DNA from: Teredinibacter turnerae T7901
GTDB taxonomy: Bacteria; Pseudomonadota; Gammaproteobacteria; Pseudomonadales; Cellvibrionaceae
Assembly (NCBI RefSeq): GCF_000023025.1
Contig: NC_012997.1
Coordinates: forward strand, 1,410,764-1,474,763
DNA length: 64,000 nucleotides
Reading direction: 5' to 3'
Shown here: positions 1 to 64,000 of the stretch, in pieces
Position numbering within the stretch: position 1 is the stretch's first letter
Layout: every line of letters starts with the position of its first letter
Made by a program: the position numbers and the translations under genes
Notes under the pieces: model-generated
What the model was told of the DNA's origin: nothing
Seen by the model: the letters and a program-made list of their open reading frames with translations, nothing else
Databases searched by the model: none

Positions 1-379
1 GGGCATTGGCAATATTGCCGCGATCCTGCCAGGAAATATAGCAGCCGTGGGTCTCGCGGAAATTAATCGCAAACTCCTGACACGCCTGGCCCACTGTGGG
101 CGTGTACACCAGCGGCATCATCTCTTCGATATTTTCAAGCAGAATACGGTAAAAAACCCGTTCATTCCGCTTTTGCAGGGCGGTGAGGAACAGGTATTTA
201 TCGATGTGGCGGGTTTTATTTCGCAAGTTAAGTAACGAGCGTTGCATCTGTTGTTCTTGGGTGCTGACCACGGGCGGCAAGAGGCCCGTCAAGCCGTAAT
301 CTTCGCGTTCTTGAAGTGTGAAAGCGGTGCCTTTGTTGAAGCGGGGGTTGGTGAGGAGGTCCAGACCAGTCAGTTTCAT
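1..379 (-). CDS. maeA: NAD-dependent malic enzyme, N-terminal part (cut by window edge)
   Basis: Oxidative decarboxylation of malate to pyruvate in the cytoplasm. Translating the minus strand from the ATG at 379 gives about 126 residues before the window ends. They contain the typical malic enzyme N-terminal pattern: NPRFNKGTAFT near residue 11, LTGLLPP near residue 30, a QKRNERVFYR helix near 69, and MPLVYTPTVGQACQ near 89, the Tyr-containing segment of the malic N-domain. The family usually has about 560 residues, so most of the gene, including the NAD domain, lies outside. Family identity is clear; cofactor preference cannot be judged from this part, so NAD and the symbol are inferred from resemblance to the SfcA/MaeA type. 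Confidence 0.88.
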   Translation of the reverse strand, partial: MKLTGLDLLTNPRFNKGTAFTLQEREDYGLTGLLPPVVSTQEQQMQRSLLNLRNKTRHIDKYLFLTALQKRNERVFYRILLENIEEMMPLVYTPTVGQACQEFAINFRETHGCYISWQDRGNIANA

Positions 380-563
380 GAAAATCGGTGCTCACTTAGT
401 ATTGAGGGCAAATAGAAAGATGGCAGCAATCGCAGACAGAAGTTAACGCACCGCTGACGGAACGTTTTTCTGCCGCGTTCTTTGCGTGCAGGTGACCTCA
501 ACTATAGCGAAGTTCATGCCCTGCGTCGTTGGAATAGGTCAATCTAATAAGATGCCAGTAGGG

Positions 564-1697
564 TTAAGCACCGGCTTCAGATTGCTTGAGCTGACTGAGT
601 TTGAACTTAAATTTCTGCCGCTCTTCCTGCGTTTGCATGCGCTGCATACCGATTTGCAGTTGGCGTTTACCCATGCGGGTGTCGCCGTTGGCAAAGTATG
701 CCCGTGCTAATGCCAGGTAAAAATCGGCTTCTTCAGGTTTGAGGGCAATCGCCCGTTTAAGTTTCTGGATAGCTTCGGAGATCTGTTGTTCAGCGAGGTC
801 GGATTTTGCCAGCTTCGCCAGGTAGTATGGGTTGCGGCGACTGTAGCGTTCCACTCGCGCGGCTATTTTTTCCGCCCGCTCGTGCTGGCCAGTTTCCCGG
901 TAGAGAATATAAATATTATTCAGGATAGAAAGGTTGTCTTTATCGATTTTTAAGCCTTTCTCGTAAGCGTGTTGCGCCAGGTCGTTGTAGCCGTTCATTT
1001 TGTATACCACGCCGAGGTTTGACCATGCGTAGGCGACACGTTCATCTGTTGTTATCGCTTTTCGCAGGTAGGCGATGGCTGTCGAAGGGTTGCCATTTTG
1101 GGCCGCTTCAGTACCGAGATTGTTGTAGTACTCGGCCAGGGCTCTCGAATCGGCAACTGTGCGTGACCGCATGTGTTGTGATTCGTCTGCGCTCACAATG
1201 TTACTGAACTCAACCGTCACTTTATGACCAGGGATCGCAACCGCCACATTGATATGGCCGGGTACAATATTGAATTTTTCGTTCGGCACCCATTCGCGAG
1301 GAATGGATACCAATTGGAATCGTGCATCCAGGCCAACATAACGGGCCGCAGCCAGGTAGAGACTGGCGTGCGACAAGCAGTTACCGCGTCTGGTGATGAA
1401 GGTTTGCTGGGCGGTGTGCGTAATACTGTCATCGTAAACAATGCCGAGCGCTTCTTTGCCGAAAAGCAGTGTGTGCAACGCAAAAGCGCGGGCACGCATA
1501 TCTCTGACGATCGCAATTTTTTCGTCCAGCACGGCTCGTACCTGCTCATCAATCTCAAGGAGATTGGCCTCTGGCACGTCCGGGATTGTGGTGAGATCGA
1601 GGCCTCCTTCCTGCGTGCTACTGAAGCCCGCGCGGGCGCAGAACAAAAGAATAACGACCAGGATCAGTCGAGGCAGAAATGGGCGGTGCGCAAACAT
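564..1697 (-). CDS. Exported protein with transglutaminase-like domain and TPR repeats
   Basis: Residues 1-27 form a signal peptide: a positive start, a hydrophobic run ILVVILLFC and a small-residue cleavage region AGFSS. Residues 70-165 resemble the transglutaminase/protease-like fold, with the candidate catalytic Cys107 in RGNCLSHASL and a candidate His in PGHINVAV near 148. Residues 185-365 carry four or five TPR units, such as the one around NLGVVYKMNGYNDLAQ, which usually mediate protein contacts. A GAGG ribosome site lies six bases before the ATG. The protein probably acts in the periplasm or outer membrane. Its substrate is unknown, and a peptidase or purely structural role is possible. 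It is divergent from flhA and stands alone. Confidence 0.75.
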   Translation of the reverse strand: MFAHRPFLPRLILVVILLFCARAGFSSTQEGGLDLTTIPDVPEANLLEIDEQVRAVLDEKIAIVRDMRARAFALHTLLFGKEALGIVYDDSITHTAQQTFITRRGNCLSHASLYLAAARYVGLDARFQLVSIPREWVPNEKFNIVPGHINVAVAIPGHKVTVEFSNIVSADESQHMRSRTVADSRALAEYYNNLGTEAAQNGNPSTAIAYLRKAITTDERVAYAWSNLGVVYKMNGYNDLAQHAYEKGLKIDKDNLSILNNIYILYRETGQHERAEKIAARVERYSRRNPYYLAKLAKSDLAEQQISEAIQKLKRAIALKPEEADFYLALARAYFANGDTRMGKRQLQIGMQRMQTQEERQKFKFKLSQLKQSEAGA

Positions 1698-2014
1698 AGA
1701 TACCTCGCTTGTAAAAGCATGGCGGCTAGTGGCGCTTGCGGGCCGGTTGGGCTGTAAATACCCAAGTTAGCATCGCGCTTTGTGCTTGTTGTAGCGATCT
1801 GCGGGCAAGTTGCCAACAGACTATCGCGCCTCTGACCGCAGGTGTGCAGAGTCATACCGGGTTACTTCAAGCATAGGGGCTTGCGCGCATAAATAACAGA
1901 AATTAACGCTAATGCCGATTGCGCGTGATCAACTGATCCTGCGGAACCCGCCTACGACTATTCGTGTTGCTTGCTGCAGGTGGGGAAACCGCTCGCGGTC
2001 TGTTTACCGCGTGC

Positions 2015-2030
2015 GGGAACGGTTCTTGCC
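2015..2030 (+). promoter_or_regulatory. Candidate sigma-54 promoter for flhA
   Basis: The bases GGGAACG-GTTC-TTGCC keep the GG-N10-GC spacing of the -24/-12 sigma-54 element and match 9 of the 11 fixed positions before the final W. The site lies 74 bases before the flhA ATG, on the coding strand. In Pseudomonas, flhA is controlled by FleQ and sigma-54, which fits. The rest of the 406-base gap 1698-2103 between the divergent TPR gene and flhA shows no other clear element. Confidence 0.45.
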
Positions 2031-2103
2031 ATAGCTATGAAAATAGCCCTTAGTTGGTACTAAAGCGCCAAAAACCTGGCGCGGTATTGGTGAAGACGTA
2101 CGC

Positions 2104-4338
2104 ATGGCAGAACCGTTTTTTTCTCATCTCCGTTCTCTCCCGAGCACCCTGACACGCGATTCCGCGCTCCAGGGGGTGCGCGGAGTCAGCCGCAGCAACC
2201 TGAGTATTCCGATCCTGCTGTTGATGTTGCTCGGCATGATGACGCTGCCGCTGCCAGCGTTTTTACTGGACGTATTTTTCTCGTTCAATATCGCGCTCTC
2301 CATTGTTGTTTTGCTGGTGGGTGTTTACACCCTTCGGCCCCTGGATTTCGCTGTCTTCCCTACGATTTTGCTGGTTGCCACACTGTTGCGATTGGCGCTT
2401 AACGTAGCGTCAACCCGGGTGGTACTGCTCAATGGTCACGAAGGTGGTGACGCCGCGGGCAAGGTGATTCAGGCATTTGGCGAGGTGGTGATTGGCGGTA
2501 ACTACGCAGTCGGTCTGGTGGTGTTCATCATTCTGATGATTATCAACTTCGTGGTGGTAACCAAGGGTGCGGGCCGAATATCTGAAGTGAGCGCTCGCTT
2601 TACGTTGGACGCCATGCCCGGTAAGCAAATGGCGATCGATGCGGATTTGAACGCAGGCCTTATTGATCAGGATGAAGCGCGAACCCGGCGCGCCGACGTC
2701 GCCGCCGAAGCCGACTTTTACGGTGCGATGGACGGTGCCAGCAAGTTTGTTCGCGGCGATGCGGTAGCGGGTATTTTGATTCTTGTGATCAATATTATCG
2801 GCGGCCTTGCGGTAGGTATGGCACAGCACGATCTCGAGTTTATGGAAGCACTGGAAAAGTATGTGCTGCTGACCATCGGTGACGGCCTGGTTGCTCAGAT
2901 TCCATCACTGCTGCTTTCGACCGCCACCGCCATTATGGTGACGCGCGTCAACAGCTCGGAAGACATGAATCGCCAGGTGCTGTCGCAAATGTTCGACTCT
3001 CCTCGCGCGATGGCGGTTGCTGCCTTTATTTTATTCGTGATGGGCGTGGTACCTGGAATGCCACATGTACCGTTCCTCAGCTTGGCGATTGTATGTGGGC
3101 TGCTCGCCTACTACATCCACTTCAAACATCAGCAGGTCGAGGTGGTTGAGGAAGGGGGATTCAGCCAGCGCAACAGCGGGGTGCCGAAATCCTCGGGCTC
3201 GCCCGCAGGTGCTGGGCAAGTGCCTTCTGCGTCTTTGCCCGCGCCAGACCGGCCCGCTTCGCAGGAGCCAACCGAGGTGAGTTGGGACGACGTTACGCCG
3301 GTGGATATTATTGGCCTCGAAGTGGGTTACCGCTTGATTCCTCTGGTGGATAAAAATCAAAGTGGCGAACTCTTAGGCCGGATCAAAGGGGTTCGCAAAA
3401 AGCTGTCACAGGAAATGGGCTTTCTGATTCCTGCGGTACATATTCGCGATAACCTGGATTTGCTGCCAAGCGCATATCGGATCACCTTAATGGGGGTGAC
3501 GGTCGGCGAGGGGGAAGTTTACCCGGATAGGTACATGGCGATTAACCCCGGGCAGGTGTTTGGCCGACTCGACGGCACCAAAACCCGCGACCCGGCCTTT
3601 GGCCTGGAAGCAGTCTGGGTCGATGAATCCCACCGCGATCAGGCGCAAACCCTGGGTTACACGGTGGTAGATGCGGCGACTGTGGCCGCCACCCATTTAA
3701 ACCAGATAATCCAGCAGCACATCCACGAGCTAATCGGCCATGAAGACGTACAGAAGTGGCTCGATCTGCTGGCCGAAAAATCGCCCAAACTCGTGGAGGA
3801 GCTTGTTCCGAATACCATCAGCATTAACCAGCTGCTTAAAGTATTGCAGTCTCTTCTGCGCGAGCATGTCCCCATTCGCGATATGCGAACCATCGCCGAA
3901 GCGCTGGCCGCACACGGCAATAAAAACATGGATACCAACACGCTCACGGCCGCCGCCCGGGCGTCACTCGCGCGTCAGATCGTGCAGAGCATTGTCGGTC
4001 AGGACGCAAACCTACCGGTTATCACCCTGGATCCCGCATTGGAACAGTTGTTGCTCCAGTCGGTCCAGCAGGCACAAAAATCTGGCGCTGATGACGGCGC
4101 CCTACTAGAGCCGCAACTGGCGGAACGTTTGAACAACGCGCTGGTGAGCGCCGCCAAAAACCAGGAAGCCGCCGGAAAACCCATAGTACTGCTGGTAGCC
4201 GTGCCTCTGCGTTCGATGATGGCGCAATTTGTTCGCTTCAATATTCCGCAAATGCGGGTGCTGGCGTACAACGAAGTCTCCGACAACAAGGCCTTGAGTA
4301 TTGATGCCAGTGTGGGCGGGGAAGTTTTAGGTAATTGA
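2104..4338 (+). CDS. flhA: Flagellar biosynthesis protein FlhA
   Basis: Core subunit of the type III flagellar export gate in the inner membrane. The 744 residues are slightly longer than usual (about 690-710). Residues 35-340 hold about eight membrane helices, including the family pattern FPTILLVATLLRLALNVASTR and the FHIPEP-type cytoplasmic loop with GKQMAIDADLNAG. Residues 395-744 are the cytoplasmic substrate- and chaperone-docking domain. A Ser/Pro/Ala-rich linker, about 355-390, joins the two and accounts for some of the extra length. It is the first gene of the flagellar-chemotaxis operon, 31 bases before flhF, probably driven by the sigma-54-like site upstream. Confidence 0.97.
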   Translation: MAEPFFSHLRSLPSTLTRDSALQGVRGVSRSNLSIPILLLMLLGMMTLPLPAFLLDVFFSFNIALSIVVLLVGVYTLRPLDFAVFPTILLVATLLRLALNVASTRVVLLNGHEGGDAAGKVIQAFGEVVIGGNYAVGLVVFIILMIINFVVVTKGAGRISEVSARFTLDAMPGKQMAIDADLNAGLIDQDEARTRRADVAAEADFYGAMDGASKFVRGDAVAGILILVINIIGGLAVGMAQHDLEFMEALEKYVLLTIGDGLVAQIPSLLLSTATAIMVTRVNSSEDMNRQVLSQMFDSPRAMAVAAFILFVMGVVPGMPHVPFLSLAIVCGLLAYYIHFKHQQVEVVEEGGFSQRNSGVPKSSGSPAGAGQVPSASLPAPDRPASQEPTEVSWDDVTPVDIIGLEVGYRLIPLVDKNQSGELLGRIKGVRKKLSQEMGFLIPAVHIRDNLDLLPSAYRITLMGVTVGEGEVYPDRYMAINPGQVFGRLDGTKTRDPAFGLEAVWVDESHRDQAQTLGYTVVDAATVAATHLNQIIQQHIHELIGHEDVQKWLDLLAEKSPKLVEELVPNTISINQLLKVLQSLLREHVPIRDMRTIAEALAAHGNKNMDTNTLTAAARASLARQIVQSIVGQDANLPVITLDPALEQLLLQSVQQAQKSGADDGALLEPQLAERLNNALVSAAKNQEAAGKPIVLLVAVPLRSMMAQFVRFNIPQMRVLAYNEVSDNKALSIDASVGGEVLGN

Positions 4339-4369
4339 TTTTATTGAGTTTATTTCAGGAGACTGAATC

Positions 4370-5890
4370 ATGGCCGCGCAAGATCGAGCCCAGGTAAAAC
4401 GTTTTGTCGCCCCAACTATGCGGCGTGCACTGGATCTGGTGGGTGCTGAGATGGGACCGGAAGCGGTGATTCTGTCCAGCCGCAAGGTGCCTGAAGGTGT
4501 GGAGGTGATCACTGCAGTTGAACCGGATCTGCCCACCAGCGAAATAGGTGCGCGACGTGATTTTGGTCGACATTTTGACGCTGAGCTGGATACCGCCATG
4601 ACGAGCGATGCCGCCTGGCAAACTCATGCCGGAATCGAGCAAGCTGCGGCCAAGAGCGGCGCGCGGGTCGAAATGAACGAGCCATCCATCTCGGCCTCGC
4701 GCAGTGAAGAACTGGCCCGTGAAATAGAGTTTGCGCGCGAGCGTATGCTGGATGCCAAGCGGCGGGCAAAAGCGTCTGAGGCACCAGCGCCACGAGCACA
4801 GCCGCCAGCGCAAACAACTATCCCCGCCCAAGCATCACAGTCCGAAGCACCACAGGCAATGCGACACCCTGACACCCGCACACGGGCGTACCCAGACTTC
4901 GCTTCGCCAGACACGCAAGTGCAGGCCGAATTTGGCGACTCCCGCAGCCGCGCTGGTACCGCTCAGGATGACGCCCGCCTGGAGCAGCTGCAGAGTGATA
5001 TTGCTGATATGCGCATGCTCATCGAGCAGCAAATGTGGCAGATGGCCCGTCGGCCGGAAGTGTCAATGCCTGGGCAGGTACAGATGCCTGGCCGCTATTC
5101 CGTTATTAATGATCGCCTTGCCCGCCTCGGCCTGCCCGATGCGTTGGCCGATCGCCTGCTGGAAAGCGCAGGCCAGCAAAGCAGCATGAGTAAAACCTGG
5201 CGTCAGTGTATGGCGCATCTCTCAAGGCAATTGCCGATCGCGGGCCAGGATCTGGTCCAGCAGGGCGGTGTGTTTGCCTTTGTTGGCCAAACCGGGGTAG
5301 GTAAGACCACGACCATTGCCAAGCTCGCTGCCCGCTATGTGTTGGATCACGGCCCCGGCAAAGTTGCGTTAATCACCACAGATACCTACCGGGTGGGTGC
5401 CTACGATCAACTGCGTTCGCTGGGCCGCATTCTCAATGTGCCAGTGCGTGCGGTGGATGCGGAGCACAGCCTGCTGCGGGTATTGGCTTCTCTCAAGCAG
5501 TTTCCGTTGATTCTGATCGATACGGCTGGTTTTCGTCACGGCGATCCGCTGCTAAAGGAACAGTTACGCAAACTGGATAGCTGTCCGGCGGTGAAACGTG
5601 TGCTTGTACTGGCCTGCAACAGTCAGCGCCAGACCATGACCGCCAGTACCCACGCGTATGCCAGTCGTCAGGGAATTGACGCCTGCGTACTGACCAAACT
5701 GGATGAAGCGGCGAGCCTGGGCGAGGCCTTGAGCGTGTTGGTTGAGCGTCAGCTACCAGTGGCTTACACCACGAATGGCCAGGAGATACCGCGCGATATT
5801 GCCCGTGCGTCGGCACATCAACTGGTTGCCTCTGCGGTGGCGCTGTTGCGCGCAGAGGGCGAAGAGTACACGAGTCAGACCGGTGGCTAA
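4370..5890 (+). CDS. flhF: Flagellar biosynthesis GTPase FlhF
   Basis: SRP-type GTPase that directs the flagellum to the cell pole. Residues 1-60 form the basic N-region (QVKRFVAPTMRRALDLVGAEMG), residues 80-220 are a variable Ala/Pro/Gln-rich linker, and the NG domain follows with the P-loop GQTGVGKTTTIAKLAARY near 306, the TDTYRVGAYDQL switch near 340, DTAGF near 385 and TKLDEAASLGEAL near 443. AGGAGA precedes the ATG. The partner FlhG lies directly downstream, as in Pseudomonas and Vibrio, where the pair sets number and place of polar flagella. The length of 506 is within the family range because of the long linker. Confidence 0.97.
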   Translation: MAAQDRAQVKRFVAPTMRRALDLVGAEMGPEAVILSSRKVPEGVEVITAVEPDLPTSEIGARRDFGRHFDAELDTAMTSDAAWQTHAGIEQAAAKSGARVEMNEPSISASRSEELAREIEFARERMLDAKRRAKASEAPAPRAQPPAQTTIPAQASQSEAPQAMRHPDTRTRAYPDFASPDTQVQAEFGDSRSRAGTAQDDARLEQLQSDIADMRMLIEQQMWQMARRPEVSMPGQVQMPGRYSVINDRLARLGLPDALADRLLESAGQQSSMSKTWRQCMAHLSRQLPIAGQDLVQQGGVFAFVGQTGVGKTTTIAKLAARYVLDHGPGKVALITTDTYRVGAYDQLRSLGRILNVPVRAVDAEHSLLRVLASLKQFPLILIDTAGFRHGDPLLKEQLRKLDSCPAVKRVLVLACNSQRQTMTASTHAYASRQGIDACVLTKLDEAASLGEALSVLVERQLPVAYTTNGQEIPRDIARASAHQLVASAVALLRAEGEEYTSQTGG

Positions 5891-5997
5891 GGCCGCCGGG
5901 CGTACTGGCTATCGTCATCTATACTTGTTGGAGCATAAATCCGATGAACCGGGTTATAAATCTAGCCCCTCACACATCCCGCCGGGAAAGAGAAATT

Positions 5998-6816
5998 ATG
6001 AGTGCCAAGAATCCGATTAAAGTCATCGCTGTCACTGGCGGCAAGGGTGGCGTCGGTAAGACCAATCTGTCTGTTAACCTCAGTATCGGGTTGGCGGAGT
6101 TGCGTCGTCGCGTGGTGTTGATGGATGCCGACCTCGGGTTGGCGAATGTGGATGTTCTGTTGGGCTTGCAGGCACGCTATAACCTGGCTGATGTGCTCGA
6201 TGGCAGCAAGTCACTGCGCGAGGTACTGCTCAACGGGCCAGGCGGAATTAAAGTGGTTCCCGCGTCCTCCGGGGTGCAGCAAATGACACACCTCTCGCCA
6301 CAGGAGCACGCAGCGCTGGTGTATGCGTTTAACGATCTGAGTGATCAGCTGGATGTGTTGGTGGTCGATACCGCTGCAGGTATATCCGAAACCGTCATCA
6401 GCTTCGTGCGCGCGGCACAGGAAGTCATCGTCGTGGTGTGCGATGAACCTTCGTCGATTACCGATGCCTACGCATTGATCAAATTATTGAATGCCGAGCA
6501 CGGCGTATTTCGCTTTCGTGTTATTGCCAACATGACACGTACTACGCAGGAAGGTATTAATCTTTTTAACAAGTTAAACGGCGTGTGCGAAAAATTTCTG
6601 GATGCATCGCTGCAATACCTGGGGCATGTACCCTTTGATGAAAACGTGAGAAAAGCTGTACAGAAACGCCAGCCTCTGCTTGAATTCGCCCCCCGCTGTA
6701 AAGCGGCTGCTGCGATGCGGGTGATTGCTCAAAAAATCGATCAGTGGCCAGTGCAAACAAGCGCGCGTGGTCACCTGGAATTTTTTCTAGAACGACTTGT
6801 GGCGGCCAATGGCTAG
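5998..6816 (+). CDS. flhG: Flagellar number regulator FlhG/FleN (MinD-type ATPase)
   Basis: MinD/ParA-like ATPase that restricts flagellar number, normally by acting on FlhF and the regulator FleQ. The deviant Walker A motif GGKGGVGKTN is at about residues 13-22, followed by VLMDADLGLANVDVLLG and the Walker-like VVDTAAGISE. I chose the ATG at 5998 (MSAKNPIKVIAV) because it matches the short N-terminus of FleN proteins and has a purine-rich GGGAAAGAGA before it. An in-frame ATG at 5944, with TTGGAG upstream, would add 18 residues. The gene sits between flhF and fliA in the usual order. Confidence 0.95.
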   Translation: MSAKNPIKVIAVTGGKGGVGKTNLSVNLSIGLAELRRRVVLMDADLGLANVDVLLGLQARYNLADVLDGSKSLREVLLNGPGGIKVVPASSGVQQMTHLSPQEHAALVYAFNDLSDQLDVLVVDTAAGISETVISFVRAAQEVIVVVCDEPSSITDAYALIKLLNAEHGVFRFRVIANMTRTTQEGINLFNKLNGVCEKFLDASLQYLGHVPFDENVRKAVQKRQPLLEFAPRCKAAAAMRVIAQKIDQWPVQTSARGHLEFFLERLVAANG

Positions 6817-6879
6817 CCGCGGTTTCCAGCGATCAGTCCCCGGCGGCGATTTATGGCACTCTCCTCGGTAGGAAATCTC

Positions 6880-7587
6880 ATGGTTTACGAACAGGCCCAG
6901 GAAGCTGCTGTTGCAATTCGGGTCGAGGATTATGTTCCCCTGGTTAAGCGGATTGCGCATCACATGATGGCGCGAATGCCGAGCCATGTGCTGGTGGATG
7001 ATTTAATGCAGGCGGGCATGATTGGCCTGTTGGAGGCTGCCCAAAAATACGATGCCGGCAAAGGTGCGAGTTTTGAGACTTACGCCGGTATACGCATTCG
7101 CGGTGCGATAGTGGACGAAATGCGGCGTGGCGATTGGGCGCCGCGCAGCGTTCACCGAAATGCCAGACGCGTGTCCGAAGCCATCGGCAATGTGGAAGCG
7201 CGCTTGGGCAGGGACGCGCGGGATGGCGAGATCGCCGAAGAGTTGCAAATGTCGCTGGACGAATATCACGATATTCTCCGCGATAGCACCTCGACACGAC
7301 TTTACAGCCTGGAAGAAACGTTCGAGGAAAACGAAAACCAATTTTCCCTTGGTACTGAAGGTTTGGATGAACCTGCCGAAAAGGTACAAATAGACGCCAT
7401 GCGCAAAGCGCTGGCCGGGGCCATTGAGGGTCTGCCGGAAAGGGAGCAACTTGTGCTTTCGCTGTACTACGAACAGGAAATGAACTTAAAAGAAATAGGC
7501 TTGGTGCTGGGTGTATCCGAGTCGCGCATTAGCCAGATCCACAGTCAGGCGGCACTGCGCCTGAAATCGAAGCTGACCGGATGGTGA
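6880..7587 (+). CDS. fliA: Flagellar sigma factor FliA (sigma-28)
   Basis: Sigma-28 for late flagellar and chemotaxis promoters. Region 2 is clear (YVPLVKRIAHHMMARMP, DDLMQAGMIGLLEAAQKYD, FETYAGIRIRGAIVDEMRRGDWAPR), region 3 follows (GRDARDGEIAEEL), and region 4 ends the protein with LPEREQLVLSLYYEQEMNLKEIGLVLGV split by the usual turn. The ATG at 6880 has AGGA seven bases upstream and gives 235 residues. An ATG at 6853 would add nine residues with a poorer ribosome site. It lies 63 bases after flhG, and the cheY-cheZ-cheA genes it probably helps to express follow. Confidence 0.96.
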   Translation: MVYEQAQEAAVAIRVEDYVPLVKRIAHHMMARMPSHVLVDDLMQAGMIGLLEAAQKYDAGKGASFETYAGIRIRGAIVDEMRRGDWAPRSVHRNARRVSEAIGNVEARLGRDARDGEIAEELQMSLDEYHDILRDSTSTRLYSLEETFEENENQFSLGTEGLDEPAEKVQIDAMRKALAGAIEGLPEREQLVLSLYYEQEMNLKEIGLVLGVSESRISQIHSQAALRLKSKLTGW

Positions 7588-7723
7588 TAAATCAAACAGC
7601 CATCATTTGGTCGCCAGAAAATTGTCGCTAAAACTGGCTGACTGGCAACGAGCGTCTAGAATTGTTTTTATGGTCTCTCTCTGAGATTTATTTACCCCAG
7701 CGCACGGGATATCGGAGGCTGCA

Positions 7724-8110
7724 TTGGACAAAAATATGAAAATCCTGATCGTTGACGACTTTTCGACGATGAGGCGCATCATTAAAAATTTATTGCGGGA
7801 TTTGGGTTTTACCAATACCCACGAGGCAGATGACGGCACGACCGCGCTGCCAATGTTGCGAAGTGGTGATTTTGATTTTCTGGTAACTGACTGGAACATG
7901 CCAGGCATGACCGGGATCGACTTGTTAAAAGAAGTGCGTGCTGATGCCAAACTCGCAGGCCTTCCGGTGTTGATGGTTACCGCAGAAGCGAAGCGAGATC
8001 AGATCATTGAAGCGGCCCAGGCGGGCGTCAATGGCTATGTTGTAAAACCCTTTACTGCGCAGGTGCTCAAAGAAAAAATCGATAAGATTTTTGAGCGGGT
8101 TGCGGGTTAA
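7724..8110 (+). CDS. cheY: Chemotaxis response regulator CheY
   Basis: Single-domain receiver that binds the flagellar switch when phosphorylated by CheA. The acidic pocket is ILIVDD (Asp12/13 by family numbering), the phosphorylated Asp is in [10 protein letters not shown], and the switch Thr (MVTAEA) and Lys (YVVKPFT) are present. The first codon is probably TTG at 7724, with GGAGG seven bases upstream. An ATG at 7736 would remove four residues. The 128 residues match the family. A 135-base gap separates it from fliA, so it may have its own promoter, but I could not define one with confidence. Confidence 0.96.
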
Positions 8111-8128
8111 GCCTGAGCGGGTCGGCTG

Positions 8129-8923
8129 ATGGATAAAACGATACAAGAGCACGACGAGCAGTTTTTGACCCAGTTGCAAGACAGCGCAACGCAACTGGTA
8201 GAACAACTGCAAGGTGACAATCTGGAGGAGGCATCTGCGTTAATTCACAGTTTGGTGGAAGCGCGGGACCGACACATATTTAAAAGCGTGGGGCAATTGA
8301 CTCGCGCTTTGCACGAGGCAATCGTTAATTTCAATGTGGACGCAGATTTCGCATCGGAGCCTGTTGAGGTGAATAACTCAGAGATTCGCGATGCGACAAA
8401 CCGTCTGCAATACGTCATTGAAATGACCCAGAAAGCGGCCGACAAAACCATGGATAAAGTGGAAGCTGCCGCGCCGATCGCCATGAATCTCGGCCAGGAG
8501 GCTCATCGTTTACGCGAAGAGTGGCACCGCCTGCGCCGCCGCGAGATGAGTAAAGAAGAATTCAAAGACTTGTACAGCCAGATGGGCGAGTTTCTCGACC
8601 AGATGGACGACGGTACCCAGCAGCTGAACAAAACCCTGCAAGACATTATTCTCGAGCAGGGTTATCAGGATTTAACCGGCCAGGTATTGCAGAAAGTGAT
8701 TGGGCTTATCACCGATGTGGAAAATGAGCTCGTAAATCTGATGCGAATCGCCGGACAGGTGGAGCAGGTTACTGGTTTGGCAGAGGATGCGAACAAGCAA
8801 ACTCGCAAGACCGACAGCGATAGCAGTCGTGGTGAAGGCCCGCAGATTCATGCCGACAAGCGTGAAGATGTGGTGTCCAACCAGGACGACGTTGACGATT
8901 TGTTATCCAGCTTGGGCTTCTAG
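8129..8923 (+). CDS. cheZ: CheY-P phosphatase CheZ
   Basis: Removes phosphate from CheY-P to end the motor signal. The 264-residue protein is mostly long helices that form the four-helix bundle. The catalytic region EQGYQDLTGQVLQKVIGLI, near residues 172-190, includes the conserved Asp-x-x-Gly-Gln pattern. The extreme C-terminus DDVDDLLSSLGF is the CheY-docking helix. It starts 18 bases after cheY and lies just before cheA. Confidence 0.96.
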   Translation: MDKTIQEHDEQFLTQLQDSATQLVEQLQGDNLEEASALIHSLVEARDRHIFKSVGQLTRALHEAIVNFNVDADFASEPVEVNNSEIRDATNRLQYVIEMTQKAADKTMDKVEAAAPIAMNLGQEAHRLREEWHRLRRREMSKEEFKDLYSQMGEFLDQMDDGTQQLNKTLQDIILEQGYQDLTGQVLQKVIGLITDVENELVNLMRIAGQVEQVTGLAEDANKQTRKTDSDSSRGEGPQIHADKREDVVSNQDDVDDLLSSLGF

Positions 8924-8948
8924 GCCCCGATGCACTGAGGATTTATGA

Positions 8949-11318
8949 ATGGCGTTTGGCGATGATGAAGATATCCTTCAGGACTTCTTGGTTGAAGCTG
9001 GGGAAATCATCGAGCAGCTCTCTGAGCAATTAGTAGATCTGGAACAGCGTCCGGACGACAGAGATCTGCTGAACGCAATTTTTCGCGGCTTTCACACAGT
9101 AAAAGGTGGCGCCGGGTTTTTGCAATTAAATGCGATGGTGGACTGCTGCCACGCGACAGAGAACCTGTTCGACCACTTACGTAACGGGCAACGTTCCGTT
9201 ACCTCCGAGTTGATGGATGTGGTACTGCGTGCGCTGGATGCTGTGAACGAACAGTTCGCGCAAGTGTCGAGGCGCGAAGAGCCTACGCCCGCAGATCGGG
9301 AACTTATTATTGCGCTGGAAAAGCTCATCTCTGGGGAAGATCTTGGCGCAAAGGCAGCTGCACCTGCACCTGCACCTGCGCCTGAACCCGCTGGTGCTGA
9401 CCCCTTCGACATCGAACCCGAGCCGGTTGCGCCGGCTCCGGCAGCGGACGCAAGCGGCGCCGATATCGATCTTACTGATGACGAATTTGAAGGGTTTCTC
9501 GATGCCATTAACGATGGCGAAGGAACTGCATCTGCGCCTCCACCAGCGCCTGCAGGAGCAGCGCCTGGCGCTGCCGTGTCTGCAGCTGGCGGAGACGAAA
9601 TTAGTGAGGACGAATTTGAAGCCTTACTCGATCAATTGCACGGTTCTGGAAAAGGGCCAACCGGGGGGGGCGCTGCGGACGAGGGCTCGCCGGAACCCGT
9701 AGCACCTGCGCCTTCCGCACCAGCTGCATCAGCGAGTGGCGGCGATTCTGATGAAATCACCCCCGATGAATTTGAAAGCCTGCTGGACCAGCTTCACGGC
9801 TCCGGTAAAAGCCCAGGCGCCGCTGCGCCCAAGCATACGGATGCTAAACCCAAAGCCGCTGGCGATATTATCTCCGAAGACGAATTCGAGGACCTGCTCG
9901 ACCAGCTCCACGGTGTGGGTAAAGGGCCATCGGTAACGTCCGATCGGCCAGCGGCACCGCCAACTCCGCCCGCAGCGGCTAGCGCCAAGCCCGCACCAGC
10001 ACCTGCAGCGCCCAGCAGTTCGGCGGCCACACCTGCACCCAGCCGCGCTGCTCCGGTGGAGGATGTTCCACGGGAACGAGCTCCGGCTGCCGCTGCGCAA
10101 GCCAGTGCGCCCAAACCCCGGGAAGCTCAAGCTGCGCAGGCGGCCAACACCGAAACAACCGTGCGCGTGGATACCCAGCGGCTCGACGATATTATGAATA
10201 TGGTGGGTGAGCTGGTATTGGTGCGCAATCGCTTGGTTCGCTTAGGCCTGGAGTCTAACGACGAGTCGATGCAAAAGGCTGTTGCCAATCTAGACGTGGT
10301 AACCGCCGATCTCCAGACCTCGGTTATGAAAACGCGCATGCAGCCGATCAAAAAGGTGTTTGGGCGTTTCCCACGCGTGGTGCGTGACCTCGCACGCAAC
10401 CTTAAAAAAGAAATTAATCTGGAGCTTCAGGGCGAAGAGACAGACCTGGATAAAAACCTGGTTGAAGCCCTGGCAGACCCATTGGTGCATTTGGTTCGCA
10501 ATTCTGTAGATCACGGTATTGAGTTGCCCGCAGATCGGGAAGCGAAAGGTAAGCCACGCGTAGGTAAAGTTATTCTTGCGGCGGAACAGGAAGGTGATCA
10601 TATTTTGCTGTCCATCAGCGATGATGGCGGCGGCATGGACCCGGAAGTTCTTCGCTCCAAGGCGGTGGAAAAAGGGTTGTACGATGAAGATGCTGCAGCC
10701 CGCCTGACAGATACTGAAGCATTCAACTTAATATTTGCGCCCGGCTTCTCAACCAAAAAAGAAATCTCTGACGTTTCCGGTCGTGGCGTGGGTATGGATG
10801 TGGTGAAAACCAAAATTACCCAGCTAAATGGCTCGATCGAGATTGATTCAAAGATTGGAGCGGGTACGCAAATTCGTATCAAGGTACCGTTAACGCTGGC
10901 CATTATGCCAACGTTGATGATTATGTTGGGCCAGCAGACCTTCGCACTACCGCTGGTGAGCGTAAACGAAATCTTCCATATGGACCTCTCGAAGAGCAAT
11001 ATTGTTGACGGTCAGGAATGCATTACCATACGCGAGAAAGCCATACCTATTTTTCACTTAAAGCGCTGGCTGGTGAAAAAACACGTGACTATGGATAAAC
11101 CTAAAGAAGGTCACGTTGTTATTGTTTCTGTGGGAACACAACGAGTTGGGTTTGTGGTGGACCAGCTTATCGGGCAGGAAGAAGTGGTGATTAAGCCACT
11201 GGGTAAAATGCTGCACGGTACCCCGGGGATGGCCGGGGCAACCATCACTGGCGATGGCACAATCGCCTTGATTTTGGATGTGCCGAGCATGCTGAAACGC
11301 TACGCGGGCAACGCCTAG
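8949..11318 (+). CDS. cheA: Chemotaxis histidine kinase CheA
   Basis: Kinase of the chemosensory array. Residues 1-105 are the Hpt (P1) domain with phospho-acceptor His49 in FHTVKGGAGF. Residues 130-400 are an Ala/Pro-rich linker carrying four copies of an acidic motif of the form DEFExLLDQLHG (near 174, 217, 269 and 306, the first degenerate). No typical P2 domain is evident. P3 dimerization starts near VRVDTQRLDDIMNMVGEL. P4 ATPase has LVHLVRNSVDHGIE, DDGGGMD and GRGVGMDVVKT. P5, the CheW-like domain, ends the protein. The repeated motif also occurs in Pseudomonas CheA linkers, as I recall. The ATG follows GAGGATTT. Confidence 0.97.
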   Translation: MAFGDDEDILQDFLVEAGEIIEQLSEQLVDLEQRPDDRDLLNAIFRGFHTVKGGAGFLQLNAMVDCCHATENLFDHLRNGQRSVTSELMDVVLRALDAVNEQFAQVSRREEPTPADRELIIALEKLISGEDLGAKAAAPAPAPAPEPAGADPFDIEPEPVAPAPAADASGADIDLTDDEFEGFLDAINDGEGTASAPPPAPAGAAPGAAVSAAGGDEISEDEFEALLDQLHGSGKGPTGGGAADEGSPEPVAPAPSAPAASASGGDSDEITPDEFESLLDQLHGSGKSPGAAAPKHTDAKPKAAGDIISEDEFEDLLDQLHGVGKGPSVTSDRPAAPPTPPAAASAKPAPAPAAPSSSAATPAPSRAAPVEDVPRERAPAAAAQASAPKPREAQAAQAANTETTVRVDTQRLDDIMNMVGELVLVRNRLVRLGLESNDESMQKAVANLDVVTADLQTSVMKTRMQPIKKVFGRFPRVVRDLARNLKKEINLELQGEETDLDKNLVEALADPLVHLVRNSVDHGIELPADREAKGKPRVGKVILAAEQEGDHILLSISDDGGGMDPEVLRSKAVEKGLYDEDAAARLTDTEAFNLIFAPGFSTKKEISDVSGRGVGMDVVKTKITQLNGSIEIDSKIGAGTQIRIKVPLTLAIMPTLMIMLGQQTFALPLVSVNEIFHMDLSKSNIVDGQECITIREKAIPIFHLKRWLVKKHVTMDKPKEGHVVIVSVGTQRVGFVVDQLIGQEEVVIKPLGKMLHGTPGMAGATITGDGTIALILDVPSMLKRYAGNA

Positions 11319-11517
11319 CGCACAATAAAAATGCGTGTCGAGGATCTTCAGCGGGGGCGAGCTGCGATTAAATTGGGCGCGATTGTACGCAAAGACGCGC
11401 TAATTGTTCGCACTCGACTAAACTGCCGCATGTACAGTCTATTTGCATGATTGGGGGCTAGGCCGTTCACGTGAGTGAGTGGGCAATTCTTGACGTGCCA
11501 GGTAATGAGGATTTGTT

Positions 11518-12657
11518 GTGGCCTATAAGGTGCTCATCGTAGATGATTCGAGTTTTTTTCAGCATCGCTTAAAAGAAATTATTGGCGAACACCCGGACCT
11601 TGAAGTCGTGGGTATCGCGTCCAACGGCCGTGAAGCCATTGACAAGGCGAAGCAGTTGGAACCCGATATCATTTCGATGGATTATGAAATGCCATACCTA
11701 GATGGCGTGTCTGCTGTGCGCGCAATTATGGCTGAGCGCCCAGTGCCGATTGTGATGTTTTCTTCGATGACATACGAAGGCGCAACTATTACGCTGGAAG
11801 CTCTCGATGCGGGAGCGGTCGATTTTATTCCGAAAAATTTCGCGGAAGTATCGCGAAACTCAGCGATCCTAAAGAAAAAACTCCACGAGAAACTGATTGG
11901 CTTTGCCAGTAATGCCAATCCCGCGGCACGGCGTAATACGTCGGATTTAGCGGCAGAGGCCAATGAACGGTCTCAGCGCGCGAAAGAGCGTACTGCCGCC
12001 CTGCGCGCACGCATGTCTGCAAGGTCGGATGCGGCGCCCTCGTCGCCCTCTGCACCCGTAGCGCCGAGTCCGCGCCCTTCAGTCAGGCTCAAAGGCCGTG
12101 TAAAAATCGTAGCGATAGGCGCGTCTACCGGCGGGCCGGTTGCGCTGTCCGACATTATCACTAACCTGCCTGCAAATTTTCCTCTGCCACTCGTCGTGGT
12201 ACAGCACATGCCGGAAAATTTCACCCGTGCATTTGCCGAGCGCCTTAATCGGCTGGCTCAGGTCAACGTTAAAGAAGCGGAGAGCGGCGATGCGTTGTTG
12301 CCTGGTCACGTTTTGATTGCGCCGGGCGGTAAGCAGATGATCGTCGACCGTGGTGGTCGCAGTGTAAAAATTATTGATGGCGATGATCGTGTTAACTACA
12401 AACCCTGTGTCGATATCACCTTTGCTTCCATCGCGTCGAACATGGGGGGAGACGCGTTGGCAATTGTGTTAACGGGTATGGGAGCTGACGGTTGCGAGGG
12501 CGCAAAACTGCTTAAGAGCAAAGGTGCAGCCATTTGGTCGCAAGATCAGGAAACCAGCGTTGTCTACGGTATGCCCGCCGCTGTTGCGCGCGCAGGCTTA
12601 AGTGATGAAGTTCTTCCTTTAGATGAAGTATGCCCCCGATTGTTAAGCGAATTTTAG
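11518..12657 (+). CDS. cheB: Chemotaxis methylesterase/deamidase CheB
   Basis: Demethylates and deamidates chemoreceptors when phosphorylated. The receiver domain covers residues 1-120, with Asp55 in ISMDYEMP as the phosphorylation site. A Ser/Ala/Pro linker runs from about 145 to 190. The catalytic domain follows with the Ser nucleophile in GASTGGPVAL, His in VVQHMPENFT and Asp in TGMGADGCEGA. The start is GTG at 11518, after AATGAGG. No cheR is seen in this window, so the opposing methyltransferase must be encoded elsewhere. It lies ten bases before motC. Confidence 0.96.
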   Translation: MAYKVLIVDDSSFFQHRLKEIIGEHPDLEVVGIASNGREAIDKAKQLEPDIISMDYEMPYLDGVSAVRAIMAERPVPIVMFSSMTYEGATITLEALDAGAVDFIPKNFAEVSRNSAILKKKLHEKLIGFASNANPAARRNTSDLAAEANERSQRAKERTAALRARMSARSDAAPSSPSAPVAPSPRPSVRLKGRVKIVAIGASTGGPVALSDIITNLPANFPLPLVVVQHMPENFTRAFAERLNRLAQVNVKEAESGDALLPGHVLIAPGGKQMIVDRGGRSVKIIDGDDRVNYKPCVDITFASIASNMGGDALAIVLTGMGADGCEGAKLLKSKGAAIWSQDQETSVVYGMPAAVARAGLSDEVLPLDEVCPRLLSEF

Positions 12658-12667
12658 CGGCGAGGGT

Positions 12668-13408
12668 ATGGATCTACTCAGTGTACTTGGTGTTGTCATC
12701 GGGTTTGCCGCGCTACTGGGCGGTAATTTTATCGAAGGCGGCAGTTGGGGGTCGTTGGCCAACGGGCCCGCGGCACTAATCGTTATTGGTGGCACTATTG
12801 GCGCTGCCATGCTGCAAACGCCCATGGCGGGGTTGAAGCGAGCACTCTCTCTTTTTAAATGGATATTTAAACCGCCGCGCGTGCAATTTAAACAGGGTAT
12901 AACCCGCGTAGTTGGCTGGGCGAAATCCGCCCGTCGCGATGGGCTTCTCGGTCTTGAAAATATCGCCGAGCGGGAACGCGATAAATTTTGCCGCAAAGGC
13001 TTACAGTTATTGGTAGATGGCAGCGAACCAGAAGTAATTCGCCACGTGCTGGAAACAGATCTCATAGTCGCCGAGCAGCGCGACAGTGAAGCTGTTCAGT
13101 TTTACGAGAGCATGGGCGGTTATGCGCCGACAATTGGCATTATCGGCGCGGTGATGGGGTTGATACATGTTATGCAGCATTTATCTAACCCGGCCGAGTT
13201 GGGGCCCGGTATAGCCATCGCTTTTGTGGCAACTATTTACGGGGTTGCGTTTGCTAATTTACTGTTGTTACCCATCGCGAATAAATTAAAAGCCTGTATT
13301 CGACAACAATCGCAATATCGTGAATTGTTGATTGAGGGCATTATCTCCATTGCCGATGGAGAGAATCCGCGCGCTATCGAAATGAAATTAAGCGGTTACC
13401 TCCACTGA
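12668..13408 (+). CDS. motC: Flagellar stator protein MotC (MotA family)
   Basis: Proton channel subunit of the second stator set, MotCD. The 246 residues contain four hydrophobic segments: residues 1-20, 25-50, about 150-170 (PTIGIIGAVMGLIHVM) and 180-205 (GIAIAFVATIYGVAFANLLLLPIANKL broken by the loop). This is the MotA/ExbB pattern, with the large cytoplasmic loop between segments 2 and 3. It is followed by motD with a 10-base spacer. The position after cheB matches Pseudomonas, where MotCD supports swarming. Confidence 0.95.
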   Translation: MDLLSVLGVVIGFAALLGGNFIEGGSWGSLANGPAALIVIGGTIGAAMLQTPMAGLKRALSLFKWIFKPPRVQFKQGITRVVGWAKSARRDGLLGLENIAERERDKFCRKGLQLLVDGSEPEVIRHVLETDLIVAEQRDSEAVQFYESMGGYAPTIGIIGAVMGLIHVMQHLSNPAELGPGIAIAFVATIYGVAFANLLLLPIANKLKACIRQQSQYRELLIEGIISIADGENPRAIEMKLSGYLH

Positions 13409-13418
13409 GGCCGCGTTC

Positions 13419-14336
13419 ATGATTAGACGAACGCCTGTCGAAACTAAAATTAACCATGAACGCTGGCTCGTTTCCTACGCAGACTTTGTTACCTTGCTGT
13501 TTGGTTTTTTTGTGGTGATGTATTCGGTCTCGCAAGTGAGCGAGACCAAATATCGCACACTTTCGGAAACCTTGAGCGGTGCATTTAGCGGCGCTGTGCA
13601 AACACCTCCCACGAACCTCCCACGAACAGCGCTGGTGGCGCCAGACGATCTATTGAACACTCTGAATGCGGTTTTGTCTCAGCAAATCGGCGCTGGCATG
13701 GTTACCGTAAGCGGCAACGAGGACTGGGTCGAAATCGCGGTGAAATCACAGTTGTTGTTTGCATCGGGAAGCGCTGCGCCAAGCACCGCAGCGCAGCAAA
13801 TTTTTAACGAACTAGCCGATGTGTTGGCGCCGTTTGAAAATGCCATTGCGGTGAGTGGGCACACGGACAATGTTCCCATTCGCAATCAGCAATTCCAAAA
13901 TAACTGGGAGTTGTCCGCCGCGCGTGCGGTGGCAGTGGTGAACCTGCTGGCATACGCAGGCGTTGCTCCTGAACGTTTGGCCGCTACTGGCTATGGAGAA
14001 TTTCAGCCCGTGGCCGATAACAATTCTGCACAGGGGCGCGCAGCTAATCGACGGGTTGTGTTGCGTATTGCGCGAACGAAACGCGAGGCACCGCGGCTGT
14101 CAGCAGGTGAAGCGGTCGAGGCCTCGCCATCACCATCGCTTGCGCCAGCGTTCATACCCGAGCCCGTAAGCGAGGAATCTGAAGCCGCTCCAAATGTGCA
14201 GCGCCGACGAGCGGTGGATTCAGCGGAGGAATCTGCCGTTGATTATCGTGAAACTGCGCCGATTAAACCGGTAAAATTGAATAATGGTGGACTGCTCTTT
14301 ACCAGCGACCCGGATCAGCCGCGAGGCAAGGAATAA
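13419..14336 (+). CDS. motD: Flagellar stator protein MotD (MotB family)
   Basis: Peptidoglycan-anchored stator partner of MotC. There is one membrane helix near residues 20-40, beginning SYADFVTLLFGFFVVMY, in which Asp22 is the proton-carrying residue. Residues 95-225 are the OmpA-like peptidoglycan-binding domain (VSGHTDNVPIRN, LSAARAVAVVNLL, GYGEFQPV, NRRVVLRI). The C-terminal 75 residues are low-complexity and acidic, an extension beyond the usual end. The neighbours motC and parC fit the operon. Confidence 0.95.
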   Translation: MIRRTPVETKINHERWLVSYADFVTLLFGFFVVMYSVSQVSETKYRTLSETLSGAFSGAVQTPPTNLPRTALVAPDDLLNTLNAVLSQQIGAGMVTVSGNEDWVEIAVKSQLLFASGSAAPSTAAQQIFNELADVLAPFENAIAVSGHTDNVPIRNQQFQNNWELSAARAVAVVNLLAYAGVAPERLAATGYGEFQPVADNNSAQGRAANRRVVLRIARTKREAPRLSAGEAVEASPSPSLAPAFIPEPVSEESEAAPNVQRRRAVDSAEESAVDYRETAPIKPVKLNNGGLLFTSDPDQPRGKE

Positions 14337-14525
14337 GACAGCGTTTAGTGGCAATATTTAAATTGCAGGCACATTAATTGCCTAATCGTGAATAACGATG
14401 TGTACTGCTGTTTTTATGGCGCTTAACCAACAGGACCCGGGTATCGTCTAACAGCGCGGCGTGAGCAGGATTTAACAGTGAGCGATCGCGAGATTCACAC
14501 AGGTGTGTTGCGCAGTGATTTAAGG

Positions 14526-14554
14526 AAAATTGCCGCGTCTGCGGCAATTTTTTT
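14526..14554 (+). terminator. Intrinsic terminator or attenuator before parC
   Basis: A perfect 10-base stem (AAATTGCCGC with GCGGCAATTT) and a GTCT loop run directly into a T tract. It is 190 bases after motD and 22 bases before the parC start, so either the motD transcript ends here and parC has a promoter very close by, or it acts as an attenuator inside the operon. The stretch 14337-14525 shows nothing else I can support. Confidence 0.75.
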
Positions 14555-14575
14555 CCCTAGAACGAAGGTTGTTTT

Positions 14576-15373
14576 GTGCAGGTTTGGACTGTAGCCAATC
14601 AAAAAGGTGGGGTAGGTAAAACCACCACCAGCGTAGCCTTGGGCGGTCTGGCTGCCGAGGCTGGTCTGCGCGTATTACTTGTGGATATTGATCCGCAAGG
14701 GTCGTTGAGCTGTTATTTTCGACAAAACCCGGACGAAATCCGAGACTCCGCCTTTACTCTGTTCGATAACGCCACCGCAATAAATCACAACTTGGTGGAA
14801 AAAATTATTCTGCCGACACCCTTCGCCAATTTGCATCTACTGCCCGCCTCAACTGCGCTGGCGACACTAGAGCGAAAAGCGGTTGGCGGTGGTATGGGGC
14901 TGGTATTGTCCCGCAGCCTTGCTGCTGTAGCATCGGAATACGACTTGGCAATTATTGATTGTCCGCCGCAACTTGGGGTTTTAATGATTAACGCCATTGC
15001 GGCCTGCAGCCAGTTAATTATTCCGGTGCAAACCGAATTTCTCGCAATTAAAGGTTTAGAGCGCATTCTGCATACCCTGAATATGATGGGGAAATCCCGT
15101 AAGCAGGCGCTGCTTTATCATATTCTGCCAACCATGTACGACCGGCGCACTCAAGCGTCGGTTACCAGTTTGCGCACCATTCGCAACAAATATGGCGAGC
15201 AAGTGTGGGCCGGTAAAATCCCTATTGATACCCGGTTTCGCGACGCCAGCAAAGCGGGGTTGCCGCCGCACTTGTTTGATGCCAATTCTCGCGGTGTAAT
15301 CGCATATCGCTCGCTGTTACAGTTTCTGAATACCGCCAACGCACGCCAGCTGCAACAAGCGGGTATGCAGTGA
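14576..15373 (+). CDS. parC: ParA-like ATPase ParC of the chemosensory array
   Basis: ParA/MinD-family ATPase that, in Pseudomonas and Vibrio, places chemosensory arrays at the cell pole and helps to segregate them. The Walker A motif NQKGGVGKTTTSVALG is at residues 8-23, the DIDPQGSLS switch near 40 and the Walker B-like LAIIDCPPQLG near 123. The start is GTG at 14576. Its stop overlaps the start of the CheW-like gene by one base, so the two are translationally coupled. This position between motD and a CheW-like gene marks it as ParC rather than a chromosome-partition ParA. Confidence 0.88.
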   Translation: MQVWTVANQKGGVGKTTTSVALGGLAAEAGLRVLLVDIDPQGSLSCYFRQNPDEIRDSAFTLFDNATAINHNLVEKIILPTPFANLHLLPASTALATLERKAVGGGMGLVLSRSLAAVASEYDLAIIDCPPQLGVLMINAIAACSQLIIPVQTEFLAIKGLERILHTLNMMGKSRKQALLYHILPTMYDRRTQASVTSLRTIRNKYGEQVWAGKIPIDTRFRDASKAGLPPHLFDANSRGVIAYRSLLQFLNTANARQLQQAGMQ

Positions 15374-16341
15374 TGGATAAACACAGTGCGCAAGATTCGT
15401 TGCTCAGCTATTTCGATGAGTTGTTAGGTGACCTGCAGCCCGAACCAATCCAGGTGGCCGCGCCGGTGCCAACGCCAGCACTTAAGCCCGAACCCGCGCC
15501 TGCTCCAGTCGTACAACAGACAACGCAGACGTTGGATCAGCGCGAACTGGAAGCCAGTAAACGGCTGCAACTGCAGGCGTTGCTCAACCAGCAAATCACT
15601 CCGGTACCGGCTCCAGCACCCAAAACCGTTACTGAGCCAAAAACGGTAACTGCGCCCGCAGCCGTCCCACCGCCGGCAGTGCAAACGCAATCGGCAGTAC
15701 AAACACGAGAAGTTGCTGTTTCGCCAATTGCTGTTGAAAAGGCCGAGACGCATGCGCCAGCAAAGGTAATTGCACCTGCGCCAAAAATCGAAGCAAAAGC
15801 CCCTGTGGAAGCCGTGCAAGTGGCAGAGGTGGCAGAACAAGACGCGCACACACTGGACAACCCGCTTCTGCATTGGGCGGAAAATGGACGGCCGCAGTGG
15901 GCTCAGTCCCGCTTTGAGGTTTTACTGTTCAATGTGTCTGGCCTAACGCTGGCAGTGCCGCTGATTGCCTTGGGACAAATTCAAACAATTGGCGATCAAC
16001 TTACCCCGATTTTTGGCCAATCCGATTGGTTTATGGGGCTGCTGAACTCCCCCATGGGGCAAATAAAAACGCTAAATACGGCTTTATTTGTGATGCCGGA
16101 AAAATACTCGCCCAAATTTCTCGAAACGGCAAAATATGTAATCTCCATTGATGGGCTTAACTGGGGTCTGGCCGTAGATGCCGTTAATCAGCCCATTACA
16201 CTGGAACCTTCCGATGTCAAATGGCGCAGCCAGCGCACCAGTCGGCCGTGGCTTGCCGGTACGGTTAAGTCGGCGATGTGCGCTCTGATCGACATTCCAC
16301 GTATGGCAACGCTATTGATGGCAACCGAGCGTCGGCGGTAA
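15373..16341 (+). CDS. parP: CheW-domain protein ParP
   Basis: Array-associated partner of ParC. Residues 20-165 are an Ala/Pro/Gln-rich linker with many direct repeats of small motifs (APAP, KTVT). Residues 175-320 are a divergent CheW-like domain (RFEVLLFNVSGLTLAVPLIALGQI, then DIPRMATLL). In Vibrio and Pseudomonas, ParP joins ParC to the CheA dimerization region. I chose the ATG at 15373, which overlaps the parC stop. A GTG one codon earlier is possible. The linker is the least conserved part. Identity comes mainly from order and the C-terminal domain. Confidence 0.82.
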   Translation: MDKHSAQDSLLSYFDELLGDLQPEPIQVAAPVPTPALKPEPAPAPVVQQTTQTLDQRELEASKRLQLQALLNQQITPVPAPAPKTVTEPKTVTAPAAVPPPAVQTQSAVQTREVAVSPIAVEKAETHAPAKVIAPAPKIEAKAPVEAVQVAEVAEQDAHTLDNPLLHWAENGRPQWAQSRFEVLLFNVSGLTLAVPLIALGQIQTIGDQLTPIFGQSDWFMGLLNSPMGQIKTLNTALFVMPEKYSPKFLETAKYVISIDGLNWGLAVDAVNQPITLEPSDVKWRSQRTSRPWLAGTVKSAMCALIDIPRMATLLMATERRR

Positions 16342-16483
16342 AAATACGCCAGTCCGCTGGCATAGATGGTGCAATTAACTATATTTGTAGGTGTTAGTCA
16401 GGCAATTTGTGGCTGAATTTTGACGCTTTGAAATTCCCAGGCCTGACCGAAATAACACTGAAGTGATATCTGAGGAAAAACTC

Positions 16484-16969
16484 ATGGCGGCAAACCCGAA
16501 CAACCGTAAATCCAGCGAAGACCCGGTCTTACAGTGGGTCACATTTAAACTGGCCGGCGAGACCTACGGTGTGAACGTGATGCAGGTACAGGAAGTGCTG
16601 CGCTATAGCGAAATTGCGCCGGTACCGGGTGCGCCATCTTACGTGATTGGGATTATTAACCTGCGCGGCAATGTTGTAACCGTTATTGATACACGCGAGC
16701 GTTTTGCTTTACCGCCGGGAGAGATTACCGACAATACGCGCATTGTTATTATCGAGGCCGACAGTCATGTGGTTGGGATACTCGTCGATAGCGTTGCTGA
16801 AGTGGTTTACTTGCGACAATCGGAAATTGAAACCGCGCCTAATGTGGGCAACGAGGAAAGTGCCAAGTTTATTCAGGGTGTGTGCCACAAAAACAACGAG
16901 CTGCTGATTTTAATTGAACTCGACAAATTATTGACAGACGACGAGTGGGCGGAGATTGAAGCAGTTTAG
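16484..16969 (+). CDS. cheW: Chemotaxis coupling protein CheW
   Basis: Couples receptors to CheA. The ATG at 16484 has GAGG eight bases upstream and gives 161 residues, the usual length. A GTG at 16463 would add seven. Family motifs are LQWVTFKLAGETYGVNVMQVQ (the first beta strands), APSYVIGIINLRGNVVTVID and the C-terminal FIQGVCHKNNELLILIELDKLL, each very close to Pseudomonas CheW. The 140-base gap after parP suggests a separate promoter, which I could not place. Confidence 0.97.
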   Translation: MAANPNNRKSSEDPVLQWVTFKLAGETYGVNVMQVQEVLRYSEIAPVPGAPSYVIGIINLRGNVVTVIDTRERFALPPGEITDNTRIVIIEADSHVVGILVDSVAEVVYLRQSEIETAPNVGNEESAKFIQGVCHKNNELLILIELDKLLTDDEWAEIEAV

Positions 16970-16980
16970 TAATGTTTGAG

Positions 16981-17070
16981 ATTAGTATCGTTTAACATTA
17001 GTACCATTTTATATTAGTACCGTTTTATATTAGTACCGTTTTATATTAGTACCGTTTTATATTAGTACCA
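16981..17070 (+). repeat. 16-bp tandem repeat, about 5.5 copies
   Basis: The unit ATTAGTACCGTTTTAT recurs head to tail at 16981, 16997, 17013, 17029 and 17045, with a partial copy at 17061. Units 3 to 5 are identical, unit 2 has one change and unit 1 is diverged. It fills the short gap between the cheW stop and the next start, 12 bases after the stop and 24 before the following GTG. A TA-rich unit such as this can vary in copy number by slippage. Confidence 0.95.
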
Positions 17071-17093
17071 TCACTAACAAGAGGTGTGCTGTT

Positions 17094-17507
17094 GTGGATC
17101 TGGACCTGTTTATCCCCGTAATGGCTATTGCGCTGGCGGTATTCGCCTGCGCGATCAGTCTTGTTGGGGCACGGCAGGCCAGGGCTGAAGTGCTGGCATT
17201 GCGGGAACAATATCTCAAGCTTGCGCGGCAGTTACAGGCAATGGAGAAAAAAACCGCGACTATGATTTCGGGCTCGCTGGGTATGGGACAGCGCATTATG
17301 GCCCTGGAGAAAAAACTTCGCGAAGTGTCTGATCAGCAGCATCACTACAACGCGGCCGAATCCGATTTTTCTTACTCACAAGCCCACACCATGATCGATC
17401 AAGGTGTGGATGCCTCAACGGTGGCAGCGAATACCGGTCTTACCGTCTCCGAAATTGAATTGATGGAACTGCTTCATAAAACATCCCGCCCCGCTGTCTA
17501 TGAATAA
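17094..17507 (+). CDS. DUF2802-type membrane-anchored protein
   Basis: 137 residues. Residues 3-28 form a membrane helix (LFIPVMAIALAVFACAISLVGA). Residues 35-85 are predicted coiled coil (EVLALREQYLKLARQLQAME and following). The C-terminus has a helix-turn-helix-like stretch (MIDQGVDASTVAANTGLTVSEIELMELL). This pattern and the position after cheW match the DUF2802 proteins at the end of Pseudomonas chemotaxis operons. The function is not known. Start GTG at 17094 with AAGAGGT upstream. It overlaps the next gene by eight bases, so they are probably co-translated. Confidence 0.72.
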   Translation: MDLDLFIPVMAIALAVFACAISLVGARQARAEVLALREQYLKLARQLQAMEKKTATMISGSLGMGQRIMALEKKLREVSDQQHHYNAAESDFSYSQAHTMIDQGVDASTVAANTGLTVSEIELMELLHKTSRPAVYE

Positions 17508-18069
17508 GATTGCGTTGGTTTTTCTGCTGTTGTTCCTCGGCGCTTGCGCGATTTCCAGCAAGGTGACTCATTTCGACGGGGAGGGAAGAATTCCTGACTC
17601 TTTTCTTGACGATATCCGCCGCAATAAAACCGAGAAATACTGGATCACAGCAAATCTCGGTGATCCGGACTTTATTCAAGAAGGGCCGCTGGCGCAGGAA
17701 ATCTATACCTATCGTTTTAGTCGCGCCAAATCCCGCCACGGAAATTTGTTATTCTTTTTTCGCTACGATGGCGCAAACCGTGAGACCGAATACTTTCACG
17801 TGGTGTTTCAAGAAGATGTAGTGAAGCGTTATTGGCTGGATGATTACGCTCAGGTACAGGCCGAACGCTATTTTAAGAAAACAAAAAATCCGAAAAAACC
17901 GATTACAGAGCCAACCCCGTTGCCATGGGAGCCGAAAGTCGACGCCATGCCCGGCACGCCTAAATCTCCTGCGGCACCGTCATCCGAACCTCCATCCGAA
18001 CCAGCGCCCAGCAATCCGCCAACCCCGGCTGATTACTATCAGCCGAAAGCGGACGATTTTCGGATTTAG
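17500..18069 (+). CDS. Predicted lipoprotein, unknown function
   Basis: 189 residues with a lipoprotein signal: MNKIALVFLLLFLGAC, lipobox LGAC, so Cys16 would be lipidated. The middle (LDDIRRNKTEKYWITANLGDPDF ... YTYRF) is soluble and resembles small outer-membrane assembly lipoproteins only in general shape. The last 60 residues are rich in Pro, Ser and Glu. It overlaps the DUF2802-type gene by eight bases, so it belongs to the chemotaxis transcript. Its stop codon also overlaps the stop of the convergent yciK gene. I do not recognise the family. Confidence 0.7.
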   Translation: MNKIALVFLLLFLGACAISSKVTHFDGEGRIPDSFLDDIRRNKTEKYWITANLGDPDFIQEGPLAQEIYTYRFSRAKSRHGNLLFFFRYDGANRETEYFHVVFQEDVVKRYWLDDYAQVQAERYFKKTKNPKKPITEPTPLPWEPKVDAMPGTPKSPAAPSSEPPSEPAPSNPPTPADYYQPKADDFRI

Positions 18070-18833
18070 CGGGTTGCCTGGGCGTCGAACAGTTTTCCGT
18101 TAACCCCAATGCTGTCATCACCCATCAGGTAAAGGTACGCCGACATAATGGCCTGCGCTTCGGTTACCGTTGCTGGGTCCTCAGCCGGGAATGCCGTGGC
18201 TCGCATACGGGTGCGCACCGGCCCTGGGTTGAGTGCATTTACGCGAGGCCCCGGTAGGCCGTCCATTTCGTCCGCGAGGGTTTCCATCAGATTGTCGCTC
18301 GCGGCTTTGCTGACCGCATAACCACCCCAATAAGCATGTCCTTTGCGGCCAACGCCCGAACTGGTGAATACCACGCTCGCGCTCGGTGCCTGTTTCAGCA
18401 GAGGCAATACAGCTTTGGTGAGTTGAAATGGCGCGGTGACATTCACCATCATCACTTTCTGCCACGCCTCGAGACCGTAGTTGGCGACAGGTGTGCGCGG
18501 CCCTAGTTCTGCTGCGTTATGCAGGAGGCCATCCAGACGGCCGAATTCCTGCTCCAGTACGTTGTGGATCTCGACGTAATCCTGCTCGGTCGCGCCTTCA
18601 AAATTCATCGGAATAATGGCGGGCTTTGCCCCGCCAGCGGCTTCGATCTGGTCGTAGACGGCTTCCAGTTTAGCGATCGTTCGGCCGAGTAAAATAACCG
18701 TTGCGCCATGCGCAGCGAAGGTGAGTGATGCGGTTTTGCCGATGCCATCGCCGGCGCCGGTAACCAAAATAATTTTGTCTTGCAGCAGTCCCGGTGCTGG
18801 TTGATAGTCCTGTAGAAGTGTTGATTCAGTCAT
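18066..18833 (-). CDS. yciK: YciK-type short-chain dehydrogenase/reductase
   Basis: NAD(P)-dependent oxidoreductase of the SDR family; the substrate is not known. The cofactor motif TGAGDGIG lies near residue 25, NNAAELG-type NAG segment (HNAAELGPR) near 100, and the active-site Ser-Tyr-Lys set is represented by TSSGVGR and YWGGYAVSKAA. I start at the ATG at 18833, which has AGGA eight bases upstream; an ATG at 18878 lacks a good site. The 255 residues fit the family. It is the last gene of the mtaD-ubiG-mupP-yciK group, as next to ubiG in Pseudomonas. Confidence 0.88.
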   Translation of the reverse strand: MTESTLLQDYQPAPGLLQDKIILVTGAGDGIGKTASLTFAAHGATVILLGRTIAKLEAVYDQIEAAGGAKPAIIPMNFEGATEQDYVEIHNVLEQEFGRLDGLLHNAAELGPRTPVANYGLEAWQKVMMVNVTAPFQLTKAVLPLLKQAPSASVVFTSSGVGRKGHAYWGGYAVSKAASDNLMETLADEMDGLPGPRVNALNPGPVRTRMRATAFPAEDPATVTEAQAIMSAYLYLMGDDSIGVNGKLFDAQATR

Positions 18834-18884
18834 AGTGTTTCCTGTTACTGCGTTTCGCGTCTCGCCAGGGTCTGGCAATTGACG

Positions 18885-19547
18885 TTACAGGTAGCGGTGG
18901 ACGATGGGCCAGATTTCGTTGGCGCTTTCTACCGTGTGGTCAGCATTCCAGCAGGTGTGGCTGTCGTTAGTGTGAATATAGCCGTATCCAACCGCGACAG
19001 TTGGCATTCCTGCATTGATGCCACACTCGATGTCGCGCTGGTGATCGCCCACGTAAATGGCCTGGTCGGGGCTGCACCCGGTTTGTTCGCAGGCCAGCAG
19101 GAGTGCGTCTGGCGCGGGTTTGCGTTCGGCCACATGATCGGGGCAGATCAGTGCGCTGGGTTCACTGGCAAAATCGAAAAAGGTCATCAGCGGCTCGGCG
19201 TAGGTCGCTGGCTTGTTGGTGACGATACCCCAGGCAAGGTCTCGCGCTGCCAACTCGGCAATCAGCGAATCTATTCCGGGATAGGCGGTTGTAACAGAGG
19301 CGAGATCCTCCAGGTAGCAATCCAGGAATTCCTGTCGCAATGCGGGGAAATCGGCATCGTCTGGTGTCGCGCCGAATACCAGGCGGAGCATCGCATTGGC
19401 GCCATCAGACACCACCGCGCGCAGCTCCTGCTCTGTGATTGGCGCTCGATCCCGGCGTTCCAGCATCTTGTTCATGGCAATAACAAAGTTGGGCGCGGTG
19501 TCCAACAGGGTTCCGTCCAAATCGAAAAAAACCGCTTTCAGCGACAT
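18885..19547 (-). CDS. mupP: HAD phosphatase MupP (MurNAc-6-phosphate phosphatase) or Gph-like
   Basis: HAD hydrolase of 220 residues. Motif I is FFDLDGTLLDT (nucleophile Asp9), motif II TNKP, motif III Lys in ERKPAPD and motif IV VGDHQRDIECG. Sequence alone resembles phosphoglycolate phosphatase (Gph). The position between ubiG and the SDR gene is that of Pseudomonas MupP, which dephosphorylates MurNAc-6-phosphate in the cell-wall recycling route to UDP-MurNAc. I therefore favour MupP. It starts five bases after the ubiG stop, in the same operon. Confidence 0.8.
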   Translation of the reverse strand: MSLKAVFFDLDGTLLDTAPNFVIAMNKMLERRDRAPITEQELRAVVSDGANAMLRLVFGATPDDADFPALRQEFLDCYLEDLASVTTAYPGIDSLIAELAARDLAWGIVTNKPATYAEPLMTFFDFASEPSALICPDHVAERKPAPDALLLACEQTGCSPDQAIYVGDHQRDIECGINAGMPTVAVGYGYIHTNDSHTCWNADHTVESANEIWPIVHRYL

Positions 19548-19552
19548 GGGTG

Positions 19553-20326
19553 TTACACCTTCTTCGCGTGAATTATGTAATTAACATCAACGTCTGTAGG
19601 GTTAATTTTGTATTGTTTGGTAATGGGGTTGTAAGTGAGCCCAACCATATCAACCGCTTGTAGGCCCGCATCGCGCAACCACTGAGTCAGCTCCGCTGGG
19701 CGAATAAATTTGCGGTATTCGTGGGTACCTTTGGGCAGCAGCCTCAATACGTACTCGGCCCCAAGAATGGCGAATGCATAGGCTTTGGGGTTGCGGTTAA
19801 TGGTCGAGAAAAAAAGATCACCGCCGGGTTTTACCAGCGTCGCGCAAGCCTTGAGCGTACTCTGAGGGTTTGGAACATGCTCCAACATTTCGAGGCAGGT
19901 GACCAGGTCGAATGCAGCTTTGTGGCTCTGTGCAAAGTCTTCTGCGGTGATGCGTTGGTAGTCGACCACCGCCCCGGATTCCAGCGCGTGTAAGCGCGCG
20001 ACCTCGAGCGGCGCCTCTCCCATATCGATGCCTGTAACGCTTGCGCCGCGCTGCCAGAGTGCTTCGGTAAGCAGGCCGCCACCACAACCGATGTCCAAAA
20101 CCTGTTTTTCCGCTACCTGGGCACGTTGGTCTATGTAATTTGCGCGCAGTGGGTTGATGTCGTGCAGCGGTTTGAATTCGCCGCTCGGGTCCCACCAGCG
20201 GCTGGCCATGCGCTCGAACTTGGCTATTTCGGCGGCATCGACGTTTTCGGTGTCGCGGGGATGCTCTAAGGTTTCGTGGGCATGTTGAAGGGTTTCGTTT
20301 GAATGTTGAAGGGTTTCGCTGTTCAT
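19553..20326 (-). CDS. ubiG: Ubiquinone biosynthesis O-methyltransferase UbiG
   Basis: S-adenosylmethionine-dependent O-methyltransferase acting twice in ubiquinone synthesis. The family start [19 protein letters not shown] lies near residue 38, the SAM motif [15 protein letters not shown] near 79 and [11 protein letters not shown] near 147. Residues 4-24 are three copies of a seven-residue unit ([21 protein letters not shown]) coded by a 21-base tandem repeat, an extension before the usual family start. The ATG overlaps the mtaD stop by four bases (ATGA), which supports this start and coupled translation. Confidence 0.95.
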
Positions 20327-21651
20327 CGTTTAGCTCCCAGTTTTTCTCGCCATTGCGCTGCGTTTGCAGCTATCTCTTTGCGGCTGAGTGTCGTCAGGTC
20401 GCGGCTTTTTACCAGCTGCTCTCCTGCGACCCAGACATTGGATACGCGGTGACCCATTTGGGTATACACCAATTGGCTTACAGGGTTGTGTACGGGTTGC
20501 AGGTCTAAATCGTTCATGTCGATGGCGATAACGTCGGCCTGTTTGCCAGGTTCCAGCGAGCCCAACTGATCTTCAAGGCCAATGGCTTTGGCACCGTTTA
20601 TGGTTGCCATTGCAATTGCACTGTGGGCATCGATTGCCGCTGCATCGCCCGCGACAAGTTTACCGAAAAGTGCCGCCGCTTGAAGTTCGGCAAACATATC
20701 GAGGCTGTTATTGCTGGCGGCTCCATCGGTCCCCAGGGCCACATTAACCCCCTGTTGGGTGAGGGCTGCGGTAGGGCAACTGCCGCTGGCCAGTTTTAGG
20801 TTGGAACGCGGGCAATGGATAACGTGGGCGCCGCTATTGGCGAGTAACGCAATATCTTCGGCGCTGGTCTGCGTCATATGGACGCAGTGCGTAAGCGGAG
20901 TCAGCAACCCCATGTCTGCGAGGCGTTGCAGCGGGCGTTTCCCAAACTCTTTTATCGAGGATTCAATTTCCTCCGGTGTCTCATGCAGGTGGATGTGAAC
21001 CTGCGCATGCAGCTCATCTGCATAAACCGCAATTCGCTCGAGTGGCGCGTCACCAACGGTATAAGGCGCGTGAGGGCCGAAGTGGACGTTGATAAGCGGG
21101 TGTGAGCGATAGGTGTCGCGCAGTTTCAGCCCTTTGTGGATATATTCATCCGGGCTCTGCGCCCAGGCGGTCGCGAAGTCCACAATCGGGAAATACAGCT
21201 GCGCGCGCATTCCCGCTTTGTGAACCGCGCTCGCCAGCGCTTCGCCAAAGAAGTACATGTCGGCGAAGCAGGTGGTGCCGCTGAGCAGCATTTCTGCCAT
21301 CGCCAGCTCGCCACCGTCGCGGACAAACTCCTCCCCCGCCCACTGGGCTTCCACCGGCCATATGTGTTCCTTCAGCCAGGTTTCCAGGGGCATGTCGTCG
21401 GCGAAACCGCGCAATAACGTCATTGCCGCGTGGCCGTGACAGTTGATCAGCCCCGGCATCAGTAATTGTCCCGGCAGGGATATGCGTTCGCGCACCGTGT
21501 AGTCGCGCAGGCTTTGGCTGGTGGGCACAATGCTGTGAATGCGATCGCGGCTTATCAGCAGGCTACAATCTTTAAACAGCCTCTGGTGGGGTACTACCGG
21601 AAGAATCCAGCTGGCATCGAGCGAATAATCTATTGTTGTAGTGTTGGTCAT
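20323..21651 (-). CDS. mtaD: Methylthioadenosine/S-adenosylhomocysteine deaminase-type amidohydrolase
   Basis: Metal-dependent amidohydrolase of the TRZ/ATZ family, 442 residues. Metal ligands are the HGHAAM pattern ([14 protein letters not shown]) near 70, [11 protein letters not shown] near 225, THCVHMT near 260 and the Asp in [15 protein letters not shown] near 310. The Pseudomonas gene at the same place, next to ubiG, encodes a methylthioadenosine deaminase, so this reaction is likely. Substrate assignment within the family is uncertain. It is the first gene of the minus-strand operon and is divergent from gyrA. Confidence 0.85.
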
Positions 21652-21871
21652 AGGGTGGTCGGGTTGCGTGTGAAGTAAGCAGCAGCATGGAGCGCCAGAG
21701 GGGGCGTGAGTATAACCGTAAATTTCGCCACTGTAACCGCGCCTTTAAGTGCTTATCATGTTGATTTTGTGGTAGTATTCGCCGTTTGTTTAACTTCGGA
21801 TCAGCGCTTAGCTGGGCTCCGGTTCAGTATTCACAATAACAAGGCAAGGCCCGGTTTAGGGCGAGTACTTC

Positions 21872-24442
21872 ATGGGCGATATCGCAAAAGAAATCCTTCC
21901 CGTCAGCATCGAAGACGAACTCAAACAATCTTACCTCGACTACGCCATGAGCGTTATCGTTGGCCGGGCACTGCCCGATGTGCGTGACGGCCTCAAGCCG
22001 GTGCATCGACGCGTGCTCTTCGCCATGAGCGAGCTAAACAACGACTGGAACAAGCCTTACAAAAAGTCTGCCCGTGTGGTGGGCGATGTTATCGGTAAAT
22101 ACCACCCGCATGGCGATTCCGCCGTGTACGACACCATTGTACGTATGGCGCAGCCGTTTAGCTTGCGTTATACCCTGGTAGACGGGCAGGGCAACTTCGG
22201 CTCTATCGATGGCGACGGCGCTGCGGCTATGCGATATACCGAAATTCGCATGCAGAAACTGTCCCACGATCTGCTCGCCGATCTGGATAAAGAAACCGTG
22301 GATTTCGTGCCCAACTACGACGGCACCGAGCAGATCCCCGCGGTGCTGCCGACACGGGTTCCCAACCTGCTGATTAACGGTTCTTCCGGGATCGCGGTGG
22401 GTATGGCGACCAATATCCCGCCGCACAATCTGCGCGAAGTGATTACCGGCTGTATTCGACTGATCGAAAACCCGGCTGCCACTATCGACGACCTGATTGA
22501 AGACATCCCCGGCCCCGATTTCCCCACCGGCGGCATTATCAATGGCCGCGCGGGTATTTTGATGGCATACCGCACCGGTCGTGGGCGTATTTATGTGCGC
22601 GCCAAAGCGGAAGTTGTTACTGACGAAAAGACCAATCGCGATACGATTCTCATCCACGAAATCCCTTATCAGGTGAACAAAGCGCGCTTGATCGAAAAGA
22701 TCGCGGAATTGGTAAAAGACAAAAAAATCGAAGGTATTTCTGAGATTCGCGACGAGTCCGACAAAGACGGATTGCGGGTGGTTATCGAAATCAAGCGCGG
22801 CGATATGGGCGATGTGGTGCTCAACAACCTGTACGCGCAAACCCAGCTGCAAAGCGTTTTCGGGATTAACATCGTTGCCCTGGTCGATGATCAGCCCAAG
22901 GTGCTGAACCTCAAGCAGATGCTTGAGCATTTTATTTCGCATCGCCGCGAGGTTGTGACCCGCCGTACCGTCTACCTGTTGCGCAAAGCGCGTGAACGCG
23001 GCCATGTGTTGGAAGGTCTGGCGGTTGCGATTGCCAACATCGACGAAGTGATCGCATTGATCAAAGCCTCGCAAACCCCGGCGGAGGCGCGTGAAGCGCT
23101 CCTGGCTCGCGGTTGGGGCACCAACACCATTTCGCAGTTTTTGGAGCGAGCGGGCGCGGATGCGTGCCGCCCAGACGACCTCGGCGCCGAGTTTGGCATG
23201 CGCGACGGCCAGTACTTTCTATCGCCTGCGCAGGTTCAGGCGATTCTCGAACTGCGTTTGCACCGCCTTACCGGCATGGAGCACGATAAGCTCCTTGCTG
23301 AATACGAAGAAAAACTCCAGCAAATCTCCGAATATCTTGAAATTCTCAGCAATGCCGTGCGCTTGATGGAAGTTATCCGCGAGGAACTGGAAGCGGTTAT
23401 GGCGGAATACGGCGACGAGCGCCGTACCGATATACAGAACTCGCAGCAGGATCTTACCGTTGAAGATCTCATCAATGAAGAAGACCGCGTGGTGACCATT
23501 TCCCATGGTGGTTACGCCAAAACCCAACCATTGGATGCTTATCAGGCTCAGCGCCGCGGGGGCATGGGTAAGGCCGCAACCTCGGTGAAAGACGAAGACT
23601 TTGTCGAGCATTTGTTAATCGCCAACACCCACGATTACATTCTCTGTTTTACCAATGCAGGTAAGGTGTTCTGGCTGAAGGTATACCAGATTCCGGTCGC
23701 CGGTCGTCAGTCTCGTGGTCGTCCTATGGTTAATCTGCTGCCACTGGAAGAGGGTGAACGTATTACGTCCATTCTCCCCGTGCGCGAGTTCGACGAAGAC
23801 CGCTTTATTGTTATGGCCACGTCACAGGGCACGGTAAAGAAAACCCCACTGTCGCAATTTGCACGCCCACGTTCGGTCGGGCTCCGAGCAATTGATTTGG
23901 TCGAAGGCGATCACTTGGTGGGGACTGCAATTACCGATGGTCAGCAGGACATCATGCTGCTCAGCTCCAGTGGTAAAGCGGCGCGATTTGCCGAAGAGCA
24001 GGTGCGCTCTATGGGCCGCACATCGCGTGGTGTGCGAGGTATTCGCATGGCGGATGAGCACAGGGTTATCGCCATGGTCATTCCTGCCGACGGTGGCAAA
24101 GTATTAACTGTCAGCGAAAACGGCTACGGAAAGCGCACCGATGTCGATGACTTCCCGACCAAAGGCCGTGGTTCGCAGGGCGTAATTGCGATGCAGGTTA
24201 GTGAACGCAATGGTGGCCTCGTCGGCGCGGTACAGATTTTCGATGGCGATGAGCTGATGATGATTTCCGATCAGGGCACACTGGTGCGCACGCGCGGCGA
24301 CGAAGTCTCCCTGTTGAGCCGCAACACCCAGGGCGTGCGTCTTATCAAGGTTCGCGAGAGCGAGCATATTGTTGGTGTTGCGCGTATTGCTGAGCAACTG
24401 GATCAGGACGCAGACGACGAGACGGAGTCCAATGAGGAATAA
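21872..24442 (+). CDS. gyrA: DNA gyrase subunit A
   Basis: Breakage-reunion subunit of gyrase. The 856 residues include the winged-helix and tower domains, with active-site Tyr122 in AMRYTE, and a C-terminal beta-pinwheel with the GyrA box (QRRGGMGKA near 560). The quinolone-resistance region reads [10 protein letters not shown], so Ser83 and Asp87 are the susceptible-type residues. The C-terminal acidic tail ends [11 protein letters not shown]. pheA follows after 15 bases. In Pseudomonas, serC lies between gyrA and pheA; here it is absent. Confidence 0.98.
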
Positions 24443-24457
24443 TCAGCGAGGTGGCTT

Positions 24458-25591
24458 GTGAAGGATTCAGATTCTGATAACCCGGCCGGACAAGACAGCG
24501 AGCGCGAAGCCCTGTCCCAGTTGCGGGTAAAAATCGATTCCATCGATGAACAGATTGGCGAGCTGATTAACGCTCGCGCCCGCTGCGCGCAGGAAGTCGC
24601 GGAGATAAAAAAACGCCACTCGGCAGACGGTGAAATATCCACGTTTTACCGTCCTGAGCGGGAGGCGCAGGTGCTGCGCCGCGCGATGGAGCGCAACACA
24701 GGTCCGCTGGACAACGAAGAGTTCGCGCGTCTGTTCAGAGAGATTATGTCCGCGTGCCTGGCCCTCGAAGCGCCAGTTAAAGTGGCCTATCTCGGCCCCG
24801 AAGGCACTTTTACGCAACAGGCCGCAATTAAGCACTTTGGCCATTCTGCGCACACGGTTTCGCTGAGCGCAATCGACGAGGTGTTCCGCGAAGTGGCTTC
24901 AGGCGCTGCCCATTTTGGTGTGGTGCCGGTAGAAAATTCCACCGAAGGCGTGGTGACCCACACGCTCGACAACTTTCTTGGCAGCAGTGTGAAAATTTGC
25001 GGTGAAGTTGTGTTGCGCATCCATCACAACTTTTTGGTTTCCGATATTACGCGAGTAGACAGCATTTCCCGCGTATATTCCCATGCGCAATCGCTTTCCC
25101 AGTGCCGTAAATGGCTGGATGCACATTATCCGCGCGCCGAGCGGGTGGCAGTGAGCAGCAACGCGGAGGCGGCCAAGCGGGTAAAAGGTGAATGGAACGC
25201 TGCGGCAATCGCCGGCAAAATGGCGGCCGAGTTATACGATTTAAATTTGCATGCTGAAAGTATCGAAGACCAGCCAGACAATTCGACCCGTTTTCTGATT
25301 ATCGGTGCGGACGAAGTGGAAGCCAGTGGCGACGATAAAACCTCAATCGTTGTATCTACCCGCAATGAGCCCGGTGCGTTGCACGGCCTGCTCGAGCCTT
25401 TCCACCGCCACAACGTCGACTTAACTCGCGTAGAGACACGTCCATCCCTGACCGGGACTTGGAATTACGTGTTCTTTATCGATTTCTCCGGTCACGTAAG
25501 TGACAGCACTATTCAGGCGGCGCTCAGTGAAGTGTCCAGTCGGGTCGCGGACCTGAAGATCCTGGGTTCCTATCCTAAAGGGGTATTGTAG
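24458..25591 (+). CDS. pheA: Bifunctional chorismate mutase/prephenate dehydratase
   Basis: P-protein of phenylalanine synthesis. Residues 18-100 are the AroQ-type chorismate mutase (LRVKIDSIDEQIGELINARA). Residues 107-285 are prephenate dehydratase (VAYLGPEGTFTQQAA, then the conserved VPVENSTEGVV and DNSTRFLII). Residues 297-372 are the ACT regulatory domain (NEPGALHGLLEPF, ESRP replaced by ETRPS), which normally binds phenylalanine. The start is GTG at 24458. No hisC-like gene follows, unlike in Pseudomonas. Confidence 0.97.
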   Translation: MKDSDSDNPAGQDSEREALSQLRVKIDSIDEQIGELINARARCAQEVAEIKKRHSADGEISTFYRPEREAQVLRRAMERNTGPLDNEEFARLFREIMSACLALEAPVKVAYLGPEGTFTQQAAIKHFGHSAHTVSLSAIDEVFREVASGAAHFGVVPVENSTEGVVTHTLDNFLGSSVKICGEVVLRIHHNFLVSDITRVDSISRVYSHAQSLSQCRKWLDAHYPRAERVAVSSNAEAAKRVKGEWNAAAIAGKMAAELYDLNLHAESIEDQPDNSTRFLIIGADEVEASGDDKTSIVVSTRNEPGALHGLLEPFHRHNVDLTRVETRPSLTGTWNYVFFIDFSGHVSDSTIQAALSEVSSRVADLKILGSYPKGVL

Positions 25592-25605
25592 TATCCATTT
25601 CAGCC

Positions 25606-25628
25606 AGCGCCGCGAGATCTGCGGCGCT
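25606..25628 (+). other. GC-rich hairpin between pheA and tyrA-aroA
   Basis: An 8-base perfect stem (AGCGCCGC with GCGGCGCT) and a 7-base loop lie between the two genes, without a T tract. It could slow transcription or protect the upstream message. It also resembles a single unit of the hairpin arrays elsewhere in the window, without their linkers. Confidence 0.4.
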
Positions 25629-25671
25629 CGTTGGTTCACGTACCCAAGTAACCTATCGCTTCAAAATTGCT

Positions 25672-27900
25672 ATGACACAATTTAACAAGGTGGTCATTGT
25701 CGGCCTCGGGCTGATTGGTGGGAGTCTGGCTGCGGGTTTGCGCAAACGCGCGGTTTGCAGAGAAGTTATCGGCGTTGCAAGGCGCCCGGAAACCTGCCTT
25801 AAAGCGCAGGAGATGGGCGTAGTGGATTCGGCCTACTGCAGCCTGGACGATGTGCTGGAACAGCTTGAGGCGGGCGATATAATTTTTATCGCTGTGCCTA
25901 CCCTCACGTTGCGCGAGGTTTTCAAAGCGCTTAAAGGGCGCTTGGCCGAGGGGGTGATTGTTACCGATGGGGCCAGCGTAAAAGGGAGCGTGGAGCGCGA
26001 TGTGCGGGAGATTTTTGGTGAATTTCCACCGGCCGTTGTGCTGGGGCACCCAATAGCCGGCTCAGAGAAGAGCGGCGTAGAAGCGGCCGAGAGTGAATTA
26101 TATGTGGATCACCGGGTGATTCTCACACCGGTAGCCGAGAACGACCCTGCTGCCGTGAAAGCGGTGGCAAAACTGTGGCACGCGGTCGGCGCGGAAGTCT
26201 TGGAAATGCCGGTGGATGAACACGACATGGTGTTGGGTTGCACCAGTCACCTGCCACATGTCATCGCGTTTTCACTGGTCGATACACTCGCTCACGACAG
26301 CAAGAATGAAAATATTTTTCGCTACGCGGCCGGCGGTTTTCGGGATTTCACACGAATTGCTTCCAGCGATGCCATCATGTGGCGCGACATTATGCTGGCG
26401 AATAAAGCGAGTGTGCTGGACGCTATCGACTTGTTTTCCGATAATCTTTCGCGCCTGCGGGACATTATCAGCCGCGAAGATGCGGTAGAAATGACCGGCG
26501 TCTTCACCCGGGCGAAGTCAGCCCGAGACCGATTCACCAACATGCTTGAGCACAAAGCTTACTTACGAAATATGCAAAATTCAGAACATAAAAATGTGGT
26601 TTACTCAGTGGCGCCAGGCGGTTCCGTAACCGGCACTATTCGTGTTCCCGGCGATAAATCTATTTCGCACCGCTCGATTATGCTCGGTTCGCTGGCAGAA
26701 GGCGTAACCCGTATTGAGGGTTTTCTGGAGGGTGAAGATGCACTGGCAACCTTGCAGGCATTTCGCGATATGGGTGTGGTCATCGAAGGCCCTGAAAATG
26801 GCGCGGTAACGGTGCATGGCGTTGGCTTGCACGGTTTGAAGCAACCTTCCGGCCCCTTGTATGTTGGCAATTCCGGAACGTCCATGCGATTGCTTTCTGG
26901 CATTCTTGCCGGGCAGTCATTCACCAGCGAACTTACCGGCGATGAATCGTTGAGCAAGCGCCCGATGAACCGGGTGGCGAACCCGTTGCGTGAAATGGGA
27001 GCGACTGTCGAGACCGGCGAAGAAGGGCGACCACCGGTAAGAGTGAGCGGTGGCAGCGCGCTGCACGCGATTGACTATGTGATGCCGATGGCCAGTGCGC
27101 AGGTTAAATCCTGTGTGCTGCTCGCAGGACTCTACGCTGATGGGGAAACGAAAGTCACAGAACCGGCGCCAACGCGCGACCATACCGAACGCATGTTGCG
27201 TGGCTTTGGGTATCAGGTGAACCGTAACGGCAGCACTATTTCTCTGCGGTCGGGTGGCAAACTTACCGCAGCCGATATTGATATCCCTGCGGATATTTCT
27301 TCCGCGACGTTTTTTATGGTGGCGGCAGCCATCGCGCCGGGATCGGATATTACTCTGACTCACGTTGGCATTAACCCTACGCGCATTGGTGTAATTAATA
27401 TTTTGCGGGAAATGGGTGCGAACCTGACGTTGCAAAATGAGCGTGAAGTCGGTGGTGAACCTGTCGCCGATATTCGGGTGCAATATGCTCCGCTCAAAGG
27501 TATTGCGATTCCTGAAGACCAGGTGCCTTTGGCGATTGATGAATTCCCAGCGCTCTTGGTTGCGGCCGCCTGCGCTGAAGGTGAAACAGTTTTGACCGGC
27601 GCGGAAGAACTGCGCGTAAAAGAAACTGATCGTATTCAGGCGATGGCCGATGGTTTGCAAGCATTGGGTATTGAATGTTCTCCAACGCCGGACGGTATTC
27701 GGGTTATCGGCGGTACGCTGACCGGCGGTGCCGTGGAAAGTTTTCACGACCACCGCATCGCAATGTCTTTTACCGTTGCCGCATTGCGCGCATCTGGCCC
27801 AATTACGGTAAATAATTGTGCAAACGTGACGACTTCATTCCCGAATTTTGTCGCCTTGGCAAAAACCGTGGGCATAAGCTTAGAAGTAAATCATTCTTAA
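25672..27900 (+). CDS. tyrA-aroA: Bifunctional prephenate dehydrogenase/EPSP synthase (TyrA-AroA fusion)
   Basis: One 742-residue protein with two shikimate-pathway enzymes. Residues 6-290 are TyrA, with the NAD motif VGLGLIGGSLAAGL and the HPIAGSEKSG active-site segment, making hydroxyphenylpyruvate (or arogenate to tyrosine). Residues 310-740 are 3-phosphoshikimate 1-carboxyvinyltransferase, with VPGDKSISHRS, GNSGTSMRLLSG, DESLSKRPM and ELRVKETDRI. The same fusion is known in Pseudomonas. An internal ATG at residue 301 could in principle start a separate AroA. No strong ribosome site precedes the ATG at 25672. Confidence 0.97.
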   Translation: MTQFNKVVIVGLGLIGGSLAAGLRKRAVCREVIGVARRPETCLKAQEMGVVDSAYCSLDDVLEQLEAGDIIFIAVPTLTLREVFKALKGRLAEGVIVTDGASVKGSVERDVREIFGEFPPAVVLGHPIAGSEKSGVEAAESELYVDHRVILTPVAENDPAAVKAVAKLWHAVGAEVLEMPVDEHDMVLGCTSHLPHVIAFSLVDTLAHDSKNENIFRYAAGGFRDFTRIASSDAIMWRDIMLANKASVLDAIDLFSDNLSRLRDIISREDAVEMTGVFTRAKSARDRFTNMLEHKAYLRNMQNSEHKNVVYSVAPGGSVTGTIRVPGDKSISHRSIMLGSLAEGVTRIEGFLEGEDALATLQAFRDMGVVIEGPENGAVTVHGVGLHGLKQPSGPLYVGNSGTSMRLLSGILAGQSFTSELTGDESLSKRPMNRVANPLREMGATVETGEEGRPPVRVSGGSALHAIDYVMPMASAQVKSCVLLAGLYADGETKVTEPAPTRDHTERMLRGFGYQVNRNGSTISLRSGGKLTAADIDIPADISSATFFMVAAAIAPGSDITLTHVGINPTRIGVINILREMGANLTLQNEREVGGEPVADIRVQYAPLKGIAIPEDQVPLAIDEFPALLVAAACAEGETVLTGAEELRVKETDRIQAMADGLQALGIECSPTPDGIRVIGGTLTGGAVESFHDHRIAMSFTVAALRASGPITVNNCANVTTSFPNFVALAKTVGISLEVNHS

Positions 27901-28008
27901 TTACTTATTAGATTTCTTTATAATCGGTCAACTCGTAGCTCCTTTCAATGTTGTTCCTTGTTAGGTAGCTTTTTACGAACGTTGGCGAAAATTATGGACG
28001 AGTTACTC

Positions 28009-28920
28009 ATGTCTAACCAGTTTCAAATGACGCACCTCAAGCAGCTTGAGGCCGAAAGCATCCACATTATTCGTGAGGTGGCTGCGGAATTCGACAACCC
28101 GGTGATGCTCTATTCCATCGGTAAAGATTCCGCTGTGATGATGCACCTGGCAATGAAGGCGTTCGCCCCCGGCAAGCCACCGTTTCCGCTGATGCATGTG
28201 GATACCACCTGGAAATTTAAGGAAATGATTGAGTTCCGCGATAACCGGCTTAAAGAGCTGGGCTGGGATTTAATTGTCCATATTAACCAGGAAGGTGTGG
28301 AGATGGGCGTAGGTCCGTTTACCCACGGCAGTGCGAAGCACACCGATATTATGAAAACCCAGTCGCTAAAACAGGCGCTTGATAAATACGGTTTCGACGC
28401 CGCATTTGGGGGAGCCCGTCGCGACGAAGAAAAATCCCGGGCAAAAGAGCGTGTGTACTCCTTCCGCGATAAAAACCATCGCTGGGACCCAAAAAATCAG
28501 CGCCCGGAATTGTGGAACCTCTACAACGGCCGTGTGGACAAAGGCGAAAGCATTCGCGTGTTCCCACTGAGTAACTGGACGGAGCTGGATATCTGGCAAT
28601 ATATTCATCTGGAAAATATCCCCATTGTGCCGCTTTACTTTGCCGCCAAACGTCCGGTTGTTGAAAAAGACGGTGTGTTGATTATGGTTGATGACGATCG
28701 TATGCCAATTGGCGAAGACGAGGTGATCGAAGAAAAAATGGTTCGCTTCCGTACTCTCGGCTGCTACCCACTTACTGGTGCTGTGGAGTCCACTGCGACC
28801 ACGCTGCCGGAAATTATTCAAGAAATGCTGCTCACTAAAACTTCCGAGCGCCAGGGCCGTGTTATCGACCACGACTCCTCCGGCTCAATGGAGAAGAAAA
28901 AGCAGGAAGGTTATTTTTAA
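28009..28920 (+). CDS. cysD: Sulfate adenylyltransferase subunit 2 CysD
   Basis: Catalytic subunit that joins sulfate to AMP (ATP + sulfate to APS) in sulfate assimilation. The PP-loop is [13 protein letters not shown] near residue 43, and family motifs [15 protein letters not shown] and [15 protein letters not shown] follow. I start at the ATG at 28009 ([17 protein letters not shown]), which matches the usual N-terminus and gives 303 residues. ATG codons further upstream would add up to 17. The partner cysN follows only after 405 bases. Confidence 0.95.
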
Positions 28921-28949
28921 CCCGCACGTAAACACGGGTGGTTTTTTTA
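28919..28949 (+). terminator. Possible terminator after cysD
   Basis: A short stem (ACCCG with CGGGT, 10-base loop) followed by GG and seven T bases lies right at the cysD stop. If it works, transcription would be reduced before cysN, which is unusual for this gene pair. Confidence 0.5.
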
Positions 28950-29325
28950 GATCGTGGCTTGCCGTCACTTCTGGGAACAGTCGCTTCGCGACTTGGCGGG
29001 AACGCAGCATGGCTGCTTCTGGGCAAGAGCGGGGCAATGAAAACTACCGTTAGTTTTTTGGCTTCAAGCGGCTGGTTCGATGGAGCCGAATTAGAAAGTT
29101 TTTAACCCGCAGTTAATCGCGGAAAGTTTGATGGAACCTGGCGTTGAGCCACTTTTAGGAACAGTTGTTTTGCGTATTTCGGGAATCCGACCCTGAGTTG
29201 CTTCCAGAAGTGAGTGAAGCGAACCTGCCCAGTAGTGCAGCGTTCCGAAAAGGCCAAAGGCCGTTCCCAGCAGCCATCGCCGAAGGGCGGCGGCGCTCCA
29301 AAAATTTTCGGAGAAAATTTTTATT
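28950..29325 (+). repeat. Mosaic hairpin array between cysD and cysN
   Basis: This 376-base gap contains degenerate units of the window's mosaic repeat family, seen as CTTCTGGGAAC, GTCGCTTCGCGAC, CTTCTGGGCAAG and, in the other orientation, GCGTTCCG, GGCCAAAGGCC and GTTCCCAGCAG. The copies at 28965-29030 and 29225-29325 are clearest. No gene is supported here; a 60-codon open frame at 29165 consists of array sequence. Confidence 0.75.
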
Positions 29326-30732
29326 ATGTCTCACCAGTCAGAATTAATAGAAACAGATATTGATGCTTATCTTGCGCAGCACGAGCGCAAGGAATTGTTG
29401 CGGTTTTTAACCTGCGGCAGTGTTGACGATGGTAAATCCACACTCATTGGTCGTCTCCTGCACGACTCCAAAATGATTTACGAAGATCAACTTGCGGCAG
29501 TTGCATCGGATACCACCAAGCACGGCACTACCGGCGAAAAAATCGATTTGGCGTTGCTGGTCGATGGCCTGCAAGCGGAGCGAGAGCAGGGTATCACCAT
29601 TGATGTAGCTTACCGCTATTTCTCCACCGCCAAGCGTAAATTTATTATTGCGGATACGCCCGGGCACGAGCAGTACACCCGCAACATGGCGACAGGTGCA
29701 TCCACCTGTGATTTAGCGGTTATTTTGATTGACGCTCGCTACGGCGTACAGACGCAAACGCGTCGCCATTCGTACATCGCTTCTCTGCTGGGGATTAAGC
29801 ATGTAGTAGTGGCGATTAATAAAATGGATTTGGTCGAATTCAGTGAGAGTCGCTTCGAAGAAATCAAGCAGTCGTATCTTGATCTTTCGAAATCGCTTAA
29901 CCCTGCGGAACTACACTTTGTTCCCATGTCAGCACTGGACGGCGACAACGTCGTCAATATCAGTGAGCGTACGCCCTGGTATTCCGGCAAATCGCTGATG
30001 CAAATTCTCGAAACCGTAGAAATTGCCAGCGATAAAAATGCGGACGATTTTCGTTTTCCAGTACAGTTTGTGAATCGCCCGAACCTGAATTTCCGGGGCT
30101 TTTGCGGCACGGTGGCTTCTGGTGTGGTAAAAGTTGGCGACAAGGTGAAAGCGCTACCCTCGGGTAAAACCAGTACGGTTAAATCAATTGTTACTTTTGA
30201 CGGCGAGCTTGATGAAGCATTTGTTGGACAGGCGGTTACCCTGACGCTTGCGGACGAAATCGATATCAGCCGTGGCGATATGGTTGTATTAGCCGATTCG
30301 GAGCAAACCCTGTCCAACCGTTTGCGGGCTCATTTGGTGTGGATGTCGGAAGCGGAACTCAAGCCTGGTAAACAATATTTGTTTAAATTTGCCAGTAAAG
30401 TTACTCCGGGTGTGGTTGCGGATATTGAATATCGGGTAGACGTCAATACCTTTGAAAAGTCTGAAGAGTCGGCAATGCAGTTGAATGATATTGCAGTTGT
30501 TGACGTGCAGCTGGAACAGGAAGTCGTTGTAGATGCCTACCAGAAAAACCGGGCAACTGGCGCGTTTATCGTGATCGACAGGCTCACCAATATTACTGTT
30601 GGGGCGGGTATGGCGATAGAGGCGTTGGCCTCGGCTGCGGCGACCAAAGGCGATTACTCGGAGTTTGAAGTCGAACTCAATGCGCTGGTCCGCAAGCACT
30701 TTCCCCATTGGGACGCTAAGAAAATCGGCTAG
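29326..30732 (+). CDS. cysN: Sulfate adenylyltransferase subunit 1 CysN
   Basis: GTPase subunit that drives APS formation by CysD. Residues 26-40 hold the P-loop [15 protein letters not shown], with [17 protein letters not shown] near 108 and NKMDLV near 165. The EF-Tu-like domains 2 and 3 follow. At 468 residues it lacks a fused CysC kinase domain, and no cysC is in the window. A separate transcript from cysD is possible because of the hairpins between them. Confidence 0.96.
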
Positions 30733-30754
30733 GTCGCGTCTAATTTTTGCAAAT

Positions 30755-30797
30755 CCTCTCAGCAATAGAGAAACGTTGTTTCTGCAGTGCTGAGGGG
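30755..30797 (+). other. Nested hairpin downstream of cysN
   Basis: An outer 10-base stem (CCTCTCAGCA with TGCTGAGGGG, one G-T pair) encloses a second perfect stem (AGAAAC, loop GTT, GTTTCT). It lies 23 bases after the cysN stop. There is no T tract, so it may end the message in a Rho-dependent way or stabilise its 3' end. Confidence 0.5.
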
Positions 30798-30823
30798 GCG
30801 TCTCTTTCTGCTGCACCTGTCTC

Positions 30824-30943
30824 TAAACCATGGTTGCCAAGATAATGCTTGCCTAGACCATGATTGTCTAAACCGCGCTCCTTTTAACCTTACTCGTTTA
30901 ACCCCGGCTTTTCTAAACTCGGCGCCTTTAAAACGCGCCTGTC
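30824..30943 (+). repeat. Degenerate 15-bp periodic array
   Basis: Eight units with the loose pattern TAAACC-NNGNTT-GCC begin at 30824, 30839, 30854, 30869, 30885, 30899, 30914 and 30929, so the spacing stays at 14 to 16 bases although the units differ by several bases. The second unit has lost the TAAACC start. It lies in the 395-base gap between cysN and the ComEA-like gene; the remaining part, 30944-31127, shows only a good ribosome site (AAGGAG) for the next gene. Confidence 0.6.
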
Positions 30944-31127
30944 TGCCCCGTTACTATTAGATCAGCTCCCTGAGTATTCTCCCGCCGACTGCCTGTATAT
31001 TGTTCGGCTTCGCATACAAAATGTTAATTTGTTCACATATTTATGGGCTCGAATTGTTTTAGAGTGACTTCTGGGATTTCCCAAGACTAGAAGACAGCAC
31101 ATCAATTGAACGACAAGGAGTCGAACC

Positions 31128-31487
31128 ATGAAGCAAGGATTAGTCTCACGCTCATTCCGAGCCATTTTCTTCCGCGATTTTTACACCTGTGTATTTGCAC
31201 TACTGCTGGCAGCGATGCTGGTAGCTTCACCGCTCACTTTTGCAGGCAGTGCCGATAAAGCGGCGGATCAGGCTAAATCGACGCTGGTTGCAAGTAGCGT
31301 TAATATCAACAAAGCCGACGCACAAACAATTGCCGATACTCTAAAGGGAATTGGTCTAAAAAAGGCTCAGGCGATTGTGGCCTACCGCGAGAAGAATGGA
31401 AAATTCAAATCGATGGACGACCTGCTGGCGGTTAAAGGTGTAGGTAAAGCAACGCTGGAGAAAAATAAAAGCCTTATTGCACTCTAG
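31128..31487 (+). CDS. ComEA-family helix-hairpin-helix protein
   Basis: 119 residues. The N-terminus carries a signal or anchor: basic residues then FALLLAAMLVASPLTFAGS. Residues 58-118 are the ComEA-type double helix-hairpin-helix DNA-binding domain (VNINKADAQTIADTLKGIGLKKAQAIVAYREKNG, split by the first hairpin, then KGVGKATLEKNK). Exported proteins of this kind bind incoming DNA in competence or remain of unknown role. The start has AAGGAG nine bases upstream. It stands alone between cysN and pyrF. Confidence 0.85.
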   Translation: MKQGLVSRSFRAIFFRDFYTCVFALLLAAMLVASPLTFAGSADKAADQAKSTLVASSVNINKADAQTIADTLKGIGLKKAQAIVAYREKNGKFKSMDDLLAVKGVGKATLEKNKSLIAL

Positions 31488-31575
31488 CCAGCAGATACGA
31501 CAGCCTTGCGGGCTGTTATGCCCCGAGCCCGTAGTAGCCTGAGTAGCCTGGTTAATTGGTGTTATTGGTAATTAC

Positions 31576-31613
31576 GAGAAAGCCGCCGCACTTTCGGGTG
31601 TGGCGGCTTTCTC
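31576..31613 (+). terminator. Strong hairpin between ComEA-like gene and pyrF
   Basis: A 12-base perfect stem (GAGAAAGCCGCC with GGCGGCTTTCTC) is extended by CAC/GTG and a G-T pair to about 16 pairs, with loop TTTCGG. It lies 89 bases after the ComEA-like stop. There is only a weak T run, inside the stem, but the same structure forms on both strands. Confidence 0.65.
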
Positions 31614-31711
31614 ACGTATAGACGTTACCGCTCAGGTCGGGCCTGCAAATTAGGGCAGCCATTCACGCGCCGCTCGGGGTAGAATAGCCGGGCATCAACC
31701 TGGAGATTTGT

Positions 31712-32410
31712 ATGTCTGTAACCGGTCCCCAACTGCTAGTCGCAATGGACTTTAACGATATTAACGACTGCCTTGCGCTGGCGTGTCAACTCGATCCACA
31801 ATCCTGCCGTTTGAAAATTGGCAAAGAACTCTTTACTACAGCGGGCCCTGCCGTGGTGGAAAGCGTGCAAAAGCTGGGTTTCGACGTATTTCTCGATCTT
31901 AAGTTTCACGATATTCCCAACACGGTGGCTGGTGCGGTTAAAGCAGCAGCGAACATGGGGGTGTGGATGGTGAATGTCCACGCCAGCGGCGGGCAGAGGA
32001 TGATGGAAGCGGCACGGGAGTCGCTGGTATTGTTCAGCCATAAGCCGCTGTTGATTGCGGTAACCGTACTCACGAGCATGGATCAGTCCGATCTTAATGG
32101 AATCGGTATAACCGAATCGCCCGAGGCCATGGTGGCGCGCTTGGCGTCACTGGCAAAACTATCGGGTATGGATGGCGTAGTGTGTTCCGCCCTCGAAGCG
32201 GGAGCCATGAAAGTTCAACAAGGCGCAGATTTCCTGACAATTACCCCAGGCATTCGACCGGCTTCAACCGAAGCGGGAGACCAGCGCCGGGTTGTTACCC
32301 CAGAGCAAGCCATTGCCAATGGCAGCGATTTTATTGTTGTTGGCCGTCCCATAACACAAGCGGAAGATCCTGCTGCCGCTTGTGCCCAAATCGTCAACAG
32401 CATTCAATAA
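31712..32410 (+). CDS. pyrF: Orotidine 5'-phosphate decarboxylase
   Basis: Last step of UMP synthesis (OMP to UMP). The 232 residues contain the barrel start LLVAMDFND, the catalytic Lys-Asp cluster in [16 protein letters not shown] near residue 67, TVLTSMDQ near 120 and the phosphate-binding TPGIRP and VVGRPITQA segments. It is followed by cmk after 15 bases, so the two pyrimidine genes probably form a transcript with lapA and lapB. Confidence 0.97.
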
Positions 32411-32425
32411 CAGGGTGGTTTCAGC

Positions 32426-33112
32426 ATGGCAGAGGTAGCGCCAGTTATCACAATCGATGGCCCAAGCGGCTCCGGTAAAGGCACCATTTCTCGCTTAATC
32501 GCGGAACAAACCGGCTTTCATTTACTCGATAGTGGAGCCATCTACCGTCTTTGCGCGCTGGCGTGTCTGCGTGGAAATACAGATATCGAAGATGCCGACG
32601 CGGTTAACCGGGTTGCGCAGACATTGGATATTCGCTTCGACGTTGGCACCGCGGGCGTAATTGTGTTTCTTGCTCAAGACGACGTTACGGGTGATATCCG
32701 GCAGGAAAACGTCGGTATGGCTGCATCGACAATAGCCGCTTTCCCGAGCGTGCGCGCCAGCCTGCTGGACTGCCAGCGCAGTTTTCAGCAGCCCCCGGGT
32801 TTGGTGGCCGACGGCAGAGATATGGGAACCGTGGTGTTTCCCTCTGCAGGCTGTAAAGTATTTCTTACCGCCAGTGCAGAAATCCGCGCGGATCGCCGCG
32901 TAAAACAGTTGCAGGACGCCGGGCAAGCGAGCGTCGACCGCGGCCAGATTCTCGCCGATATAATTGCCCGCGACGAGAGAGACACCAACCGGGCGACTTC
33001 ACCGCTGGTGCCTGCCGCCGACGCGTTAGTTTTAGACAGCACGGCGCTGACAATCGATGAGGTGTTAGCGGAGATTATGGCGTTGATAAAATCTCGCGCG
33101 CTGCTTGGGTGA
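32426..33112 (+). CDS. cmk: Cytidylate kinase
   Basis: Phosphorylates CMP and dCMP. The P-loop GPSGSGKGTISR is at residues 12-23, followed by LLDSGAIYRL (nucleotide-monophosphate site), VADGRDMGTVVFP near 130 and DERDTNRATSPLVPAADALVLD near 183. The 228 residues match the family. It begins the cmk-lapA-lapB-rpsA-ihfB segment known from other gammaproteobacteria. Confidence 0.97.
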   Translation: MAEVAPVITIDGPSGSGKGTISRLIAEQTGFHLLDSGAIYRLCALACLRGNTDIEDADAVNRVAQTLDIRFDVGTAGVIVFLAQDDVTGDIRQENVGMAASTIAAFPSVRASLLDCQRSFQQPPGLVADGRDMGTVVFPSAGCKVFLTASAEIRADRRVKQLQDAGQASVDRGQILADIIARDERDTNRATSPLVPAADALVLDSTALTIDEVLAEIMALIKSRALLG

Positions 33113-33154
33113 CGCGCTATTTAACTCATTTGTACAGGCTCTAAGGAGATATTT

Positions 33155-33460
33155 GTGTTTGCGCGAATTTATCGCTGGTTCCGTCGGTTGTTTATTCTGG
33201 TGTGGCTGTTGCTGGTGTGCGCAATCGCAGGTTGGATCGCTTGGGCCAATGCCGATCTTATCTCGGTAAACCTGTTTGCGATTCAGTTTCCTAAGCTCAG
33301 CATTGGGTTCTACCTGTGCTTTACCTTTGCTTTCGGCATTTTGCTGGGTTGGTTTGGCACACTCATACTGGCGAATACCAAGCTGCTTGCGCGCAAGCGT
33401 GAATTGAACAAGGCGAAAAAAGAAGTAGACAAGCTGCGAGCCGCGCAACTTAGCCCCTAG
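33155..33460 (+). CDS. lapA: Lipopolysaccharide assembly protein LapA
   Basis: Small inner-membrane protein of the DUF1049 family that works with LapB in control of LPS synthesis. The 101 residues contain two membrane helices (about 10-30, LFILVWLLLVCAIAGWIAW, and 47-68, IGFYLCFTFAFGILLGWFG), then a short basic coiled tail (ARKRELNKAKKEVDKLRA). The start is GTG at 33155 after AAGGAG. Its stop touches the lapB start. Confidence 0.92.
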   Translation: MFARIYRWFRRLFILVWLLLVCAIAGWIAWANADLISVNLFAIQFPKLSIGFYLCFTFAFGILLGWFGTLILANTKLLARKRELNKAKKEVDKLRAAQLSP

Positions 33461-34650
33461 TGTTTATGTCCGACCCAATCGTCTTTGTTCTATTGTTTGC
33501 TGCCCTGGCAATAGGGTTCTCGTTAGGACGGCTGTCTCGCGGGCCCGGTCGCCTGCCGCAGCAGCAATCGTCCAGCTGGTTGAAGCGTAATTATTATGTT
33601 GGCCTTAACCAGTTGCTCAACGATGAGCCGGACGCCGCTGTCGATACCTTCATCAGCTCGCTGGAGGTCAACAGCGAAACGCTAGAGACGCATCTCGCGT
33701 TGGGCGCTTTGCTTCGTCGCCGGGGTGAAACTGCGCGGGCAATACGTGTCCATCAAAATCTGTTGGCGCGTCCAAGTCTGCCGCGCCCGCAATTGCAATT
33801 GGCCCAACTGGAACTGGGTGTTGATTTCCTTAAAGCGGGTTTGCTGGACAGGGCCGAGACTCTCTTCAAAGAGCTGGCAGACGCCAAATACACCGAAAAA
33901 AAAGTTCGCGAAAAAGCCCTGATCTACTTGGTGGAGTTATACCGGGAAACCAGTGACTGGCTCGATGCAATAGATGTTGCAGATCGCCTTACCAGCCGAA
34001 AATTCAGTTCCACTGCAGATAACTGGCGCGAGATGCAGGCGCACTTCAGCTGCGAGTTGGCCGAGAAAGCGCTGGCTAACAACCAGGTACTGGAAGCGCG
34101 TCGCCTGCTGCGCAATGCACAGCGTTTTGACAAACAGTGCGCCCGCGCTCAGCTAATGCAGGCGCAGATCGAACTCAACGATGGCGCCGCTGCTGCTGCA
34201 CTTGGCATTCTTAAAAAGCTTCCCTACCAAAGTCCCCAGGTTATTTCTGAAGCCTTACCCCTCATGCGCGAATGCTATATCGCATTAAAGAGCGACCGCG
34301 ACTATCTTCAACTGCTTAACGATATTCATTTGGCGCAACCCAGCCTTATGCTTCTGTGGCACCTGACCTGTGCCACGGAGAAGCTGAACGGCCCAGAGGA
34401 TGCCTGCCGCGTATTGTACGAAGGAATTGCCCAGTACCCGGAAATGGTCGCTGTCCAAACCCTCCTCACCCTGTGCACCGCACAACCTGCCAGCGAACAG
34501 ATCCCCTACGAAAAGCTCAAGCCCGCCATCACTCAAATTTTAGATAACTATTTCTTCTATATATGCACCACCTGCGGTTTCACCGCACAAGCCAATCACT
34601 GGCTCTGCCCGAGCTGTCGGAGTTGGGGGAAAATGGGGATGGCAGAGTGA
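33460..34650 (+). CDS. lapB: Lipopolysaccharide assembly protein LapB
   Basis: Adaptor that directs LpxC to FtsH and so controls LPS amount. An N-terminal membrane helix (FVLLFAALAIGFSLG) is followed by about eight TPR units over residues 60-340, and a C-terminal rubredoxin-like zinc site with CTTCGF and CPSCRSWG. The first codon may be GTG at 33460, one base into the lapA stop, or ATG at 33466. The length of 396 is close to the E. coli protein. A mosaic array starts directly after the stop. Confidence 0.94.
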   Translation: MFMSDPIVFVLLFAALAIGFSLGRLSRGPGRLPQQQSSSWLKRNYYVGLNQLLNDEPDAAVDTFISSLEVNSETLETHLALGALLRRRGETARAIRVHQNLLARPSLPRPQLQLAQLELGVDFLKAGLLDRAETLFKELADAKYTEKKVREKALIYLVELYRETSDWLDAIDVADRLTSRKFSSTADNWREMQAHFSCELAEKALANNQVLEARRLLRNAQRFDKQCARAQLMQAQIELNDGAAAAALGILKKLPYQSPQVISEALPLMRECYIALKSDRDYLQLLNDIHLAQPSLMLLWHLTCATEKLNGPEDACRVLYEGIAQYPEMVAVQTLLTLCTAQPASEQIPYEKLKPAITQILDNYFFYICTTCGFTAQANHWLCPSCRSWGKMGMAE

Positions 34651-35150
34651 GCCCGCTGGCGCGGGCGGAACGTTTCGCTTCGCTACACTGCTGGGGCGTG
34701 GCCGTTGGCCACATTGGGGAACGCGGTCTGCGCCCGCTTCTGGGACGGGAGCTGCGCTCCCTGCTAGGAAAAGCCAAAAGTTTTCCAAACCTAGAAGGGC
34801 GAAGCCCGTTCCCAGAAGTCCACGCAGTGGACGTTCCCCGAAGCGGCTTTGCCTCGCCCCAGAAGGGCGCCTGCGCCCGTTCCCAGAAGTCCACGCAGTG
34901 GACGTTCCCCGAAGCGGCCTCGCCGCGTCCCAGAAGGGCGCTTGCCGCCCGTTCCCAGAAGTCCGCGCAGCGGACGTTCCCCAAAGCGGCCTCGCCGCGT
35001 CTCCCAGAAGGGCGCCTGCGCCCGTTCCCAGAAGTCAACGCAGTGGACGTTCCCCGAAGCGGCTTTACCGCGCCCCAGAAGGGCGCTTGGCGCCCGTTCC
35101 CCGAAACCACGCGCTTCGCGCGTAATCCCCCCTTGATCCCAGCGCAATAA
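34651..35150 (+). repeat. Mosaic hairpin array between lapB and rpsA
   Basis: The densest array in the window. Linkers of the form GTTCCCAGAAG or GTTCCCCGAAG alternate with short inverted repeats such as TCCACGCAGTGGA, GGGCGCCTGCGCCC and GCGGCCTCGCCGC. From 34795 to 35100 the pattern makes five tandem blocks of about 70 bases, each with a TCC-type word, a GCGGC-type word and a GGGCGC-type word. The open frames over it on both strands (up to 261 codons) are products of the repeats. The array starts within ten bases of the lapB stop and ends about 125 bases before rpsA. Confidence 0.93.
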
Positions 35151-35273
35151 CCTGTTACCTTCGCGCCCCTAAAATTCCACCCGAACCGGCTGTCAGCCAG
35201 AAATTCAGCGGTTTTCGGTATTCGCAAACAGACCCACATACTGGCGTGTGGTGTATTTCTTACAGGTAGCGCA

Positions 35274-36956
35274 ATGAGCGAAAGCTTTGCAGAACTCTTT
35301 GAAGAGAGCTTACAAACGATAGATATGGTGCCAGGCACCATCGTAACCGGTGTTGTTATCGACATCGACCAAGATTGGGTAACTGTTCACGCAGGTCTCA
35401 AGTCTGAAGGCGTTATTCCCGCCGCACAATTCCTTAACGAAAAAGGCGAACTCGACCTCAGTATCGGTGACGAAGTTCAAGTCGCTCTGGAAACCGTAGA
35501 AGATGGTTTCGGTGAAACTCGCCTTTCTCGCGAAAAAGCCAAGCGTGCAGAGTCCTGGAAAGTTCTGGAAGCTGCTCACGAGTCTGAAGAAGTTATTACT
35601 GGTGTTATTAACGGCAAGGTTAAAGGTGGTTTCACTGTTGACGTTGCTGGCATTCGCGCGTTCTTGCCGGGCTCTCTGGTCGACGTACGTCCTGTACGTG
35701 AAACGACTCACCTGGAAGGCAAAGAGCTCGAGTTCAAAGTTATCAAGCTGGACCAAAAACGCAACAACGTGGTTGTATCCCGTCGTGCGGTTATGGAGCA
35801 AACCAACACTGAAGAGCGCGAAGAGCTGCTCGCTACTCTGCAAGAAGGTCAGGCAGTTAAAGGTATCGTTAAGAACCTTACCGATTACGGTGCCTTCGTT
35901 GACCTGGGCGGCGTAGACGGTCTGTTGCACATCACCGACATGGCTTGGAAGCGTATCAAGCATCCGAGCGAAATCGTTGCTGTTGGCGATGAAATCGAAG
36001 TTAAAGTGCTCAAGTTCGACCGCGAGCGCAACCGTGTTTCTCTTGGCCTCAAGCAATTGGGCGAAGATCCATGGGCCGCTATCACGCAGCGTTACCCAGA
36101 AGGTGCCAAGGTTAAAGCCACCATCACCAACCTTACCGACTACGGCTGTTTCGCTGAAATCGAAGAAGGTGTTGAAGGTCTGGTACACGTTTCCGAAATG
36201 GATTGGACCAACAAAAACATCCACCCAAGCAAGGTTGTAAACCTGGGCGACGAAGTGGAAGTGATGATTCTGGATATCGACGAAGAGCGTCGTCGTATTT
36301 CTCTGGGTATCAAGCAGTGTCAAGAAAATCCGTGGGATGCGTTCTCTAACCAGTACGCGAAAGGCGACAAGATCACCGGCAAAATCAAGTCGATCACCGA
36401 CTTCGGTATCTTCATCGGCCTGGAAGGCGGTATTGATGGTCTGGTTCACCTGTCTGACATCAGCTGGAACGAAGCTGGCGAAGAAGCCGTACGCAAGTAC
36501 AAGAAAGGCGACGAGCTGGAAACCGTTGTACTGGCAATTGATCCAGAGCGCGAGCGTATCTCCCTGGGTATCAAGCAGCTGGACGAAGATCCGTTCTCCG
36601 TATACGTAACCAACAACGATAAAGGCTCCATCGTTAACGGTACCGTTAAAACTGTTGACGCTAAAGAAGCGGTAATCGCTCTGGCCGACGACGTTGAAGG
36701 TACTCTGAAAGCCTCTGAAATCAGCCGCGACAAGGTGGAAGATGCCCGCAACGCGCTGAAAGAAGGCGACGACGTAGAAGCCAAAATCACCAACGTTGAC
36801 CGTAAAAATCGTACGATCATCCTCAGCATCAAAGCCAAGGATTCAGACGACGAGAAGCAAGCGATCAAAGACCACAGCGCCAAGCAAGCAGAAATTGCAG
36901 CTCCTACTACGCTGGGCGACCTGATCAAAGCAGAAATGCAATCCAAAGAAAAATAA
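35274..36956 (+). CDS. rpsA: 30S ribosomal protein S1
   Basis: RNA-binding ribosomal protein that helps to load messages. The 560 residues contain six S1 domains, each with the pattern G-x-V-x-x-x-x-D-Y/F-G-x-F-V ([24 protein letters not shown] in domain 3, split by a conserved turn). Codon use is strongly biased (GAA, GGT, CGT, AAC), as expected for a highly expressed gene and unlike the neighbouring repeats. A GGTAG site precedes the ATG. It is followed by a strong terminator. Confidence 0.98.
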
Positions 36957-36988
36957 GAGCAAGCGCGAATAGCGCTTCTCTAATTTCG

Positions 36989-37026
36989 AAAACCGACAAT
37001 CTCGAAAGGGGTTGTCGGTTTTTTTT
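36989..37026 (+). terminator. Intrinsic terminator of rpsA
   Basis: An 11-base perfect stem (AAAACCGACAA with TTGTCGGTTTT) and a 12-base loop end in eight T bases. It lies 33 bases after the rpsA stop. Confidence 0.93.
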
Positions 37027-37038
37027 AGGGAAAAAAAA

Positions 37039-37199
37039 GCGCTCGCTTTGCGTCGCGCCTGGGGACGCTGCGCTGCTGGGAACGCTTTGCTTCTGGGGCG
37101 CCGCTGGTGGCGGCTGCTGGGAACGGGCTTCGCCCTTCTGGGGAGAGAAAACCTTCGGCTGGCTTATGATTTGACTGGGCAGCTGATGAGTTTAGGTGG
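37039..37199 (+). repeat. Mosaic array, left copy before S23 pseudogene
   Basis: Units in the CTGCTGGGAACG/CTTCTGGGG orientation, with words CGCTGCG, GCCGCTGGTGGCGGC and GGGCTTCGCCC, followed by CCTTCGGCTGG, CTTATGATTTGACT and a short tail. The stretch 37098-37190 is almost the exact reverse complement of 38217-38307, on the other side of the S23 genes, and is repeated in direct orientation at 37590-37690. Confidence 0.88.
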
Positions 37200-37305
37200 T
37201 CGAAGAGGGTTTGGCGGTTGGGGTTGTATGACAGCTTCAGTGTAAGTGCCCTAGTTGCGGAGCTAAGAGGAGCGTTCTTAACTTGCCATGGAAAAGGGAT
37301 TTTCG

Positions 37306-37531
37306 ATGAAGTTCAAAAAACTGGATGTTTGGAAGGAGAGCGCGCGTTTGTGCGTCGAGGTGTACAAAAACCTTGGCACTCTGCGGGATTACGGCTTTCG
37401 AGATCAGATTACTCGCTCCGCCCTCTCAATACCGTCAAATATCGCCAAAGGTTCATGCGCAGAAATATCATCCAGATATACATAGGGGGCGAGATTGGTT
37501 TTGAGGAAGAGGAACTTGGTAAATTTGGGGC
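37306..37531 (+). pseudogene. Broken S23/four-helix-bundle gene
   Basis: The first 44 codons match the intact copy at 37799 almost perfectly (MKFKKLDVWKESARL ... SIPSNIA). Then 54 bases present in the intact gene, between two copies of AATATCGC (37931 and 37985), are missing here. That loss keeps the frame. A further one-base loss near 37465 shifts the frame and brings a stop at 37485. Similarity in the shifted frame continues (GEIGFEEEELGK) to about 37531, where array sequence begins. The 5' flank (GTTGCGGAGC ... GGGATTTTCG) is duplicated too. Confidence 0.85.
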
Positions 37532-37534
37532 GTT

Positions 37535-37700
37535 GCGCTTATTAGGAACGCTTGCTTTGCTGCGCTGCTGGGAGCGCTTCGCTTCTGGGGGCGCCGCCCT
37601 TGGCGGCTGCTGGGAACGGGCTTCGCCCTGCTGGGGAGGGGGAGCCTTCGGCCGCCTTATGATTTGACTTGGTAGGGCAGAGCTGGGGTAGGTAGGAGAG
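37535..37700 (+). repeat. Mosaic array between the two S23 copies
   Basis: Direct-orientation near-copy of the array at 37039-37199, with CTGCTGGGAACG linkers, the words GCCGCCCTTGGCGGC and GGGCTTCGCCC, CCTTCGGCCG and CTTATGATTTGACTT. It shows that array and gene were duplicated together as one unit of roughly 500 bases. Confidence 0.88.
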
Positions 37701-37798
37701 GTTTGTCGGTTTAGGCGTTATGATGGATCGCAAATCATGCGCCCCAGTTGCGGAGCAAAGTGGGGCGCTCTCAACTTGCCATAGGAAAGGGATTTTCG

Positions 37799-38158
37799 AT
37801 GAAGTTCAAAAAACTGGATGTTTGGAAGGAGAGTGCGCGTTTGTGTGTCGAAGTGTACAAAAATCTTGGCACTCTGCGGGATTACGGCTTTCGAGATCAG
37901 ATTACTCGCTCCGCTCTCTCTATACCGTCAAATATCGCGGAGGGAGAGGAGCGGGAAAGCCTCAAAGACTCCATAAGGTTTCTTAATATCGCCAAAGGCT
38001 CAACCGCAGAATTGATCACCCAGATATACATAGGGATCGAAATTGGATATGTGGAACAAGCGCTTGGCAAAGACCTGCTCAATAAAGCGACGACTATTTC
38101 ACACCAACTCGGCGCCTTGATCAGAGCAAGAAAAAAACGGAACACAAACCAAAGCTAA
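37799..38158 (+). CDS. S23/four-helix-bundle protein
   Basis: 119 residues of the family first found in 23S rRNA intervening sequences, which fold as a four-helix bundle and form pentamers; the cellular role is not established. The family start KFKKLDVWKESARLCVEVYK, the central RDQITRSALSIPSNIAEG and the Arg-rich second helix are plain. I start at the ATG at 37799, which is conserved in the broken copy; an ATG at 37748 would add 17 residues. A GGAAAGG stretch precedes it. No 23S rRNA and no reverse transcriptase is nearby, so it is neither in an rRNA nor a diversity-generating element here. Mosaic arrays lie on both sides in inverted orientation. Confidence 0.85.
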   Translation: MKFKKLDVWKESARLCVEVYKNLGTLRDYGFRDQITRSALSIPSNIAEGEERESLKDSIRFLNIAKGSTAELITQIYIGIEIGYVEQALGKDLLNKATTISHQLGALIRARKKRNTNQS

Positions 38159-38514
38159 CCCACCAGCGCAGCCCCCCCAGAAGCCCCACCAGCGCGGGGC
38201 GCTCCACAACACTAACCATCACCTACCTAGCCAAATCATAAGTCAGCCGAAGGTTTTCTCTCCCAACAGGGCAAAGCCCGTTCCCAGCAGCCGCCACCGG
38301 CGGCGCCCTCAAAGCGACCAACGGAAGCGCCCCAGAAGCCCCGCGATGCGGGGTGTTCCACAACCCTAACCATCACCTACCCAGCCAAATCAAAAGATAC
38401 CCAAAGCTTTCCCTCCCCAGCAGGGCGAAGCCCGTTCCCAGAAGCCGCCACCGGCGGCGCCCCCAAAGCGACCAACGGAAGCGCCCCAGAAGCCCCGCCG
38501 TGCGGGGCGTTCCG
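38159..38514 (+). repeat. Mosaic array, inverted right copies after S23 gene
   Basis: Two tandem blocks, about 154 bases apart, each run from CATCACCTAC (38217 and 38371) through AGCCAAATCA, an optional CAGCCGAAGG, CAGGGC-AAGCCCGTTCCCAG and GCCGCCACCGGCGGC, then CAAAGCGACCAACGGAAGC. The first block is the near-exact reverse complement of the left arrays at 37098 and 37590. The last words, GCCCCGCCGTGCGGGGC and GTTCCGC, run into the terminator-like hairpin at 38515. Confidence 0.88.
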
Positions 38515-38547
38515 CAACAAAAACTGGCGAAACGCCAGTTTTTGTTG
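38515..38547 (+). terminator. Long perfect hairpin upstream of ihfB
   Basis: A 15-base perfect stem (CAACAAAAACTGGCG with CGCCAGTTTTTGTTG) has a three-base AAA loop. The A and T runs are inside the stem, so it can terminate in either direction. It closes the S23 module and separates it from ihfB. Confidence 0.8.
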
Positions 38548-38689
38548 TATAAACAACAACTTAACCAAAAAAAGTAGCAAATACATTTACAGATTGCGCT
38601 AACACAATGATATTACCCAACTTTTGGACTAATATCTGGTTAGCTCGAACTGCGGCGCAGGTACCAACGCGCCTTGGTTGATAAAGTCG

Positions 38690-38720
38690 CCAAACCTGTG
38701 GGTAACATTTTCAGGTTTGG
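38690..38720 (+). promoter_or_regulatory. Hairpin in the ihfB leader
   Basis: A 9-base perfect stem (CCAAACCTG with CAGGTTTGG) and a 13-base loop lie 72 bases before the ihfB ATG. It could be a leader structure or a weak terminator. I see no other defined element in 38548-38791. Confidence 0.3.
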
Positions 38721-38791
38721 GCTTTGCTCCCTTGCGGGCGGCAGCGGTTATTCGCTAACTTTTCTTCACCACTCAAGCTTGGCCAAATCCT

Positions 38792-39088
38792 ATGACAAAG
38801 TCAGAGCTGATAGAACGCATCGCTGAAAGGCAGGACCAACTCTCCGCAAAGGACATTGAGTTGGCGGTAAAGCTTATTCTTGAGTATATGTCCCAATGCC
38901 TGGCCAACGGCGATCGCATCGAAATCCGCGGCTTTGGCAGTTTCTCACTTCACTATCGTGCGCCGCGTACAGGCCGCAACCCTAAAACCGGTGAATCTGT
39001 CGAGCTGGAAGGTAAGTTTGTTCCCCACTTCAAGCCCGGTAAAGAAATGCGCGACCGTGTAAACGAGAGCCTGGAAGAGTTGCCATAA
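38792..39088 (+). CDS. ihfB: Integration host factor subunit beta
   Basis: DNA-bending HU/IHF-family protein. The 98 residues begin [17 protein letters not shown] and contain [20 protein letters not shown] broken at the usual arm, [12 protein letters not shown] and [14 protein letters not shown], as in IhfB. No convincing Shine-Dalgarno sequence precedes the ATG. The order rpsA-ihfB is conserved in gammaproteobacteria, but here the S23 module and 1.8 kb lie between them. Confidence 0.97.
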
Positions 39089-39799
39089 CATCCCTGCACG
39101 GCCAGCCCACGCTGGTTATCGCCTTTTGTTTTCAGCCCAACCATCGAAAGCCGCAGATCGCGATTTAGTTGCTCGCGTATGAGGTTGTTTGAGCGGTAGC
39201 GCGTAATTGATTTTCCCATTTTAGAATTTCCTGCGAGTCAACGCATGATGTGAGGGTATGCGGCGCTGTTTTCATTTTAGCTGGCCGAGCAGAAAGCGGC
39301 ATTTCTAAATCGACTCTGTAAATTTGTTCGGCAATAAATGGCGCGTTTTACGGGAAATATGGGTTAACAAACGAGTGTCGCGGTAAATTCGGCACCCGGT
39401 GGTGCAAACCCAAGCCAGTTTGGTCGTTTATTGAGCGAATATTCGCCAGCGCGCTGGCATGTTAAATGTATTTTTGTTGTGTCGGAAAATTGGCCGGAAA
39501 AATTTTTAAATTGTCCTGCGCATCTTGGCCGTTATCTTAAGCAGCTTAAATTTCACTCTGTTTTAGGGGCGCGCTGTCAAGAGAACAAGACAAACCGTTC
39601 CCTATAAAACCGACAAACGGGCAGGTGTATCGATAAAAATCTGGAGTTTGAAGTGGTGCTGGCAATGGCGAGCAAGCAGTAAATTAAAGCTGCATAAGAG
39701 CAGGCTAGCGAGTTAAGCAAAATCACAAGCTCAGGTTGGGGATATTACACTTTGCGAACAACACAACTTGTAGTCATTGCTTTATAATCCCCGCAAATT
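39089..39799 (+). other. 711-base gap before the polysaccharide locus
   Basis: No gene is convincing here. A minus-strand open frame starting at the ATG at 39219 (MGKSITRYRSNNLIREQL) has AGGA before it but runs into ihfB, so only its first 40 codons are free; it may be a remnant. GCGAATATTCGC (39435-39446) and GCCAGCGCGCTGGC (39445-39458) are two overlapping perfect palindromes. AGCGGTAGCGCG at 39192 resembles the core of the RfaH-recruiting ops element but is 600 bases before manC. The long leader would suit a regulated polysaccharide promoter. Confidence 0.45.
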
Positions 39800-41260
39800 G
39801 TGTACTACATCAAAGTTCGGATAGTTCTCGTGCAGGAAAACCAATCAGAAACACGGACCGTTGTTCCGGTCATACTCTCCGGCGGCAGTGGCACTCGACT
39901 GTGGCCAAAATCCCGCAAGGCATACCCCAAACAGCTCCACAAACTCTACGGCGATATGACCATGCTTCAGCACACCATGAAGCGTGTGCAACAGTTTGCG
40001 CCGCCAATTGTGGTGTGTAACAACGATCAGCGTTTTATGGTGGCCAGCCAGATCGCAGAAATCGACTCCCGCAAAGCGGAAATTATTCTCGAACCCTGCG
40101 CCCGAAATACGGCTCCTGCAATCGCTGTCGCGGCTTATCGCGCTAAGCAGCTCTACGCAAACCCCATTCTGGTGGTGTTGGCTGCAGATCACCTTATTAG
40201 TGATCTCAATGCGTTTCACGGCGCCCTCGAACAGGCAATTGTGGCGGCTGAGCAAGAGCGCCTGGTTGCCTTTGGTGTAATTCCGCATAAGCCGGAAACC
40301 GGTTATGGCTATATACAAAGTGAGAATGCGACGTCCGCCAGCGGAAGCAAAATTGTTCAATTTGTAGAGAAGCCAGATCTCGCCACTGCACAATCTTATC
40401 TGGCAGCGGGTACCTACACCTGGAACAGCGGCATGTTTGTGTTTCCAGCAGATCTGCTGCTTGCCGAAGTGGCCAGTCTAGGCGGCGATTGGTTAGCGCA
40501 GTGTGAAGCATCGTTAGTTAACGCCGAAACCGATCTCGACTTTATTCGTCTCGCAGAGCCCGAGTTCGCGCAATGTGAAAATATCTCAATTGACTATGCT
40601 GTGATGGAGAAAACTCCAAAGGCCTGGATGGTGCCCCTGGATGCGGGTTGGAGCGACCTTGGCAGTTGGGAATCGCTGTGGGAGTCCAGCGCGAAGGACG
40701 AAAACGGTAATGCAGTATTTGGCGACGCGTTTATCAAAAACTGCACTGGCAGCCTAATCCACTCAGAAGATCGCTTTGTAGCCGCAATTGGCCTGGAGAA
40801 TATCGCAATAATCGAGAGCGATGATGCCTTGCTGGTTGTCAATCGCGAAGCAACCCAGGACGTGAAATACGTGGTGGATTGGCTGAAGCAGCAGGATCGC
40901 AACGAGTTTCAGCATCACCGTCAGGTGCACCGCCCGTGGGGAAGCTTCGATACCCTCGATGCCGGCAAGCGTTTCCAGGTAAAACGAATAGAAGTAAAAC
41001 CCGGCGCTAGTATTTCGTTGCAAATGCATCACCATCGCGCGGAACACTGGGTGGTAGTGGAAGGAACTGCACTCGTTCAAAAGGGCGAGAAGGAGCAGTT
41101 GCTCGGCGAAAATGAATCTATCTATATTCCTTTAGGGGAAAAGCACCGCCTGAGCAACCCCGGCAAACTGCCATTACACCTTATTGAGGTGCGCAGTGGT
41201 GGCTACCTGGGTGAAGACGACATTGTACGTTTTCAGGATGCCTACGGCAGAGCGGAATAA
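39800..41260 (+). CDS. manC: Mannose-1-phosphate guanylyltransferase/mannose-6-phosphate isomerase
   Basis: Makes GDP-mannose for polysaccharide synthesis. The nucleotidyltransferase domain (residues 20-300) has ILSGGSGTRLWPKSRKAYPKQ, VLAADHLI and the EKPDLATA segment; the C-terminal cupin domain (about 375-475) has RPWGSFDTLDAGKRFQVKRI and LQMHHHRAEHWVVVEG, the isomerase metal site. The 486-residue length fits the two-domain type. Start is uncertain: GTG at 39800 or GTG at 39830 (residue 11), neither with a strong ribosome site. Confidence 0.95.
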   Translation: MYYIKVRIVLVQENQSETRTVVPVILSGGSGTRLWPKSRKAYPKQLHKLYGDMTMLQHTMKRVQQFAPPIVVCNNDQRFMVASQIAEIDSRKAEIILEPCARNTAPAIAVAAYRAKQLYANPILVVLAADHLISDLNAFHGALEQAIVAAEQERLVAFGVIPHKPETGYGYIQSENATSASGSKIVQFVEKPDLATAQSYLAAGTYTWNSGMFVFPADLLLAEVASLGGDWLAQCEASLVNAETDLDFIRLAEPEFAQCENISIDYAVMEKTPKAWMVPLDAGWSDLGSWESLWESSAKDENGNAVFGDAFIKNCTGSLIHSEDRFVAAIGLENIAIIESDDALLVVNREATQDVKYVVDWLKQQDRNEFQHHRQVHRPWGSFDTLDAGKRFQVKRIEVKPGASISLQMHHHRAEHWVVVEGTALVQKGEKEQLLGENESIYIPLGEKHRLSNPGKLPLHLIEVRSGGYLGEDDIVRFQDAYGRAE

Positions 41261-41296
41261 AACAGTTAAACCTACGTAAAGAGTAAGCGAAACAAC

Positions 41297-42367
41297 ATGG
41301 AACTAGGCTACATTATTTTGGCAATGTCTTTTGTACTCGCATTTGCCGCAGTAAAGTTACTTCAGCCTGTCGCCGAATGGGCGCAACTTGTCGACAAACC
41401 CGGCGGCCGTAAACAGCACCAAGGCGTTATTCCGTTAGTCGGTGGATTGGCTATTTATGCCAGTATTTTGCTAACCACCTTTCTCTTTATTGAGCAGCCA
41501 ATAGAAATACGGCTTTTTCTATTGGCCGGTGGGCTAATCGTGTTTATGGGCATGGTCGACGACCGGTACGAACTCAGCGCGCGCTTTCGCCTAGTTGGCC
41601 AGTTCCTGATCTCCTGCATTTTTGTTTACGCTCTGGAGGTGCACTTCCATTCGTTTGGAGACTTGTTTGGTATTGGCGAGTTAAACCCCGGCTGGCTGGG
41701 CTACCCGCTGGCTGTACTCTCCATTATGGCGGCAATTAACGCCATGAACATGATGGATGGCATGGACGGCCTGGTAGGCTCCATCGCCATGGTTTCGTTT
41801 ATTGGCCTGGTCGCGCTCTTCGGCGCAAATGGCAATACCACCTTCCAGTACCTGTGCATGGCCTTTATCGGCTCCACCGGCGCCTTCCTTATTTTTAACC
41901 TGTGGGGCGCCAGAAAACCCAAGCGCATCGGTAAAATATTTATGGGCGACTCCGGCAGCATGTTTATGGGGTTGTCGTTAGGGGTGTTGCTGATTTACGG
42001 CTCCCAAGGCGAGTCCGCTGCATTTAGCCCGGTTACAGCGCTCTGGTTTGTGCTGCTACCCATCACCGATATGTTTACCATCATGTACCGCCGAGTAAAA
42101 CGCGGTCGCTCCCCCATGGCGCCAGACCGAACTCATATCCACCACATTATTCTGCGGGCCGGCTTTAACGCGAAACAAACTTTGTACATTATGCTGTGTG
42201 TACAGGGGTTGTTCGTGGTCGTAGGCGCAGTACTGCATGTGTATAAAGCGCCAGATTGGTTTTCGTTTCTAGGGGCAATAGCGCTGGTTGTGTTTTATCA
42301 GTTGTTGATGAAGCGGTCTTGGCGGTTTATTCGGTGGAGTAAGCGGCGAATTTTTACTGCGGCATAA
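41297..42367 (+). CDS. wecA: WecA-like undecaprenyl-phosphate sugar-1-phosphate transferase
   Basis: Integral membrane enzyme of the MraY/WecA family, which puts the first sugar phosphate on undecaprenyl phosphate. The 356 residues hold about ten membrane helices. Key residues are the Asp pair in GMVDDRYELSARFR near residue 78, NAMNMMDGMDGLVG near 152, FMGDSGSMFMG near 216, and the HIHH motif near 277. It probably starts synthesis of the O-antigen-type polymer of the following genes. GlcNAc is the likely sugar, but this is inferred. Confidence 0.88.
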   Translation: MELGYIILAMSFVLAFAAVKLLQPVAEWAQLVDKPGGRKQHQGVIPLVGGLAIYASILLTTFLFIEQPIEIRLFLLAGGLIVFMGMVDDRYELSARFRLVGQFLISCIFVYALEVHFHSFGDLFGIGELNPGWLGYPLAVLSIMAAINAMNMMDGMDGLVGSIAMVSFIGLVALFGANGNTTFQYLCMAFIGSTGAFLIFNLWGARKPKRIGKIFMGDSGSMFMGLSLGVLLIYGSQGESAAFSPVTALWFVLLPITDMFTIMYRRVKRGRSPMAPDRTHIHHIILRAGFNAKQTLYIMLCVQGLFVVVGAVLHVYKAPDWFSFLGAIALVVFYQLLMKRSWRFIRWSKRRIFTAA

Positions 42368-42622
42368 ATCGCAACTTAATTATCGATATTTTCAAAACCT
42401 TTCTAAGGGCGGAGAGTCAACTCGCGCTTTTTTTGTTGGGGATGGCGTCGGGCTAGCTACTGGGTTGCTGCGAATAGTTGCACTTAATCTTTCTGGGTTC
42501 TACCCGGCACGAATGCTTGTAAGCATTATTAACTTTAGAATTCAATTTGTTCAATGAATCATAATTAGACTAGATAAGTTCCGATATGAGCGTTGATACT
42601 ACTGCTTTAAGATAACTGAGTT

Positions 42623-43618
42623 ATGAATGATACTGATGATAGACTCCTTAAAATAGAACAACGACTAGATTCTATTTCGATTGAAAGCATAAACGAAAAG
42701 TCAGCTCAAAATTCAGAGTTTATAGGTGAGATTGACTTGATTAAATTGTGGGAATCACTCTGGAGCGGAAAATTTTGGCTATTAGGAATAACAGCTCTTT
42801 TTATTCTATGTGGGGTGTTGTTTTCACTTAGCCTTCCTAACATGTATGAAAGTAAAGGTGTGTACGGTATATCGCAGGATGATGGTGTAGCCAAAAATAT
42901 GTCGGGCCAATTGGGTGGTTTAGCAGCTATTGCAGGTATTAACTTAGGTGCTGGTGGACAAAATAAAATAAATCATGCAGTAGTGCTAGGTCAATCTTGG
43001 CCATTCTGGGATGAGTTAATTCGCACTCATAATTTGAAACCCTTGGTGTTTGGTGTTAAAGAATGGGATCGTGCAAGAGACAAGTTTGTTTGGGATGAAG
43101 ATATCTACTTGGTTGATGAACAAAAATGGATACGAAAGCCGCCTTCAGGCAAAGAAGCGGAACCAAGTTCGTATGAGGTGTTTGATAAAATAATTGATTT
43201 TGTAGAAATTAAATTTGACGCATCTACTGGGCTGCTATCTATCAAAGTCAAACATTATTCTCCTCATGTTGCCAAAGAGTGGGTAGAAATGATTGTTGAA
43301 AAACTAAATGGTGATTTTAGGGATAGGGATATTGTAAAGGCAGAAAAAAACATAGGCTATCTACAGGAAAAAATCGATGAAACCAAGATAGCTGAGCTAA
43401 AAACTGTCTTTTATAATATGGTTGAAGCGCAAACAAAAACGTTGATGCTAGCTAGGGTTGACGAAGATTATCTAGTTGAGCCTGTTATTATGCCGATGGT
43501 GGCTGAGTCGCCCGTATCACCTGTTAGGAAGTTGATTGTCGTTCTCTTTGCGGTTGTAGGGGGGATGTTTTCGCTACTTTTTTTGTTTGTTAAAAATATT
43601 TTTAGTAAAAGATATTAG
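42623..43618 (+). CDS. wzz: Wzz-type chain length determinant
   Basis: Inner-membrane protein that sets O-antigen chain length. Two membrane helices frame it: residues about 50-70 (FWLLGITALFILCGVLFSLSL) and the C-terminal 300-325 (LIVVLFAVVGGMFSLLFLFV), with a Pro-rich PVIMPMVAESPVSPVRK before the second, the Wzz hallmark. The periplasmic part includes a coiled region near 245-275. The DNA becomes clearly AT-rich from here on. A 255-base gap lies before it. Confidence 0.87.
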   Translation: MNDTDDRLLKIEQRLDSISIESINEKSAQNSEFIGEIDLIKLWESLWSGKFWLLGITALFILCGVLFSLSLPNMYESKGVYGISQDDGVAKNMSGQLGGLAAIAGINLGAGGQNKINHAVVLGQSWPFWDELIRTHNLKPLVFGVKEWDRARDKFVWDEDIYLVDEQKWIRKPPSGKEAEPSSYEVFDKIIDFVEIKFDASTGLLSIKVKHYSPHVAKEWVEMIVEKLNGDFRDRDIVKAEKNIGYLQEKIDETKIAELKTVFYNMVEAQTKTLMLARVDEDYLVEPVIMPMVAESPVSPVRKLIVVLFAVVGGMFSLLFLFVKNIFSKRY

Positions 43619-43619
43619 A

Positions 43620-44681
43620 ATGAGAATTGGTTTATTTGTAAGAAATTTTTCTGGTGGTGGGGCTGAATATGTTAGTGTTTTACTCGCTAATGGTTTGGTA
43701 AGTCAGGGGCATTCTGTTTGTTTTTTCGTATTGGATTCTGTCGGCCCAAACAAGTGCAAGCTTGATAATCAGATAGAGATAATTGAATTGACGTCAAAGC
43801 GATTGATATCTTGTGCGTTTGCTCTTCGCAAGGCCATTAAGGAGAGCGGTATAGAAAAACTAATTTCAAATATGACGCATGAAAATATTGTTTCGTTAGT
43901 TGCAACCTGTGGAGTTAAAGTGGGTGTTATAGGGGTGGAGCATAATAATTTCCTAGAGGAAATGAGACGAAGGGGTTGGATAATCTACCAGATAACAAAA
44001 ACCTTAGTGAAAGTCTTATACCCGAGGCTCCATTCGTTGGTTTGTGTATCAGAAGGTGTTAGGAGCGAGTTCGATCGCTATTTTCATGGCGGATTTAGTA
44101 ATCTAAGAACCATATACAACCCTATAGTAGGGGACGGTGAAAAAGCACCCATTTCTTGGGGGAATAAATTTATAGTTGGTGCCGGAAGGTTGACCAAGCA
44201 GAAAAACTTTAAGATGTTGATTCAAGCATACAGCATATTAGTTAAGCACTATGGTTATGATGGGGACCTAGTTATCTTAGGTGAAGGCTCTGAGAAAACG
44301 TCTTTGGAATATTTTGCTTCGGAGCTTGGTCTTCAAAATAGGGTGTTTCTGTTGGGTTATGTAGCCAATCCATACAGTTACTTTTTAGTCGCTGACTGCT
44401 TTGTTCTTTCGTCTTTGTGGGAAGGTTTTGGAAACGTTATTGTGGAAGCACTTTTGGCGGGGTGTAAGGTCGTCTCAACCGATTGTAAATATGGTCCTTC
44501 TGAAATCCTTGAAAACGGTGAATATGGGTCTCTCGTGCGAATATTTAACGCCGAGGAGCTCGCTGTCGCAATACAAAATGAATTATCTTTATCTCGCTCT
44601 AAACAAGCGTTAGTCTCCAGGGGGAGAGAGTTTTCTACAAGCGTTGCTGTAAAAAAGTATCTTGAGGTGTTAGGTTGCTAA
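43620..44681 (+). CDS. GT4-family glycosyltransferase
   Basis: Cytoplasmic transferase with the GT-B fold. N-terminal MRIGLFVRNFSGGGAEYVS is the acceptor-side start, and the donor domain has GAGRLTKQKNFKMLIQAYS near 195 and EGFGNVIVEALLAG near 280, the E-x7-E motif of GT4. The ATG at 43620 begins two bases after the wzz stop; an ATG at 43587 would overlap wzz. Sugar and linkage cannot be told. It is coupled with the next gene. Confidence 0.85.
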   Translation: MRIGLFVRNFSGGGAEYVSVLLANGLVSQGHSVCFFVLDSVGPNKCKLDNQIEIIELTSKRLISCAFALRKAIKESGIEKLISNMTHENIVSLVATCGVKVGVIGVEHNNFLEEMRRRGWIIYQITKTLVKVLYPRLHSLVCVSEGVRSEFDRYFHGGFSNLRTIYNPIVGDGEKAPISWGNKFIVGAGRLTKQKNFKMLIQAYSILVKHYGYDGDLVILGEGSEKTSLEYFASELGLQNRVFLLGYVANPYSYFLVADCFVLSSLWEGFGNVIVEALLAGCKVVSTDCKYGPSEILENGEYGSLVRIFNAEELAVAIQNELSLSRSKQALVSRGREFSTSVAVKKYLEVLGC

Positions 44682-45724
44682 TATTCTACTTAAGAAATTT
44701 ATCCGGAGGAGGTGTTCAGAAAGTCCATATAAATATTGCTAACGGGCTTGAGCGAAGTGGATATGATGTCATCTTTCTTTGCAAGGAGAAGGGTGTTTTA
44801 GAGAATGAGGTTGGCCCTTCTATTGTGAAGGGTACTATATTAAAGCTGTTCAAGCTTATTCCTTTTTTAAGTAAGCCTGCTAATACTACCGTAGTAGTGG
44901 GGAATGGAACTGACGCGGTACTGGCTGCGATCGTAAGATTTTTATACTTATTCCGTTTTAACTTGATATATGTGCAACACGTCGATTTGAAACTAGCAGG
45001 TGATACATTTGCCTCAGTCTTTGTTAAAAGGGCAGTCTTCAGTTGTCTTCAGTATCTCGTTTCTAGAGTTGTCTTCGTGAGTAACGGATTAAAAGAATCT
45101 ATTTTTAGTCAGATTAAGCTTCCTAGAAGTGATTTTCGTGTTATTTATAATCCGGTTTTAAAATCAGTTGATTATGCTGAGCATCAGAGCAGTAGCCGGG
45201 GTGGGGGGTTAAGAATTATTAATGTTGGGCGATTGTGTTTTCAAAAAAACCAAAAATATTTACTGAGCGTTGCAGAATGGTTGGTTAATGAAGGGGTTGA
45301 TTTCAAGCTCACTTTTGTTGGCGAGGGTGAAGACCAGAATATGTTAACAGCGTTGGTAAAAGAAAAATCGCTTGATGGACAAGTTGAGTTTCTAGGGTGG
45401 AGAGATAATATAGCCGATTTACTGAAACAAGCGGACATTTTTTGTTTGGTATCTTTGTGGGAAGGTTTGCCTACTGTATTAATCGAGGCTCTCCAATATT
45501 GCCCACGAGTGCTTGCACTTGAGTGTCCTCATGGTATACGAGAGATCTGCAGTCATGACAATAAGACTGTTTTGCCAACTAGTACAGATGTTTCGAGCTA
45601 CGGAAGAAGGCTACTAGAATTAGTTGATAGTGCTCCAGTATCGATGCCTAGCCGGAACCTCGAGCGCTTTACAGAAAAGCGATGCGTTAGAGAATACGAA
45701 TTGTTAGTTGGTGAATTCAAATGA
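44675..45724 (+). CDS. GT4-family glycosyltransferase
   Basis: 349 residues, start TTG at 44675, overlapping the previous stop by seven bases. MLIFYLRNLSGGGVQKVHIN opens the acceptor domain; NVGRLCFQKNQKYLLSVAEW near 190 and EGLPTVLIEALQY near 265 mark the donor site. Closely resembles its upstream neighbour in layout, which suggests an old duplication. Specificity unknown. Confidence 0.84.
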   Translation: MLIFYLRNLSGGGVQKVHINIANGLERSGYDVIFLCKEKGVLENEVGPSIVKGTILKLFKLIPFLSKPANTTVVVGNGTDAVLAAIVRFLYLFRFNLIYVQHVDLKLAGDTFASVFVKRAVFSCLQYLVSRVVFVSNGLKESIFSQIKLPRSDFRVIYNPVLKSVDYAEHQSSSRGGGLRIINVGRLCFQKNQKYLLSVAEWLVNEGVDFKLTFVGEGEDQNMLTALVKEKSLDGQVEFLGWRDNIADLLKQADIFCLVSLWEGLPTVLIEALQYCPRVLALECPHGIREICSHDNKTVLPTSTDVSSYGRRLLELVDSAPVSMPSRNLERFTEKRCVREYELLVGEFK

Positions 45725-46839
45725 AAATATTAGTGTTGGCATATAAATTTCCACATTTAGAAGATTCAGCTGTAGTAAGTGGAGAAGTTAAAAATCCATT
45801 TAATTTTTGTATCGAGATGGTATCGCAAGGTCACGAAGTGTCGGTGTTAACCATTGATTCAGTAGACAAGGGGATGGATCTGTCTCTTTGGGGAATAAAC
45901 ATTGCTGTACTTCCTGATTTAAAGCTAAAAGGAGTTATACGCTATCTCTATCGAGCATATTCGGTGAAGAGATGGCTTGATAAAAACTACAGTAAATACG
46001 ATTTAGTACACTCTCATGCAGCCTTCTTGGGGTTGGGTGCGCTGTTTTCAATCAATCTGAGTACTACTAAATTCATTTCTACACCGCATGGTACAAATGT
46101 GCCTGAAATAGGGACCGAACTAGGAACTAATTTGGTCGATTATTTAAAATGGATTAATGCTTGGCTACAAATGAAGCTGGACTCTGTAGTTTATCGGAAG
46201 TCATTATTGTGTGTAAGTGTGTCTAGATATCAAATAGAAGAAATGCAAAAAATATATGGGATTGATCGATCTAGAATTGTCGTTATTTATAACGGAGTTT
46301 CTGATAAGTACGATAGTGGATCAAGCCTTAATGATCGTGAATACGATTTTTTGTTCGTTGGAAGAGCAGCAAAAAAGAAAGGGTTGGATTTGATTATAAG
46401 TTTAGCTGAATATTACTCTAGCAAGACATTTAAAGTTGTGTTGGGAACTCGCAGGTTTCAGACGGTGGGAGAGCAGGTTATTGATCGCATTTGTTCTATA
46501 AAGAATATAGATGTGGAATGGTCCGTAGTAGAATCCAAAATGCCGGCGATATTCGCATCAGCGAAACTTCTTATAGTTCCGTCTCGAGGTTACGAATCTT
46601 TGCCTACGGTTATTCTGGAGGCCATAAGATCTAAAACTAGAGTTGTGGCCACGCGCGCATGGGGGAATCCTGAAGTAATTTTAGATGAGCGACTAATGTT
46701 TTCGGAAGATAATGTCCAAGAAATCATAGATGCAATAGATTACGCTGAATCGCTTGGAAATATTTGGATAGAAAGCAAATACTGTGTAAAGTCTATAGGT
46801 TCTGAAGTTTCGGAGCTGCTTCGATTGGTTGAGGGTTGA
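45721..46839 (+). CDS. GT4-family glycosyltransferase
   Basis: 372 residues, overlapping the previous gene by ATGA. The N-terminal domain begins MKILVLAYKFPHLEDSAVVSG and has the GT4 SHAAFLGLGAL stretch near 98; the donor domain has FVGRAAKKKGLDLIISLAEY near 217 and ESLPTVILEAIRSKT near 295. The third transferase of the set, so with wecA and wecG-like genes the repeat unit could have about five sugars. Specificity unknown. Confidence 0.84.
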   Translation: MKILVLAYKFPHLEDSAVVSGEVKNPFNFCIEMVSQGHEVSVLTIDSVDKGMDLSLWGINIAVLPDLKLKGVIRYLYRAYSVKRWLDKNYSKYDLVHSHAAFLGLGALFSINLSTTKFISTPHGTNVPEIGTELGTNLVDYLKWINAWLQMKLDSVVYRKSLLCVSVSRYQIEEMQKIYGIDRSRIVVIYNGVSDKYDSGSSLNDREYDFLFVGRAAKKKGLDLIISLAEYYSSKTFKVVLGTRRFQTVGEQVIDRICSIKNIDVEWSVVESKMPAIFASAKLLIVPSRGYESLPTVILEAIRSKTRVVATRAWGNPEVILDERLMFSEDNVQEIIDAIDYAESLGNIWIESKYCVKSIGSEVSELLRLVEG

Positions 46840-46846
46840 GTGTCAT

Positions 46847-48124
46847 ATGCATAATATTTTATTGTTAGATTTTGCTTCTGAAATGAACAGGGGTGACGCT
46901 GCCATGCAGGAAGCAATTTTGGATATCGTCGAAGATGTGTATCCTAACGCTGAAAAAAGCATAGTTAGTGTGTATGGAGAAAATCAGGAAACAGCATTCA
47001 CGGACCATTTTGACTGCTCGGCTCTTCATGACGTCGACATTTGCCCTGGAGTAAGAAATAGTTTTAATCCATTGTCAAGCCAGTTCAAAAATCTAGGCAA
47101 CAAAAAACTTCGTTCGCTTTTTGGAATTTTGTTTGCTTACTTCCAGTTGGTCATTTATTTTCTAAGCTTAAAAACCATATTTTTCGGACCTGGTAAGCGG
47201 GCACTTTCAAAAATCGCAAGTGCTGATGCTGTTTTGTGGAATGGGAGGAACTTCAGGAATAGGAATGGTATAGGTGAAATATATGATATGTTCGCAATGC
47301 TTCTCCATCCTTTTTACTGTTTGGTTTTAAAAAAGAAGACTTACGCTATTGGCGTATCAATATGGCCGTTAAGATATGCTATTTCAAGAATAATGCTCCG
47401 GTTTGTGCTTAGCCGGTGTGTATATGTTACTGCACGAGAATCATACTCACTTGAGTACGCGCAGAAAAAGCTTGGCTTGAAGAACGTTAAATTGGCCCCC
47501 GATCTATCTTTCTACTTCATCAACAAGTATCGAAATGAGGACGATATTGCTAGAGATCCCAAGTTAGTATCATTTACTTTGGTCGACTGGAAAGAAAGTG
47601 GATTGATTGCTAGGCAGCGTTATAAAGATTCGATTGCGGCATTGATGAAACATTTATTATGTGCCGGTTACAGAGTTCAGGTTGTTCCACAGGTATATTA
47701 TGAGTGGGAAGGTTATGTTGGCTTGCTCTCGGAGATCTATCAGGAGCATCCTGATCTAAATGGAAAGTTAATAGAAATAAAATCTTATTTGAGTCCGAAA
47801 GAATTATTTGCAGAGTATCGAAAGTCTGCTTGCTTAATTGCTACACGCATGCATTCTGCTATTTTTGCGCTGACCCATATGTGCAAAGTAATTTGTGTGC
47901 CCTACGATGCTGGCGCAAAATGGCATATTGTTAGCGATATGGGCTTAGATGTTAAATACATGATCAGCTATTCAGAGATAGCGCCTAAAGTCCTTGTTGA
48001 TGCCTTTGAAAATATAATAAACGATAACGGTTTACATGACAAAATTGTTGAAAATCTGCCAGCTTTGATTTCAGGTTCTTCTAGTCCAATTGAAGGTGTT
48101 TTGAAATCGTCGGAAGCTCAGTAA
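46847..48124 (+). CDS. Polysaccharide pyruvyl transferase family protein
   Basis: Would add a pyruvate ketal from phosphoenolpyruvate to a sugar of the repeat unit. The start MHNILLLDFASEMNRGDAAM shows the family's N-terminal N-x-G-D pattern, and SKRLVLIATRMHSAI-like sequence appears as ACLIATRMHSAIFALTH near 340, the conserved R-x-H substrate-binding segment. The ATG at 46847 is my choice, since upstream codons overlap the preceding gene without a good site. The family call is firm; the ketal chemistry is inferred. Confidence 0.78.
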   Translation: MHNILLLDFASEMNRGDAAMQEAILDIVEDVYPNAEKSIVSVYGENQETAFTDHFDCSALHDVDICPGVRNSFNPLSSQFKNLGNKKLRSLFGILFAYFQLVIYFLSLKTIFFGPGKRALSKIASADAVLWNGRNFRNRNGIGEIYDMFAMLLHPFYCLVLKKKTYAIGVSIWPLRYAISRIMLRFVLSRCVYVTARESYSLEYAQKKLGLKNVKLAPDLSFYFINKYRNEDDIARDPKLVSFTLVDWKESGLIARQRYKDSIAALMKHLLCAGYRVQVVPQVYYEWEGYVGLLSEIYQEHPDLNGKLIEIKSYLSPKELFAEYRKSACLIATRMHSAIFALTHMCKVICVPYDAGAKWHIVSDMGLDVKYMISYSEIAPKVLVDAFENIINDNGLHDKIVENLPALISGSSSPIEGVLKSSEAQ

Positions 48125-48150
48125 GAAGTTGAGCAGTTATAGGCGAATAA

Positions 48151-49353
48151 ATGCGAAGACTTATATGGCTTATCTCATTCTCCACTTTAGGTAATGTTGT
48201 AGCGTTTCTGTCTGCACCACTGATTGCGATTTTATATGGTGCAAAAATAATGGGAGAGCTTGCAAGCATAATTAGTATCGGTTCGCTGTTTGTAGTGCTT
48301 TGTACTTTTCGAGTTGAGCTAGGAGTTGCTTCGGGTGATGAGTTACTGCGTAAAGCGGTGCCCGCTTTTATAGTTTTTTCTTTGATAGTAACAAGCGTTG
48401 CTAGTCAATTTATTCCTATAAATTCACTTGTATTCACAATTTTCGTTATTCTTCAGTCATCATATCTTCTTCTCTCATCAGTTTTGGTTGCGGATGATAA
48501 GTTCAAGCTTCTGGGTTTTTTAAGATTTCTGCGAAGTTTTATTGTTGTGATTTTGCAGCTTCTATTTTTCTACTTTTTTGCCGATCTTGGGTATACCTTG
48601 GGATTGGTTTTAGGGTTGCTGTTGGTCGTAATTGCTTTGTGTGTCAATGTCAAATCTGACTGTCTGAATTTCTACGAAAACATCAGGCGGTTTTCAGTTG
48701 GCTACTTCCCAGTTATTAGAAGCTATTTAAGTTTCAATATGCCTTACTCGTTTCTTATTATATTCATAAGTGCTTTTCCGGTTATTTATTATTCCACTAT
48801 AGAGAAAAATCTTTTGCTGGTTGGAAATGTAGCGTTGGCAGAACGAATAATAGGAACACCATTTAATATGCTGAATCAGTCAATTCGAGATGTGATGATG
48901 AAGTCGGTGGGATCGTTTAGAATTAGGGTGTGGTTTGTTTTAAGCCTTTTTGCGTTAGCGTTGTTTGTGGTTGGTGTCTCTGATTTTGTTGAGTTATTAT
49001 TTAATTTCGTTCCAAATTCTTTTATGCACGAATGGGGATTGTTTGTTGATTTTGCACCTTATGTGTTTTGTTTTTACGCTTCAATGTTATCTGGCGTGAC
49101 TGCGGTCGTGCTGCTTGTGAAGGTTAATAAGCAGCAATTTCTTTTGTTATATTCGGTTTTTCTTGCAATAGTATTATTTGTTTTTGTAATGGTTCAGAAT
49201 CATACATATGTTCTAGACGTTAGCTTTGTTCGCGCTTACTATGCATCAATTGCTCTCCTAAACTTTATTTTCGCGTTTTCGATAAACTACCTATTTCGTG
49301 ATTATGGGGTAGTTCTGGAGGGCGCGGACGTAGGTGCTGAACAAGCGCCATGA
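48151..49353 (+). CDS. wzx: Wzx-type polysaccharide flippase
   Basis: Inner-membrane protein of about 400 residues with roughly twelve helices (for example FSTLGNVVAFLSAPLIAILYG at the start and GTPFNMLNQSIRDVMMKSV in the middle, the polysaccharide-synthesis family pattern). It would turn lipid-linked repeat units to the periplasmic face for Wzy. The name is based on topology and locus position. It shares the AT-rich composition of this region. Confidence 0.83.
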   Translation: MRRLIWLISFSTLGNVVAFLSAPLIAILYGAKIMGELASIISIGSLFVVLCTFRVELGVASGDELLRKAVPAFIVFSLIVTSVASQFIPINSLVFTIFVILQSSYLLLSSVLVADDKFKLLGFLRFLRSFIVVILQLLFFYFFADLGYTLGLVLGLLLVVIALCVNVKSDCLNFYENIRRFSVGYFPVIRSYLSFNMPYSFLIIFISAFPVIYYSTIEKNLLLVGNVALAERIIGTPFNMLNQSIRDVMMKSVGSFRIRVWFVLSLFALALFVVGVSDFVELLFNFVPNSFMHEWGLFVDFAPYVFCFYASMLSGVTAVVLLVKVNKQQFLLLYSVFLAIVLFVFVMVQNHTYVLDVSFVRAYYASIALLNFIFAFSINYLFRDYGVVLEGADVGAEQAP

Positions 49354-49459
49354 CTTGCATACGGTAATTCAAGTTCAAGAATCCAACTATAAGCTAGAAG
49401 GTTCCTTTTCAAATGAATTAGCTAACCTTCTAAATGTGAAATAAAAATAGGAAAGGAAA

Positions 49460-50158
49460 GTGGGTAAATACATATCTAAAGTAGTATCCAGTGTAGTAGA
49501 GTCCTTGTTTAACCTGGTTTTAAGAGAAAATATCAATACGGTGCGCTGGCGAAATGCAGTAAATGAGTCTGTGGCATTTATTGAAAAAAATGCCCCTCAG
49601 GCACAGGTATTCAGCAAAAGGGGTGACTTGCTAGATTGGGCTGTAGATAAGCTGCCATTGGAGGGGGATGTTTTGGAGTTCGGTGTGTTCAAGGGTGACA
49701 GCTTAAATAGAATATCAAAGAGGTTGTTAAATGGGAGTAAATCAAACAAGGTTTACGGTTTTGATGCTTTTGAAGGGCTTCAAGAAGATTGGGTGGGGCA
49801 CAGGTGGGGGAAAGGGGCCTTTAGTACAAATGGAAAATTGCCTAAAATACAGCGTAACGCTGAATTAAAAGTTGGATGGATTCAGGATACGCTACCTCCT
49901 TTTCTGGAGGGAATGGAGTCTAATCAAATTGGCCTCATCCATATTGATACAGATACCTATACTCCGGCAAAATTAATATTGACGCTAACAAAAGACGTTT
50001 TGCAACCCGGTACACTAATCTTATTTGACGATTTTTTTGGGTACCCAGGCTGGAAATATGGTGAATATAAAGCTTATAAAGAGTGTCTTTCGGATGTTGA
50101 TCACTGTTTTTTAGGGTTTAGCAATAATCAGGCTCTTGTTTTGATTGGTAAGGTCTGA
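49460..50158 (+). CDS. TylF/MycF-like class I methyltransferase
   Basis: 232 residues, start GTG at 49460 after AGGAAAGGAAA. Residues 70-100 hold the SAM site (EGDVLEFGVFKGDSLNRISK), and the metal-binding Asp residues of the TylF group appear in HIDTDTYTPAKLIL near 155 and LFDDFFGYPGW near 183. Such enzymes O-methylate sugars, so it may cap or decorate the polymer. It overlaps the next gene by 14 bases. Confidence 0.78.
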   Translation: MGKYISKVVSSVVESLFNLVLRENINTVRWRNAVNESVAFIEKNAPQAQVFSKRGDLLDWAVDKLPLEGDVLEFGVFKGDSLNRISKRLLNGSKSNKVYGFDAFEGLQEDWVGHRWGKGAFSTNGKLPKIQRNAELKVGWIQDTLPPFLEGMESNQIGLIHIDTDTYTPAKLILTLTKDVLQPGTLILFDDFFGYPGWKYGEYKAYKECLSDVDHCFLGFSNNQALVLIGKV

Positions 50159-50987
50159 ATATTTTAGAAAACTATTCGAGCCTTTTGTATTTTATAGGGT
50201 GCATTATTGTTGGTCATGCTGGCAGCGATTATTCGATTGCCTATTTTTTTCGCAAGATTTGGTTGGCGAAGTGAATATAATTACGTTTCTTAGAGGCCGT
50301 TATGTCCAAGTGGCTAGATTAATTGATGCAGGGAATCTTTTGCCTGGAGCATATATTTATATTAATCCTTTTAATTATTTTATGTTGCGGCGTTGGGCTA
50401 GTAAGTTTGATTATGCTTATTATCGAGTCGATGGTATTTATTTAACTTTTATCCTAAAAGTGTTTTTGGGTCGTAGTATTCTTGTCGCGCGCCAGTCCTT
50501 TGATCTGACATCTCTAGCTCCAGTAGTTTTGGGTTATAGCGAGCGAGAACAGCATAAAGTTTTTGTTGCGGGTGGTAAGCCCGGTGATGCGGATCAATTT
50601 ATTCAATACTTTTCTCAACTTTATCCCCGTATAAAATGGATAGGAAGTTGCGATGGATATAGGCCTGAAAGTGAAATACTTTCTATCATATCAGAATCAG
50701 GTGCTGATATGGCCCTTTTAGGGTTGGGCAATTTAAAGCAGGAGCGTGTGGCGTGTAGTTTGGCTCAATCAAATCCAAGCGGGTATTATTTTACATGTGG
50801 AGCATTCATCTCGCAGTCCGCGAATGGTAAAGCTTTAAGTTACTATCCGGATTGGATAAACCGTTATCATCTTCGTTGGGCATACCGTTTTGTAAATGAG
50901 CCCCACGTCATAAAGCGAGTGGCAATATATTATCCAATTTTTTTGTTGTTGTTTCTTTATGATGTAATCAAGAATCAGCGTGTTTGA
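50145..50987 (+). CDS. WecG/TagA/CpsF-type glycosyltransferase (GT26)
   Basis: 280 residues. The family pattern is visible in FVAGGKPGDADQFIQYFSQ near 145, ALLGLGNLKQERVA near 195 (the G-x-G-x-x-K/P-Q-E motif), and GAFISQSANGKALSYYPDWI with RWAYRFVNEP near 235-258. These enzymes add ManNAcA or related sugars to the lipid-linked GlcNAc in the second step, so it may act directly after WecA. The C-terminal hydrophobic tail, YYPIFLLLFLYDVI, is a membrane contact. Start uncertain. Confidence 0.8.
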   Translation: MVRSEYFRKLFEPFVFYRVHYCWSCWQRLFDCLFFSQDLVGEVNIITFLRGRYVQVARLIDAGNLLPGAYIYINPFNYFMLRRWASKFDYAYYRVDGIYLTFILKVFLGRSILVARQSFDLTSLAPVVLGYSEREQHKVFVAGGKPGDADQFIQYFSQLYPRIKWIGSCDGYRPESEILSIISESGADMALLGLGNLKQERVACSLAQSNPSGYYFTCGAFISQSANGKALSYYPDWINRYHLRWAYRFVNEPHVIKRVAIYYPIFLLLFLYDVIKNQRV

Positions 50988-51129
50988 TCAAATTTTTCGC
51001 GGCTTGTGCCGGGCTATTGTTGTTGTGACTATCTGTTGTGTTGGCAGCTTCGTTTGGGGTAAGGATAAATTTGCGTTTGATTTCGAGAGTATCGCATTAA
51101 TGATTAGCGAAAAAGATACTGTTCCTTAG
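50980..51129 (+). CDS. Possible 49-residue exported or membrane peptide
   Basis: A GTG at 50980 opens a frame of 49 codons, MFDQIFRGLCRAIVVVTICC and onward to VP before TAG. Residues 9-27 are hydrophobic and could be a signal or membrane helix. It overlaps the end of the preceding gene by eight bases. There is no clear ribosome site, and it could equally be the remnant of a larger gene. Confidence 0.28.
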   Translation: MFDQIFRGLCRAIVVVTICCVGSFVWGKDKFAFDFESIALMISEKDTVP

Positions 51130-51155
51130 ATGCTTAATATGTTTATTAAATTTTA

Positions 51156-52469
51156 GTGTTTGTGAAAATCTCGGGTGTTTTAATTGGTAAACGATCTGTG
51201 CGCTTGACATTTTATACGGTATGGCTCTATAGTTTCATTGGGTTGATTTTCATAATGCCCATCTCTATTGGGTCTATTCGCCTGCTAAATGAGCCAGTAA
51301 TGATTATCTCATTGCTTGTCAGTTGCATGCTTATATTAGTTTACGGCAATCGAATTAGTAAATCGACATTTTTTTTTCTTTTAGTAAACTTAGTTTTTAC
51401 GCTGCTATTTATTTTAATATTAATATTTAGCGTTGATGCTGATTTTTTGTTGAAGGATTTCGTAGAGTGCTTAAAGCCTACAATTTACGCACTGATATTT
51501 ATTAGCGGATGGTTGCTTAGTAAACGTTATTCGCAAGATCAGGCGGTTCGATTTATCCTGATTGCAGGAGTATTGTCTGTATTGTTTTCGTATCTTGTGT
51601 TCTATCCCGCAGCATATCCTCTGGTTGATTTGTACAAAGCGCGACAATCAACTGCTGAAAATCCTTTTCATTTTTTTAGGTTCAGTGGAACGCTAGGATA
51701 TCCAGGCGGATTTGGATATTGGTTGGTATTTGTTATGCAGGTATCGTTGCTGCAGTTATATAGAGGTGTGACAGCGAAAAAATTGTTTTTGTTGCAATAT
51801 GGTTTCTTGCTTTCCGGTTTGATTTTAAGTGGCTCTCGTGGAGCTCTCTTAATATATATTATTGTTAATTTGATGACAGTTGTTTCGATTCCGCGTCATC
51901 GTGTTTCATGGGTTGTCACGTTTTTTATTTTTTGGGGGTTGGTTCTTTTCCTGGGTTTGCTGTTTTTTATTGATGTAGAATTACAGGCCATAAAGCACTT
52001 CCAAGCCGTTTTGGACGCCCCTTCTGGTGGAACATTTCAGCATAGAGCTAGCGAGCTACAAGGTCTCATTCTATCTTTATCGCAGGGTTATTTGTTGGGG
52101 CATGGGCCAAGCAATTCAGAAATATTGGATGCACACGGGCCTATAGAATCTGTATACTATTTTTATGGCTATAAATTTGGGTTAGTTGGTTTGGTATGTT
52201 ATTTTTTTTGGGTTTCACTTGTAGCATTTATTTACTTTCGGCTTATTATTGCTAACCAAAAATTAAATTTGACATTCTTTTTTTGCTTATGGGCTTTGAT
52301 AAATATGGTTGTTGCGGGTGTAAGTAATTCAATTACTGAAGAGTATAAAAGTTTCTATATGTTTTTCTTGTTGTTAGGGTTCACGTCTGGCGGAATTTTG
52401 GACTCGAGTTCAATGCAGAGTAAGCGCCAATCCAACCCCATCCTATATAAGGATGGCATTCCAAGGTAA
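51156..52469 (+). CDS. O-antigen polymerase/ligase-type membrane protein (Wzy-like)
   Basis: 437 residues with about ten helices. The Wzy_C-type region includes SGSRGALLIYIIVNLMTVV near residue 227 and HGPSNSEILDAHGPIESVYYFYG near 310, split by the periplasmic loop. Polymerase is more likely than ligase because of the locus content. The last 15 codons, from KRQSNPILYKDG on, are coded by the end of the IS66 remnant that begins at 52420, so the native C-terminus was lost or altered by the insertion. The start codon is probably GTG at 51156 or 51162. Confidence 0.72.
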   Translation: MFVKISGVLIGKRSVRLTFYTVWLYSFIGLIFIMPISIGSIRLLNEPVMIISLLVSCMLILVYGNRISKSTFFFLLVNLVFTLLFILILIFSVDADFLLKDFVECLKPTIYALIFISGWLLSKRYSQDQAVRFILIAGVLSVLFSYLVFYPAAYPLVDLYKARQSTAENPFHFFRFSGTLGYPGGFGYWLVFVMQVSLLQLYRGVTAKKLFLLQYGFLLSGLILSGSRGALLIYIIVNLMTVVSIPRHRVSWVVTFFIFWGLVLFLGLLFFIDVELQAIKHFQAVLDAPSGGTFQHRASELQGLILSLSQGYLLGHGPSNSEILDAHGPIESVYYFYGYKFGLVGLVCYFFWVSLVAFIYFRLIIANQKLNLTFFFCLWALINMVVAGVSNSITEEYKSFYMFFLLLGFTSGGILDSSSMQSKRQSNPILYKDGIPR

Positions 52470-52543
52470 TAGAGCTTCAACATTCTCAGCTCTTTGCACA
52501 TTGGGTAGATATTTAAAAACGTGAGTTAAATAATCGTAGATAT
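52443..52543 (-). pseudogene. Fragment of IS66 TnpC C-terminus, inverted
   Basis: Read on the minus strand, the bases give DYLTHVFKYLPNVQ ... VEALLPWNAILI and a stop, matching the last 33 residues of the intact-ended transposase at 53400-53502 (NYLTHVFKELPNAQ ... VEALLPWNANLV). It is therefore the end of a second, opposite IS66 copy, of which nothing else remains. Confidence 0.85.
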
Positions 52544-52623
52544 GTAAGCGCCAAACGAACCCCTCCCTATACTGGCTAAAATCAATTACGTAACGTAAAG
52601 GCTCCATCCAACGAGGAGCCCCC

Positions 52624-53502
52624 ATGCCCAACAAAAAGTACAACTGGCCCCAGCTCTTTGCTGACTATGAGCAATCGGGCCTGTCCCAAACAGAATTCTG
52701 TCTTCACTTGGACGAAACGCCGCTACAAGTGTTGGATGAGCCGGGTAAAACCGCTCAAAGCAAAAGTTACATGTGGGTCATGGCACATGACGGTGAACAA
52801 CCCGCCTGCATCTTCCATTACGCAGACAGTCGCGGCCAACAAATCCCGCTTAACCTATTAAGTGCCGAAAACACCGCCATTATGGTTGATGGTTATGAGG
52901 GGTATCAAAAAGCCTGTGACGACTACGGTATTACGCGCTTAGGGTGCTGGGCCCATGCCCGGCGTAAGTTTAAAGAGGCGCAAGATCTCCAGAAAAAGGG
53001 AAAAACTGGCAAAGCGGATCAGGCACTGGCCTTTATCCGGCGTCTTTATGCCATCGAAAAACGTATAAAAGACGAACCGCCCGATAAACGCTTTGCGATT
53101 CGAGACAAAGAAGCTGCGCCTGTCCTCAAAAAACTCAAAGACTGGATGGAAAAGAGCCTCCACACTGTGCCACCAAAAACGGCGGTCGGCAAGGCGTTGG
53201 TGTATCTCAATAATCAGTGGGGCCGGCTGGTTGCCTATCTGGAGGACGGTCGATATCCCATGGATAACAACGCCGCTGAACGCGCCATCAGGCCATTCAC
53301 CATTGGCCGTAAGAACTGGTTGTTGAGTAAAAGTCAGGCAGGGGCGAAAGCCAGCGCAAACCTCTATAGTCTAATAGAAACCGCTAAAGCTAATAAACTC
53401 AATCTCTACAACTATTTAACGCACGTTTTTAAAGAGCTACCCAATGCGCAGAGCATTGAGGATGTTGAAGCTTTATTACCTTGGAATGCCAACCTTGTGT
53501 AG
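52624..53502 (+). CDS. IS66 TnpA-TnpC chimeric transposase
   Basis: 292 residues. The first 28 (MPNKKYNWPQLFADYEQSG and following) are the start of the small IS66 protein TnpA. From LDETPLQVL the sequence is the C-terminal half of the transposase TnpC, with the Asp of LDETP, the Asp of MVDGYEGYQ and the Glu of NNAAERAIRPF, the expected DDE triad. TnpB and the TnpC zinc-binding and N-terminal part are missing. The joint is in frame. A normal TnpC has about 510 residues. Whether the product is active is unknown; more likely it is a relic. Confidence 0.85.
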   Translation: MPNKKYNWPQLFADYEQSGLSQTEFCLHLDETPLQVLDEPGKTAQSKSYMWVMAHDGEQPACIFHYADSRGQQIPLNLLSAENTAIMVDGYEGYQKACDDYGITRLGCWAHARRKFKEAQDLQKKGKTGKADQALAFIRRLYAIEKRIKDEPPDKRFAIRDKEAAPVLKKLKDWMEKSLHTVPPKTAVGKALVYLNNQWGRLVAYLEDGRYPMDNNAAERAIRPFTIGRKNWLLSKSQAGAKASANLYSLIETAKANKLNLYNYLTHVFKELPNAQSIEDVEALLPWNANLV

Positions 53503-53635
53503 GGTGGGGTTGGATTGGCGCTTACCGTTTTTCAGCGCATATCATTCAGTCTGGCGGGTATGTCCATATTGACCTTGTTGACCGATTATAAAACAATATA
53601 CAAGAGGCTTCCGCTGTCGTTTCTCCGCTTTCGAG

Positions 53636-54637
53636 CTAAAGCTGTTTGTAATCCTTGTACCAGTTTACAAATTGAACCACTCCATCGTATATATCCACTG
53701 CGGGCTTATGTTGTGTGGCCTTAGTCAATGCATCAATATCTGCATAAGTCCTAACCACATCCCCTGCCTGCATCGGTAACAATATTTTCTCCGCTTTTTT
53801 GCCACACGCTTGCTCTATAGCATCTATAAATGTCGCCAGCTCCACCGGGTTGTTGTTCCCAATATTGTATATCCGGTAGGGTGCCCGGCTGGTGGAGGGG
53901 TTGCTGCCCTCGTCATCCGGGTTGGGTGTGGGTATCACGTTTTGAATACGTAAAATGCCTTCGACAATATCGTCTATGTAGGTAAAGTCGCGTTGCATTT
54001 TTCCTTTGTTAAACACCTTTATCGGTTCGCCTTTTAAAATGGCTTCGGTAAATAGCCAAGGTGCCATATCCGGGCGACCTGCTGGGCCGTACACGGTAAA
54101 AAAGCGTAATCCAGTGGTCGGTATGTCATACAGATTTGAGTAGGCGTGGGCCATCAGCTCGTTGGACTTTTTAGTGGCGGCGTAAAGTGATACCGGGTGG
54201 TCCACGTTGTCGCTTTCGGCAAACGGCACTTTTGGGTTCATGCCGTATACGGAGCTGGACGAAGCGTATATTAGGTGCTCTACGTTGTTGTGGCGGCACC
54301 CTTCCAGAATAGTCATAGTGCCCACAACATTGCCATCAATGTATTCGAAGGGCGCGTTTATGGAATGTCTCACGCCTGCTTGCGCACCAAGGTGGATTAC
54401 CCGTTGAAATTTCTCGTTAGCAAATAGTTTGGCAACACCCTCCCGATCAGCGAGATCCATGGTCACCTGATGGTAGTTCTCGCAAGGTAGGAGTTTTTCC
54501 AGGCGGTGATGTTTTAACGCAGGGTCGTAATAGCTGTTCAGGTTGTCGAGGCCGAATACGTCGTGGCCTTCGTCCACAAGGCGTTTTGCGGTAGCCGCAC
54601 CGATAAATCCGGCGGAGCCAGTAACTAAATATTTCAT
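53636..54637 (-). CDS. UDP-glucuronate 4-epimerase-type NAD-dependent epimerase
   Basis: Extended SDR of 333 residues from the ATG at 54637 (MKYLVTGSAGFIGAATAKRL); upstream ATG codons give ten more without a better site. The NAD motif TGSAGFIG, the Ser in YASSSSVYG and the YAATKKSNE Tyr-Lys pair are present, and the sequence pattern DNLNSYYDPALKHHRLEKL is that of the UDP-glucuronate/CapI group. It would make UDP-galacturonate from UDP-glucuronate, the product of the ugd gene 3.7 kb away. It ends the polysaccharide region, opposite in strand to wzz-wzy. Confidence 0.87.
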   Translation of the reverse strand: MKYLVTGSAGFIGAATAKRLVDEGHDVFGLDNLNSYYDPALKHHRLEKLLPCENYHQVTMDLADREGVAKLFANEKFQRVIHLGAQAGVRHSINAPFEYIDGNVVGTMTILEGCRHNNVEHLIYASSSSVYGMNPKVPFAESDNVDHPVSLYAATKKSNELMAHAYSNLYDIPTTGLRFFTVYGPAGRPDMAPWLFTEAILKGEPIKVFNKGKMQRDFTYIDDIVEGILRIQNVIPTPNPDDEGSNPSTSRAPYRIYNIGNNNPVELATFIDAIEQACGKKAEKILLPMQAGDVVRTYADIDALTKATQHKPAVDIYDGVVQFVNWYKDYKQL

Positions 54638-54699
54638 GGAATGGGAACGTTGCCTTAAATTTTTCAAAGGCGTAGTTTAGCAGAATGCCCGCCGGGAGG

Positions 54700-55010
54700 G
54701 CGCTGAGGGGACCAATTCTTGCGAATTGGTGGAACGTTGGACCAATTCGTTTGAATTGGTGGTGCGCTGGACTTTGTCCAGCTAATGGGGGCGTGGCCTT
54801 TGGCCACTTTGGGGAACGCGGTCTGCGCCCGCTTCTGGGAACACTCGCTCTGCTCGCTTCTTGGTTTTCCTAGGAGCGAAGCGTTCCCAGCAGCGCAGCG
54901 TTCCGGCAACGGCCTCCGGCCGTGCCCCCAAGCTCCCCCTGGGGAGCGCCCCAGCAGTGGAGCGTAGCGGAACGTTCCAGCGAGGCCAAAGCCTCGCTTC
55001 CCCCGCTTTT
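54700..55010 (+). repeat. Mosaic array before the beta-CASP gene (copy F)
   Basis: Begins with CCAATTCTTGCGAATTGG and GGACCAATTCG hairpins, then GCTGGACTTTGTCCAGC, GTGGCCTTTGGCCAC, GCGGTCTGCGCCCGC, a CTCGCTCTGCTCGC word, GGAGCGAAGCG, GGCCTCCGGCC and GAGGCCAAAGCCTC, joined by GTTCC-CAGCAG and TTCTGGGAAC linkers. It shares about 270 bases, almost unbroken and in the same direction, with the array at 57511. Confidence 0.9.
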
Positions 55011-55026
55011 TATAAAAAGGACTTTT

Positions 55027-56424
55027 ATGAAAACTCAAAAACTAGTTAAACACCCATACCCTAAATTTGAACATCACGGCGCTTTGTCTGGTGTTACTGG
55101 CAGTTGTCATCGTTATATTGCGTCACCGTCAAACCACTTTCTGATCGATTGCGGGCTTTTCCAGGGGGAGGAGGGGGCCGGTGGCGACGGTAGCCAGCAT
55201 GAGATTGATTTCGATATATCCCAAGTGCGTGGCCTAATCGTTACCCATGTGCATATCGATCATGTCGGGCGTATTCCTTATTTACTGGCCGCGGGGTTTA
55301 GCGGGCCTATTTATACTTCTATTCCCTCGGCGCGGCTGTTGCCGCTGGTTATTGAGGATGCATTAAAAGTCGGTTTTACCCGGGATTCTCGGTTAATCGA
55401 GCGATTTCTGGCAAAGGTGGGCGGAATGTTGCGGCCACTGGATTACGGAACCTGGCTCCCGCTGGTGGAAAGCGAAAGCTGCACATTGCGACTTAAGCTG
55501 CAGCGCGCGGGTCATATACTCGGCTCCGCTTACGTTGAATTAGATGCAAAATACCCTGACTACACTCATCGTACCGTTTTTTCCGGAGATTTGGGCGCGC
55601 CTTATGCGCCTCTGTTGCCTGCACCGCGATCACCCTATCGCGCCGATACCTTGGTTCTCGAAAGCACCTACGGCAACAAACAGCATGAAAGCCGCGCCAA
55701 GCGTAAACAACGGTTGTTTGCCGCCTTAGAGCGCGCGTTTGAGAATGGGGGAACGGTGTTGATTCCCGCGTTCAGTATCGGTCGTACCCAGGAGTTGCTC
55801 TACGAACTGGAATCGATCATTTCTGCCGAGAAGGCGCGGTGGGGGAATCTTGAAGTGATTGTTGATTCGCCATTGGCTGCAAAATTCACGGAGGTTTATC
55901 GGGAGCTTAAACCTTATTGGGATGCGGAAGCTCAACGCAGACTCCGGCAGGGGAGGCACCCATTGAGCTTTGATAACCTTTATACGGTGGGCTCGCACGA
56001 AGAACACCTGCGGACGGTTGAATACCTGGCAGACAGTGCGCGCCCGACGGTGGTGATCGCCGCGAGTGGTATGCTCAACGGCGGTCGCAGCCTCAACTAC
56101 GCCAAGGCACTTATTGAGAACTCCCGCCATGCGATTCTATTTGTCGGTTATCAGGCGCGTGGCACTATTGGCAGTTCGATTCAGCACTACGGCGCCAAGG
56201 AGGGCGGGTGGGTGATGATCGACGGTCAACGCTATGCCATTAACGCCCAAGTGCTCACCATCGGCGGATACAGCGCCCACGCCGACCAGAAAAATCTGCT
56301 CAATTTTGTAAAACGTACCCGCATAGGCCCCACCCAAATCCGCCTGATCCACGGCGAACCCGATGCTAAAAAGGTATTGGGAAAGAAGTTGGAGGAAATG
56401 ATTAAGGGGGTAGAGGTGTTTTAG
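55027..56424 (+). CDS. Beta-CASP metallo-beta-lactamase-fold hydrolase (CPSF-like)
   Basis: 465 residues from the ATG at 55027, with AAAAAGGAC before it; an open frame upstream is array sequence. Zinc motifs are HVHIDHVGRIP near residue 75, HILGSAYVEL near 160, GDLGAPYAP near 185 and the C-terminal SAHADQKN near 417. The beta-CASP region holds ESTYGNKQHESR and the IVDSPLAAKFTEVY stretch (near 276), plus GMLNGGRS. Relatives cut RNA, as endonucleases or 5'-exonucleases, but the bacterial group is poorly characterised. It lies alone between two mosaic arrays. Confidence 0.88.
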   Translation: MKTQKLVKHPYPKFEHHGALSGVTGSCHRYIASPSNHFLIDCGLFQGEEGAGGDGSQHEIDFDISQVRGLIVTHVHIDHVGRIPYLLAAGFSGPIYTSIPSARLLPLVIEDALKVGFTRDSRLIERFLAKVGGMLRPLDYGTWLPLVESESCTLRLKLQRAGHILGSAYVELDAKYPDYTHRTVFSGDLGAPYAPLLPAPRSPYRADTLVLESTYGNKQHESRAKRKQRLFAALERAFENGGTVLIPAFSIGRTQELLYELESIISAEKARWGNLEVIVDSPLAAKFTEVYRELKPYWDAEAQRRLRQGRHPLSFDNLYTVGSHEEHLRTVEYLADSARPTVVIAASGMLNGGRSLNYAKALIENSRHAILFVGYQARGTIGSSIQHYGAKEGGWVMIDGQRYAINAQVLTIGGYSAHADQKNLLNFVKRTRIGPTQIRLIHGEPDAKKVLGKKLEEMIKGVEVF

Positions 56425-56429
56425 CAATC

Positions 56430-56850
56430 TCAGGGGGCCAATTCTTTCGAATTGGCGGAGCGCTGGACTTCGTCCAGCTGCTGGGAGTGTGGCCTTTGGC
56501 CACTTTGGGGAACGCGGTCTGCGCCCGCTTCTAGGAACGGGCTTCGCCCTGCTGGGAACCAAATGGTTTTACCCAGAAGCGTAGCGTTCCCAGTAGCGAC
56601 GCGTTCCAGCACGTGCCTTTGGCCGTGCTCCCCAAGCTCCCCTCCGGGGAGCGTCCCAGCAGTGAAGCAAAGCGGAACGTTCCAGCAAGGCCATAGCCTC
56701 GCCCCTCCCAGAAGCAAGCTTGCTTGCGTTCCCAGTAGCGAAGCGTTCCAGCAACGGCCTCTGGCCGTGCTCCCCAGGCTCCCCCTTGGGAGCGCCCCAG
56801 CAGTGAAGCGAAGCGGAACGTTCCAGCGGGCCGGAGGCCCGCTATCGTAT
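56430..56850 (+). repeat. Mosaic array between beta-CASP gene and mazEF (copy G)
   Basis: Starts 12 bases after the beta-CASP stop with CCAATTCTTTCGAATTGG, GCTGGACTTCGTCCAGC, GTGGCCTTTGGCCAC and GCGGTCTGCGCCCGC, the same order as copies F and H, then GGGCTTCGCCC, AAGCGTAGCGTTCC, GGCCTCTGGCC and GAGGCCATAGCCTC words with CAGCAG/CAGAAG linkers. The order of the later words differs from F and H, so parts have been shuffled. Confidence 0.9.
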
Positions 56851-56917
56851 CTACATTGTTGACACGTTTTTGTTTTGGTTTTAGGATTTCAAGGCGATCA
56901 AAATTCTGGAAAAAGGT

Positions 56918-57178
56918 ATGGCAAACATTGAAATTCAGAAATGGGGCAATAGCGCTGCCATTCGCTTGAACAAGGGGCTGTTAAACCAATTGTCATGTGA
57001 TATTGGGAACACGTTTGAAGTAACGCTGAAAGACGGGGGTGTATTTTTAAAGCCCGTTCGTGAAGCCAAATATTCGTTGGCTGAGCTTCTAGAGAATTGT
57101 CCAGATGAATCTCTGAAAATGGACGAGGAAGACGATGCGTGGCTTAACTCTAATCCTGAAGGAGGAGAGCATTGGTGA
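56918..57178 (+). CDS. mazE: MazE-type antitoxin
   Basis: 86 residues of the AbrB/MazE fold: MANIEIQKWGNSAAIRLNKG is the typical DNA-binding swapped-hairpin start, and the acidic tail (ENCPDESLKMDEEDDAWLN) would wrap the toxin. GGAAAAAGG precedes the ATG. Its end overlaps the toxin start, so the two are translated together, with autoregulation expected for this type. Confidence 0.9.
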   Translation: MANIEIQKWGNSAAIRLNKGLLNQLSCDIGNTFEVTLKDGGVFLKPVREAKYSLAELLENCPDESLKMDEEDDAWLNSNPEGGEHW

Positions 57179-57510
57179 GCGGTACTGAGTATGTTCCGTC
57201 CCGAGGCGATATTATCTTCACAGACTTCCACCCAGCAGCAGGCAAAGAACAAAACCTGGCGAGACCCGCGTTGGTACTTTCGCCTTTGCCGTTCAATAAA
57301 AAAATCGGCCTCGCGTTAGTGGCTCCTATAACATCAAAAATTCGCGCTCATGGGTTCGAAGTAGTACTTGCAGGAACAAAAACCGTAGGCGCAGTGTTGT
57401 GTCACCAAGTGAAGACGATTGACTACAAAGCGCGCGGATCGAAATTTATCGAGAAAGCGCCGGCGGTGATTATTCAGGATGTGTTAGCGAAAGTGAGGCT
57501 TTTGGTCTGA
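57175..57510 (+). CDS. mazF: MazF/PemK-family endoribonuclease toxin
   Basis: 111 residues. The family start VPSRGDIIFTDFHPAAGKEQ, the RPALVLSPLPFN strand and the conserved PITSKIRAHGFEV and CHQVKTIDYKARG segments are all present, with no sign of truncation. I choose GTG at 57175, seven bases after GGAGGAG; a TTG at 57172 is closer to the site. Cuts messenger RNA at short sequences in other systems; its own sequence preference is unknown. Mosaic arrays flank the pair. Confidence 0.9.
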   Translation: MSGTEYVPSRGDIIFTDFHPAAGKEQNLARPALVLSPLPFNKKIGLALVAPITSKIRAHGFEVVLAGTKTVGAVLCHQVKTIDYKARGSKFIEKAPAVIIQDVLAKVRLLV

Positions 57511-58170
57511 ATCTGGAGACCAATTCTTTCGAATTGGTGGAACGCTGGACTTTGTCCAGCTAATGGGGGCGTGGCCTTTGGCCACTTTGGGGAACGCGGC
57601 CTGCGCCCGCTTCTGGGAACACTCGCTCTGCTCGCTTCTTGGCTTTCCTAGGAGCGAAGCGTTCCCTGCAGCGAAGCGTTCCAGCAGCGGCCTCCGGCCG
57701 TGCTCCCCAAGCTCCCTCGGGAGCTCCCCAGCAGTGAAGCGCAGCGGAACGTTCCAGCGAGGCCATAGCCTCGCCCCTCCCAGAAGCAAGCTTGCTTGCG
57801 TTCCCTGCAGCGAAGCGTTCCAGCAACGGCCTCCGGCCGTGCTCCCCAAGCTCCCTCGGGAGCGCCCTAGCAGTGAAGCGCAGCGGAACGTTCCAGCGTG
57901 GCTAAAGCCTCGCTCCACTCCCAGCAGCAAGCTTACTTGCGTTCCCAGCAGCGAAGCGTTCCAGCATCCGCCTCCGGCGGTGCTCCCCAAGCTCCCCCTG
58001 GGAGCGTCCCAGCAGTGAAGCGTAGCGGAACGCTCCAGCGAGGCCATCGCCTCGCTCACCCGGAACATTCATTGCTAGTAAAACCCGATGTCGGGCTTTG
58101 GGTGTTGGCGATAGTGGGGGTTCCAGAGGTGAAGCGTGGCGTAGCGTTCCAACGGTAGCCGCGGGCCGCG
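57511..58170 (+). repeat. Mosaic array between mazF and ugd (copy H)
   Basis: Starts within ten bases of the mazF stop, in the same order as copies F and G. It then repeats a block of about 170-190 bases three times (near 57680, 57810 and 57940), each with GGCCTCCGGCC or CGCCTCCGGCG, GGGAGC words, AGCGCAGCGG or AGCGTAGCGG, GAGGCCATAGCCTC or similar, and AAGCTTGCTTGCG. The tandem growth of this block is the clearest in the window. No gene is supported in 58171-58335 except the ugd leader. Confidence 0.92.
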
Positions 58171-58335
58171 CCCTGTTAGCGACTTGCGGGTAGGGTGCTA
58201 CAGTGACGCGACGAGGAACACTCCCGCTCGCGAGGGCGATAGAGGTAAATTTTTCCGACAATTATTTAACATTTTTTACCCCCTGCGGATGGGGTAAAAT
58301 TCGAGACTGAATTTTTAATCAACACAGGTTGCTCT

Positions 58336-59502
58336 ATGAAAATAGCCGTTGCAGGTACAGGGTATGTTGGGTTGTCCAACGCTGTTTTGTTGGCTCAGCA
58401 TCACGAGGTAGTGGCGCTGGACCTTATTCCGGAAAAAGTGGATCTTATTAACAATAAGAAATCCCCGATTGTTGATGCCGAAATCGAAGACTTTCTGGCT
58501 AACAAGAATCTCAATCTGAGAGCAACTCTCGATAAGGCAGAAGCCTATGACGGTGCTGAGTTCGTTATTATCGCCACCCCGACGGACTACGATGTAGAAA
58601 CCAACTACTTCAACACGCGTTCGGTGGAGGCCGTGATTAAAGATGTAATTGCGCTTAACCCCGATGCGACCATGATTGTGAAATCTACCGTGCCCGTGGG
58701 TTTCACTCAGTCGATAAAAGAATTGTTGAATACAGAGCAGGTTATGTTCTCGCCAGAGTTTTTGCGGGAAGGCAAGGCGCTTTACGACAACTTGCACCCG
58801 TCGCGCATTATTGTTGGTGAGCAGTCTGAGCGCGCACGCATTTTTGCGGGCTTGCTTTCGGAAGGCGCCGAGAAAAAAGATATCGATATTCTGTTTACCG
58901 ATTCTACCGAAGCCGAAGCAATTAAGTTGTTTTCTAATACTTACCTGGCCATGCGTGTAGCCTATTTCAACGAGCTGGACAGCTACGCCGAGCGCCACGG
59001 GCTGAATTCCCGCCAGATTATCGAAGGCGTATGCCTGGACCCACGTATCGGTACGCACTACAACAATCCTTCATTTGGCTACGGCGGTTACTGTTTGCCG
59101 AAAGATACCAAGCAGTTGCTGGCGAATTATCACGATGTACCTAACAACCTGATTGCCGCCATCGTGGATGCGAACCGCACCCGCAAGGATTTTATTGCCG
59201 ACTCCATTATCAGCAAGCAGCCTAAAACGGTGGGTGTTTACCGCCTGATTATGAAGGCGGGCTCCGACAATTTCCGGGCGTCATCCATTCAGGGTGTGAT
59301 GAAACGCATTAAAGCAAAGGGTATTCGCGTTATTGTGTACGAGCCAGTGCTGACGGAAGCAGACTTCTTTAACTCGCCCGTCGTTAACGACCTGGCCGAG
59401 TTTAAAGCGCAGAGTGATGTGATTGTAGCCAACCGAATGGTCGACGATATCCGCGATGTAGCCGAAAAGGTTTACACACGCGATTTGTTTAACAGTGATT
59501 AA
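58336..59502 (+). CDS. ugd: UDP-glucose 6-dehydrogenase
   Basis: Oxidises UDP-glucose to UDP-glucuronate with NAD. 388 residues, [21 protein letters not shown] start with the NAD motif GTGYVG, ATPTDYD near 82, the STVPVG segment near 117 and the catalytic Cys in [15 protein letters not shown] near 252. It supplies the substrate of the nearby epimerase and so belongs functionally to the polysaccharide locus, although separated from it by the array-bound modules. Confidence 0.96.
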
Positions 59503-59627
59503 TACACACATGTAGCGCGTGTGGAGAGCAGGGCGTTCGCCCTGCTTTCGGCTGGTGGCCTGGGCCACTTCACCAATTTCTCGGTACGGCTGCTGTGTTT
59601 CCTGCTGGAGCGCGGCCGGTCTTCCTA

Positions 59628-59651
59628 AGAAGCCTGCGGTGCAGGCTTTCT
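59628..59651 (+). terminator. Terminator between ugd and the GH43 gene
   Basis: An 8-base perfect stem (AAGCCTGC with GCAGGCTT) with a GGT loop is followed by T-rich sequence on the plus strand and lies seven bases after the end of the convergent GH43 gene. It can serve both strands. Confidence 0.6.
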
Positions 59652-59658
59652 GTCTGGC

Positions 59659-60678
59659 CTAGTCTCTGTACGGGTCCATCGTAATAATTTTCCCATCCGC
59701 ATCGTACTTAATCTCCGCCATTTTAATGGAGCGAAGGTGAGTGACGCCCTTGGACAGGGTGGAGTCGTGGTAGAAAAGAAACCAGCGATCTTCGTAAGCA
59801 CAGATGGAGTGGTGCGTGGTCCAGCCAACAACCGGGTTCAGAATACGGCCAGCGTAGGTGAACGGGCCGTAGGGGTTGTCGCCGATGGCGTAGCACAGGA
59901 AGTGGGTATCGCCTGTGGAGTACGAGAAATAGTACTTGCCATTATATTTGTGCATCCAGGAGGCTTCGAAGAATCGGCGGTCGTGGTCGCCAGCGAGCAA
60001 CGGCTTGCCTTCGTCGTCAATAATTTGCAGCTCACGCGGCTCTTCCGCGAACTCCAGCATATCGTCGCTCATTTTTGCGGCAATAGGGCCTAACGCAGGC
60101 TCGTTGTCTGCAGGCTCCTGGTTAGATGCGCTATAGGTGTTGTTGCGGTAGTTTTGCAACTGACCACCCCAGATTCCGCCAAAGTACATGTAATAGTTGC
60201 CGTCGTCATCCTCGAATACCGCCGGGTCGATGGTGTAGCTGCCTTTTATGGCTTCTGGCTGGGCAACGAAAGGGCCGGTTGGCGAATCGCTTACCGCAAC
60301 GCCGATTTGAAAAATATCGTCTTCGCGCTTGGCGGGGAAGTACAGGTAGTATTTGCCGTCTTTGTGGGCGGCATCGGGAGCCCACATTTGGCGGGCAGCC
60401 CAGGGTACATCTTTAACGTGCAGCGCAACGCCGTTATCGACAGCTTCTGCTTCCGGGCTGTCCATGGAGATTACGTGGTAATCCTCCATGCCGAAGTGGT
60501 CGCCGTTGTCGTTGAATGGAATGCCTGCGTCGATATCGTGAGAGGGGTAGATGTATATCTTGCCGTTAAAAACATGTGCGGACGGGTCTGCGGTGTAGAT
60601 GTTTTTAACCAGTGGCTGCGAAATTGCCTTGGCGTTTACTTCGTCAAAGTCCAGTTGGGTATATTCTTCGTCGGCCAT
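59659..60678 (-). CDS. Glycoside hydrolase family 43, intracellular
   Basis: Five-bladed propeller enzyme of 339 residues acting on arabinose-, xylose- or galactose-containing oligosaccharides. The catalytic base is the Asp of TADPSAHVF near residue 31, the pKa-tuning Asp is in YTIDPAVFED near 149 and the general acid Glu is in RFFEASWMHKY near 237. There is no signal peptide, so it works on sugars already taken up. The upstream GPH symporter fits this. Exact substrate is not deducible. Confidence 0.92.
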   Translation of the reverse strand: MADEEYTQLDFDEVNAKAISQPLVKNIYTADPSAHVFNGKIYIYPSHDIDAGIPFNDNGDHFGMEDYHVISMDSPEAEAVDNGVALHVKDVPWAARQMWAPDAAHKDGKYYLYFPAKREDDIFQIGVAVSDSPTGPFVAQPEAIKGSYTIDPAVFEDDDGNYYMYFGGIWGGQLQNYRNNTYSASNQEPADNEPALGPIAAKMSDDMLEFAEEPRELQIIDDEGKPLLAGDHDRRFFEASWMHKYNGKYYFSYSTGDTHFLCYAIGDNPYGPFTYAGRILNPVVGWTTHHSICAYEDRWFLFYHDSTLSKGVTHLRSIKMAEIKYDADGKIITMDPYRD

Positions 60679-60708
60679 AGGAATGTAAAACCTTCGCTTG
60701 GGTGTTTA

Positions 60709-60741
60709 TGAAAAAGCCGGGTGCCCGCGAAGGCGCCCGGC
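60709..60741 (-). terminator. Hairpin between GPH symporter and GH43
   Basis: On the minus strand the transcript would form GCCGGGCGCC paired with GGCACCCGGC (10 pairs, one G-T), loop TTCGCG, followed by five T bases. It lies between the two genes of the presumed operon, so it may lower the amount of GH43 message relative to the transporter. Confidence 0.6.
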
Positions 60742-60760
60742 GAAAAAGGGTAAATAGTGT

Positions 60761-62230
60761 TTAGAGTGTAGCAGTTCGTCGCTCGGCCAGATCATTCTCG
60801 ATCTGAGTTTCCATACGTTTGTTAATCTCGTATAAAAACAGAATCGCCGCCGCCAGAAAGAAGGGAATAGACGCATAAAGGCTGATGGCCAGGCGAATTC
60901 CTTGTACCGTTTCCTCGGCTTGCACGTCCAGGTCCGGGTTGTAGTGGTAGTGCTCCAAAATCATGGAGGCGATAGTGCTACCCAAGGTCAGGCCGCCTTT
61001 GAGGCCGAGAATACTGGCTGAAAAAATCATACCGGTTGCGCGACGTTTGTTTTTCCACTCGGAATAGTCAGCGACGTCTGCAATCATTGCCCACATCAAA
61101 GGAATAGTGATGCCGTAAAAGAAGCCATGCAGAATCTGCGAAATAAACATCATGCCGATGGCGTCTTTCGGGAATGCAATAAACGCTAGAATGAACAGTG
61201 TGGATATTGCGAGAAACAGGCGGTAGATGTTGCGCTTACCGAATTTATCCGCGAGCGACTTAGAAAAGCCGATACCGACGATCATTAGAATAATGCCGCC
61301 ACCATTAAACAAGCCGTAGCCTGAAGCCGTGGCTTCGCGCGGCCATTCGAAGTTCAGGCCCATACTGTGGAACACGACGGTCAGCCAATCGATAAAGCTG
61401 TAGAAACCGATGTTGGTCAGGAACTGCGCAAGCGCTGCTTCATCGACATAGTTGTTAAAGTAGTAGATGTACATACCACCTTTTAACGCGAGCGTGATGA
61501 AGACCAAAATAACGACGCCGAGCATAATGACCCAGGGGAAGTTCTTCATCAGGTCGCGAAGGTCATCGGAGATTTTGGACTCTTCCTGGGCGACCACAAC
61601 CCGCTCTCTCGTTGTGAAAAAGGTGACAATAAAACAGATGACACCCGCAACGGCGAATACGCTCATGATCATGCGGAAACCCAGCGCCTGATCACCTTTA
61701 CCCACCATAAGAATGATGGGCAGCATCAGCACCTGGATAATAAATTGCGCAGCCATAACAGCCACAAACCGATAAGAAGACAAACTGTTGCGCTCGGCCA
61801 TATTGCCCGTTAACACGCCGCTCAAAGAGGCGTAGGGCAGGTTATTGGCGGTGTAGAGCATCACCAGAAGCAGGTAAGTCACAAACGCATATATCACTTT
61901 ACCGGTCGGCCCAAGATCGGGTGTGGTAAAGGTAAGAAAAATCATGATGGCGAATGGAACCGCGGTCCAGAGTACCCACGGGCGATATTTACCCCAGCGG
62001 GTGTGCGTTCGGTCGGCGATCATCCCCATAATGGGGGCAAAGACAACACCACCTAAAATACCACACCAGAAAATGACCGTTTGAGCAGCACCGGCGCCCA
62101 GTTTGTACACGTCGGTGTAAAAAAACACGATATAGGTTACTAGCGTTTGGAATACCAGGTTGGCGGCAAGGTCGCCAAGGCTGTAGCCCACTTTCTCCAT
62201 TACGGATAATTTATCGGATTGTGTATTCAT
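60761..62230 (-). CDS. GPH-family sugar:cation symporter (MFS)
   Basis: 489 residues with twelve helices and the GPH-family start VMEKVGYSLGDLAANLVFQT, which places a glycoside-pentoside-hexuronide:cation symporter. The loop 2-3 pattern GMIADRTHTRWGKYRPW is characteristic. Probably brings in xylo-, arabino- or related oligosaccharides for GH43. The 381-base gap 62231-62611 upstream is divergent towards the tRNA genes; I could not place the symporter promoter in it. Confidence 0.9.
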   Translation of the reverse strand: MNTQSDKLSVMEKVGYSLGDLAANLVFQTLVTYIVFFYTDVYKLGAGAAQTVIFWCGILGGVVFAPIMGMIADRTHTRWGKYRPWVLWTAVPFAIMIFLTFTTPDLGPTGKVIYAFVTYLLLVMLYTANNLPYASLSGVLTGNMAERNSLSSYRFVAVMAAQFIIQVLMLPIILMVGKGDQALGFRMIMSVFAVAGVICFIVTFFTTRERVVVAQEESKISDDLRDLMKNFPWVIMLGVVILVFITLALKGGMYIYYFNNYVDEAALAQFLTNIGFYSFIDWLTVVFHSMGLNFEWPREATASGYGLFNGGGIILMIVGIGFSKSLADKFGKRNIYRLFLAISTLFILAFIAFPKDAIGMMFISQILHGFFYGITIPLMWAMIADVADYSEWKNKRRATGMIFSASILGLKGGLTLGSTIASMILEHYHYNPDLDVQAEETVQGIRLAISLYASIPFFLAAAILFLYEINKRMETQIENDLAERRTATL

Positions 62231-62555
62231 TTTTAGTTATTCATATACGTGGAAGAACAACAAAATTTGAGGAAAGCATACTCAAATTTCACTCTGGTAG
62301 GGCTCTATTCAGTCTAGGGCCTTCTGCTTCTTATGTGGTTCTCTGGCTCTTGTATGCTCTGTGGCAGCCTTAAAGAACGCTGGATAATGTACGCCCCCAA
62401 TCAAAACGCACAGGTATCGGGTCGCCATTCTAGCAGAATGAAGGCGCGTACTTACATACATGTAGGCGCGTAATACCTTTCATTACTGTCGACGATCAAA
62501 TTAAACCAAGCTTTTGTCCACTCTGAGAGGCTAACGTTCCGCGCGGATTTTTCTG

Positions 62556-62584
62556 TTGCGATGGCAGATATTCCTATATACAAT
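62556..62584 (+). promoter_or_regulatory. Sigma-70 promoter of tRNA-Val
   Basis: TTGCGA and TACAAT with a 17-base spacer, followed by the GC-rich stretch ACGCGCCC that is typical of stable-RNA promoters under stringent control. It is 27 bases before the tRNA. Confidence 0.7.
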
Positions 62585-62611
62585 ACGCGCCCTCTCGTTG
62601 CGGGATATAGT

Positions 62612-62688
<77 letters not shown>

Positions 62689-62734
62689 CTATAAACCCGA
62701 GAAAAATCAACGAGTTAAAAAGTTTTATTAGGGG

Positions 62735-62763
62735 TTGACACCCCAGGGCCGCATCAGTAAGAT
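62735..62763 (+). promoter_or_regulatory. Sigma-70 promoter of tRNA-Asn
   Basis: TTGACA and TAAGAT with a 17-base spacer, followed by ACGCGCTC. It lies between the two tRNA genes, 33 bases before tRNA-Asn, so the second gene need not depend on the first promoter. Confidence 0.72.
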
Positions 62764-62795
62764 ACGCGCTCTTTCGGGCAAGAGCCCAAAGCCAT

Positions 62796-62871
62796 TCCGC
62801 CTTAGCTCAGTTGGTAGAGCAAATGACTGTTAATCATTGGGTCGCTGGTTCGAGCCCAGCAGGCGGAGCCA
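62796..62871 (+). tRNA. tRNA-Asn (GTT)
   Basis: Complete cloverleaf of 76 bases: acceptor TCCGCCT with AGGCGGA, D arm TAGCTCAGTTGG, anticodon stem AATGA with TCATT around loop CTGTTAA (anticodon GTT), T arm CTGGTTCGAGCCCAG, discriminator G and an encoded CCA. It is a likely integration target, given the tyrosine recombinase downstream. Confidence 0.96.
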
Positions 62872-62904
62872 AATAAAAACTATTAAAATCAATAGTTTGC
62901 AGAA

Positions 62905-62934
62905 AAGAGGTCAACCTTCGGGTTGGCCTTTTTT
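62905..62934 (+). terminator. Intrinsic terminator of tRNA-Asn
   Basis: Stem GGTCAACC with GGTTGGCC, tetraloop TTCG, then six T bases, preceded by AAAAGA. It lies 37 bases after the tRNA. Confidence 0.88.
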
Positions 62935-62973
62935 CGTTTCAGTGCCCACATTTTGGCAGAGGGTGCGTAACTA

Positions 62974-63585
62974 TTATTTTGCTATTTCGAATTCGTCTAT
63001 TTTGGCATTGATGTCTGACACTATTTCCCGGACTAACGATATTTTATGAATGACAATTGCTTGGGCTTTTAAGTTGGCCCTAGCGATTTCGCAGACAGAC
63101 TCCCTAGCATTTGGCTCATCAGTTTTTATGTTCGATAGTTCATTTAGCGCCTGTGTTGCGTCTTTCCAGCTATCAAGTGCTTCTTTTGCGTTATCTAAAC
63201 AATATTGTTCAGCTTCCTCAATGTGTTTCATGTGTGATTTAAATTCTGGTTGAGTGACAGGACGGAGCGTGTTGTACCTAAACTCAGCTTTTGTTCGTTG
63301 AATTGTGAGTTTGTAGGCATTCGTTCTGGATATTTCGTAGTGCTGGGATTGCAAGTTTAGTAAGTCGCTGAGTATTTTGGTCGCATTCTCGATAGACTCG
63401 ATTGTCAGGTTGCGCTGATTCGAATTATCCCGCTGGATTTCTCTTTCACTTTTTTCGAGCTCTCTTTTCCTCAACTCGTTCGAAGTTTTAAACTGATTAC
63501 CGAGCGTGAACACCGCAGTTAACGCGGCTATAAAGGCGAGAATTTCTTCGAAATGATTTAAAAAACTGCAATATAAGTCTTCCAT
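62974..63585 (-). CDS. Membrane-anchored coiled-coil protein, unknown
   Basis: 203 residues. A hydrophobic helix near residues 15-30 (ILAFIAALTAVFTLGNQF) is followed by a highly charged helical region (RKRELEKSEREIQRDNSNQR) predicted to form a coiled coil, then further helices. I recognise no family. It lies between the tRNA-Asn and the recombinase gene, 15 bases downstream of the latter's stop, so it could be cargo of the island, possibly a defence or accessory protein; that is only suggested by its place. Confidence 0.6.
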   Translation of the reverse strand: MEDLYCSFLNHFEEILAFIAALTAVFTLGNQFKTSNELRKRELEKSEREIQRDNSNQRNLTIESIENATKILSDLLNLQSQHYEISRTNAYKLTIQRTKAEFRYNTLRPVTQPEFKSHMKHIEEAEQYCLDNAKEALDSWKDATQALNELSNIKTDEPNARESVCEIARANLKAQAIVIHKISLVREIVSDINAKIDEFEIAK

Positions 63586-63600
63586 GTAAGTATTTTCCTG

Positions 63601-64000
63601 TCAATATATTGGCGTATTTCTCAAGGGGTTCAGCTGAACAGCCTCGTTTAAGTGCTCCGGCGCCAAATGCGCATAGCGCATTGTCATCTTAATATCAGCA
63701 TGGCCTAGTATCTTTTGCAGAGTCAAAATATTTCCACCGTTCATAACGAAATGGCTGGCGAAAGTGTGCCGCAATACGTGCGAAAGTTGGCCGGGTGGTA
63801 GCTCTAAATCCAGCTTGCCTACTGTTCGTTTAAATGCGCTGTAACCGTCAACCAGCGGTGCGCTATTTAAAATTAGCGCGGCCAGTTCTGGCGCAATCGG
63901 AACCGCGCGAACCTTCCCGCTTTTGGTTTTGGAAAAAGTCACCTTGTTATTTTTCACCTGGGAAGGTTTAAGGGTGGCCGCTTCACTCCAGCGCGCGCCA
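63601..64000 (-). CDS. Tyrosine recombinase/integrase, C-terminal part (cut by window edge)
   Basis: The open frame runs to the window edge without a start, giving 132 residues of the catalytic domain. The first Arg is in GARWSEAATLK at the edge, a Lys lies in SKTKSGKVR, the HxxR in LSHVLRHTFASHF, the second His in ILGHADIKMTM and the Tyr nucleophile in TMRYAHLAPEHL. Its 3' end faces tRNA-Asn, as is usual for integrases of islands and phages that use a tRNA 3' end. Confidence 0.92.
   Translation of the reverse strand, partial: GARWSEAATLKPSQVKNNKVTFSKTKSGKVRAVPIAPELAALILNSAPLVDGYSAFKRTVGKLDLELPPGQLSHVLRHTFASHFVMNGGNILTLQKILGHADIKMTMRYAHLAPEHLNEAVQLNPLRNTPIY

Follow-up and report, generated by a model that had tools for sequence, protein, structure and literature searches.

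Single-gene S23 units with inverted repeat arms in several bacterial phyla suggest a little-noticed minimal element related to rRNA-gene inserts

The closest described systems are the intervening sequences (IVSs) of 23S rRNA that carry an S23 ORF. In Coxiella, the IVS comprises an S23 ORF and complementary ends forming a 28-bp stem, is cleaved by RNase III in vitro, and harbors heptameric GACAGAT repeats; RNase III excision is published for such S23 IVSs, and the authors recall earlier ideas of transposition or of a mobile element (PMC4990558). In CPR bacteria, scattered insertions are found in 16S and 23S rRNA, some of them with 23S_rRNA_IVP (PMC11270868). Heptameric arrays have also been reported in other bacteria. 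Those of Xanthomonas and Nostoc are described as G-quadruplex repeats, and convergent heptamer pairs are frequent in Xanthomonas, with 70 and 75 cases (PMC4692102). In the available portions of that text, as in those of the description of TAACTGA repeats in Beggiatoaceae (PMC4679880), the word S23 does not occur. One further candidate precedent, PMC5041132, was discarded: as far as the available part of the article goes, the insertion it treats is in 16S, and "S23" there is the number of a figure.

The protein family itself extends to other systems. The Avd protein of diversity-generating retroelements resembles PF05635, the family to which S23 belongs, and displays a four-helix fold (PMC10053308). 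Structures of S23 relatives have been solved (2gsc, 2rld). In one genome of 1.54 Mb (G488), ten near-identical cassettes (L462-L471, core 99.7-100%) possess an S23-like ORF (PF05635, 31-34 bits) followed by an apparent reverse transcriptase. This cassette looks like an amplified diversity-generating retroelement of the Avd type, and, because its copies adjoin the apparent reverse transcriptase, they are left out of the S23-unit evidence. Among repeats, REP/REPIN sequences with RAYT transposases consist of palindromic repeats paired in inverted orientation, and a gene may or may not lie between the two.

The locus described here lies in the window, a stretch of 64,000 nucleotides from Teredinibacter turnerae T7901. 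Its features are the following, the names of neighbouring genes being, here and in all other genomes, read off the sequence or taken from an earlier note on this DNA.

35274..36956, + strand: left neighbour, rpsA-type ORF
37050..37190, + strand: left array, copy 1; hairpin units with CTGGG separators in forward orientation
37306..37485, + strand: broken S23 copy, 59 aa remaining, with a 54-nt deletion and a frame change; PF05635 E 1.5e-13
37543..37690, + strand: left array, copy 2; hairpin array 493 nt downstream of left copy 1
37799..38158, + strand: intact S23 gene, 119 aa; PF05635 E 2.9e-31 (37799-38155)
38160..38347, - strand: right array, copy 1; hairpin array in reverse orientation
38348..38501, - strand: right array, copy 2; 154-nt tandem repeat of right copy 1, 87%
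38792..39088, + strand: right neighbour, ihfB-type ORF

From rpsA to ihfB, the order is a left array, the broken S23 copy, a second left array, the intact S23 gene, and two tandem right arrays. The S23 gene matches PF05635 only in Pfam, and no transposase-type gene is found inside the unit. In NCBIfam, its matches are hypothetical or four-helix-bundle families only, with TIGR02436 ("four helix bundle protein") at 104.9 bits. The earlier note had the gene span 37531-38158; the gene is confirmed by PF05635, but its ATG lies at 37799, and the longer span takes in the second left array. The broken copy that the note placed ahead of it is indeed an S23 fragment, in which the 54-nt deletion is flanked by a short direct repeat and a 1-nt frame change comes soon after. 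No rRNA match is found within 34000-39500 of the window, the unit sitting between the rpsA- and ihfB-type ORFs, outside rRNA.

The arms are hairpin mosaics with CTGGG separators, not heptamers, and the claim that they match in inverted orientation around the gene is borne out. Positions 37096-37188 match 38217-38308 at 89% identity (E 5.8e-27), and the matched stretch contains the non-palindromic CTTATGATTTGACT, as had been asserted. In local alignment with the reverse complement of the right flank, left flank 1 agrees at 92/105 positions (score 137, against 35 for the best of 500 shuffles and 14 on the same strand) and left flank 2 at 83/98 positions (score 117, against 29 for the best of 500 shuffles and 17 on the same strand). 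The separators occur in forward orientation only (xTCTGGG/xGCTGGG) in the left arrays and in reverse orientation only in the right arrays. A left array and gene duplicated as one unit of about 500 bases had been proposed, and a direct duplication is found on the left side, comprising 198 nt at 93% and 88 nt at 86%, each at 493-nt spacing. The right array, however, is itself a tandem pair (38194-38347 and 38348-38501, 154 nt, 87%), so that the left unit is not the sole duplicated part. This local duplication could reflect unequal recombination, as the earlier note said. The genome (5,193,164 bases) holds two PF05635 matches only, both here in tandem, and no dispersed S23 copies.

The unit shares with REPINs the inverted pairing of palindromic repeats, also seen at five array-only places of the window (see below). 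It differs from them in what lies between: S23, the only Pfam match being PF05635, instead of a RAYT Y1 (HUH) transposase. With the S23-type IVS of Coxiella it has in common a lone S23 ORF, complementary ends, and a sporadic occurrence, but the IVS lies in rRNA and the window unit between protein genes; furthermore, the heptameric repeats beside the IVS ORF (PMC4990558) are replaced in the window by hairpin mosaics, 7-mer arms being found at other S23 loci. The CPR insertions involve the same protein family and are likewise scattered, but the available part of their description confines them to rRNA sites and leaves repeat arms undescribed (PMC11270868). The heptamers of Xanthomonas and Nostoc resemble S23 arms in their period of 7, their RG-bearing units, and their many convergent inverted pairs (PMC4692102). 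Avd acts with a reverse transcriptase (PMC10053308), whereas the ORFs adjoining the window unit read as rpsA and ihfB. No literature linking intercistronic S23 genes with inverted short-repeat arms was found in a search whose coverage left most subscription papers and bioRxiv preprints outside.

Close relatives differ in whether the unit occupies this site. Among eight genomes of the genus, S23 occupies the rpsA-ihfB gap in four (the window's genome, G136, G134, and G135) and is absent from it in four, giving empty sites of the kind envisaged in the earlier note; these gaps measure 244 nt (G137), 308 nt (G132, with an apparent array remnant), 440 nt (G133), and 3311 nt (G131). G136 carries a tandem S23 run, with four PF05635 matches in three stretches, and this run and the tandem pair of the window are the observed cases of amplification. 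In G134 and G135, the S23 gene lies on the opposite strand at this site. Partial decay is visible within the genus: a stop interrupts the G134 gene internally, and the last of the G136 copies is shortened. The metK-ahcY gap of another genus in the family measures 19 nt (G118) and 17 nt (G121) without S23, and 515 nt (G122) and 508 nt (G119) with it, the left arm then beginning directly after the metK stop; gap comparisons of this type were resolved in 14/20 loci. No target-site duplication was identified, the filled and empty gaps being too diverged for their ends to be read. PF05635 occurs in 28/144 genomes of the family and 77/369 of the class, 71 of the latter above the cut-off. No identical S23 copies stand at separate sites among 179 within-genome pairs, the best of which reaches 83% aa besides a tandem pair in G151. 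Two Calothrix plasmids were considered as an instance of S23 movement and rejected, S23 being shared there inside a longer common gene order. Of the mobile or amplifiable element proposed earlier, tandem amplification and presence or absence at a site are borne out, and self-driven movement is putative; neither a transposase in the unit, nor a target-site duplication in the diverged gaps, nor identical dispersed copies were found.

Other intergenic arrangements were seen along the way. The G131 gap (L140, ~3.3 kb) contains other palindromic repeats and an ORF that reads by eye as GIY-YIG-type. At L036 and L037 (G058 and G056), the S23 frame is broken at the conserved NIA|EG motif by a similar insert, whose stop falls at one and the same position in both genomes. 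At L029 (G129), the cysD-cysN gap holds, ahead of the S23 unit, a nucleotidyltransferase-like ORF that is itself preceded by short-repeat arrays.

Inverted arms recur around S23 genes in several phyla. At several loci of the family, S23 is placed inside a likely operon, with one of its genes on either side, and is enclosed by inverted tandem repeats (for example GGGACTC, GACGTTA, or AGGGAAA). To score this, the match between the two flanks of a locus was set against the 99th percentile of mispaired flanks. Every locus was oriented by its gene, because an unoriented mispaired control is contaminated by orthologous flanks of opposite-strand loci. Among 80 named loci, which are the best 80 of 585 relatives by similarity and of which 78 have flanks long enough, 38/78 pass in inverted and 7 in direct orientation. 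A second set comprises 87 distinct S23 loci of 20 genomes and three plasmid loci (88 usable of 90), drawn from a listing of 115 rows, some of them fragments, with weak rows excluded. Here 56/88 pass inverted and 11 direct, and flanks mispaired inside the same genome pass in 2.0%; as the 20 genomes were reached through the first set, the two have loci in common. In 30 of the best class-wide loci, 12/30 pass inverted and one direct, and a 7-mer arm is present in 25/30. S23 loci on viral contigs (19 usable of 22) give 7/19 inverted and one direct, with 7-mer arms in 14/19. S23 matches were also found in 19 plasmid records, and none in INPHARED phages. No rRNA was found near S23 at the 20 loci scanned for RNA families, the window's S23 locus included. 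The idea that the same inverted arrays flank other S23 genes needs amending: flanks are inverted within loci, above mispaired controls, but their sequence varies from locus to locus. On both points on which the earlier proposal had been staked beforehand, namely the arrays around other S23 genes and related genomes lacking the unit, the outcome favors a unit whose presence or absence is all-or-none, and the pattern seen more widely is strong.

The S23 genes sit in line with their neighbours. With a crude ORF caller, S23 and both neighbours are on one strand at 114/168 loci (the 168 of 186 with neighbours set), and the two neighbours are co-directional with each other at 126/168 loci, against 13/28 for HU genes. 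Values of dN/dS are low in a few close S23 pairs: they range from 0.05 to 0.20 in the 14 pairs where the ratio is defined, among the 25 listed closest pairs of 103, and dS is below 1 in only four of these (dN/dS 0.05, 0.06, 0.12, and 0.20). The window gene and a G136 copy are among the latter, with a dN/dS of 0.06. A tree of 80 S23 proteins mixes phyla, with 28 label changes for a minimum possible of 11 and a shuffled mean of 44.7; with 22/77 inner branches well supported, these counts are no proof of transfer. The window protein stands beside the verrucomicrobial L041 (57% identity, support 89/70, not starred).

The arms of S23 genes have a characteristic period. Pooled over the 80 named loci, base identity at lag 7 reaches.366 on the upstream side and.390 on the downstream side, compared with.263 for control stretches; lag 14 comes second, and other lags are not clearly raised. 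A wider survey covered 370 arms of 186 distinct loci (34 from the family, 85 named, and a further 67 that the 20 genomes and the plasmids contributed). At a score of at least 12, the best period is 7 in 105 arms, 14 in 21, 8 in 18, and 16 in 10, and control windows are best at period 7 in 6/284. At the chosen score, at least one 7-mer arm is found at 88/186 loci and none at 98/186. In the aligned register, an R is followed by a G (A.70, G.19; then G.90), with hardly any other conservation. This motif holds 2.88 bits, against at most 2.40 with positions permuted (15 permutations), and drops to 2.31 bits when the opposite strand is taken for the downstream arms; the RG strand thus points inward from either side. 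Neither 7-mers nor at least four short hairpins were found at 90/179 loci. Hairpin arms as a frequent second type were considered and rejected, since at least five hairpins in one flank occur at 5/179 loci only. Hairpin-like arms are found at a few other S23 loci (L042, L066, L030), with CTAG, CAGG, or CCTG separators by eye. The hairpin arms of the window look like a variant of the S23-unit arms, and may correspond to RG positions spaced by small hairpins.

Arms agree better within than between loci. The agreement of upstream and downstream 7-mer profiles is.683 within a locus (n=19) and.409 between loci (n=342). Between loci, it depends on S23 identity:.39-.44 below 60%,.611 at 60-75% (36 pairs), and.830 above 75% (six pairs). 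A deep coevolution of arms and S23 was not found, the correlation of r 0.141 (3/2000 permutations) falling to 0.050 without close pairs. Among same-genome S23 pairs 60-90% identical, an arm score of 34 is reached by 1/7, so that related S23 genes share arms only unreliably. In G159, the pairs L188/L193 (76% aa) and L192/L197 (83%) stand at separate places with arms alike by eye. These data would fit units inherited or moved whole, whose arms then change fast with spacing and polarity kept; arms made afresh at every site would fit too. When duplexes are computed, an arm's own partner beats all 12 GC-matched foreign arms in 72/179 loci, for 14 expected, a result that follows from the inverted repeats and is not independent evidence for pairing in the cell.

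Similar arms also exist apart from S23. GxxExxY genes (PF13366; L270-L297) possess inverted 8-9-mer arms, such as CGCAGAGG or CACAGAGA, and 16/26 of their loci in the 20 genomes pass at the threshold of the second S23 set. The arms being alike between GxxExxY loci, their own mispaired 99th percentile is 37, which at least 12/26 exceed; 12/26 also pass 29.8 in direct orientation. The architecture is consequently not unique to S23, and arms do not need S23. In the window itself, array pairs stand without S23 at five other places, with forward separators left of reverse ones in 5/5, as in the S23 unit:

28921-29325, no strand assigned: weaker array pair, between cysD- and cysN-type ORFs; also delimited as 28957..29310
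34651-35130, no strand assigned: array pair between a lapB-type ORF and rpsA; five forward-separator hits left, nine reverse right
54740-55030: hairpin array pair, forward separators left of reverse
56440-56740: hairpin array pair, forward separators left of reverse
57550-58000: hairpin array pair, forward separators left of reverse

Such pairs, the GxxExxY arms, the frequent convergent pairs of Xanthomonas (PMC4692102), and the G131 gap, where the same place is taken by another small gene and by palindromic repeats of another kind, all speak for S23 as a passenger. The array pairs would then be REP- or MITE-like, spreading by themselves or helped from elsewhere, S23 would be one of several small genes caught between them, and the tandem copies would stem from unequal recombination. 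We hold this to be unlikely, without dismissing it. In the same 20 genomes, inverted flanks are rare around other small genes: 1/30 loci pass for HU, the sole one (G160 C37) lying 258 nt from an S23 match, and 1/15 for short GIY-YIG genes (17 of 30 fetched loci were scored for the latter, and 27 of 30 for GxxExxY). Furthermore, CTTCTGGGARCG has six exact occurrences in the 5.19 Mb genome of the window, five of them in the S23 neighbourhood, which argues against a genome-wide REP as far as an exact pattern, blind to variants, can tell. An S23 gene resident in the host, with arms serving as local RNA structures for expression or operon separation, renewed by slippage and never mobile, would account for the in-line position between co-directional genes, for the low dN/dS of those few close pairs that are unsaturated, and for locus-specific arms whose computed duplexes favor their own partner. 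It accords badly with the patchy distribution in family and class, with filled and empty sites in close relatives, with the opposite orientation of S23 at the shared site in G134 and G135, and with the mixing of phyla in the weakly resolved protein tree; we consider it improbable. Least probable of all appears an ordinary DNA transposon, its arms being terminal inverted repeats on which a transposase encoded elsewhere would act in trans to move it. The terminal inverted arrays, the presence or absence at a site, and the related S23 genes with similar arms at separate G159 places would suit it, but the arms vary between loci of one genome, same-genome mispaired flanks passing in 2.0%, and no target-site duplication was identified between the diverged filled and empty gaps.

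On balance, we consider it probable that the window harbors a hairpin-armed member of a widespread class of minimal elements, each made of one S23 gene and two inverted short-repeat arrays placed in line between host genes, with pairing of the arms and their recognition by S23 as presumed parts of its working. By analogy with the S23 IVSs of 23S rRNA, the two arms may pair in the transcript; the unit would then ride on host transcription, and its neighbours would remain expressed. The S23 ring protein may recognize the RG positions that recur at regular intervals in the arms, and may help to keep or spread the unit; movement by the unit itself and this action of S23 are inferred. The arms would turn over quickly, with selection acting on their spacing and polarity, not on their exact sequence, and the tandem copies of the window would have been made by unequal exchange between arrays. 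A bolder proposal, which we offer tentatively and with more doubt than conviction, is that S23 and RG-repeat arms constitute minimal mobile elements across bacteria, without a recognizable transposase, in which one ring subunit per 7-nt unit binds RG and protects or moves the unit; the rRNA IVSs would be the case noticed first, and the GxxExxY 8-9-mer units a parallel class. The binding of TRAP to triplet repeats would be the model for an S23 ring on RG repeats.

Although S23 proteins are widely annotated, no function is assigned to them, and the rRNA IVSs that carry them are without an agreed origin. The architecture found outside rRNA, with its rule of spacing and polarity and its locus-specific arms, gives the proteins and the IVSs a common frame, in which the S23 IVS of 23S rRNA is best read as one case of a widespread minimal element. 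The function of S23 thereby becomes a testable question of binding, and some of the bacterial 7-nt repeat arrays may find in S23 their gene partner.
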